The notes under the pieces are model-generated. The model ran no database searches and was not told where the DNA came from. It saw only the letters and a program-made list of their open reading frames with translations. From a virus, in IMG/VR virus record IMGVR_UViG_3300042523_001055, positions 1-29,403 of that record: a stretch of DNA of 29,403 nucleotides, one strand, 5' to 3'. Position 1 is the first letter of the stretch. Each line of letters starts with the position of its first letter. This document shows positions 1 to 29,403 of this stretch, piece after piece. The translations under genes were made by a program, and so were the position numbers.

Positions 1-213
1 CAGCGCGATTATGGGAGCAGCAACATCAGTCTGAACGGCGAGTTGGGTGTCATGGTCCGCACCCAGGACAAGGTCAGCCGAATCCGCAATCTCCTCACCA
101 AGGAGATGAAGGGCGAGCCGGCGGCGGTCAATGAGCCCATCGTGGACTCATGGTCCGACCTCGCGAACTACGGCGTCATCGGCCTTCTGCTTCGGCAAGG
201 CAAGTGGCGCTAA
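1..213 (+). CDS. Nucleotide modification-associated domain 1 (DUF1599-like) protein, 3' part
   Basis: The open frame enters from the left edge and ends at TAA 211-213, giving the last 70 residues. It shows a DYGSSN segment, then VRTQDKVSRIRNLL, then DSWSDLANYGVIGLLL. This spacing (DYG, R..DK..R...L, DL.NY) is typical of the DUF1599/Nmad1 family found in phages. The family has been linked by gene context to modified nucleotides in phage DNA; its reaction is not established. The N-terminus lies outside the window. It ends 30 bases before the next gene in the same frame, so the two are probably co-transcribed. Family assignment is by pattern only. Confidence 0.6.
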   Translation, partial: QRDYGSSNISLNGELGVMVRTQDKVSRIRNLLTKEMKGEPAAVNEPIVDSWSDLANYGVIGLLLRQGKWR

Positions 214-243
214 TAGGCGACGGCCAAGACCCGACAAGAGCGC

Positions 244-597
244 GTGGAGTGGATCCAGCGCTATCGCAAAGCGAACCCAGCCAAGGTTCTCTTATCCCTG
301 GCCCGTCAAAGGGCTAAAAACAACGGCATCCCATTCTCGATAACTGATAAAGACATCAGGATAGGCAAGTTTTGCCCGGTCCTCAGGGTGCCCTACGAAA
401 CCGGCAAAAATCACGTTCCCCACCCACACGCCCCAAGCCTGGACAGGATTAATCCTTCCCTGGGATACGTGCCCGGAAACGTCGTCGTCATAAGTCGCAT
501 GGCAAACACGATCAAGCACGACGCAAGCTTTGAGCAGATAGGCCGGGTCTACAGGTGGCTGAAACGGTTGACCAGCAAGAAGAAGCAGACAAGATAG
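244..597 (+). CDS. HNH / endonuclease VII-like small nuclease
   Basis: A 117-residue basic protein. The core reads CPVL near residue 44, then PSLDRINPSLGYVPGNVVVI and ANTIKHDAS. This SLDRI..GY..GNV..IS..AN..K block is a recurrent signature of phage proteins related to HNH and recombination endonuclease VII folds. They would cut DNA, for example branched or packaging DNA. The start is GTG at 244, the only plausible start after the in-frame stops at 211-216; there is no Shine-Dalgarno sequence. The C-terminus is Lys/Arg-rich. Whether it is a free-standing homing nuclease or a phage-function nuclease cannot be told from sequence. Confidence 0.6.
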   Translation: MEWIQRYRKANPAKVLLSLARQRAKNNGIPFSITDKDIRIGKFCPVLRVPYETGKNHVPHPHAPSLDRINPSLGYVPGNVVVISRMANTIKHDASFEQIGRVYRWLKRLTSKKKQTR

Positions 598-604
598 TAG
601 GGGT

Positions 605-745
605 ATGACCTTCCTCCTCACGTTTGCCTCCGGCCTTGCCGTTGGCGCCATCGTCGGTTTCATCGCCGGCGTCAAGAATGCCAACTCCTCCAAGGTCGCC
701 AAGGCCAAGGACCTGGCTGAAGTCTTCAAGGCTGGCAAGGAGTGA
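605..745 (+). CDS. Small single-pass membrane protein (46 aa)
   Basis: ATG at 605 to TGA at 743-745. Residues 2-22 form one hydrophobic, glycine-spaced segment (LLTFASGLAVGAIVGFIAGV), followed by a charged helical tail with Lys, Asp and Glu. The stop overlaps the next start by one base (TGATG), which indicates translational coupling with the lipoprotein gene. Size, membrane segment and position between a nuclease and a lipoprotein/holin cluster make a lysis-accessory or small-holin role possible, but no family is recognised. Confidence 0.6.
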   Translation: MTFLLTFASGLAVGAIVGFIAGVKNANSSKVAKAKDLAEVFKAGKE

Positions 746-1458
746 TGCGGGCGTTCCTGCCAGTCGTACTGATCCTGCTGGCAGGATGCTCATCCAAGCC
801 CGAAGTAATCCCTGTCCAGCCGCCGGCGCCTACCAAGCCGGATAATGTCCAGACCCTGGGCAAAGACCTGGATAAGACCGATCATCGTGTCGGTGCTGCC
901 CTGGTCGCCATCGAGCGGAACGCGGACAAGCCGAAGGTCGTGGTGGCTGAATCTCGCCTAGCGCAGTCATACCTCCCGCCTGTCCCAGACCAGGACGTAC
1001 AGTTCGCCCTGGCGAGGGCTACCAAGGGTAGTGAAATCGACTACTCCAAGCAGATGGCTTTTGGCCGGCAATTGGCGACGGCTGTGAACAAGGCATGGGA
1101 ACGCCTTGAGGCAGATCAGGCTGAAGCGAAACGAATCTCTGACCTGAAGGACAAGAAGATTGCCGAACTGACGGAGAAAATTGAGCAAGGGAAGAAAGAC
1201 GTGTGGACTATGGCTGGTGCAGCCCTGGCAGTTATTGGCGGGGTGGTGACTGCCCTGGTCGGTCCGCGGACCGGCATCCCGTTGCTCCTGTGCGGGGGCG
1301 CTATCGGTGCGTTCCCGTTCGTGGTGGATAGTCCGTATTTTAATTATATCGCCGGAGGTACGCTGGCCGCAGGATGCGGACTCCTTCTCTACCTGCTGTG
1401 GGATTACGTCCGCGACAAAGCCAATGAAGACACGCCCAAAGATCAAGGTGGTGTTTAA
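745..1458 (+). CDS. Lipoprotein with C-terminal membrane segments, unimolecular-spanin-like
   Basis: The N-terminus MRAFLPVVLILLAGC is a lipoprotein signal with a lipobox (LAGC) at residues 12-15, so Cys15 would be lipidated. ATG 745 fits this signal; a GTG three bases earlier is also possible. The middle (about residues 30-150) is charged and helical (for example DLKDKKIAELTEKIEQGKKD). The last 80 residues hold two to three hydrophobic segments. A lipid-anchored N-terminus plus a C-terminal membrane anchor is the architecture of u-spanins, which join inner and outer membranes at lysis; classic u-spanins have one C-terminal segment. The gene overlaps both neighbours. The spanin role is inference from topology and context. 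Confidence 0.55.
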   Translation: MRAFLPVVLILLAGCSSKPEVIPVQPPAPTKPDNVQTLGKDLDKTDHRVGAALVAIERNADKPKVVVAESRLAQSYLPPVPDQDVQFALARATKGSEIDYSKQMAFGRQLATAVNKAWERLEADQAEAKRISDLKDKKIAELTEKIEQGKKDVWTMAGAALAVIGGVVTALVGPRTGIPLLLCGGAIGAFPFVVDSPYFNYIAGGTLAAGCGLLLYLLWDYVRDKANEDTPKDQGGV

Positions 1459-1687
1459 GGAGCTGGGCGAACATCCGCCCACCAACACAAACTCCACTGA
1501 CTTCGGCCAGGCCGACAAGGCTACCGGCGAAGTAAACCTGGATCCGCGTCAGCCAGAATCTGAGATGCTCGACAGCGCAGTACACGAATTTCTTCACGTC
1601 GCCTGTCCATACATGGCTGAAAAGAACGTGGCTACAACCGCGACCATCATCGCCGAGGCGTTATGGAAAATGGGATACAGACGATGA
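1424..1687 (+). CDS. Small HExxH zinc-metallopeptidase-like protein
   Basis: An 87-residue protein from ATG 1424, which lies inside the end of the lipoprotein gene in another frame. It contains LDSAVHEFLHVACPYM near residues 48-63: HEFLH is an HExxH zinc-binding motif. The C-terminus ATIIAEALWKMGYR matches a recurrent phage family that carries HE.LH followed about 20 residues later by AL...GYR. The third metal ligand and substrate are unknown. Its stop overlaps the holin start as ATGA. It may act in lysis or on a host protein. Confidence 0.6.
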   Translation: MKTRPKIKVVFKELGEHPPTNTNSTDFGQADKATGEVNLDPRQPESEMLDSAVHEFLHVACPYMAEKNVATTATIIAEALWKMGYRR

Positions 1688-1989
1688 GCGAACCGGAAGA
1701 CAGCATCATCGATCAGCTTCGCAACGGAGGCTTCATGGCTTCCATCATCGGCATGGCCGGCATGATCGCGCGCATCTTACTGTCGAACGAACCAGGCATG
1801 ACATGGGGAAAGGCCGCGCGATACGTCTTCGCAGCGGGCATCGTCGCTTGGCTGGTCGGACAAGGACTGAATGACTTCGAAATGTCCCAGGGATTGAAGG
1901 ATGCATGCATAGGGGTGTGCGGAGCGTCAGCGACTACCATCGTAGATGCCTCAATAATGTGGCTAAAAAGGCGGGTTAAGAGGGTGTAA
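1684..1989 (+). CDS. Holin, LydA-like
   Basis: A 101-residue protein starting at ATG 1684, overlapping the previous stop (ATGA). It has three hydrophobic stretches: GFMASIIGMAGMIARILL, YVFAAGIVAWLVGQGL, and ACIGVCGASATTIVDASI, and a basic tail WLKRRVKRV. The pattern of a short polar N-terminus, three segments with conserved glycines and a cationic end fits the LydA-type phage holins. Holins permeabilise the inner membrane to time lysis. The nearest muralytic gene in the window is a transglycosylase at 10067-10507, not an immediate neighbour. Confidence 0.7.
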   Translation: MSEPEDSIIDQLRNGGFMASIIGMAGMIARILLSNEPGMTWGKAARYVFAAGIVAWLVGQGLNDFEMSQGLKDACIGVCGASATTIVDASIMWLKRRVKRV

Positions 1990-2045
1990 ATTGCTGATTT
2001 TCATTAGTTTACAAAAATCTTCATCGTACGTCATTTTGTAAATTG
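1985..2045 (+). promoter_or_regulatory. Operator-like repeats before the small regulator gene
   Basis: TGTAAATTG occurs at 1985-1993 and again at 2037-2045, and TTTACAAAA at 2008-2016 is the reverse complement of TTTTGTAAA at 2034-2042 (9-bp arms). The region is AT-rich compared with its surroundings and sits just upstream of a helix-turn-helix gene, so autoregulation is a reasonable guess. TTGACG at 2043-2048 could be a -35 box, but I see no convincing -10. Confidence 0.5.
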
Positions 2046-2092
2046 ACGACCGACAGCTTGTCGTGCAACTTAACCCCATCGGACCCAACGCC

Positions 2093-2383
2093 GTGAACTC
2101 TCCCTCTCTCGACATCAAAAAGCTTGTGACCCGCTTCGGCGGTCGCATCGAGCTTTGGCGTCGTATGAAAGCCAGAGGGTTCGACCTGTCAGTTAAGACG
2201 ATCGAGAAGTGGGGAGAACGGGACAGCGTCCCGGCTAACCGCCTCCTCCAGTTGCTTGAACTTGCCAAGTACGAGAACAAGCCTATCAACCTTAACGACT
2301 TCGTCAGGGCGGAACCCAACTCCGTCCGAGACCTTTCCCCCCACCGACATGAAAACGAAAAAAGCAAAGTCGTCCCTCACTGA
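2093..2383 (+). CDS. Small helix-turn-helix regulator
   Basis: About 96 residues if GTG 2093 is used; an upstream in-frame GTG at 2063 would add ten. The segment VTRFGGRIELWRRMKARGF, then SVKTIEKWGERDSVPANRL, then LLELAKYE has the layout of compact phage helix-turn-helix proteins in which the recognition helix lies around TIEKW..R..VPA. It follows the repeat-bearing intergenic region and begins the recombination operon. It could be a repressor or activator of this operon. No ligand domain is visible. The end overlaps the next gene by 35 bases out of frame. Confidence 0.6.
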   Translation: MNSPSLDIKKLVTRFGGRIELWRRMKARGFDLSVKTIEKWGERDSVPANRLLQLLELAKYENKPINLNDFVRAEPNSVRDLSPHRHENEKSKVVPH

Positions 2384-2807
2384 GGGACCCCGTCCCGTCA
2401 CCGAAATGTCCCTCGGAGAAATCCAGGGCTACATCTCGATGCACGAAACCAACATCGAGGGCTCCAAGCGCAAGCTTGAAGAACTCAACGGCGAGATCCG
2501 TCGCCGCTTCGAACCCATCCTGAGCGAAGCCCTCGCCCGCCAGGACAAGCAGTCCGGTCAGCACACCTTCGAACACGAAGGCTACAAGTTCACCGGCGAA
2601 ATCAAGTCCACCGTCAAATGGGACTCCCCCGCCCTTGAGCGTATCGCGATGCAGCTTCCCTACGAGCAGATGCGTAGCACGTTCAAGATCGAGTTCTCCG
2701 TGCCCGAGAAGACCTTCAAGGCCATCACGGACCAGAAGCTCATCGACCAACTCATCGAGGCCCGTACGGTCAAGTACTCCGAGCCCAAGATCATCTTCTC
2801 CGCCTAA
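2349..2807 (+). CDS. Unknown protein of the Sak4 operon
   Basis: 152 residues from ATG 2349, preceded by a C-rich leader (CCCCCCACCGAC) like those of other genes here. A longer in-frame extension upstream is non-coding overlap. The N-terminus is basic (KTKKAKSS), residues 23-60 look helical (SLGEIQGYISMHETNIEGSK), and the second half is alpha/beta. No motif is recognised. Its place directly before a Sak4-like ATPase and an SSB-like gene suggests an accessory role in recombination or nucleic-acid handling, but that rests on context only. Confidence 0.65.
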   Translation: MKTKKAKSSLTEGPRPVTEMSLGEIQGYISMHETNIEGSKRKLEELNGEIRRRFEPILSEALARQDKQSGQHTFEHEGYKFTGEIKSTVKWDSPALERIAMQLPYEQMRSTFKIEFSVPEKTFKAITDQKLIDQLIEARTVKYSEPKIIFSA

Positions 2808-2828
2808 TCTCCCAACCCAGAAAAACAC

Positions 2829-3680
2829 ATGAAAATCATCAAGGCCAGCGACCGCCTCAAAGCGGTCCCCAAGATCAACATCGCCCTCTTCGGCCCGTCC
2901 GGAGTCGGCAAGACCACCCTCGCCCGCACCCTCGACCCGGAGACCACCCTCTTCGTGGACCTGGAAGCCGGCACCCTCGCCGTGCAGGACTGGCCCGGTG
3001 ACGTCATCGACGTCCGTGCCACCGCCCGCGAGTACGGCAAGTACCCCTGGGAAATCGCCCGCGCGCTCGCCCTCTACATCGGCGGCAACGATCCGAGCGA
3101 TACCACCGGTGCCTACAGCAAGCCCGTCTACGACGCCGTAGCCGAAGCCTTCAAGGACATCGACCTGTCCAAGTACCAGACGGTCTTCGTGGACTCCATC
3201 ACCGTCGCCTCCCGCGAGTGTTTCAAGTGGGCCGAAAAGCAGCCCGAGGCCATGTCCGAGAAGACCGGCAAGCCTGACACCCGCGGTGCCTACGGCATCC
3301 TGAAGAAGGAAATGATGCGCTGGGTGACCCACCTCCAGCACTGCAACAAGAGCATCATCGTCGTCGGCATCCTCAACCGCGAGGAAGACGATCTGAAGCG
3401 CGTGTCGTGGTCCCCCCAGGTCGAAGGCGCCGCCACCGGTCGCGAACTCCCGGGAATCTTCGATCAGGTCATCACCATCCAGAACTTCAAGACCGAGGAC
3501 GGCGTTCCCTACCGTGCCCTCTGCTGTCAGCAGCAGAACCCGTGGGGCTACCCCGCCAAGGACCGCTCCGGTCGTCTCGACCTGCTGGAAGCTCCCGACC
3601 TCAAGGCCCTGATGAAGAAGATCCGCGAGGGCAAGCGTCTCGATACCCAGGTCATCACGACCATCCCCGAACAGAAGTAA
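2829..3680 (+). CDS. Sak4-like RecA-fold recombination ATPase
   Basis: 283 residues. The Walker A motif FGPSGVGKTT lies at residues 21-30, and a Walker B-like strand QTVFVDSIT at 117-125. The single RecA-type ATPase core without the extra domains of RecA matches the Sak4/AAA_24 phage group. These proteins bind single-stranded DNA and promote annealing or strand exchange in phage recombination, usually together with an SSB. The gene is followed directly by an SSB-like gene, and a Cas4-like nuclease and helicase lie downstream, which supports the call. The start has the A/C-rich leader CCCAACCCAGAAAAACAC and no Shine-Dalgarno sequence. Confidence 0.8.
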   Translation: MKIIKASDRLKAVPKINIALFGPSGVGKTTLARTLDPETTLFVDLEAGTLAVQDWPGDVIDVRATAREYGKYPWEIARALALYIGGNDPSDTTGAYSKPVYDAVAEAFKDIDLSKYQTVFVDSITVASRECFKWAEKQPEAMSEKTGKPDTRGAYGILKKEMMRWVTHLQHCNKSIIVVGILNREEDDLKRVSWSPQVEGAATGRELPGIFDQVITIQNFKTEDGVPYRALCCQQQNPWGYPAKDRSGRLDLLEAPDLKALMKKIREGKRLDTQVITTIPEQK

Positions 3681-3710
3681 TTTCCACCCACCCAAAAACA
3701 CCCAGAAAAC

Positions 3711-4325
3711 ATGAGCATGTTCTCCCCCACCACCGGCGCCGGTTCGGCTCCGGAACTCATCCCCAACGGCACCCTCTCCTGGGCGCTCCTCACGGTCCAG
3801 GCCGCGCGCCAGTCCGGTTCCACCGGCGGCACGTACTACCCGGTCGTGCTGACGCTCATCGGCGGTGACTTCGAAGGCCGCAAGGTCTTCGACATGATCC
3901 CCGACATCCAGGACGAGCGTAACAGCGACAAGTGGCGTAAGATGGGCATCACCTCGGTGACGCGCATCTTCGAATCGAGCGGCTGGTTCACGCCGGCGAA
4001 GCCCGAGTCGTACAATGCGTTCGAAGGCAAGCAGACCCTCGACATCATGAACGGCATGGACGGCCAGCGTGTCGCCATCCGCGTCAAGATCGAGGAGTCC
4101 AAGGACCCTGCCTACGCTGACAAGAACAAGGTCGGCGACTGGCTGTCCCCGAATCCCGCCTCCGGCGGTTTCAAGGACTACCAGAAGCTCCTTGGCGGTC
4201 AGGCCGTAGTCGAACAGGCTCGCGGTTCCGCGTTCAACGCGAAGCCGACGCCCGCCCCCGCTCCGTCCGCGATGCAGAAGCCGTCTTGGCCGAAGGCTCC
4301 GGGCTCCAGCAACGCGCCGTTCTAA
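3711..4325 (+). CDS. ssb: Phage single-stranded DNA-binding protein (DUF669-like)
   Basis: 204 residues. Residues about 20-130 are beta-rich with YYPVVLTLIGGDFEGRKVFD, similar in layout to the DUF669-type proteins that accompany Sak4 ATPases. A Pro/Ala-rich linker follows (PTPAPAPSAMQKPSWPKAP), and the protein ends NAPF. A flexible tail ending in Pro-Phe is the classic SSB interaction tip, although the acidic residues that normally precede it are missing here. Role: coat single-stranded DNA and assist the Sak4-like ATPase. Last gene before the hairpin/T-run at 4334-4424. Confidence 0.65.
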   Translation: MSMFSPTTGAGSAPELIPNGTLSWALLTVQAARQSGSTGGTYYPVVLTLIGGDFEGRKVFDMIPDIQDERNSDKWRKMGITSVTRIFESSGWFTPAKPESYNAFEGKQTLDIMNGMDGQRVAIRVKIEESKDPAYADKNKVGDWLSPNPASGGFKDYQKLLGGQAVVEQARGSAFNAKPTPAPAPSAMQKPSWPKAPGSSNAPF

Positions 4326-4333
4326 CCCCTCGC

Positions 4334-4424
4334 AGGCTTAACGGATCCCCAGCCCAGATATTACTGGCGTTTCTTGTTGTCGCCATCTAATGTCTGATAG
4401 GTCCGTTAAGCCTGTTCTTTTTTT
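4334..4424 (+). ncRNA. Long nested hairpin followed by a T-run (terminator or structured RNA)
   Basis: A perfect 13-bp stem pairs CAGGCTTAACGGA (4334-4346) with TCCGTTAAGCCTG (4402-4414). Inside it a second stem pairs CAGATATTA (4357-4365 region) with TAATGTCTG (about 4388-4396) with one G-U, and a third pairs TGGCG with CGCCA around a U-rich loop. A T-run (4415-4424) follows directly. It ends the Sak4/SSB operon and so would act as an intrinsic terminator, but the three-tier stem of about 80 nt is much larger than a normal terminator and may be a processed or regulatory RNA. Confidence 0.7.
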
Positions 4425-4481
4425 AAACCCAAGGTGCGAGTGAAAAGCGATAAACCAGCCGTCGGTCTGGCCCATTCCGCT

Positions 4482-4487
4482 TATAAT
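4482..4487 (+). promoter_or_regulatory. Possible promoter for the helicase operon
   Basis: A perfect TATAAT lies at 4482-4487 in the 180 bases between the hairpin and the helicase gene. No good -35 is seen at 17-bp spacing. Transcription would start near 4494 and leave a 5' leader of about 113 bases containing a small GTGAC/GTCAC hairpin near 4503-4519. Confidence 0.4.
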
Positions 4488-4606
4488 TCACGCAGGAGTG
4501 AAGTGACTGTTGGGGTCACCTCTCCTCCCGCACCCCCACTTTTAGATCGGCGTTTAGTCGGTCGCTCCATCGCCTCTGCTTCGGTACGCGGTGGTGTCTT
4601 TTTCCT

Positions 4607-6280
4607 ATGAAGCTCCGCCCCAGGCAGCAGGAGTTCGTACGCAAGGCCCTATGGGCGCTTGCCGAGACCGGAGAAACCCTTGGTATCGCGCCGACTGGCG
4701 CGGGCAAGACGGTCATGCTCTCCGCCTCGATCCATCAGATGATGGTCAAAAACCCGGGTATGAGGACCCTCGTCATCCAGCACCGAGACGAGCTAGTATC
4801 CCAGAACCGGGCCACTTTCAAGAGGGTCGCCCCAGAGACGCCCTCCGATATCTACGTCGCCGACCGCAAACGCTGGTCCGAAGGCGTCACTTTCGCGATG
4901 GTCCAGACCCTGTCCCGCCCGGACAACCTGGAGACCATGCCCAAGATGGACCTGATCGTCATCGATGAGGCCCACCATGTAGCCGCCAACTCCTATATGG
5001 TCATTCTGGAGCGGGCCAAGGAGATGAACCCGGACCTCAAGGTCTTCGGCGTCACGGCAACCCCGCAACGCGGGGATAAGAAGGCCCTGCGCGAGGTGTT
5101 CTCCAACGTCTCCGATATCATCACCGTCAAAGAACTCATCGAGGCCGGCAATCTGGTCCGCCCTCGCGTGTTCGTCATCGACTGCGGGCTCCGCTCGGAG
5201 CTTGCCAACGTCCGCCGTACCATCGCCGACTTCGATATGGAAGAGGTCGCCTCGATCATGGACAAGTCCGCCGTGACCGAGAAGGTCATCCAGGAATGGA
5301 AGGACAAGGCCGGCGACCGGAAGACCGTGATGTTCTGCTCCACCGTCGAACACGCCGAACACGTCACCGCCGCCTTCAACGAAGCCGGCGTCAAATCGGG
5401 CATCGTCCACGGCGGGCTCGGCGACACCGCCCGTCGCAAGGTCCTGCACGGCTTCGAACACGACCACTTTCAGGTCCTCATCAACGTCGCCGTACTGACC
5501 GAGGGATGGGACTGCCAGACCGTGTCCTGCGTCGTCCTGCTTCGGCCCTGCTCCTTCAAGTCCACGATGATCCAGATGATCGGGCGTGGCCTCCGCAAGG
5601 TAGACCCGGAGAAGCACCCAGGAGTCATCAAGACCGACTGCATCGTGATGGATTTCGGCTATTCCATGCTGACCCACGGGGGCATCGAGACCGAGGTCCG
5701 GCTCCAGCCTTTCGAGAAGGGCGAATGCCCCGTCAAGACGTGCCCGTCCTGCGGCATGGAGGTCCCTGCCCAGGTGATGGTATGCCCGACCTGCGAGCAT
5801 ATCTTCGACGGCGTCGAACGGCGTATCGCCGAAGCCTCCAAGGAGCGCGAAGACCTGACCGAGTTCACCCTGACCGAGGTGGAGATCTTTGAGATGTCCC
5901 CCTTCCGCTGGGAAATCTTCTGGGACGGCATGGTCACGATGGCGAACGCCATGTCCGCCTGGGCCGTCGTCGTCCGCCATAACGAGAAGGAGTGGGTAAT
6001 CGGCGGTATCGACCAGTCCGCCACCGTCAAGCTTGTCGCCGTCACCACCGACCGCCTCCAAGCCATCGCCTCCGCCGACGACTATCTCCGCGAACACGGC
6101 GACAAGGACGCCGCCCGCAAGTCCAAACGCTGGCTCCACGAACCCCCTTCCGACAAGCAACTCCAGGTCCTTGGGCTCACCCCCATGTCCGCGATGGGCC
6201 TCACAAAGTACAAGGCTTCCTGCCTTCTGACTTGGAAGTTCCGCGAGCGGGCCATAAAAGCCAAAGTCCTAGCAATCTGA
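4607..6280 (+). CDS. SF2 DEAD/DEAH-type helicase with zinc ribbon
   Basis: 557 residues. Walker A APTGAGKT at 28-35, DEAH box IDEAHH at 119-124, TAT at 150-152, and motif VI QMIGRGLRK at 323-331 show a complete superfamily 2 helicase core like the Res/SSL2 group. A zinc ribbon follows (C379-x2-C382 with C393-x2-C396). About 150 C-terminal residues of unknown fold complete the protein. It would unwind or translocate on DNA in phage replication or recombination. The start ATG 4607 has no Shine-Dalgarno sequence. Its stop overlaps the start of a Cas4-like nuclease (TGATG), so the two probably act as a pair. Confidence 0.85.
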   Translation: MKLRPRQQEFVRKALWALAETGETLGIAPTGAGKTVMLSASIHQMMVKNPGMRTLVIQHRDELVSQNRATFKRVAPETPSDIYVADRKRWSEGVTFAMVQTLSRPDNLETMPKMDLIVIDEAHHVAANSYMVILERAKEMNPDLKVFGVTATPQRGDKKALREVFSNVSDIITVKELIEAGNLVRPRVFVIDCGLRSELANVRRTIADFDMEEVASIMDKSAVTEKVIQEWKDKAGDRKTVMFCSTVEHAEHVTAAFNEAGVKSGIVHGGLGDTARRKVLHGFEHDHFQVLINVAVLTEGWDCQTVSCVVLLRPCSFKSTMIQMIGRGLRKVDPEKHPGVIKTDCIVMDFGYSMLTHGGIETEVRLQPFEKGECPVKTCPSCGMEVPAQVMVCPTCEHIFDGVERRIAEASKEREDLTEFTLTEVEIFEMSPFRWEIFWDGMVTMANAMSAWAVVVRHNEKEWVIGGIDQSATVKLVAVTTDRLQAIASADDYLREHGDKDAARKSKRWLHEPPSDKQLQVLGLTPMSAMGLTKYKASCLLTWKFRERAIKAKVLAI

Positions 6281-7089
6281 TGCGATTCAAACCCGACGCC
6301 AACGACCCTATCCGCGATGCCGTCGTCGAACTAATCGACAAGGCTATGCAGAAAAAAAACTCCGACCAGCCCAAGCGACAATACCTGGGTGCGTCCCGCA
6401 TCGGCGAGGAATGCTCCCGCCGTCTCGCGTACGAGTACCATATGACGCCGAAGGACGAAGACGCCGGCTTCAAGGGCAACACCCTCCGCATCTTCGACAT
6501 GGGCCACGACGGCGAAGAACGCATGGCCGAGTACATCCAGCTCGCCGGCTTCGAACTCCAGACGCACACGGCTGACGGCAGGCAGATCGCCATCTCCGAC
6601 GCAGACGGCAAGTTCAAGGGACACCTCGACGGCGTCATCCACGGAGGCCCTGAAGTCGCCGGCCTCAAGTACCCGTGCCTTTGGGAGAACAAGGCCCTCG
6701 GCGACAAGTCCTGGAAGGACGCCGTCAAGCACGGCATCAAGGAAGCCAAGAAGGTGTACTACGCCCAGGTGCAAGTCTACATGGGCTACCACGGACTGGA
6801 TTCCTGTATGTTCACCTGCCTCAATCGCGACACCGGCGAAATCCACGTCGAGATCATCCCATTCGACTCGCGCGACTGCCAGGATTATGTGGACAAGGTG
6901 GTCACCATCGTGTCCTCTTCCAGCCCCGACGACCTTCCTCGTCCCTTCACCGGCGCCGACGATTTCCGATGCAAGTTCTGCGACTACAAGCGACTCTGCT
7001 GGAACCGCCCCGCCAAGCCGAACCCGGCTCTCAACGACCTTCCCACCCATCCCAATCCCAACAACCTATGGCACCCAAAAAGAAGCTGA
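6280..7089 (+). CDS. Cas4/RecB-like PD-(D/E)XK nuclease with an iron-sulphur cysteine set
   Basis: 269 residues. The catalytic pattern is D117 in GHLDG, E136-x-K138 in LWENKAL, and a QVQVYMGY stretch at 163-170 (QxxxY motif), typical of RecB-family nucleases. One cysteine early (C45 in EECSRRLAYE) and three late (C231-x2-C234-x5-C240) match the four cysteines that bind the 4Fe-4S cluster in Cas4 and AddB. It probably resects DNA ends to feed the Sak4/SSB pathway. Start ATG 6280 overlaps the helicase stop. A run of eight A's near 6351-6358 lies early in the gene. Confidence 0.8.
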   Translation: MRFKPDANDPIRDAVVELIDKAMQKKNSDQPKRQYLGASRIGEECSRRLAYEYHMTPKDEDAGFKGNTLRIFDMGHDGEERMAEYIQLAGFELQTHTADGRQIAISDADGKFKGHLDGVIHGGPEVAGLKYPCLWENKALGDKSWKDAVKHGIKEAKKVYYAQVQVYMGYHGLDSCMFTCLNRDTGEIHVEIIPFDSRDCQDYVDKVVTIVSSSSPDDLPRPFTGADDFRCKFCDYKRLCWNRPAKPNPALNDLPTHPNPNNLWHPKRS

Positions 7090-7385
7090 AGAAAGACCCG
7101 CTCAAGGAGGCCCTCATCAACGAGGGCAAGGAGAACCTTGAGAAGATTAACCAGATCGCAGACGACATGGGCGAACCGCTCCTGCTCGCTGACAACCTGG
7201 AGGCCGCGATCATCGGAGTCACCGAATCGATTGAACCCGTCGTCGTGTACGACCACGAAAAGTGCATCGAGATCTTCGTCATCTTGGAAGAGATGACCGA
7301 GGAAGACGCGCGCGACCATATGTCGTATAACGTCACCGGCTCTTACGTCGGCAGCAAGACACCGATCTTCATCAGACTCATCTGA
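7068..7385 (+). CDS. Small unknown protein (105 aa)
   Basis: Starts at ATG 7068, inside the last 22 bases of the nuclease gene in another frame, behind an A/C-rich leader (CCCATCCCAATCCCAACAACCT). The N-terminus is strongly basic (MAPKKKLKKDP), then helical (EALINEGKENLEKINQIADD), then beta-rich and acidic with VVVYDHEKCIEIFVILEEM. It ends two bases before the primase-helicase gene. No family recognised; a role in replication is suggested only by position. Confidence 0.65.
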   Translation: MAPKKKLKKDPLKEALINEGKENLEKINQIADDMGEPLLLADNLEAAIIGVTESIEPVVVYDHEKCIEIFVILEEMTEEDARDHMSYNVTGSYVGSKTPIFIRLI

Positions 7386-7387
7386 AG

Positions 7388-9658
7388 ATGGCCTCCAAAC
7401 CGACCGTCGATGCGGAAGCAATCGACTCGCACCTTCGTCTGCTCTTCGGGGACGCCCCCGAAGGGTACGTGTGCCTGCGTGGCATCGGCGAGAAGGGCAC
7501 CGAACGCGAAGGCATCTTCCGCGAAGACATCTTCCTGGAGCCGAAGCACCTCGGCTGGCGTCGCTTCTCGATGTCCGTCGCCTTCCACGCGACCCGCTGG
7601 GGACAGCACCAGGTCGCCACCTTCATCGTGCCTTGCACGTTAAGGGAGGCTCGCGGCACCGCCGAGAACTGCGACGTCTTCCGCACCGTGTGCGCCGACT
7701 TCGACACCGGCGACACCGACGCCAAGCTCGCGTTCGTCGAGAAGGAATTCGGAAAGCCATCGATGATCGTCCTGTCGGGCGGCACCACCGAAGAGGGCAA
7801 GCCCAAGCGTCACGTCTACTGGAGCATCTCCGGACTGGAGGTCGCTCACGTCGTCTCCGTGCGTGACTACATCGCCCGCAAGGCGGGAGCCGACATCCAG
7901 TTCGGCCTAGGCGTGGACGGCAACCCCTACGGTCGAGCGCACCAGCCCATCCGTCTGGCCGGCTCCATCCACGGCAAGTCGGGCGTCACCCGACTCGTCA
8001 CGATCGAGAAGCACGACCCCGAGGCGTTCATCTCCGACCCGTACGCCTGCTCGGTCCGTATGCCCGACAGCCCCTGGGCCATCAAGGAGGAGGTCGCCAA
8101 GCTCGGGGCTATGTTCAAGCCCGAGAGCGGTGCCATCGCCGCCCTGACCACGGACGTGTCGGCGGGAGCCGATGCCGGCGAGACTCGCTGGTCCGCCTTC
8201 ACCCGCGTAGCGGGTCACTACCTCCACGTAGCCCGTAAGGGAGACATGTCCCTGGACGAAGCCAGACAGGCCACCAACGGCTGGATGCTCGCCCATATGG
8301 ACCCGCCTTGGCCCGAAGCCAGGTTCAACAACGAGTGGACCGGCCTGCTCCGTAAGGACATCTCCAGCCACGGCCCGATGCCCGAGCCCGAGAAGCCCAT
8401 CCTCCAGGAAGGCCAGGGCCTCGCCGTGTGGGGCGCCCACCGTTGGTCCCTCGAAACCCCTCCGACCCGCCAGTTCCTCGTCAGCAAGCTGATCCTGGCT
8501 GGCAAGCACCACCTGCTCGTCGCCGAAGGCGGAGCCGGCAAGACCTTCCTGATGCTGGACCTGGCCCTCAAGGTCGCCGGCAACAAGGAGGGCGATACCT
8601 GGGGTGGTATGCCCGTGCTTCGCAAGGGGCCCGTCGTCATCCTGACGACCGAGGACGACAAGGACGAACTGCACATCCGCCTCCACGATATGGACCCCCA
8701 GGGCGAACGCCGTAAGGCGGCAGGCGACGACCTGATCATCCTGCCCACCATCAACTCCGGCGGTGCTTTCCCCCTCGTCGAGAAGGACCCCCGCACCCAG
8801 GAGGCCCGCGCCTCCCGCAAATGGCTTGAGTTCTTCAACCTTCTGAAGAACATCAAAGACCTACAACTGGTGGTTATTGACACTCTTAACAGCGTTCTTC
8901 ACGGGGAGGAAAATTCCGCCACCGTCATCAACGAGTTCATCCGCGTGGCCTCTCAAATCTGCGGTGACCTCGGAGCCACCCTCATCGTCGTACACCACAT
9001 CCGCAAGCAAGGCGACGAACCCATCCGCAACGCGGAGCAGATGAAGGCCGCGATCCGAGGCTCGTCCGCCCTGCCGTCGGCCTTCCGCTGTAACATCGGC
9101 GTCTGGCACTGCTCCGACTACGACCGCCGGATGAAGGCCCTCAAGATGACCCCCAAGAAGGGCGCCCTCTGGAAGCTCGCGGTCATCAAGGCCAATAACC
9201 CCGAGATGTTCGACGGCGAACGTACGCTCCTGCGTACGGAGTCCGGCCTGCTCACGGACGTCACCGACCGCGACAAGTTCAACGACATCAACTATATGGA
9301 GCGTCAGGCTTGGATGCTCGCCGCGATCACCCTGGCGTCCAGGAAGGGCCACCCCTACTCCATCGAAGGCAAGAACGCCAAGTCGGGCCTGTACCGCCGG
9401 CGTGGCGAACTCCCTCCCAACCTGCGGAACATCGGCCCAGGCGAGTTCGCCCACGTCGTGGACGAGATGCTCATGTCCAAGGCCATCGTCGCAGCAGCAG
9501 CCAAGGGCGGTAAGGACAAGAAGTGGCTCGACATCCCCAACGGTCCCATCGCCACCGACGAAGTCGGGGCGGAAATCAGCTCCGGTGCCTACGAGCCCCC
9601 CGACTGGGAGACCTACGCGTACGACAAGGACGCGCGCATCATCATCAAGATCATATGA
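7388..9658 (+). CDS. Prim-pol primase fused to a RepA/KaiC-type helicase
   Basis: 756 residues. The N-terminal half carries an archaeo-eukaryotic-primase-like pattern: CADFDTGD at 102-109 (metal-binding acidic pair), SGG at 130-132 and RHVYW with His142, then RLAGSIHGK. The C-terminal half has Walker A AEGGAGKT at 379-386 and Walker B LVVIDTLNS at 494-502, with TTEDDKDE between them, as in RepA/AAA_25 hexameric helicases. It would prime and unwind DNA at phage replication forks. No DNA polymerase gene is present in the window. Its stop overlaps the next ATG (ATGA). Confidence 0.8.
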   Translation: MASKPTVDAEAIDSHLRLLFGDAPEGYVCLRGIGEKGTEREGIFREDIFLEPKHLGWRRFSMSVAFHATRWGQHQVATFIVPCTLREARGTAENCDVFRTVCADFDTGDTDAKLAFVEKEFGKPSMIVLSGGTTEEGKPKRHVYWSISGLEVAHVVSVRDYIARKAGADIQFGLGVDGNPYGRAHQPIRLAGSIHGKSGVTRLVTIEKHDPEAFISDPYACSVRMPDSPWAIKEEVAKLGAMFKPESGAIAALTTDVSAGADAGETRWSAFTRVAGHYLHVARKGDMSLDEARQATNGWMLAHMDPPWPEARFNNEWTGLLRKDISSHGPMPEPEKPILQEGQGLAVWGAHRWSLETPPTRQFLVSKLILAGKHHLLVAEGGAGKTFLMLDLALKVAGNKEGDTWGGMPVLRKGPVVILTTEDDKDELHIRLHDMDPQGERRKAAGDDLIILPTINSGGAFPLVEKDPRTQEARASRKWLEFFNLLKNIKDLQLVVIDTLNSVLHGEENSATVINEFIRVASQICGDLGATLIVVHHIRKQGDEPIRNAEQMKAAIRGSSALPSAFRCNIGVWHCSDYDRRMKALKMTPKKGALWKLAVIKANNPEMFDGERTLLRTESGLLTDVTDRDKFNDINYMERQAWMLAAITLASRKGHPYSIEGKNAKSGLYRRRGELPPNLRNIGPGEFAHVVDEMLMSKAIVAAAAKGGKDKKWLDIPNGPIATDEVGAEISSGAYEPPDWETYAYDKDARIIIKII

Positions 9659-9849
9659 GCAACCGACCTATTATCAGAATGGCAGACGACGGCAGGGACA
9701 ACCTCTCGTTATGGGAAAGATGCCGTCTGATAGTAGAGGCGGGGATCAAGAAGTACGGCGATTCCGGCGGCCTCCCCATCTCGGGGACAGGCCGTGCCCG
9801 GAAGCCAAAGAAAAAGAATGAGAAAAAGAAGGTTGCCAAGAAGAAGTAG
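9655..9849 (+). CDS. Small basic protein (64 aa)
   Basis: ATG 9655 overlaps the primase-helicase stop. The first half (LSLWERCRLIVEAGIKKYG) looks helical; the last twenty residues are almost all lysine (for example KKKNEKKKVAKKK). Such a tail suggests nucleic-acid binding, for example as a helicase accessory factor. No family recognised. Confidence 0.55.
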   Translation: MSNRPIIRMADDGRDNLSLWERCRLIVEAGIKKYGDSGGLPISGTGRARKPKKKNEKKKVAKKK

Positions 9850-9881
9850 CTCTGAAACGGTCGGTGTCCCAACCCACCGAT

Positions 9882-10070
9882 ATGAAATACATCAAACCAT
9901 CCGCCGTGCGTAAGGCCGTCAAAGAAGCGGGCAAACGCACGTCCAAAGAATACCTGGAGGCACTCGACCGCTACGTCGAACGTGCCGTCCTCCGCGCCCT
10001 CGCCGAACACAACGGCGGGAAACTCACGATCGACGCCTGCGTCGCCGGTCACACCCTCGGCAACCGATGA
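9882..10070 (+). CDS. Histone-fold-like small DNA-binding protein (62 aa)
   Basis: ATG 9882 is chosen because it carries the CCCAACCCACCGAT leader seen at other starts; an upstream GTG at 9864 is also in frame. The sequence KPSAVRKAVKEAGKRTSKEY, then EALDRYVERAVLRALAE, then HNGGKLTIDACVAG follows the short helix - loop - long helix - loop - short helix layout of histone folds. It resembles archaeal HMf proteins at the first helix (RxxKxAG), at RxS, and at the HxGxKTI-like second loop. The central helix is about six residues shorter than in HMf. It may compact or mark phage DNA. Its stop overlaps the transglycosylase start. Confidence 0.55.
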   Translation: MKYIKPSAVRKAVKEAGKRTSKEYLEALDRYVERAVLRALAEHNGGKLTIDACVAGHTLGNR

Positions 10071-10507
10071 CCTCCGCCCTGGCTGTGCTGGCGGCTTTCG
10101 TCGCCCCCGAAGTCCCCGAGAAGTGGGTGGACGCCGTCGAGATCATCGAGTCCGGCGGTCGTGGTGCCCTCACCCCTCCGGGGGACCGGGGTGCCGCGAT
10201 TGGCCCGTTCCAGTTCTGGAAGCGGGCTTGGGAAGATACCACCCTCCTGCGTGAGCAGATGAAACTCAAGACCTTCCCCTACTGGCGGGCCAACGAGCCC
10301 AAGATCGCGCGCCAGTATGCCAAGACCTGGCTCTCCCACCTGATGATGAGGCTCACCGACAAGCTCCACCGCACCCCCACCGCCGGCGAGACCTGGCTGG
10401 CTTACAATATGGGGATGACCGGCTTCGGGCTCTACGACTACGACATCCGCAAGGTCCCCGCCCACAAGCGGTCCAAGGCCCTCGCCATCCAGAACGCAGT
10501 CCAGTGA
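10067..10507 (+). CDS. Lytic transglycosylase-like endolysin
   Basis: 146 residues. IIESGG with the likely catalytic Glu28, then AAIGPFQFWKRAW at 44-56, and LAYNMGMTGFG at 111-121 match the E-SGG, G-(I/P)-Q and AYN motifs of the lysozyme-like SLT fold. It would cleave the glycan strands of peptidoglycan. The first twelve residues are moderately hydrophobic (TSALAVLAAFVA), which could be a weak signal-anchor, though Pro and Glu follow closely. It lies among replication and packaging genes, about 8 kb from the holin; a virion-associated or lysis role are both possible. The end overlaps the next GTG (GTGA). Confidence 0.7.
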   Translation: MTSALAVLAAFVAPEVPEKWVDAVEIIESGGRGALTPPGDRGAAIGPFQFWKRAWEDTTLLREQMKLKTFPYWRANEPKIARQYAKTWLSHLMMRLTDKLHRTPTAGETWLAYNMGMTGFGLYDYDIRKVPAHKRSKALAIQNAVQ

Positions 10508-10965
10508 CCGACATCTACGAAAGCATCATCCAGTCCCCGCTCATCGCCTTCAAGGGCGAGCGGGGCTCGATGCGCGGTGCCGTCTCCTTCCGTGGGCACA
10601 AGATGTTCCACTCCACCGCCGTCCGCCTCGCCCAGATGCGTCCCATCCTGGAAGAGATGAACGCCAAGGGGATGACCCTGCGGAAGGCTTGCAGGAAGCT
10701 AGGCTACTCCAAGCCCTGCGTCTACGGCTGGCTCAAGATCCTCGGCATCCGCTGGCGGACCTCCGAGAAGGGCCAGGGCAAGAAACTCGTCAAGACCGGC
10801 TGGCACGACGCGATCGTAGCCGGCGCGAAGGCGGGTAAGACCCTGGAACAGGTAGCCGACTCCCTGGGCGGGGTCCACCTCCAGAACATCCACCGGTTCT
10901 GCAAGACCAACGGCATCGACTGGAAAGCTCTCAAGAAGAAACACGATGAAGAAACAAACCGATAA
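10504..10965 (+). CDS. Double helix-turn-helix protein
   Basis: 153 residues from GTG 10504. Two helix-turn-helix-like segments are seen: TLRKACRKLGYSKPCVYGWL (about residues 59-78) and TLEQVADSLGGVHLQNIHRF (about 118-137), each followed by GI.W, so it looks like an internal duplication. It directly precedes and overlaps the small terminase gene and may be a regulator or a DNA-recognition partner in packaging. Function not established. Confidence 0.6.
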   Translation: MTDIYESIIQSPLIAFKGERGSMRGAVSFRGHKMFHSTAVRLAQMRPILEEMNAKGMTLRKACRKLGYSKPCVYGWLKILGIRWRTSEKGQGKKLVKTGWHDAIVAGAKAGKTLEQVADSLGGVHLQNIHRFCKTNGIDWKALKKKHDEETNR

Positions 10966-11521
10966 GGACCAATGGAAGGGCGGACTCATCGTCCGTCACG
11001 ACCGCGAAGGCTTCGTCACCGAGCAACAGATGATGTTCGTCGAAGCCTACGTCGCCAATGGCGGTAACGCCAAGGCTGCTGCCCTCGCCGTAGGCTACGA
11101 CGGCAACTCCGCCTCCGACCTCATCAAGAACCATAAGGTCCGCGAGGCCATCGAAATCTACCGCGACACGGAGATCAAGACCAAGGGCGCCACCAAGGCT
11201 TGGGCCGTGATGAACCGCCTCCTCGACGACCCGGCCACCCCGGCCCAGGTGCAGTTCCAAGCTGCCCGCTGGACGCTGGAGGCGTCGGGCCACGGCCTCT
11301 CCGCCGTAGCCGCCGCCCTGGCGGTCGGCAACCGAGGCAAGAAAGACCTCCACGATATGTCCGTCTCCGAACTCCAGGAGATCGCGGACAAGGCCAAGAC
11401 CTGGCTCGACTCGATGAAGACCGTGGTTGCCACCGGCATCGAGGTATCCAAAGCTATCGACCTTCCCCCCAACGACAATGAACGAACCGATCCACGACCC
11501 GACAGTAACCCTGCGCCTTGA
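10946..11521 (+). CDS. terS: Terminase small subunit
   Basis: 191 residues. FVEAYVANGGNAKAAALAVG at about residues 30-49 is the N-terminal helix-turn-helix of the Terminase_2 type (FV..Y...GN...AA..AGY). The middle contains a dimerising helical part (TPAQVQFQAARWTLEASG), and the C-terminus is disordered and Pro/Asp-rich. It recognises phage DNA for packaging and loads the large subunit. Unusually, the large subunit gene is 10 kb away (21589-23190) beyond two minus-strand operons. The last 44 bases overlap the next gene. Confidence 0.75.
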   Translation: MKKQTDKDQWKGGLIVRHDREGFVTEQQMMFVEAYVANGGNAKAAALAVGYDGNSASDLIKNHKVREAIEIYRDTEIKTKGATKAWAVMNRLLDDPATPAQVQFQAARWTLEASGHGLSAVAAALAVGNRGKKDLHDMSVSELQEIADKAKTWLDSMKTVVATGIEVSKAIDLPPNDNERTDPRPDSNPAP

Positions 11522-11804
11522 ACTGGGCAGGGTCACCGACCAACGCGACGCCTACCAGAAGGCTTTCAGCACGGAAGTGCTGAAGGTCGTCCGGGTAGCC
11601 ATCATCCAAGCCACCATCGATGCCGACGAGGAGATCGCCCTTCTCCGTGAACGCGTCGATAACCTGGTCATCAAGAACAACGAGCGTCACGCCGAGCTTC
11701 ATCTTCTTGATGCCAAGAACCGAGACCTCCAGTCCGAGGTCGAGCGGCTGAAGAACAACTGCGCCTACCTGGACAAGAAGCTCGACGATGAACTCGACAA
11801 ATGA
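11478..11804 (+). CDS. Coiled-coil small protein (108 aa)
   Basis: ATG 11478 lies inside the terminase small gene in another frame. From about residue 14 to the end the protein is a nearly unbroken charged helix (ALLRERVDNLVIKNNERHAE, then DLQSEVERLKNN), consistent with a coiled coil. No family recognised. The stop overlaps the next start as ATGA. Confidence 0.6.
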   Translation: MNEPIHDPTVTLRLELGRVTDQRDAYQKAFSTEVLKVVRVAIIQATIDADEEIALLRERVDNLVIKNNERHAELHLLDAKNRDLQSEVERLKNNCAYLDKKLDDELDK

Positions 11805-11998
11805 TCCACGAATTCCGCAACCCGATGCCCGTCGAGACCCCCTTGGGCTACGGGCTTCTCATCTACGTCCGCGACGGTGGCACCTTCGCCAACGACGTCT
11901 TCGCCATCGTCCTGGATGAGGACGGCATCATCCGCCATATGACCACCGATCAGTTCAAGCTCCTCCGCAACGATACCTTCGGTATCCGCGACCAATGA
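11801..11998 (+). CDS. Small unknown protein (65 aa)
   Basis: ATG 11801 to TGA 11998, with ATGA overlaps at both ends, which supports it as a real gene in a coupled chain. It is beta-rich (GYGLLIYVRDGG, VFAIVLDEDGIIRHMTTDQF). No family recognised. Confidence 0.6.
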   Translation: MIHEFRNPMPVETPLGYGLLIYVRDGGTFANDVFAIVLDEDGIIRHMTTDQFKLLRNDTFGIRDQ

Positions 11999-12150
11999 AG
12001 ACCGCCAAGACCCCGCAGGAAGCCCGGGCGAAGCCTGGGCTCAAGAAGCTCACCCCGCTGGAAAACGCGCTCGTCTCCAAGATGCAGGCCGGAGTCAAGG
12101 CCCTCTGGACCGAACTCCTCTCCCGCAACAAGTGGAGGCCCTCCAAGTGA
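11995..12150 (+). CDS. Small basic unknown protein (51 aa)
   Basis: ATG 11995 overlaps the previous stop and the TGA at 12148-12150 overlaps the next GTG. The product begins MKTAKTPQEARAKPGLKKLT, then has a helical stretch (ENALVSKMQAGVKALWTELL) and a basic end (RNKWRPSK). Its coupling at both ends is the main support. Confidence 0.6.
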   Translation: MKTAKTPQEARAKPGLKKLTPLENALVSKMQAGVKALWTELLSRNKWRPSK

Positions 12151-12422
12151 GCGAACGCGAGCTGACCGTACGCCACAAGGGCGTCACCTACGACGTCGTC
12201 CTGGACGTCGATGTCCAGTGGGTGGACGACTCGTTCGACCACGACTGGGGTGGCCGGCGCCAGACCGAGGAGTGCGGGCACTGGGAAATCGACTGGGACG
12301 CCACCAGCATCGTCTCCTGCACCGACCAGGAAGGCGAGGACGAGGACCCGGTCTATATCGAAGGATTGATGGACGCCATCGAAGAGGCATCCCGCGATCT
12401 CGACTTCTCCGACTGGGACTGA
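12147..12422 (+). CDS. Small acidic unknown protein (91 aa)
   Basis: GTG 12147 is preferred because it forms a GTGA overlap with the previous stop; an in-frame GTG at 12132 would add five residues. The protein is acidic and Trp-rich (DVQWVDDSFDHDWGG, CGHWEIDWDATSI, then LDFSDWD at the end). In style it resembles the small acidic proteins of the minus-strand operon at 13308-17649. Last gene before the gene-free stretch. No family recognised. Confidence 0.6.
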   Translation: MSERELTVRHKGVTYDVVLDVDVQWVDDSFDHDWGGRRQTEECGHWEIDWDATSIVSCTDQEGEDEDPVYIEGLMDAIEEASRDLDFSDWD

Positions 12423-12462
12423 AATGTCCTACGTTGTGTGGGAAAAAAGGCGTTTTGAGGAA

Positions 12463-12508
12463 GGGGGGTTTTACCCCCCTCTTCCCCGTGCCTCAAACCC
12501 CCTTGAGG
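12463..12508 (+). terminator. Two adjacent hairpins, terminator/attenuator-like
   Basis: GGGGGGT (12463-12469) pairs with ACCCCCC (12473-12479) across a TTT loop. Next, CCTCAA (12491-12496) pairs with TTGAGG (12503-12508). The same CCTCAAA could instead pair with TTTGAGG just upstream of the first hairpin (near 12453-12460), giving an alternative fold. No long T-run follows, so simple termination is uncertain. Confidence 0.4.
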
Positions 12509-12521
12509 AAGCAGTCGTTTT

Positions 12522-12534
12522 GTTGATTATCAAC
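12522..12534. promoter_or_regulatory. Palindrome, operator-like
   Basis: GTTGAT-T-ATCAAC is a perfect 6-bp inverted repeat around one T, enclosed by an outer AGTCG/CGACT pair. The size and symmetry suit a dimeric regulator, or a short hairpin in RNA. Confidence 0.4.
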
Positions 12535-12600
12535 GACTTAAGTGCGATTTACCCCCCTTCCTTTCCTTTTTGCCAAAATCAGCACCCCCCCCTTCCTCAT

Positions 12601-12634
12601 CGTAACTCGTTGCAGATGCTAGAGTTACGCAACG
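12601..12634. repeat. Interleaved inverted repeats
   Basis: CGTAACTC (12601-12608) is the reverse complement of GAGTTACG (12622-12629), and CGTTGC (12608-12613) of GCAACG (12629-12634). The arms are interleaved (A, B, A', B') rather than nested, so in RNA either hairpin could form but probably not both, as the connecting loops are zero length. Confidence 0.55.
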
Positions 12635-12654
12635 GTGAGGAAGCGAGGAAGCCC

Positions 12655-12672
12655 TATACTAATACTATTAGT
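12655..12672 (+). promoter_or_regulatory. Putative promoter -10 overlapped by a palindromic operator
   Basis: TATACT at 12655-12660 is a good -10. ACTAATA-C-TATTAGT at 12658-12672 is a perfect palindrome with 7-bp arms that overlaps it. A protein bound here would block transcription of the RusA gene. No good -35 is seen, so activation by a factor is possible. Confidence 0.45.
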
Positions 12673-12679
12673 GGCATCC

Positions 12680-12719
12680 TCGGGCTTTGCCCATCGCCTT
12701 GAAAGGCGAGGCATCCCGA
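12680..12719 (+). ncRNA. Nested leader hairpin upstream of the RusA gene
   Basis: Three stacked stems nest exactly: TCGGG/CCCGA, TGCC/GGCA and TCGCCT/AGGCGA, closed by a TGAA loop at 12700-12703. No T-run follows, so this is not a terminator. It would lie in the 5' leader of the transcript starting near 12667 and could protect the RNA or control translation of the gene starting at 12758. Confidence 0.5.
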
Positions 12720-12757
12720 TAGCCTTACTAGTATGAGCCGAACCAAAGCTTGAAACT

Positions 12758-13207
12758 ATGAACCCAATCCAATTCTCCGCCTCGGGCACCCCCCGCCCAC
12801 AACCTAGACCACGACTCGTCAAAGGGCGCGTCGTCTCCGTCGCAGACGCCAACGCCAAGCGGTGGATCGCCCTCGTCGAACGGTCAGCCAGGAACGCCCA
12901 CTCGTCCCACGGGGTCGCCTCCGAGCCCCTCGACGTCGCGATGCTCTTCCGTATGCCCACCCCCAAGAAGGACCGGCACGGCAAACCCCATACCTTCCGC
13001 CCCGATGCCGACAACCTCGCCAAGCTCGCCCTGGACGCGATGATGCGCGCCGGTCTGATCAAGGACGACTCGTCCGTGTCCTCCCTCTCGGTCCGTAAGG
13101 TCTGGGCCAGCGAGGGAGGGGCCGACTTCGTGCTGTCGATCGATTCGTCCGTGGCCCCGTCCGTGCCCTACGTTGAGCCTCCTGGCTGGGTTGGCGGGTT
13201 TGGGTGA
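12758..13207 (+). CDS. rusA: RusA-family Holliday junction resolvase
   Basis: 149 residues. The signature FRPDADNLAKLALDAMM (80-96), IKDDSSV (101-107) and K114 reproduce the RusA pattern (PDxDN..K...D, DD..V, K). Predicted metal-binding acids are Asp83, Asp85, Asp93 and Asp103/104. RusA dimers cut four-way DNA junctions, here to resolve replication or recombination intermediates before packaging. The C-terminus is Pro/Gly-rich. It is the last gene of the plus-strand block and has its own structured leader. Confidence 0.8.
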   Translation: MNPIQFSASGTPRPQPRPRLVKGRVVSVADANAKRWIALVERSARNAHSSHGVASEPLDVAMLFRMPTPKKDRHGKPHTFRPDADNLAKLALDAMMRAGLIKDDSSVSSLSVRKVWASEGGADFVLSIDSSVAPSVPYVEPPGWVGGFG

Positions 13208-13264
13208 TGCCTACCTAGGGTCCGGTCGTCAAATGGCCTCACAGGGCAAATGCGGAGGCACAAA

Positions 13265-13296
13265 AAAAGGGGCGACTCGCAAGAATCGCCCCTTTT
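13265..13296. terminator. Bidirectional intrinsic terminator
   Basis: AAAAGGGGCGA (13265-13275) pairs with TCGCCCCTTTT (13286-13296) across a ten-base loop. The stem ends in T's on the plus strand and, on the minus strand, in a run from the A's at 13262-13268. It sits between converging genes (RusA on plus, the accessory operon on minus), exactly where a shared terminator is expected. Confidence 0.85.
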
Positions 13297-13307
13297 GGTC
13301 GTTTTTC

Positions 13308-13700
13308 TTATTTCCGCCTCGGCAACCGCGTCGGCAGGATACCGCCTTGCGCCACGAACCAAGCCTTGACCAGTTTCAGCTTCTCCAGACCCGAGTCGCT
13401 GAACTCGACCCCAGCAGGCAGGTCCTCTGCCGACTGGATGACGAACGCCAGAGCATCCATCGGAGGCTCGACGCAGTTTTCAGCCAGGTACTGGTAATGC
13501 TCCGCGACAGCCGTCTCGATCATCTCCTCGGTCAGATCAGAGTCCTCCTCGGACACCTGCTCCGGCCTTTCGATGCCCTGGACTTCGTAGTGGTGCCACA
13601 TCTTCTCGTCGTTCACCCGCGTGAAGCCGACGGTGACGAAGACGGTGAAGTCTCCGACTTCCACGGAGATGGTTTCTTTCTCGTTCTTGGGTTTTTTCAT
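13308..13700 (-). CDS. Small acidic unknown protein (130 aa)
   Basis: Starts at the ATG read from 13700 (MKKPKNEKET); a longer upstream extension belongs to another reading context. Beta-rich start (ISVEVGDFTVFVTVGF), then an acidic helix (EQVSEEDSDLTEEMIETAVA) and a basic end (PTRLPRRK). Last gene of the minus operon, next to the bidirectional terminator. No family recognised. Confidence 0.6.
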   Translation of the reverse strand: MKKPKNEKETISVEVGDFTVFVTVGFTRVNDEKMWHHYEVQGIERPEQVSEEDSDLTEEMIETAVAEHYQYLAENCVEPPMDALAFVIQSAEDLPAGVEFSDSGLEKLKLVKAWFVAQGGILPTRLPRRK

Positions 13701-13708
13701 ATGGGGAA

Positions 13709-13882
13709 TTATTCTTCGACGACGACCTCGTCCACCCAGAGGGTGATGCCGAGTTCCTTGGCGACGGCCTTGAGGGCCTTCACCTTCTTGTTGAACTCGC
13801 GTTCGCATTGCTTCTCGGTGCCGAATGTCTCGATGCCGAGTTCAGCGATTGCCTTGACGGCATAGTGGTTTGGTTGGCTCAT
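13709..13882 (-). CDS. Small unknown protein (57 aa)
   Basis: ATG read from 13882, behind an A/C-rich leader (CCCCCAAAACACCA). Product MSQPNHYAVKAIAELGIETF followed by a lysine-rich helix (EFNKKVKALKAVAKELGI) and an acidic end (VDEVVVEE). Eight bases before the 13700 start. Function unknown. Confidence 0.6.
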   Translation of the reverse strand: MSQPNHYAVKAIAELGIETFGTEKQCEREFNKKVKALKAVAKELGITLWVDEVVVEE

Positions 13883-13899
13883 TGGTGTTTTGGGGGAAA

Positions 13900-14388
13900 T
13901 CAGAGAGGGGTGACCGTGATCTTTGGACCACCGTCGTAGGACCACGCCTTGCCACCCCACCACATAATCATCTCGTCGATGTCTTCCTTGAGGTCGGCAG
14001 GCTTCGTCTCGCCGGCGTGACCACCGTGGCAACGCACCTCGTAATGCAGGATGATGCGCGGTCCATCGACGCACAGGGAATTCAGCTCGACCTTGGTGAA
14101 GGTCAAACCGATGTTACCCAGGTCGAGATTCTCGACGTGGCGGGCGTCTTCGACGTCGGCCTCCGTCGCGTCCTTGCCCGACGCGGTGCGGGCATCGACG
14201 ATCACTTCGAACCGGCCCTTGCACGGCTTCGGGTCCTTCGACAGCACGACGGCCTTGATGCTGTTCTCGCAGTACTCGCCTTCGCCTCGGCCCTCCTCTT
14301 CGTAGGCCATCTCGATGGCATCCTTCTTGTTCTTCGCGGTCACTTCCGTGACGATGTCCACGTTGCGGACGACTTGATACTTGGGCAT
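13900..14388 (-). CDS. Unknown alpha/beta protein (162 aa)
   Basis: ATG read from 14388. The N-terminal MPKYQVVRNVDIVTEVTAKN then KKDAIEMAYEEEGRGEGEY is a beta-alpha pattern seen in many small phage proteins (a strand pair followed by a helix with ..EAIE.A.). Several Cys and His residues occur near the C-terminus (LCVDGPRIILHYEVRCHGGH), possibly a metal site. No named family. Confidence 0.6.
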   Translation of the reverse strand: MPKYQVVRNVDIVTEVTAKNKKDAIEMAYEEEGRGEGEYCENSIKAVVLSKDPKPCKGRFEVIVDARTASGKDATEADVEDARHVENLDLGNIGLTFTKVELNSLCVDGPRIILHYEVRCHGGHAGETKPADLKEDIDEMIMWWGGKAWSYDGGPKITVTPL

Positions 14389-14392
14389 AGGA

Positions 14393-14584
14393 TCAGGCGG
14401 TGGGCAGGTTGGACTCAAGGAACTCCACGACGCGTTCGTCCATACGGACGACGTCGCGGAGGCGGAGCAGTTCGAAGCCGTTGACGCCTTCGGCTTCAGC
14501 CTGCTTGAGGTCGGTTCGGGATTCGGTGAGGTAATCGTTCGCCCGCGAGAGCAGGCGAGCGTGTTCGGTCTGTTTTTCGTTCAT
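14393..14584 (-). CDS. Small helical unknown protein (63 aa)
   Basis: ATG read from 14584, with the CCCAACCCAACAAA leader. Nearly all helical and charged (EHARLLSRANDYLTESRTDL), so a coiled coil or a partner-binding protein is likely. Four bases separate its stop from the next start. Confidence 0.6.
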   Translation of the reverse strand: MNEKQTEHARLLSRANDYLTESRTDLKQAEAEGVNGFELLRLRDVVRMDERVVEFLESNLPTA

Positions 14585-14616
14585 TTTGTTGGGTTGGGAT
14601 GAATTGATGTAGGGAT

Positions 14617-14928
14617 TCAGTTTTTGAAGTCGAGCGACAATCGCTTCGCCTCGCGCAGTTCCTTCGACAGACGGCCTTCACCGTCGATGATGTGGTCCTC
14701 GTCAAAGAAAGGGTTGTACGCCCATACGGCATACGAACCCGGCCCGAACGTGATTCGGCAATGCTCGTACTCACCGCCAAGGGTGATCTCCGCGTCGTAC
14801 TCTTCCGAGCCCGCTTCGTAGTCCTCGATGGGGATGCCCATACGCGTTACCACGTCGCAGACCCAGTTCTTGAACGCCTTCTCGGTCATCTTCGCCACGA
14901 TGGCGGGGTTGAGGTCGATGAAGTCCAT
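14617..14928 (-). CDS. Small acidic unknown protein (103 aa)
   Basis: ATG read from 14928, one base after the previous stop (TGA-T-ATG), which suggests reinitiation. Helical start (AIVAKMTEKAFKNWVCDVV), then a beta-rich middle with several aromatic residues (CRITFGPGSYAVWAYNPFFD). Acidic overall. Function unknown. Confidence 0.6.
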   Translation of the reverse strand: MDFIDLNPAIVAKMTEKAFKNWVCDVVTRMGIPIEDYEAGSEEYDAEITLGGEYEHCRITFGPGSYAVWAYNPFFDEDHIIDGEGRLSKELREAKRLSLDFKN

Positions 14929-14929
14929 A

Positions 14930-15370
14930 TCAGAGGATCTCCTCGATGGCCTTCTCGGCCTGTTCGGCGGTCATCTCGCCACCGTGTTCCTCTTCGACGC
15001 CCTCATACGCGTCCTTCAGCTCGTCGTCACGTTCGTGGGCCTCTTCGACCCTGGCACAATAGTTCGCCATCCGGTTGCCCTCATAGGCATAATGGACCTG
15101 GCTCATATAGTGGTCCTTCGCCATCAGGTTGTCCCCGTAGCGGTCGCCCTCCTTGCCGTGTTCGTACGACATCTGGTCGCAGTCGGCCTCGACCACGCTC
15201 GCCATCGCGTGGAGGATGTTCGCGAGGTGGATCACGGCCTCGATGCGGTCATCGTGGCCTGCCAGTTCCTGCGCGACCAGTTCGTAGTCGGCCTTCGTGG
15301 GCTCTTTGTGGATGATGCTCCAGAGGGCCTTGAAGCCCTCCGTGTTGGTCTTGTCGGGTTTTTTGCTCAT
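14930..15370 (-). CDS. Helical acidic unknown protein (146 aa)
   Basis: ATG read from 15370 (MSKKPDKTNTEG), with an A/C-rich leader. Strongly helical, with many His, Met, Asp and Glu residues (HDDRIEAVIHLANILHAMAS, then DRYGDNLMAKDHYMSQVHYA). The C-terminus is acidic (HGGEMTAEQAEKAIEEIL). No family recognised. Confidence 0.6.
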   Translation of the reverse strand: MSKKPDKTNTEGFKALWSIIHKEPTKADYELVAQELAGHDDRIEAVIHLANILHAMASVVEADCDQMSYEHGKEGDRYGDNLMAKDHYMSQVHYAYEGNRMANYCARVEEAHERDDELKDAYEGVEEEHGGEMTAEQAEKAIEEIL

Positions 15371-15384
15371 TGGTGTGGGAGAAA

Positions 15385-15483
15385 TTATCGGTTCTTGATG
15401 ATCCACAGGGTCACGCAGACCGCGAAGAGGACGAAGAAGATGAAGAGGGCGAACGAGTCGCCCCTAGACAGGGTGCAAAGCAT
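15385..15483 (-). CDS. Tiny single-pass membrane protein (32 aa)
   Basis: ATG read from 15483, TAA ending at 15385. Residues 11-28 are one hydrophobic segment rich in Phe (FALFIFFVLFAVCVTLWI), flanked by Arg-Gly-Asp before and Lys-Asn-Arg after. It fills the gap between two genes of the same operon on the same strand, four bases after the upstream stop. Could act on the host membrane or as a small regulator. Confidence 0.55.
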   Translation of the reverse strand: MLCTLSRGDSFALFIFFVLFAVCVTLWIIKNR

Positions 15484-15487
15484 AGGT

Positions 15488-15844
15488 TTAGTTGTGGAAC
15501 TTGATGCCAGTGGGCTTGACCTCCCCGACCATCCAGTCGTCGGGCTCATTGACGATTGCGGTGGCCTCAAGGATATCCTCCTGCACCTGGCTCTTGCCGA
15601 AGCGAGACGGGAAGGACGCCTCGATACGGTAGTAGACGTGGACCGTGCCAGGGCTCGCGACGTGGTAGTCATCGACCACGACGTCGTCCAAGATGATCGC
15701 GTCGTGCTGGCATTCCAGCCATTCTTCGAACTCCGGGCATTCATCCAGCCACCAGCCTTCGACGGCCTGCGGGGTCTGGTGCGCGGGGAAGGTGAACGTG
15801 ACCTTGACGCCCAAGGTCACGCGGGAGAGGTTGTCTTCGCTCAT
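15488..15844 (-). CDS. Acidic beta-rich unknown protein (118 aa)
   Basis: ATG read from 15844, one base after the previous stop. Core strands VTLGVKVTFTFPAHQTP and TVHVYYRIEASFPS, with an acidic segment between (LDECPEFEEWLECQHDAIIL). The strand-then-TP...DE pattern loosely resembles its upstream neighbour at 15846-16322, so the two may be distant relatives. Confidence 0.6.
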   Translation of the reverse strand: MSEDNLSRVTLGVKVTFTFPAHQTPQAVEGWWLDECPEFEEWLECQHDAIILDDVVVDDYHVASPGTVHVYYRIEASFPSRFGKSQVQEDILEATAIVNEPDDWMVGEVKPTGIKFHN

Positions 15845-15845
15845 A

Positions 15846-16322
15846 TCAGAGTCCTTGGTCGATGACGTTGAGGGAGAAGTCGCAAGCGTACTCTTCCAGC
15901 GAATCCCCGATGGGGTCTTCGACGATGAGGTTTAGCTCGTCGATGAAAAGGTCCTTGGCCTTCTCTTTCGTCGTCCCCGCCGGCACTTTGTAGCGGAAGC
16001 GGGCGATCAGTCGGAACTCGATGGTCCAGTAGTCTTCGTCGTCATCGATGTCGCGGTTCGGGTCAACGTCTTCGACGTCGTCCAGGTTGTACGCGTCGCA
16101 GTAGACCACGTCGCAGTAGTCAGCCCACGCGGTCAGGCTCGGCTGGACGACGCCTTCGAACGTGTCGGTCGGCTTCGCCTTGATGATTTCTTCGACGTAC
16201 TGGAGCGTCTTCGCCTTCACGCCCACGGACGAATTGCCGTAGGTGAAATGCTCGTAGCGGGTGACGTCGATATCGACGACGAAAACGTGTTCGTCGAATT
16301 TCTGGAGGTTGAACTTGCTCAT
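15846..16322 (-). CDS. Strongly acidic unknown protein (158 aa)
   Basis: ATG read from 16322, with the leader CCCAACCCAAAAAT. By count about 35 acidic versus 15 basic residues. An acidic loop (DDVEDVDPNRDIDDDEDYW) is followed by a beta strand (TIEFRLIARFRYKVPAGTT) and a helix (KEKAKDLFIDELNLIVEDP). Such acidity can mimic DNA, a known strategy of phage anti-restriction proteins, but there is no direct evidence for that here. Confidence 0.6.
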   Translation of the reverse strand: MSKFNLQKFDEHVFVVDIDVTRYEHFTYGNSSVGVKAKTLQYVEEIIKAKPTDTFEGVVQPSLTAWADYCDVVYCDAYNLDDVEDVDPNRDIDDDEDYWTIEFRLIARFRYKVPAGTTKEKAKDLFIDELNLIVEDPIGDSLEEYACDFSLNVIDQGL

Positions 16323-16339
16323 ATTTTTGGGTTGGGAAA

Positions 16340-16630
16340 TTAGATTTCGCTCATTGTGCTGGCGACGAACGTGCTGAACGCGCACCAATGCCCGACGTGG
16401 TCCTCGTCGCGGAAGCCGTCCAGGGTATAGTCCCCACGGATCATCCCGGCCTTCGCCATAACCGCGAAGACCGCCTGCCTGTGGTTTTCCTCGTTCGACA
16501 GGGAGTAATCCCACGCGACGGACGCGGTGATACGCTCGGGCGAACGCAGTCGCGTCACCGCCTTCGCGGTGATTCGCGAGCCCCGAGTGTTAGTCGGGCC
16601 CGAGTACTTGGTGGTAATATATGCAATCAT
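16340..16630 (-). CDS. Unknown protein (96 aa)
   Basis: ATG read from 16630. Basic N-terminal half with strands (MIAYITTKYSGPTN, then ITAKAVTRLRSPERITASVA), then helical ENHRQAVFAVMAKAGM. The middle motif VAWDYSLSNEENHRQAVFAV is distinctive but not recognised. Part of the minus-strand operon. Confidence 0.6.
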   Translation of the reverse strand: MIAYITTKYSGPTNTRGSRITAKAVTRLRSPERITASVAWDYSLSNEENHRQAVFAVMAKAGMIRGDYTLDGFRDEDHVGHWCAFSTFVASTMSEI

Positions 16631-16644
16631 CGGTTCAGCTGGAT

Positions 16645-17076
16645 TTAGTATTTGTCGGGGTAGATGAAGAGAAGACCGGCCTCGGAGCAATGCTCAAGGT
16701 CTTCGACGTACTCCACGACGCCCACGACGTCGTCGGAGTGAGAAGGGGTAGAGCAGAAGTCCCCGTCGATATCGCAGTCGGGGTCGGCAGGTCCGCCACC
16801 GAACCAGCCACCGAAGACCTCGTCGGAGATAAGGGACTCACGGGCCTTCGCGGTGAGAGATCGGTACAAGAGGCCGGCGACCTTCACGGGGATGAAGGCC
16901 GAGAGGTAGTGCCATTCGTTTGAATGCAGGGCGGGCTTGGCGGTGACCGCGCGAACCTCCCGCAGGGTGAGCAGGTCCGAGGGCTTCACTTCGAAGCCCT
17001 GGCCCTTCCGCTTGCGATACGCGTTGAGCATATAGCAGGCGGACTGGATGCACTTGTTTTCGTTTTCGGTTCTCAT
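16645..17076 (-). CDS. Unknown protein (143 aa)
   Basis: The start is the ATG read from 17076, just after the stop of the next upstream gene (TAA, seven bases, ATG). The first half is helical and basic (SACYMLNAYRKRKGQGFEVK); the second is acidic with Gly/Asp loops (GGWFGGGPADPDCDIDGD). Five Cys residues are spread through it. No family recognised. Confidence 0.6.
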   Translation of the reverse strand: MRTENENKCIQSACYMLNAYRKRKGQGFEVKPSDLLTLREVRAVTAKPALHSNEWHYLSAFIPVKVAGLLYRSLTAKARESLISDEVFGGWFGGGPADPDCDIDGDFCSTPSHSDDVVGVVEYVEDLEHCSEAGLLFIYPDKY

Positions 17077-17083
17077 AGGGGAA

Positions 17084-17242
17084 TTATTCGCCTTGGTCAT
17101 AGTCGCTCACCTCCTGGTGGAGGTCCTTGGGCTTGTAGTCGCCATTCGCGACGTCAGCGATGATTTCGAGGGCCTGCTCCAGCGTATTGTCAGAGCCGAG
17201 CCACGCGAGGACCTCGTCAGAGGTGATTTTGATTTTGGGCAT
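17084..17242 (-). CDS. Small unknown protein (52 aa)
   Basis: ATG read from 17242, TAA ending at 17084. Product MPKIKITSDEVLAWLGSDNT followed by LEQALEIIADVANGDYKP and an acidic end. It fits exactly between two neighbours on the same strand and shows a coherent strand-helix-helix pattern. Too short for most gene callers. Function unknown. Confidence 0.6.
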   Translation of the reverse strand: MPKIKITSDEVLAWLGSDNTLEQALEIIADVANGDYKPKDLHQEVSDYDQGE

Positions 17243-17253
17243 AAGAGTAGAGA

Positions 17254-17649
17254 TCAGCCGTAGATGGTTTCACCGTAGACCGCGACCTGGAGGATTGCCC
17301 CCGAGTCGATGACGTCCATCTCGCCCGCGATGTCTTCGTCGCCCGCGAGAAGCCGGAGAATCATCAACGCGTGATGCGACGGCATCTTATCAAGGTTGAA
17401 CCGCTCCGCGAGACGCTTGCCCAGCTCCTCCGCAGTCATTCGAATCGGCTCAAGGCTGATGCCTTCGACGTCGTCATTCGGGTAGACGGTGACCTCGGCA
17501 CGGAAACCTTTGTCGGTTTCGCCGTGCTTATAGGTCGTCCACTTTTTGTAGTCTTCACGCGTATACGAACCGCCTTCAGTGGCAGTCACGATGACGTAAG
17601 ACAGGGCCTCAAGGGCCTTATCACTTAACGGGAGTATTGGAGTAATCAT
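17254..17649 (-). CDS. Unknown protein, first gene of the minus-strand operon (131 aa)
   Basis: ATG read from 17649. Helical N-terminus (ILPLSDKALEALSYVIVTAT), then mixed alpha/beta (FRAEVTVYPNDDVEGISL) and an acidic C-terminal part (LLAGDEDIAGEMDVIDSG). The direct repeats at 17687-17743 and a terminator lie just upstream, so the operon promoter is probably in that gap; the TTGACG formed by the complement of 17690-17695 may be its -35. Function unknown. Confidence 0.6.
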   Translation of the reverse strand: MITPILPLSDKALEALSYVIVTATEGGSYTREDYKKWTTYKHGETDKGFRAEVTVYPNDDVEGISLEPIRMTAEELGKRLAERFNLDKMPSHHALMILRLLAGDEDIAGEMDVIDSGAILQVAVYGETIYG

Positions 17650-17686
17650 AGGGAGGAAGGACCTACAAAGTGTCGGACTCTTCCCG

Positions 17687-17743
17687 CTCGTCAAGGCTCT
17701 TTCTCGGGCTCGTCCAGGCTCGTCCAGGCCGGTCTCGTCCAGG
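17687..17743. repeat. Direct repeats in the promoter region of the minus operon
   Basis: CTCGTCCAGG occurs at 17709-17718, 17719-17728 and 17734-17743, and a variant CTCGTCAAGG at 17687-17696. On the transcribed (minus) strand the units read CCTGGACGAG, and the variant reads CCTTGACGAG, which contains a TTGACG -35-like hexamer. The array could bind an activator or repressor of the operon. Confidence 0.65.
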
Positions 17744-17749
17744 CACAAA

Positions 17750-17769
17750 AAAGGCCCGCTAGGGCCTTT
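17750..17769 (-). terminator. Intrinsic terminator of the GP88 operon
   Basis: AAAGGCCC (17750-17757), loop GCTA, GGGCCTTT (17762-17769). On the minus strand the stem is followed by TTTTTT, so it terminates leftward transcription coming from 17789-19577 and separates the two minus-strand operons. Confidence 0.8.
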
Positions 17770-17788
17770 CGATCGCCGGCGGGAAGGG

Positions 17789-18115
17789 TCACCCCTTCCG
17801 CTTGCGCCCCTTGCGGTTAAGCCCGTTAAAGGCAAACCCCAGGAACAAAAGGGAAAGGAAGCGGGCACGGTCCGCAACCTTTCCGAATCCTTCAACGCCT
17901 GACGCGTCGCGGACCGCCTCAAGGGCCTTTGCAACGGTTGCAAGGGCCTTGGACATATCCTCGGACCGGCCTGCCTTAAGGCCCATTGCAACCTCAAGGT
18001 CCGCTCGTGCTTCGGCAATCGTTTGATTTAAAGGGGAGAGACTCCCCTTCAGCTCGATCGCGGAAAGCAGGCGGGAAACTTGGAATGCCTCCTGCATAAG
18101 GTCCGCTTTAAGCAT
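17789..18115 (-). CDS. Helical unknown protein (108 aa)
   Basis: ATG read from 18115, overlapping the previous gene by eight bases. Mostly helical (EAFQVSRLLSAIELKGSL, then LATVAKALEAVRDASG), with a hydrophobic segment near the end (ARFLSLLFLGFAFNGLN) and a very basic tail (RKGRKRKG), so membrane attachment is possible. Last gene of its operon. Confidence 0.55.
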   Translation of the reverse strand: MLKADLMQEAFQVSRLLSAIELKGSLSPLNQTIAEARADLEVAMGLKAGRSEDMSKALATVAKALEAVRDASGVEGFGKVADRARFLSLLFLGFAFNGLNRKGRKRKG

Positions 18116-18533
18116 AAAAACCGCCCTCCAGGTGCTTGCGGACCATATCCAGCCCGCGAAGAGCCTGCCCGCTGGTCAATTGTTCCGGGTTGTTTTCCGC
18201 CCAGTAAACAACCGCTTCCGCGGTCCGTTCGTCTTCTATAGGCTCGAGCCCGTAAATCATATTTAGGGCGCGCATATGTCCGACGGTAGGGGCAAGGTCC
18301 GTTGCAATCCATTGCCGGCCCTTGCCAGGGGTAGGCAGGCTATTGTCGGAAAGGACCAGCGTCGGAAACCAACCGAAGCGGGCGAAGCAATGGGAAACAA
18401 CTTTGCCCGCGTCGCGTTTGCTCAAAAGCATAAACGCTTGTTCCGTCCGCGTCACTTCGTCGAACGGTTCAATTTCATAATCCTGGCAAGCTGAATGAAG
18501 CCTTGCCCGCTGGTTTTTTATTAGGGGGAGCAT
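18108..18533 (-). CDS. Unknown protein (141 aa)
   Basis: The start is the ATG read from 18533 (MLPLIKNQRARLHSA), one base after the stop of the 49-residue gene (TAA-T-ATG). A longer frame back to 18650 exists but would need a TTG start inside that gene. Alpha/beta mix with GWFPTLVLSDNSLPTPGKGR and a helical end (EQLTSGQALRGLDMVRKH). No family recognised. Confidence 0.6.
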   Translation of the reverse strand: MLPLIKNQRARLHSACQDYEIEPFDEVTRTEQAFMLLSKRDAGKVVSHCFARFGWFPTLVLSDNSLPTPGKGRQWIATDLAPTVGHMRALNMIYGLEPIEDERTAEAVVYWAENNPEQLTSGQALRGLDMVRKHLEGGFYA

Positions 18534-18534
18534 A

Positions 18535-18684
18535 TTATTTAGGGGAAATTTGTTTATGCATTTTTGCATACATTGCACGGTTTTCCGCGTGGACCTTTGA
18601 CCAGTAAAGAGACCTTTCCCTTTCCTCTTTTGTTTTTTTCCGCTTCGCAAAAGGAAGCGGACGCGACGCGTAAGGCTTTTTCAT
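18535..18684 (-). CDS. Small basic unknown protein (49 aa)
   Basis: ATG read from 18684, TAA ending at 18535. Product MKKPYASRPLPFAKRKKTKE followed by a helical basic stretch (RSLYWSKVHAENRAMYAKMH). It lies 13 bases after the GP88-family gene and is joined to the next start by TAA-T-ATG. It overlaps another frame that begins with a poor TTG start, so this reading is preferred. Confidence 0.55.
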   Translation of the reverse strand: MKKPYASRPLPFAKRKKTKEERERSLYWSKVHAENRAMYAKMHKQISPK

Positions 18685-18697
18685 ATTGTGCCAGGGG

Positions 18698-19447
18698 TTA
18701 AACGTTAACGACGAATCCGCTTTTGTCCTTCCGGGCTTTGCCTTTTGCCTTAAGGACCGCGATCCGTCCGCGACGGTCCGACGCGGGCCCGTCTAGAAAA
18801 CGCAGGTCCGACGCGTCCGCGTCGAATGCTTCGAACGTTTGCCCGTTTAGCTGAATCCCTTTGCCAGGTATCCACCCCTTGCAAACCATTGCAACGTTTA
18901 CGCCGGCCCGCAACAGGTCCGACGCGGTTTGTCCGTTCGTTTCAGAATAAGAAAAGGTTAAATGATAATTGGCCGGCATTTTACCCTTTGCCCAATCGGA
19001 CGCGCGTCGCGGGCTTTTGGTATAGTCGTAAAATTGAACCGCGTTGAACCGTTCGAACGTCGAACGGAAAAGGGTTTCAACCGTAAGGTCCGACGTGCCA
19101 TTAAGACGGATTACAGGGGTAAGCCCGTCGCGATCCGCTTTACGGACTAGGGCGGAAATTTCCTTTTCTAATTGAACCTGGAAAGCGGACCGGTCTTTAA
19201 AGAAAAACCGCGTCCGCTTTACGCGGGCTTTATTTATTTCCTTAAAGACACCGGCACGGCCCGCAGTGAAAAGGCAAACCGCTTCGCAAGCGGGCGACGC
19301 GTGGACACAAACCGTACCCAGGCCCGCGACGGTTGCCGGTGCAAGGTAGCAAATACCAGTTAGGTAACCTTTGCCCGTGCCCTTGCTTGTCTTCGCGTCC
19401 GCGTTAACGGAAAGCAGTTTAATGACCTTTTGTAGTTTCGTTTTCAT
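18698..19447 (-). CDS. GP88-family phage protein
   Basis: 249 residues, ATG read from 19447. SKGTGKGYLTGICYLAPATV, then a cysteine set (C33, C47, C54, C58) in VCVHASPACEAVCLFTAGRA, then KARVKRTRFFF and VIRLNGTSDL. This matches the GP88 family of mycobacteriophages and other phages, which share SKG..GYLTG..LAP, the CxxxC region and the R.N..SD motif. The function of the family is not known to me; the four cysteines could bind a metal. Preceded by a small membrane-protein gene one base away. Confidence 0.75.
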   Translation of the reverse strand: MKTKLQKVIKLLSVNADAKTSKGTGKGYLTGICYLAPATVAGLGTVCVHASPACEAVCLFTAGRAGVFKEINKARVKRTRFFFKDRSAFQVQLEKEISALVRKADRDGLTPVIRLNGTSDLTVETLFRSTFERFNAVQFYDYTKSPRRASDWAKGKMPANYHLTFSYSETNGQTASDLLRAGVNVAMVCKGWIPGKGIQLNGQTFEAFDADASDLRFLDGPASDRRGRIAVLKAKGKARKDKSGFVVNV

Positions 19448-19448
19448 A

Positions 19449-19577
19449 TTAGGAGAGGGAAAGAATGAAGCGACGGATCGCGGGCCCGTAACCTAGGCAA
19501 AGGGCCAAGGGCCAGGACAGAATAACGCCGGCGAGAATGACGCGGGCAAGGGTCTCTTTCGTTTTAGGGGTGAACAT
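19449..19577 (-). CDS. Small single-pass membrane protein (42 aa)
   Basis: ATG read from 19577, TAA at 19449-19451, with one base between the stop and the GP88-family start. Product MFTPKTKETLARVILAGVIL then SWPLALCLGYGPAIRRFILS: residues 12-31 form a membrane segment. First gene of the operon. Supported by the stop-start coupling and the hydrophobic pattern. Function unknown. Confidence 0.55.
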   Translation of the reverse strand: MFTPKTKETLARVILAGVILSWPLALCLGYGPAIRRFILSLS

Positions 19578-19692
19578 AGGACCGCGACACAAGCCCGCAG
19601 GCCCGGGCAAGGCAAGGGGAATTTAACACGCGTAAACCTTTGCCTACCCCTTTCCCGTCTCATCCGTTCGTCTCGCGGGCGGGCGAGACCCT

Positions 19693-19837
19693 ACCCCTTG
19701 CCTTGCGATCCCCTGGCACGGTTGCGCGTCGCGACGTTCGGCAGCTGCCCGCCCCCTTCCCTCTTAACCTGGCACGGGCACGGGCGAAGCCCGGGCCTAG
19801 TGATCACCCCTTGCCAGTGGTAAACCTACCCCTTGCC
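19693..19837. repeat. ACCCCTTGCC direct repeats
   Basis: ACCCCTTGCC lies at 19693-19702, 19806-19815 and 19828-19837, and CCCCTTGCC inverted at 19611-19619. CCTGGCACG at 19712-19720 and 19769-19777, inverted near 19859-19867, adds a second motif. Confidence 0.6.
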
Positions 19838-19898
19838 CGCCCTATCCCTACCCTTCCCCGTGCCAGGTTAAGCCCGCGACGGGCCTAGGCCCGGGCTT
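19763..19898. repeat. Two interleaved long inverted repeats
   Basis: CTTAACCTGGCACGGG (19763-19778) is the exact reverse complement of CCCGTGCCAGGTTAAG (19857-19872), and AAGCCCGGGCCTAG (19787-19800) of CTAGGCCCGGGCTT (19885-19898). The order is A, B, A', B', so both cannot form one simple hairpin. Arms of 16 and 14 bp are far longer than expected by chance. Confidence 0.7.
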
Positions 19899-19930
19899 TG
19901 TACCTGGCAAAGCGACGCAACAGGGGGAGC

Positions 19931-19952
19931 TCCGCGACGTCTCCGCGACGTC
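19931..19952. repeat. 11-bp tandem duplication
   Basis: TCCGCGACGTC is repeated directly twice (19931-19941, 19942-19952) and followed by a third TCC. Each unit contains the palindrome GACGTC, a common core of dimeric regulator sites. Confidence 0.6.
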
Positions 19953-20052
19953 TCCAACCCCCCACCACCCCCCCTTTTTCCGAGACCGTTTTCATCCCAT
20001 CCCCCTCTCGCTAAAATTTCTATTTTCAAAAAACTTTCTCCTACATCCGATC

Positions 20053-20081
20053 TCTTGCTTATAAACACCAATTGGTACACT
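20053..20081 (+). promoter_or_regulatory. Putative promoter of the virion operon, nearly leaderless
   Basis: TCTTGC (20053-20058) and TACACT (20076-20081) are 17 bp apart. The expected start of transcription, near 20088, is within about two bases of the ATG at 20090, leaving no room for a Shine-Dalgarno sequence. The -35 is weak. Confidence 0.45.
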
Positions 20082-20089
20082 ATCCGCAC

Positions 20090-21589
20090 ATGAGTCAGCC
20101 TCCTGCTCCATACGACCGCTCTTGGTCCTTCACGGATTTCAGCCAAAGCAACCCCACTACGCCTCACCAGGGGCAGAAAATCGACCAGGAGCTGAACAAT
20201 GTGCAGGATTCGCTCAACGACACCATCTCCCGGCTGGGTGAAATCCAAGCCGACGATGGTTTTGTGCGTACGACCGCTCTAAATCTCCCTGCCATCGCCG
20301 AGGAAGTTGAACCGTTGCTGACGGACGCCCCTGTTCAAGCCGTTGAGGCTGCCGGCGCGCAGCAGGTTGGACTGGTAAACGACGCTGGTGATGCGAAAGT
20401 GGCTGAACTTGAAGCAGTTCTGTCGTCCCAGAACGCCATCGACGCGATTAATGCGCGAGATGACGCTGAAATTGCCAAGGACATCGCTGAATCTTCGGCG
20501 ATTCTCGCCCAAGGCTACGCTGGCACGGCGCAAGGCTACGCCAACACCGCATTACAGGCAAAAAACTCCGCCCAAGTCCACGCCCAAGTGGCGGTTGACG
20601 CTGCCGCGAGCATTCCTGTTATCCAAGGTCCGCCTGGTCCGCAAGGCCAGCAGGGCAATCCTGGGGTTGCCGGCCAGCAGGGTATCCAAGGTATCCAAGG
20701 CGTCCCAGGTCCGGCTGGATCTGACGCCAATGTCACGTCCACCAATGTCACGAACGCCCTCGGCTACACGCCGGCGAACCGTGCTGGTGACACCTTCACC
20801 AATAAGGTCAACTTTACCTCCGTTGGTGGCGCGGCTGGACTGAACGTAGGAATCGGTGGAAGTTCTGCCAGCGCAACCGTCAACGGAGACATTTGGATCC
20901 CGACCGCTGGCACGAATCTCAACTTCCGAGACGGCAACGGCATCGCCAGGGTTTGCGCTTCTACCACTTCTGGCAATACCTTCAATCAGCCCCAGATCGT
21001 CGATACGAGCAACACTCTCCCGGCCTTGCGCGTCACGCAGCGCGGAACCGGAAACGCCCTTGTCGTAGAAGACAGCACGTCACCGGATGCGACTCCAACG
21101 ATCATTGACGCCGCTGGCAACGTGGCGATTGGAGCGGCAGACTCAAATGGTTACAAGTTGCGAGTGAACGGATCGGCTCAATTCTCTTCTGTTCTCTCTA
21201 CTGTAATTTCTACTTCGTCCATAACTTTGAACGGACAAAGCATCGGCCAGGCTGTTGCTGGATTTCTGTTTGGCAGCGGAGATGTGCTTTACTCTGGAAA
21301 CAAAGACATAGACGCAAGCATCAGTTACTTTGATGGTACTGACTGGTTTTATTCCGGAAACTCGGACAGCAATGGAAACACCATTGGTACGCCATCCATC
21401 GGGTATACTCCGTATGACATCACTTGGAACCTAGCATCAAGCTCGTTTGTCGTAACCGACGGCACAAGTCAGTACGATCCAAGCGGAACGCAGGTCGGAG
21501 ATACATTCTACACCAACATGCAAGGAACCGTAACCGTCTACTCCGACGGAGCCGGCGGAGTTACCTACAGCCCTCCTAGCCAAGCCTAA
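20090..21589 (+). CDS. Tail fibre protein with collagen-like segment
   Basis: 499 residues. The N-terminus YDRSWSFTDFSQSNPTTPHQ and DQELNNVQDSLNDTISRL resembles the tail-attachment domain of podovirus fibres. A helical region (about 110-175) leads into a collagen-like stretch of about ten Gly-X-Y triplets (180-210; QGPPGPQGQQGNPG). Next come ALGYTPANRAGDTF and YKLRVNGSAQFSS, both common in phage fibre shafts. The C-terminal 130 residues, Tyr/Ser/Gly-rich, are probably the receptor-binding tip. ATG 20090 is preferred over the upstream TTG at 20072. The stop overlaps the terminase start. Confidence 0.75.
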   Translation: MSQPPAPYDRSWSFTDFSQSNPTTPHQGQKIDQELNNVQDSLNDTISRLGEIQADDGFVRTTALNLPAIAEEVEPLLTDAPVQAVEAAGAQQVGLVNDAGDAKVAELEAVLSSQNAIDAINARDDAEIAKDIAESSAILAQGYAGTAQGYANTALQAKNSAQVHAQVAVDAAASIPVIQGPPGPQGQQGNPGVAGQQGIQGIQGVPGPAGSDANVTSTNVTNALGYTPANRAGDTFTNKVNFTSVGGAAGLNVGIGGSSASATVNGDIWIPTAGTNLNFRDGNGIARVCASTTSGNTFNQPQIVDTSNTLPALRVTQRGTGNALVVEDSTSPDATPTIIDAAGNVAIGAADSNGYKLRVNGSAQFSSVLSTVISTSSITLNGQSIGQAVAGFLFGSGDVLYSGNKDIDASISYFDGTDWFYSGNSDSNGNTIGTPSIGYTPYDITWNLASSSFVVTDGTSQYDPSGTQVGDTFYTNMQGTVTVYSDGAGGVTYSPPSQA

Positions 21590-23190
21590 TGCCCAAGAAG
21601 GCTCCCAACGCCGAGGAAAAAAGAAAGCAGTCTGAAGTAGCGGAGATGGAACGTCAGTTCCTCGCCGCTACGCGGCTTATCCGCGTCAAGAAGGCGAAGG
21701 AATCGCTGATCCACTTCACGAAGATGACGATGCCTGACCCGGAAGACCCGGAGAACCCGGACAAGTCCAGGTACGAGCCGGTGCGGCACCATGAGACCAT
21801 CTGTGCCGCGCTGGAAGAGGTGGAGAAGGGTACGTATCAGCGTCTGATCATCTCGATGCCTCCGCGCCACGGTAAGTCCGAACTGGCGTCCCGCCGGTTC
21901 CCGGCGTGGTTCTTGGGTAAGGACCCGTACCGCCAGGTTATCTTTGCGACTTACAACGCAGACATCGCCCAGGACTTCGGTCGTTCGGTGCGTGAGATCA
22001 TGCGTCAGCCTTCGTTCAGCCAGGTGTTCCCTGGGTGCAAGCTGCGGGCAGGCAGTCAGTCATCTGACAAGTTGCAGACGGAGGAAGGTGGCCTTGCCAA
22101 CTTCGTTGGCGTGGGCGGCGGTCTGACTGGCCGTGGTGCAGACTTACTGGTCATCGATGACCCGATCAAGGACCGCGAGGAGGCTGACTCCAAGCGTGAG
22201 CGTGACAAGCTGTGGGAGTGGTTCACACAGGTGGCTATGACCCGACTGATGGCAGGGGCGCGCGTGGTCATCATTATGACCCGCTGGCACGAAGACGACC
22301 TTGTCGGTCGCCTGACTGACCCGAAGAACCCGTGCTACAACGACGAAGTTGCCCAGGCGTGGCGAGTCCTGTCTTTGCCGGCTATCGCCGGGGATAACGA
22401 CCCGATGGAGCGTAAGCCTGGGGAAGCCTTGTGGCCTGAACGTTACGGCCTTGAGTTCCTAAATGAAATCCGCCGGCTGAACCCTAAGGGCTTCTCCGCT
22501 CTGTACCAAGGCCAGCCGACGCCTGACGACGGCGACTTCTTTCGCCGGGACTGGCTGAAGCCATACCCGCACGAACTCCCCAAGAACCTCCGGTACTACT
22601 GCGTATCTGACCATGCCGTGTCCACGGCTCAGACGGCGGACAAGACCGTGCTTCTGCCCTTCGGACTGGACGAGAACGACAACGTATGGGTCCTTCCTGA
22701 CGTCTGGTGGCGCCGTGCCAGCACGGACCAGGTGATCGACGGCATGATCGACCTGATGAGCCGCCACAAACCTGCGAAGTGGGGCGCGGAGCGCGGCCAC
22801 ATCTCCCAGTCCATCGGTCCTTTCTTACGTAAGGTCCAGCAGGAGCGAGGCATCTGGACGGTGGTCGAGGAGATTACCCCCGTCAAAGACAAGCAGACGC
22901 GAGCCCAGGCCATCCGTGGCCGTATGGCGATGGGCAAGGTGTTCTTCCCGAAGTCCGCCGGCTGGTGGGTTGATGCCGAGACGGAACTGCTTAAGTTTCC
23001 ATCCGCCCGCCACGACGACTTCGTGGACGCTATGGGTCTGGTCGGTCTGCTGCTTGGCAGCATGGTTGGAGCGGCCAGAACCTACGAAAAACCCTCCGAC
23101 TACCCCAAGTCAGGCACCCTAGCCTGGGTTAAGATGTCGGGTAAGTGGGACGAGGCACGACGCAATCTCTTGCAGATGGGCGGCTTCTGA
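21589..23190 (+). CDS. terL: Terminase large subunit
   Basis: 533 residues. ATPase domain: Walker A-like MPPRHGKSE at 90-98, Walker B LLVIDDP at 186-192, and IIMTRWHEDDLVG. Nuclease domain: SDHAVSTAQTADKT with Asp341 and Asp351, and HDDFVDA at 475-481, the acidic residues of the RNase H-like nuclease. It drives DNA into the procapsid and cuts it. The start overlaps the fibre gene stop (TAATG). The small subunit is encoded at 10946-11521. Confidence 0.9.
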   Translation: MPKKAPNAEEKRKQSEVAEMERQFLAATRLIRVKKAKESLIHFTKMTMPDPEDPENPDKSRYEPVRHHETICAALEEVEKGTYQRLIISMPPRHGKSELASRRFPAWFLGKDPYRQVIFATYNADIAQDFGRSVREIMRQPSFSQVFPGCKLRAGSQSSDKLQTEEGGLANFVGVGGGLTGRGADLLVIDDPIKDREEADSKRERDKLWEWFTQVAMTRLMAGARVVIIMTRWHEDDLVGRLTDPKNPCYNDEVAQAWRVLSLPAIAGDNDPMERKPGEALWPERYGLEFLNEIRRLNPKGFSALYQGQPTPDDGDFFRRDWLKPYPHELPKNLRYYCVSDHAVSTAQTADKTVLLPFGLDENDNVWVLPDVWWRRASTDQVIDGMIDLMSRHKPAKWGAERGHISQSIGPFLRKVQQERGIWTVVEEITPVKDKQTRAQAIRGRMAMGKVFFPKSAGWWVDAETELLKFPSARHDDFVDAMGLVGLLLGSMVGAARTYEKPSDYPKSGTLAWVKMSGKWDEARRNLLQMGGF

Positions 23191-23204
23191 ACATAAATAC
23201 TTAA

Positions 23205-25298
23205 ATGGAAAACGAATACGAGGCGATGCCTGTAGATCCGATGCAGCCCGAACCGAAGCCGGTGTCGGCGATCCTTCGTGACGCCGAGAAGCCGGGGCCT
23301 TCCCGGTCCGCCTTGGTCAAGACCCTTCTCGACAAGGTCGAGCGCGCCAAGAAGCACTGGAAGAAGTCTTTCGACCGCATGAAGGAAGACACGGACTTCT
23401 ACATGGGCAAGCAATGGTCTTCTTCTGACACGGATGACCGATACGTCGCCAACATCGTCCAACGTCACGTCGGACAGCGAGTCTCCGCCCTGTACGCCAA
23501 GAACCCGAAGTTCGTCGCGAAGCGACGAGATACCCTGGACTTTGCGATGTGGGAAGGCGACATGTCGTCTTTCCAGTCGATCCAGGTGTCCATGCAAAAC
23601 TCGATGGCTCAGGGCATCCCGATGGACCCGACGATGGTGCAGACCATCCAGGACGCACAGCAGGGATTCGAACGCCGTCGCATGATGGACAAGGTAGCCC
23701 AGACGCTTGAGATCGTCGCCCACTACCAGCTTCAGGAGCAGCAGCCGTCCTTTAAGGGACAGATGAAACAGCTGGTCCGCCGCACGTGCGTCAATGGCAT
23801 TGGTTTCGTCAAGATTGGCTACCAGCGTACGATGCAGAAGCGTCCGGAGGACGTGGAACGCATCACCGATATCACGGAGCAGATGACCACCCTTGAGCGT
23901 CTCGGCGCTGACCGCATGGACGAGAAGTTCTCCGAAGACCACGCGAAGATGGAGCAGCTGCGCCTACTCCTTGCCAGCATCCAGGCCAAGCAGGACGTCA
24001 TCGTACGCGAGGGCATCGTCTTCGACTTCCCGATGTCGAATTCCGTCATTATCGACCCCAAGTGCCGCCAGTTGTCAGGCTTTGTGGGTGCCGATTGGAT
24101 CGCCCAGGAATACGTCTTGGACGTCGAAGAAATCAAAGAAATCTACAAGGTTGACCTTGGTAAGGAATTTACGGCCTACGAAGACAAGAATGAAGGCGAC
24201 GAGAAGTGCCAGCGGGCCACCGTATGGGAAGTGTACTCCAAGAAAGACGGTCTAGTCTACGTCGTGTGCGACGGCTACCATGACTTCCTCAAAGAACCGG
24301 AATCCCCGACTCTTGACCTTGAACGCTTCTGGCCGTTCTTTCCGCTGATCTTCAACGAGGTCGATTCTGAAAAGGACGTCTACCCGCCGTCTGACGTTCG
24401 CCTGCTGATGCCGGTTCAGAAGGAGTACAACCGCGCCCGTCAGGCCCTTCGCGAACACCGCTTTGCCAACCGACCGCTGTACGCCACCTACGAAGGTGCC
24501 CTGTCCGAGAAGGACATCAACAACCTCCAGTCGCACCCGGCCAACGCGGTCATCAAGCTTCAGAACCTTTCGCCTGGTCAGGCCGTCAACTCGATCCTCC
24601 AGCCTGTCCAGCATGCTGCTATCGACCCAAGCCTGTACGACACGTCGATGCTCCTTGAGGACATGATGCGCGTAGTCGGCTCCCAGGAGGCCAACCTTGG
24701 CGGTACCAGCAACTCTACTGCCACCGAGGTGTCTGTCGCCGAGGGTAGCCGTATGTCCAGCCTTGCGTCCAATGTGGACGACCTGGAGGACTTCCTTGGC
24801 GAACTTGCCCGTTCTACGGGCCAGGTGTTGCTTAAGCAGATGGACCAGATGACCGTGATGAAGATTGCCGGCCCTGGCGCTGTCTGGCCGCAATTGACCG
24901 CTGGCGAGATCGCCCAGGAATTGATGCTTGAGGTCGAAGCCGGTTCCAACGGTCGCCCGAACAAGGCCATCCAGATTCAGAACTTCGAGCGCATCGCCCC
25001 CATCCTGCTCCAGATCCCCGGCATGAACCCCGAGTTTATGGCGAAGGAAGCCCTCAAGCGTATGGATGACGGCATGGACATCACGGACGCCATTCGTGCG
25101 GCCCTGCCATCTATCGTCGCCATGAACGCACAGAAGCAGCTTGCCCAGGGCGACCCTGCTGCCGACCCCAACGCTCAAGGGCCTGCCGGCGGAGCGAACG
25201 TAGCCCCTGGCCCGATGGCACCCGGAGCCGACGGCCCCGCTCCGGCGGCATCGCCGGCGGATATCCGAGCCGGTGGCGTCCAGTATCCAAACGGTTGA
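23205..25298 (+). CDS. Portal protein
   Basis: 697 residues. The N-terminal part VERAKKHWKKSFDRMKEDTD, then FYMGKQW and VANIVQRHVGQRVSALYAKN, is characteristic of large podovirus portals. Later QKEYNRARQALREHRFANRP and TSMLLEDMMRVVGSQEANLG match stem and wing regions. The last 60 residues are Ala/Pro/Gly-rich and probably disordered. The portal forms the ring through which terminase packs DNA. It lies directly between terminase and scaffold. The leader is A/T-rich (AACATAAATACTTAA) without a Shine-Dalgarno sequence. Confidence 0.8.
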   Translation: MENEYEAMPVDPMQPEPKPVSAILRDAEKPGPSRSALVKTLLDKVERAKKHWKKSFDRMKEDTDFYMGKQWSSSDTDDRYVANIVQRHVGQRVSALYAKNPKFVAKRRDTLDFAMWEGDMSSFQSIQVSMQNSMAQGIPMDPTMVQTIQDAQQGFERRRMMDKVAQTLEIVAHYQLQEQQPSFKGQMKQLVRRTCVNGIGFVKIGYQRTMQKRPEDVERITDITEQMTTLERLGADRMDEKFSEDHAKMEQLRLLLASIQAKQDVIVREGIVFDFPMSNSVIIDPKCRQLSGFVGADWIAQEYVLDVEEIKEIYKVDLGKEFTAYEDKNEGDEKCQRATVWEVYSKKDGLVYVVCDGYHDFLKEPESPTLDLERFWPFFPLIFNEVDSEKDVYPPSDVRLLMPVQKEYNRARQALREHRFANRPLYATYEGALSEKDINNLQSHPANAVIKLQNLSPGQAVNSILQPVQHAAIDPSLYDTSMLLEDMMRVVGSQEANLGGTSNSTATEVSVAEGSRMSSLASNVDDLEDFLGELARSTGQVLLKQMDQMTVMKIAGPGAVWPQLTAGEIAQELMLEVEAGSNGRPNKAIQIQNFERIAPILLQIPGMNPEFMAKEALKRMDDGMDITDAIRAALPSIVAMNAQKQLAQGDPAADPNAQGPAGGANVAPGPMAPGADGPAPAASPADIRAGGVQYPNG

Positions 25299-25323
25299 TT
25301 TAACATAAATCATACCGTATAGT
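25295..25323 (+). promoter_or_regulatory. Strong sigma70-like promoter, apparently leaderless
   Basis: TTGATT (25295-25300) and TATAGT (25318-25323) are separated by exactly 17 bp; each matches consensus at four to five of six positions. The transcription start would fall at 25330-25331, the ATG of the scaffold gene at 25331. It would boost scaffold and capsid expression inside the virion operon. Confidence 0.7.
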
Positions 25324-25330
25324 ATTTTTC

Positions 25331-26353
25331 ATGCCCGATCCAACCGAGCCAATCGACGCCCCCCAGACGCAGGACACCGCTCCCGCGCCTGAACCCATTT
25401 CTACTCCGGTCCAGGAAACTGTTCCGGAGTCGAGCGACGCTAAAGAAATCAGCCAGACTACCTCGTCGGAGTCGGGCGACCAGGACGCTAACAAGAAGCC
25501 TAAATCTCTGCTGGATGCCGTAAAACGCGCCGCACAGAAGACGGCTGACGAGTCTTCGTCCAACTCGGAAACCAACGGCCAATCCGCCGAAGAAGATGGA
25601 AAACCTTCGCCTAGTCTGGACGACACAGCGAAGGACAAGTCCGTCCCTGAAGCAGACAAGAAACTGCCGTTCCACAACCACCCTCGCTGGAAGGAGATGA
25701 TCGCGGAGCGTGATGCATACCGCTCCGAATCGGATGAATTCCGTAAGGTCACTAACTTCATGTCCGCGAATGGGTTGTCCACCGATGAGGTCGCAGAAGG
25801 GTTCCAGATTATGGCCCTGATGAAGACCAACCCGGTCGAAGCCCACAAGCGGATCAGCGAATACAAAGCTCGGCTCGACGCTTACGTCGGAGACACGTTA
25901 CCCCCTGAGATCCAGAAAAAGGTCGAAGAGGGTTATGTCGATGAAGAAAGCGCAAAGGAACTAGCTAGGCTCAAAGCCCAGCACAGCCTCTATGAGCAGC
26001 AGCAGGCGAATGTGATCCAGCAGCGTGAACAACACGCTCGCGGAAACATCCATTCCGCCGTGGTGAATTGGGAACAGCAGATGAAGGTCAAGGATCCCGA
26101 TTGGTCCGCCAAACAGGAAATGGTCACTGACCAGGTCAAACTGATGTTGCAGGCGGAAAAGCCGACGACTCCGGAGGAGGCTCTTGCGCTCGTTGAGCGC
26201 GCCCACTCCACTATCAAGGAGCGGCTTTCCCGATTCGCACCCCAGCGACGACCTGTCAATCACGTGTCCAGCTCCACGTCGTCCGCCAACGCAACGGCCC
26301 AGCCGCGCAGCCTCCTAGAGGCGGTTCGTCTCGGCGCAATGCAAACCCGCTAA
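25331..26353 (+). CDS. Scaffolding protein
   Basis: 340 residues. The first 120 are acidic and Ser/Pro/Thr-rich and likely disordered. The rest is highly charged and helical (LARLKAQHSLYEQQQANVIQ), with a basic end (RSLLEAVRLGAMQTR). This composition, and the place between portal and major capsid, are those of phage scaffolds, which guide shell assembly and are then lost. Identity rests on composition and order rather than on a sequence motif. Confidence 0.7.
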   Translation: MPDPTEPIDAPQTQDTAPAPEPISTPVQETVPESSDAKEISQTTSSESGDQDANKKPKSLLDAVKRAAQKTADESSSNSETNGQSAEEDGKPSPSLDDTAKDKSVPEADKKLPFHNHPRWKEMIAERDAYRSESDEFRKVTNFMSANGLSTDEVAEGFQIMALMKTNPVEAHKRISEYKARLDAYVGDTLPPEIQKKVEEGYVDEESAKELARLKAQHSLYEQQQANVIQQREQHARGNIHSAVVNWEQQMKVKDPDWSAKQEMVTDQVKLMLQAEKPTTPEEALALVERAHSTIKERLSRFAPQRRPVNHVSSSTSSANATAQPRSLLEAVRLGAMQTR

Positions 26354-26365
26354 CCAAAAACTACT

Positions 26366-27412
26366 ATGGCATTCACTAACGCCGAACTCGCTAACATCAC
26401 CGCGTCGGCCCTCGATTACTACATCAAGGGTCCGGCCTTCGCCCAGAACATCCAGGAAAAGCCTCTGCTTAAGGCCATGACCAGCAAGCAGAAGACCTTC
26501 CCTGGCGGCAAGGGCTCCATCAGCATCCCGGTCACCTTCGACTACACGACCGCGATCGCTGGCTTCACCCACAACGATACCGTCTCGTACGCCAACCCGG
26601 CCAACACGAAGCGCGCTAACTACCAGTGGAAGGAAATCCACGCTGGTATCTCGCTGACGCTGACCGAGTTGAAGCACGACGGCCTGTCCGTCGTCGATTC
26701 GACGACCGGCGCTTCTACGTCCAAGCATTCCGAGCGCGACCTCACGGTCCTGACCGGCATCCTCGACGAAAAGCTCAAGGACATGACCGAAGGCTGGGCT
26801 CGCTCGTTCAACGAGATGCTCTGGCTCGACGGCACCCAGGACTCCAAGGTCGTTCCCGGCCTGACGTCGCTGATCACGGACGACCCCACCACCGGCACCG
26901 TCGGCGGCATCGACCGTGCTACCAACGTCAAGTGGCGCAACCGCTCCGCCGTTGGCGCTAACGCCATCACCTGGGTCTCCGGCCAGCAGCGAGTCAGCGA
27001 ATTCCTCCGCAAGGAAGTTCGCCAGCTCACCCGCTTCGGCGGAAAGCCGTCCATCGTCCTCTGTGGTTCTGGCTTCCTGGAATACCTCGACAAGGAAATC
27101 ACCTCCAAGGGTACCTACACGGATTCTGGTTTCGCCAAGTCCGACACGGATATCGGCCTTGCCGGTATCTCCATGCGCGGCGTCGGCACCTTCGTGTACG
27201 ACCCCACCCTGGACGACCTCGGCTACACCAACCGTGCGTACTTCATCGACCAGTCGAACATCAACCTCATGGTGATGGACGGCGAGGACAAGAAGCAGCA
27301 TAACCCGGCCCGCCCGCATGACCAGTACGTCCTGTACCGTGCCATGACCTGGACCGGCGGCCTCGTTGGCAAGCAGTTCACTGGCTGCGCCGTCTACGAA
27401 ATCACCGACTAA
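26366..27412 (+). CDS. Major capsid protein
   Basis: 348 residues. It is of usual capsid size, lies after portal and scaffold, and is followed directly by the strongest terminator of the window. Segments such as ALDYYIKGPAFAQNIQEKPL and GSISIPVTFDYTTAIAGF, then SFNEMLWLDGTQDSKVVPGL, are typical of HK97-fold podovirus capsid proteins. Codon use is even and translation starts behind an A/C-rich leader (ACCAAAAACTACT). Function is clear from position; the subfamily is not. Confidence 0.8.
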   Translation: MAFTNAELANITASALDYYIKGPAFAQNIQEKPLLKAMTSKQKTFPGGKGSISIPVTFDYTTAIAGFTHNDTVSYANPANTKRANYQWKEIHAGISLTLTELKHDGLSVVDSTTGASTSKHSERDLTVLTGILDEKLKDMTEGWARSFNEMLWLDGTQDSKVVPGLTSLITDDPTTGTVGGIDRATNVKWRNRSAVGANAITWVSGQQRVSEFLRKEVRQLTRFGGKPSIVLCGSGFLEYLDKEITSKGTYTDSGFAKSDTDIGLAGISMRGVGTFVYDPTLDDLGYTNRAYFIDQSNINLMVMDGEDKKQHNPARPHDQYVLYRAMTWTGGLVGKQFTGCAVYEITD

Positions 27413-27435
27413 TCGGTAGTCGATAGGCTCCCCCA

Positions 27436-27467
27436 GGGGGTGGTTACGCAAGTAGCCACCCCCTTTT
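27436..27467 (+). terminator. Strong intrinsic terminator after the capsid gene
   Basis: GGGGGTGGTTAC (27436-27447), loop GCAA, GTAGCCACCCCC (27452-27463), then TTTT. It is a 12-bp stem with one G-U pair and a GNRA tetraloop. It would limit read-through into the tail genes after high capsid transcription. Confidence 0.9.
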
Positions 27468-27503
27468 GCTTGCAACAACGGCAAGCCGTGGCACCATGTA
27501 TGG

Positions 27504-27800
27504 ATGGAATACGCCAACGTTGAAATCCGACTCGCCGGCTCCCTTGAGAACACTGTTCGCAAGGAAGTCACCGCCCCCGAAATCGCCATCCTCAAAGCCA
27601 TTCACGGCCATGATGCGGTGGTAAACATCAAGAAGTCCCGATCCGCCTCTGTCGAACAGGGTGCTGAACGCTCTCGCCTGGAAAAGCATTATGGCGAAGC
27701 CGCGATCGCCCGGTTCTTCCCTGGTGTCACCGCCAAGCTTCCTTCTACCCTCGCCGAAGTCGGCGTCGAAGTGCCGGAAGAAACCTCCAAGAAGAAGTAA
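27504..27800 (+). CDS. Small virion-region protein (98 aa)
   Basis: ATG 27504. Strand-rich start EYANVEIRLAGSLENTVRKE, then a helical part and a basic tail (EETSKKK). Located between the capsid and adaptor genes, where podoviruses often carry a small protein of unknown role. No family name can be given. Confidence 0.65.
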   Translation: MEYANVEIRLAGSLENTVRKEVTAPEIAILKAIHGHDAVVNIKKSRSASVEQGAERSRLEKHYGEAAIARFFPGVTAKLPSTLAEVGVEVPEETSKKK

Positions 27801-27803
27801 CCA

Positions 27804-28502
27804 ATGGCTCGCGGCACCCAGCTTTCCGCGCTGGTCGATGCCCTGCGGGCAGAGATCGGTGCTTCGACCAACGTGGCGATGGGAGTTAACTCCCTGCCGG
27901 CGTTGAAGCAGATCCTCAATCGCACCCAATCCTGGCTGTGGGAAAAGTTCGACTGGCCGTTCGCGTATATCGAGCGAGACGAACCAATGGTAAACGGCTC
28001 CCGGTACTACGGTTTCGACCCAGAGATCGACTTCGGTAGAATCACGGAAGCCCACGTCAAGTACTCGGACAGCTGGCGCAAGCTGGACTACGGCATCGGC
28101 ACGGAGCAGTACAATTCTTCGGACATCGCCGACGGCGACAAGGAAGACCCGCCCACCCGGTGGCGTCACTACGAGGGCAACCAGTTTGAAGTCTGGCCTA
28201 CGCCTTCCAGTAACGAGTGTGTCGTCCGTTTCAAGGCGATCAAGAAGCTGCCGAAGATGGTCAACGACGGCGACGTCGCCCTGCTGGACGACAATCTGAT
28301 CGTGCTGTTCGCCGCTGCCGAGATGCTCGCTCGCGCGAAGTCTGACGACGCCCAGGGCAAGATGAGTGCGGCCAACGAACTGTTCACCAAGCTCAAGGGC
28401 AGCGGCATCAAGAATGATGTCTTCGTGATGGGTGGCGGTCTGCCGTCCGTGGATGAACGCTCTTTGTTCGGCGCGCGAATCGTCCCTAGCAACCGGGTGT
28501 AA
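27804..28502 (+). CDS. Head-tail adaptor / tubular-A-like protein
   Basis: 232 residues. Helical N-terminus (SALVDALRAEIGASTNVAMG, LPALKQILNRTQSWLWEKFD), then RYYGFDPEIDFGRI and FEVWPTPSSNECVVRFKAI: Pro-Glu and WPTP strands of this kind are typical of podovirus adaptor proteins that join the portal to the tail. Its place directly before a tubular-B-like protein supports this. Starts at ATG 27804, three bases after the previous stop. Confidence 0.65.
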   Translation: MARGTQLSALVDALRAEIGASTNVAMGVNSLPALKQILNRTQSWLWEKFDWPFAYIERDEPMVNGSRYYGFDPEIDFGRITEAHVKYSDSWRKLDYGIGTEQYNSSDIADGDKEDPPTRWRHYEGNQFEVWPTPSSNECVVRFKAIKKLPKMVNDGDVALLDDNLIVLFAAAEMLARAKSDDAQGKMSAANELFTKLKGSGIKNDVFVMGGGLPSVDERSLFGARIVPSNRV

Positions 28503-28505
28503 TTT

Positions 28506-29403
28506 ATGGCATATATCGTCGTCGAGAACTTTTCAGCCGGCCTCGACACGCGGAGGCATCCCCTCACGGCTCGCCCCGGTACGCTCCAGATGCTGAAGAA
28601 CGCCCACGTCTCGCGTGGCGGTGAGATTGAGAAGCGTAAGACTTTCGAGGCAATCAATCCCCTCAACGCCAATATCTTCAACCGTCCGTTCCACGGACTA
28701 CAGGCTACGGCTGACAAGATCTACACGTTTACGGACGGATGGACTTCCAACACGGTATTTAATGAACTTCCGCTAGGCACTAACGGAATGTTTGTCAGAT
28801 TCCTCAAGCATCCTCAATGGACGTTTGCCAACGGACCATACCCTACGCTTTCTGAAGTAGTGTACAGTAACTTGTACGGAGGTAAGACATTCGTTCTGGC
28901 GAAGTGGAGTACCGGAGAAGTCATCCCATATCTGGACGGAGAATTCATCCCAGACTTCTACATCGGCCAGTCCAAGCAATGGATGCTTGATACGGCAGGC
29001 AGCAATTCCCAGGCGTTTTATAACTTTGCGAGTACGTTTACTTGGTACATCCAAGGAGCGACGTCCGGAGTTTCTACGACTGGGTGGAACGCCACCACAG
29101 GATACACGGCCAGCGGAGCATACATCGACGTTTCTGGTCCGGTTGGTACTGAATTCACAGGTAGCGCAACGGCTGAATCGCCGATGACCGCAACGGCTAC
29201 GACGACCGTTCCTTATGTCGCAGCCGTGGCAGAGACGCCGGCCAAGGGTGGTTTTGCAATCAACGGAGGTTCGGCTGGTACGCCAGCCACAGTTCAAAAA
29301 TACGTCCAGAACATCGGGGTTATGCCGAAGATTATGAACGTGTATTACGACGGAGAAAAGGCCATCGACGAGCCGGGTAACTGGGTAGGCTTTGATAACA
29401 ACA
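28506..29403 (+). CDS. Tail tubular protein B-like protein, 5' part
   Basis: The ATG at 28506 opens a frame that runs off the right edge (299 codons seen, no stop). It begins MAYIVVENFSAGLDTRRHPL and continues GTLQMLKNAHVSRGGEIEKR, the pattern (FSAGLDTR, L.NA.VSRGG...KR) of podovirus nozzle/tubular-B proteins such as T7 gp12-like ones. The rest is beta-rich with Ser, Thr and Gly. It follows the adaptor gene by three bases. Confidence 0.7.
   Translation, partial: MAYIVVENFSAGLDTRRHPLTARPGTLQMLKNAHVSRGGEIEKRKTFEAINPLNANIFNRPFHGLQATADKIYTFTDGWTSNTVFNELPLGTNGMFVRFLKHPQWTFANGPYPTLSEVVYSNLYGGKTFVLAKWSTGEVIPYLDGEFIPDFYIGQSKQWMLDTAGSNSQAFYNFASTFTWYIQGATSGVSTTGWNATTGYTASGAYIDVSGPVGTEFTGSATAESPMTATATTTVPYVAAVAETPAKGGFAINGGSAGTPATVQKYVQNIGVMPKIMNVYYDGEKAIDEPGNWVGFDNN

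Follow-up and report, generated by a model that had tools for sequence, protein, structure and literature searches.

A family of predicted minimal alpha3-type histones in uncultured phages

A 62-residue protein encoded in a 29,403-base virus record (the whole stretch of DNA analysed here, called the window) almost certainly adopts a histone fold, as judged from structure prediction. The evidence supports its assignment as a minimal alpha3-type histone, nearest in both sequence and structure to the bacterial histones HBb and HLp and to HTkC of Thermococcus kodakarensis.

A conserved gene

The gene occupies 9882..10070 on the + strand, from an ATG at 9882 to a TGA at 10068-10070 that overlaps the next ATG, at 10067. 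The sequence of the product is MKYIKPSAVRKAVKEAGKRTSKEYLEALDRYVERAVLRALAEHNGGKLTIDACVAGHTLGNR. Iterated searches found homologues in 28 IMG/VR phage contigs besides the window, with 47-81% identity and lengths of 62-70 aa. An alignment of 23 rows (A5), whose members are 47-79% identical to the window protein, served for the structure model and for the conservation counts; each of its members carries a net charge of +6 to +10. The ratio dN/dS is about 0.03-0.35 in diverged pairs; of the 14 pairs compared, the 12 with measurable divergence lie at 0.04-0.34. Given the homologues, their common length, the low dN/dS and the basic charge, the family is real, basic and under purifying selection. The open reading frame, placed by an earlier note on this DNA exactly where we find it and with the same product length, is thereby confirmed as a genuine conserved gene and no chance frame. 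A 7-bp hairpin (9860..9881, + strand, z -2.6) lies immediately 5' of the start codon; inspection of the relatives' upstream regions by eye showed none there.

Predicted fold and structure matches

AlphaFold2 modelled the monomer with a pLDDT of 78 from 12 sequences and of 92.4 from 23, the five models of the latter run all lying at 91-92. The predicted topology is helix-loop-helix-loop-helix, with helices at residues 6-15, 22-41 and 52-59, so that the histone fold proposed in the earlier note is present in the predicted monomer. The top seven Foldseek matches in the PDB were HLp, four HBb chains, HTkC and HLp again (probability 0.96-1.00, E 0.14-0.73). All seven are alpha3-type histones, ranks 1-12 are all histone folds, and the lower rows are mostly other histone folds (SAGA and TFIID subunits, an Asgard histone, H4). 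VIA-align gave Z 7.0 for HBb (8fvx; 2.2 A over 60 residues), 6.6 for HLp, 6.3 for HTkC and 5.0 for HMfB; the alpha3-histone matches span Z 6.3-7.0 at rmsd 1.7-2.2 A over 55-60 residues, and the best rows are nearly all histone folds, with every Z below 8. The modest E values and Z scores reflect the tiny size of the domain. Despite them, the weight of this model-based evidence lies in the unanimity of the match lists and the coverage of the whole chain. The parallel with archaeal HMf drawn earlier was sound as to histone likeness and missed the nearest kin, which are HBb, HLp and HTkC.

Independent sequence evidence

Searched against all PDB sequences, a profile built from 12 members matched HTkC (E 8e-4) and HBb (E 0.07-0.08), each as a single near full-length stretch; these are the best single-stretch PDB matches of the family profile. 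The matched HTkC structure, 9f2c, is described in PMC11390915 as a face-to-face alpha3 histone. A profile built from members lacking a TAL-like peptide matched HTkC and then SPT6 only, and the SPT6 matches (E about 1) were disregarded. With hhalign, the family scored 95% against the HTkC segment and a weak 11% against the HBb segment alone. A reversed-sequence profile, used as negative control, matched no histone. Against the Pfam histone model PF00808 (CBFD_NFYB_HMF) the family stays below the curated cut-off.

Several other matches were set aside. Those to TAL effectors (E down to 2e-8) are sums over repeats of a 14-residue piece, AIASHDGGKQALE, and were rejected because they are absent when the profile is built from members whose loop differs. 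A Pfam match to MlaC (E 0.19, or 0.014 with a GTG start) is far short of the cut-off and absent from relatives. PHROG 10190, annotated 'DNA binding protein', was matched by 6 of the 12 members (best E 0.016), which is suggestive and was left out of the case.

DNA-contact and interface residues

Residues were mapped onto HBb by hand alignment. In the modelled helix alpha1 (residues 6-15; 9897..9926, + strand), R10, K11 and K14 fall at HBb K12, K13 and K16. Loop 1 carries an invariant K18-R19 (9933..9938, + strand), and R19 corresponds to the arginine that nucleosomal histones and HTkC have in this loop and that points into the minor groove (PMC13260811). The central helix alpha2 (residues 22-41; 9945..10004, + strand), delimited from the model and from conservation, contains the invariant L28 and the hydrophobic V32. 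Conservation in the 23 members defines the loop 2 motif H43-N-G-G-K-L-T-I-D51 (10008..10034, + strand), which is followed by the modelled helix alpha3 (residues 52-59; 10035..10058, + strand), whose terminal residues have low confidence. Seven positions are invariant in all 23 members (K18, R19, L28, H43, N44, T49 and D51), and positions 10 and 47 are Lys or Arg in every one, with Arg at 47 in a single member. By the hand alignment, the hydrophobic V9, L28 and V32 coincide with the HBb dimer contacts V11, L31 and I35 (PMC11317129), and T49 coincides with T53 of the HBb KT motif. The basic residues of alpha1, the loop-1 arginine and the K-x-T of loop 2 are the DNA-contact places of histones, and the family retains them.

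The motifs singled out in the earlier note are all present: AVRKAVKEAG in alpha1, R19-T-S21 before the central helix and HNGGKLTI in loop 2. Loop 2 of HMf reads H-A-G-R-K-T-I. The parallel drawn between the two loops is not quite exact, the phage stretch being one residue longer from H to T, and L48 is atypical, 19 of the 23 members having Lys or Arg at this position. The central helix is indeed shorter, as had been supposed, with residues 22-41 in the model. In alpha3 histones alpha2 is shortened and alpha3 has just 3-4 residues, as described by Schwab et al. 2024 (PMC11390915); here alpha2 has 20 residues, and the modelled alpha3 has 8, with a low-confidence end.

Two features of other histones are missing. 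(i) The R-D clamp, an Arg and an Asp seven residues on, is invariable in archaeal histones (PMC13260811). Its aspartate is absent from all 23 members, which have V, L or I at position 54 (V54 in the window). An invariant KxTxD stands in its place, with D51 four residues after K47; D51 could cap alpha3 or make a shorter clamp. Since the clamp shapes loop 2 in DNA-binding histones, the DNA-binding loop pair could therefore differ here. (ii) The Arg and Asn that form the face-to-face interface at the end of alpha2 were not found at the aligned places, which fall on A41 and G45, give or take one residue. The invariant H43-N44 lies close to these places.

Distribution

A scan of 84,980 prokaryotic species genomes for exact peptide patterns yielded no true homologue and one false match; such patterns cover close relatives, while distant cellular ones could escape. 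The false match (L038) is an endonuclease III, named by eye, that carries the same short peptide, and was rejected. No homologue of the gene was found in the isolate phages and plasmids searched; matches to Escherichia and Vibrio phages did not rise above chance. The family is known so far from uncultured phages only. Searching viral contigs with the HTkC segment retrieved no relative, and therefore no intermediate between cellular and phage forms was found.

Among BFVD models, A0A6J5QYV5 and A0A6J5MS37 (uncultured Caudovirales phage; 58% and 55% identity) belong to the same family by fold and sequence and are recorded merely as uncharacterised proteins. Two longer viral proteins, A0A516LIY4 (139 aa, 28% identity) and A0A516M1G1 (99 aa, 23% identity), contain an alpha3-histone-like stretch, and are perhaps two-domain phage histones of the kind known from the literature.

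Genomic setting and mobility

By PHROG matches, the window phage encodes Sak4, a helicase, a Cas4-type exonuclease, a primase-helicase, RusA, a terminase small subunit and a portal protein. Its large terminase and capsid proteins have 49% and 45% identity to those of Microcystis phage Mae-Yong1326-1, a Rhizobium phage coming next. Just before the large terminase gene lies a likely tail-fibre gene (20072-21589, + strand), with collagen-like G-x-y repeats recognised by eye. Searches of the window for tRNA genes and Rfam families found none. Upstream of the histone gene are the primase-helicase (7388..9658, + strand; PHROG 906 and 239) and, just before the histone gene, a 64-aa ORF with a lysine-rich tail, GRARKPKKKNEKKKVAKKK (9655..9849, + strand), of which no homologue was found in the syntenic relatives. 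Downstream are a transglycosylase-like gene (10067..10507, + strand), whose start overlaps the histone stop as ATGA, the terminase small subunit (10946..11521, + strand; PHROG match) and RusA. The earlier description of this region as a replication block is a fair one.

The position of the histone gene varies among syntenic phages. Four contigs (L006, L007, L011 and L012) have the same order of primase-helicase, transglycosylase, terminase small subunit and RusA as the window. In these the histone gene is absent from the interval that separates primase and transglycosylase, and lies past RusA on the opposite strand. Another four (L049, L050, L054 and L055) share a different part of the backbone with the window at 56-91% protein identity. 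Their histone gene is 50% identical, runs in the opposite direction and is flanked by the orthologues of two window genes, 1663-1989 and 2063-2383; in the window this site is the about 73 bases at 1990..2062 (unstranded). Other members adjoin exonuclease VIII and O-like initiator genes, primases or Erf annealing proteins. The neighbours are replication and recombination genes in most phages, and several members are without annotatable neighbours. In 10 of the 23 members a TTGAC lies in the 100 nt before the gene, against 1.85 expected; this comparison is indicative only, as it rests on mononucleotide shuffles and on sequences that are related to one another. No promoter was found upstream of the histone gene in the window. 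From the varying sites in syntenic phages, the mostly replication and recombination setting and the frequent TTGAC, the gene behaves as a mobile accessory cassette, and the pattern is one of an accessory gene expressed with or near early DNA-handling genes.

An inverted repeat of 8-9 bp brackets the histone gene in seven loci (L002, L010, L043, L045, L046, L047 and L052), with one arm at the start codon and the other behind a G/C hairpin, 23-32 bases past the stop. Between subgroups the arms vary (TCCCGATG, TCCCGCATA and TCCGCAAAA) with complementarity kept, and no matching pair was seen in other parts of those loci; RNA-level control and cassette ends are both possible functions. In one contig a PAPS reductase gene lies close to the histone gene (L040:7454-8329).

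Proposed role

We consider it probable that the protein is a dimeric nucleoid protein of the phage that acts early and without sequence specificity, which explains the observations best. The minimal alpha3 histone would most likely form a homodimer through its central helices and grip double-stranded DNA without sequence specificity, by way of the alpha1 Lys and Arg residues, K18-R19 of loop 1 and K47-x-T49 of loop 2. HBb bends DNA and HLp wraps it, and by analogy the phage histone may bend or coat DNA. Homodimerisation with sequence-independent DNA binding is likely on the same analogy. As a mobile accessory gene found mostly among replication and recombination genes, it is most likely expressed early, and the protein would then organise or protect phage DNA in the cell, taking no part in the capsid; replicating or recombining phage DNA is its presumable substrate.

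An accessory, mobile, moron-like gene with a frequent upstream TTGAC and a basic product would also suit an early histone that coats host DNA, displacing nucleoid proteins or damping host transcription. The mostly replication and recombination neighbours point at least equally to phage DNA, however, and no feature is specific for host DNA, so we regard such a host-takeover role as rather unlikely. Use of the fold as a sequence-specific regulator or protein adaptor of the NF-Y or TAF kind, not as an architectural protein, we judge less probable again: the missing R-D clamp and a specific contact that the invariant H43-N44 and D51 could make would fit it, and TAF and NF-Y subunit structures match too, but more weakly, the closest structures being DNA-binding histones, whose contact positions the family retains. 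Histones do pack DNA in some eukaryotic viruses, according to work cited in PMC13088155, and the small basic protein of the window, whose gene lies near that of the terminase small subunit, might likewise be packaged with the genome as in some giant viruses; yet the gene lies outside the head and tail block at every locus examined, and its site is unrelated from one phage to another even where the backbone is shared. Because the histone gene stands apart from the head genes, packaging in the virion is less likely, and we hold it to be very improbable. There is scarcely any chance that the protein is a generic three-helix one whose model resembles histones by accident, even though small helical domains score middling in structure searches and TAL-effector repeats match 14 residues, for the sequence profile and the structure search single out the same small set of proteins, HBb and HTkC align over almost the full chain, the reversed control is negative and the TAL matches are short-repeat sums.

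A further speculation, which we regard as rather unlikely, is that phage-only minimal histones, with KxTxD for the universal R-D clamp and spread between phages as self-contained cassettes, form a virus-encoded bacterial 'chromatin' that hides replicating phage DNA from host nucleases or defence.

Bacterial histones proved functional only recently. Phage histones have been known from predictions and are of a two-domain type, while here a single-domain family occurs in many unrelated phages, which suggests that some phages use a histone of their own to handle DNA within the infected cell. The 62-residue protein offers a direct handle on whether phages make their own chromatin. The family lets one ask how the absence of the R-D clamp bears on DNA binding, and raises the question whether phages helped histones to move between lineages.

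Comparison with known histones

With HBb (Bd0055), the dimer histone of Bdellovibrio bacteriovorus (8fvx, 8cmp, 9ezz, 9f0e), the phage protein has in common the whole-chain fold, a similar length, the alpha1 Lys/Arg pattern and the hydrophobic dimer-contact places. It differs in having K47/V54 where HBb has the clamp R51/D58, an arginine in loop 1 where HBb has N, and two modelled turns of alpha3 against one; and HBb is bacterial, whereas the family is phage-borne. HTkC (9f2c) shares the aligned pattern VKxFxK...R(V/T)SxEF..AL...V....A...GKxT, but its clamp aspartate (RxTxxxxD) and its face-to-face interface R/N are absent at the aligned places of the phage protein. HLp of Leptospira perolatii (9qt0) is the top Foldseek match (probability 1.00, TM 0.73-0.79) at 20% identity; the tetramer and DNA wrapping are features of HLp.

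The 'phage histones' of Schwab et al. 2024 (PMC11390915; e.g. A0A2E7QIQ9) are, like the family, phage-borne and of the alpha3-type fold. As that paper presents them, they are without the RxTxxxD motif and retain two lysines at DNA-contact places, and they have a C-terminal helical domain and are predicted to tetramerise and bridge DNA. The family is single-domain and has no C-terminal tetramerisation helix, all 23 aligned members ending 10-20 residues past loop 2. The earlier view that single-domain histones of phages are little described thus needs qualifying: phage histones are on record in PMC11390915, with another domain architecture. We found no description of a single-domain, clamp-less, phage-only family in the literature, though the supplementary lists of PMC11390915 may include members. 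Bacterial alpha3 histones and phage histones being already known, it is such a family that appears to be previously undescribed.
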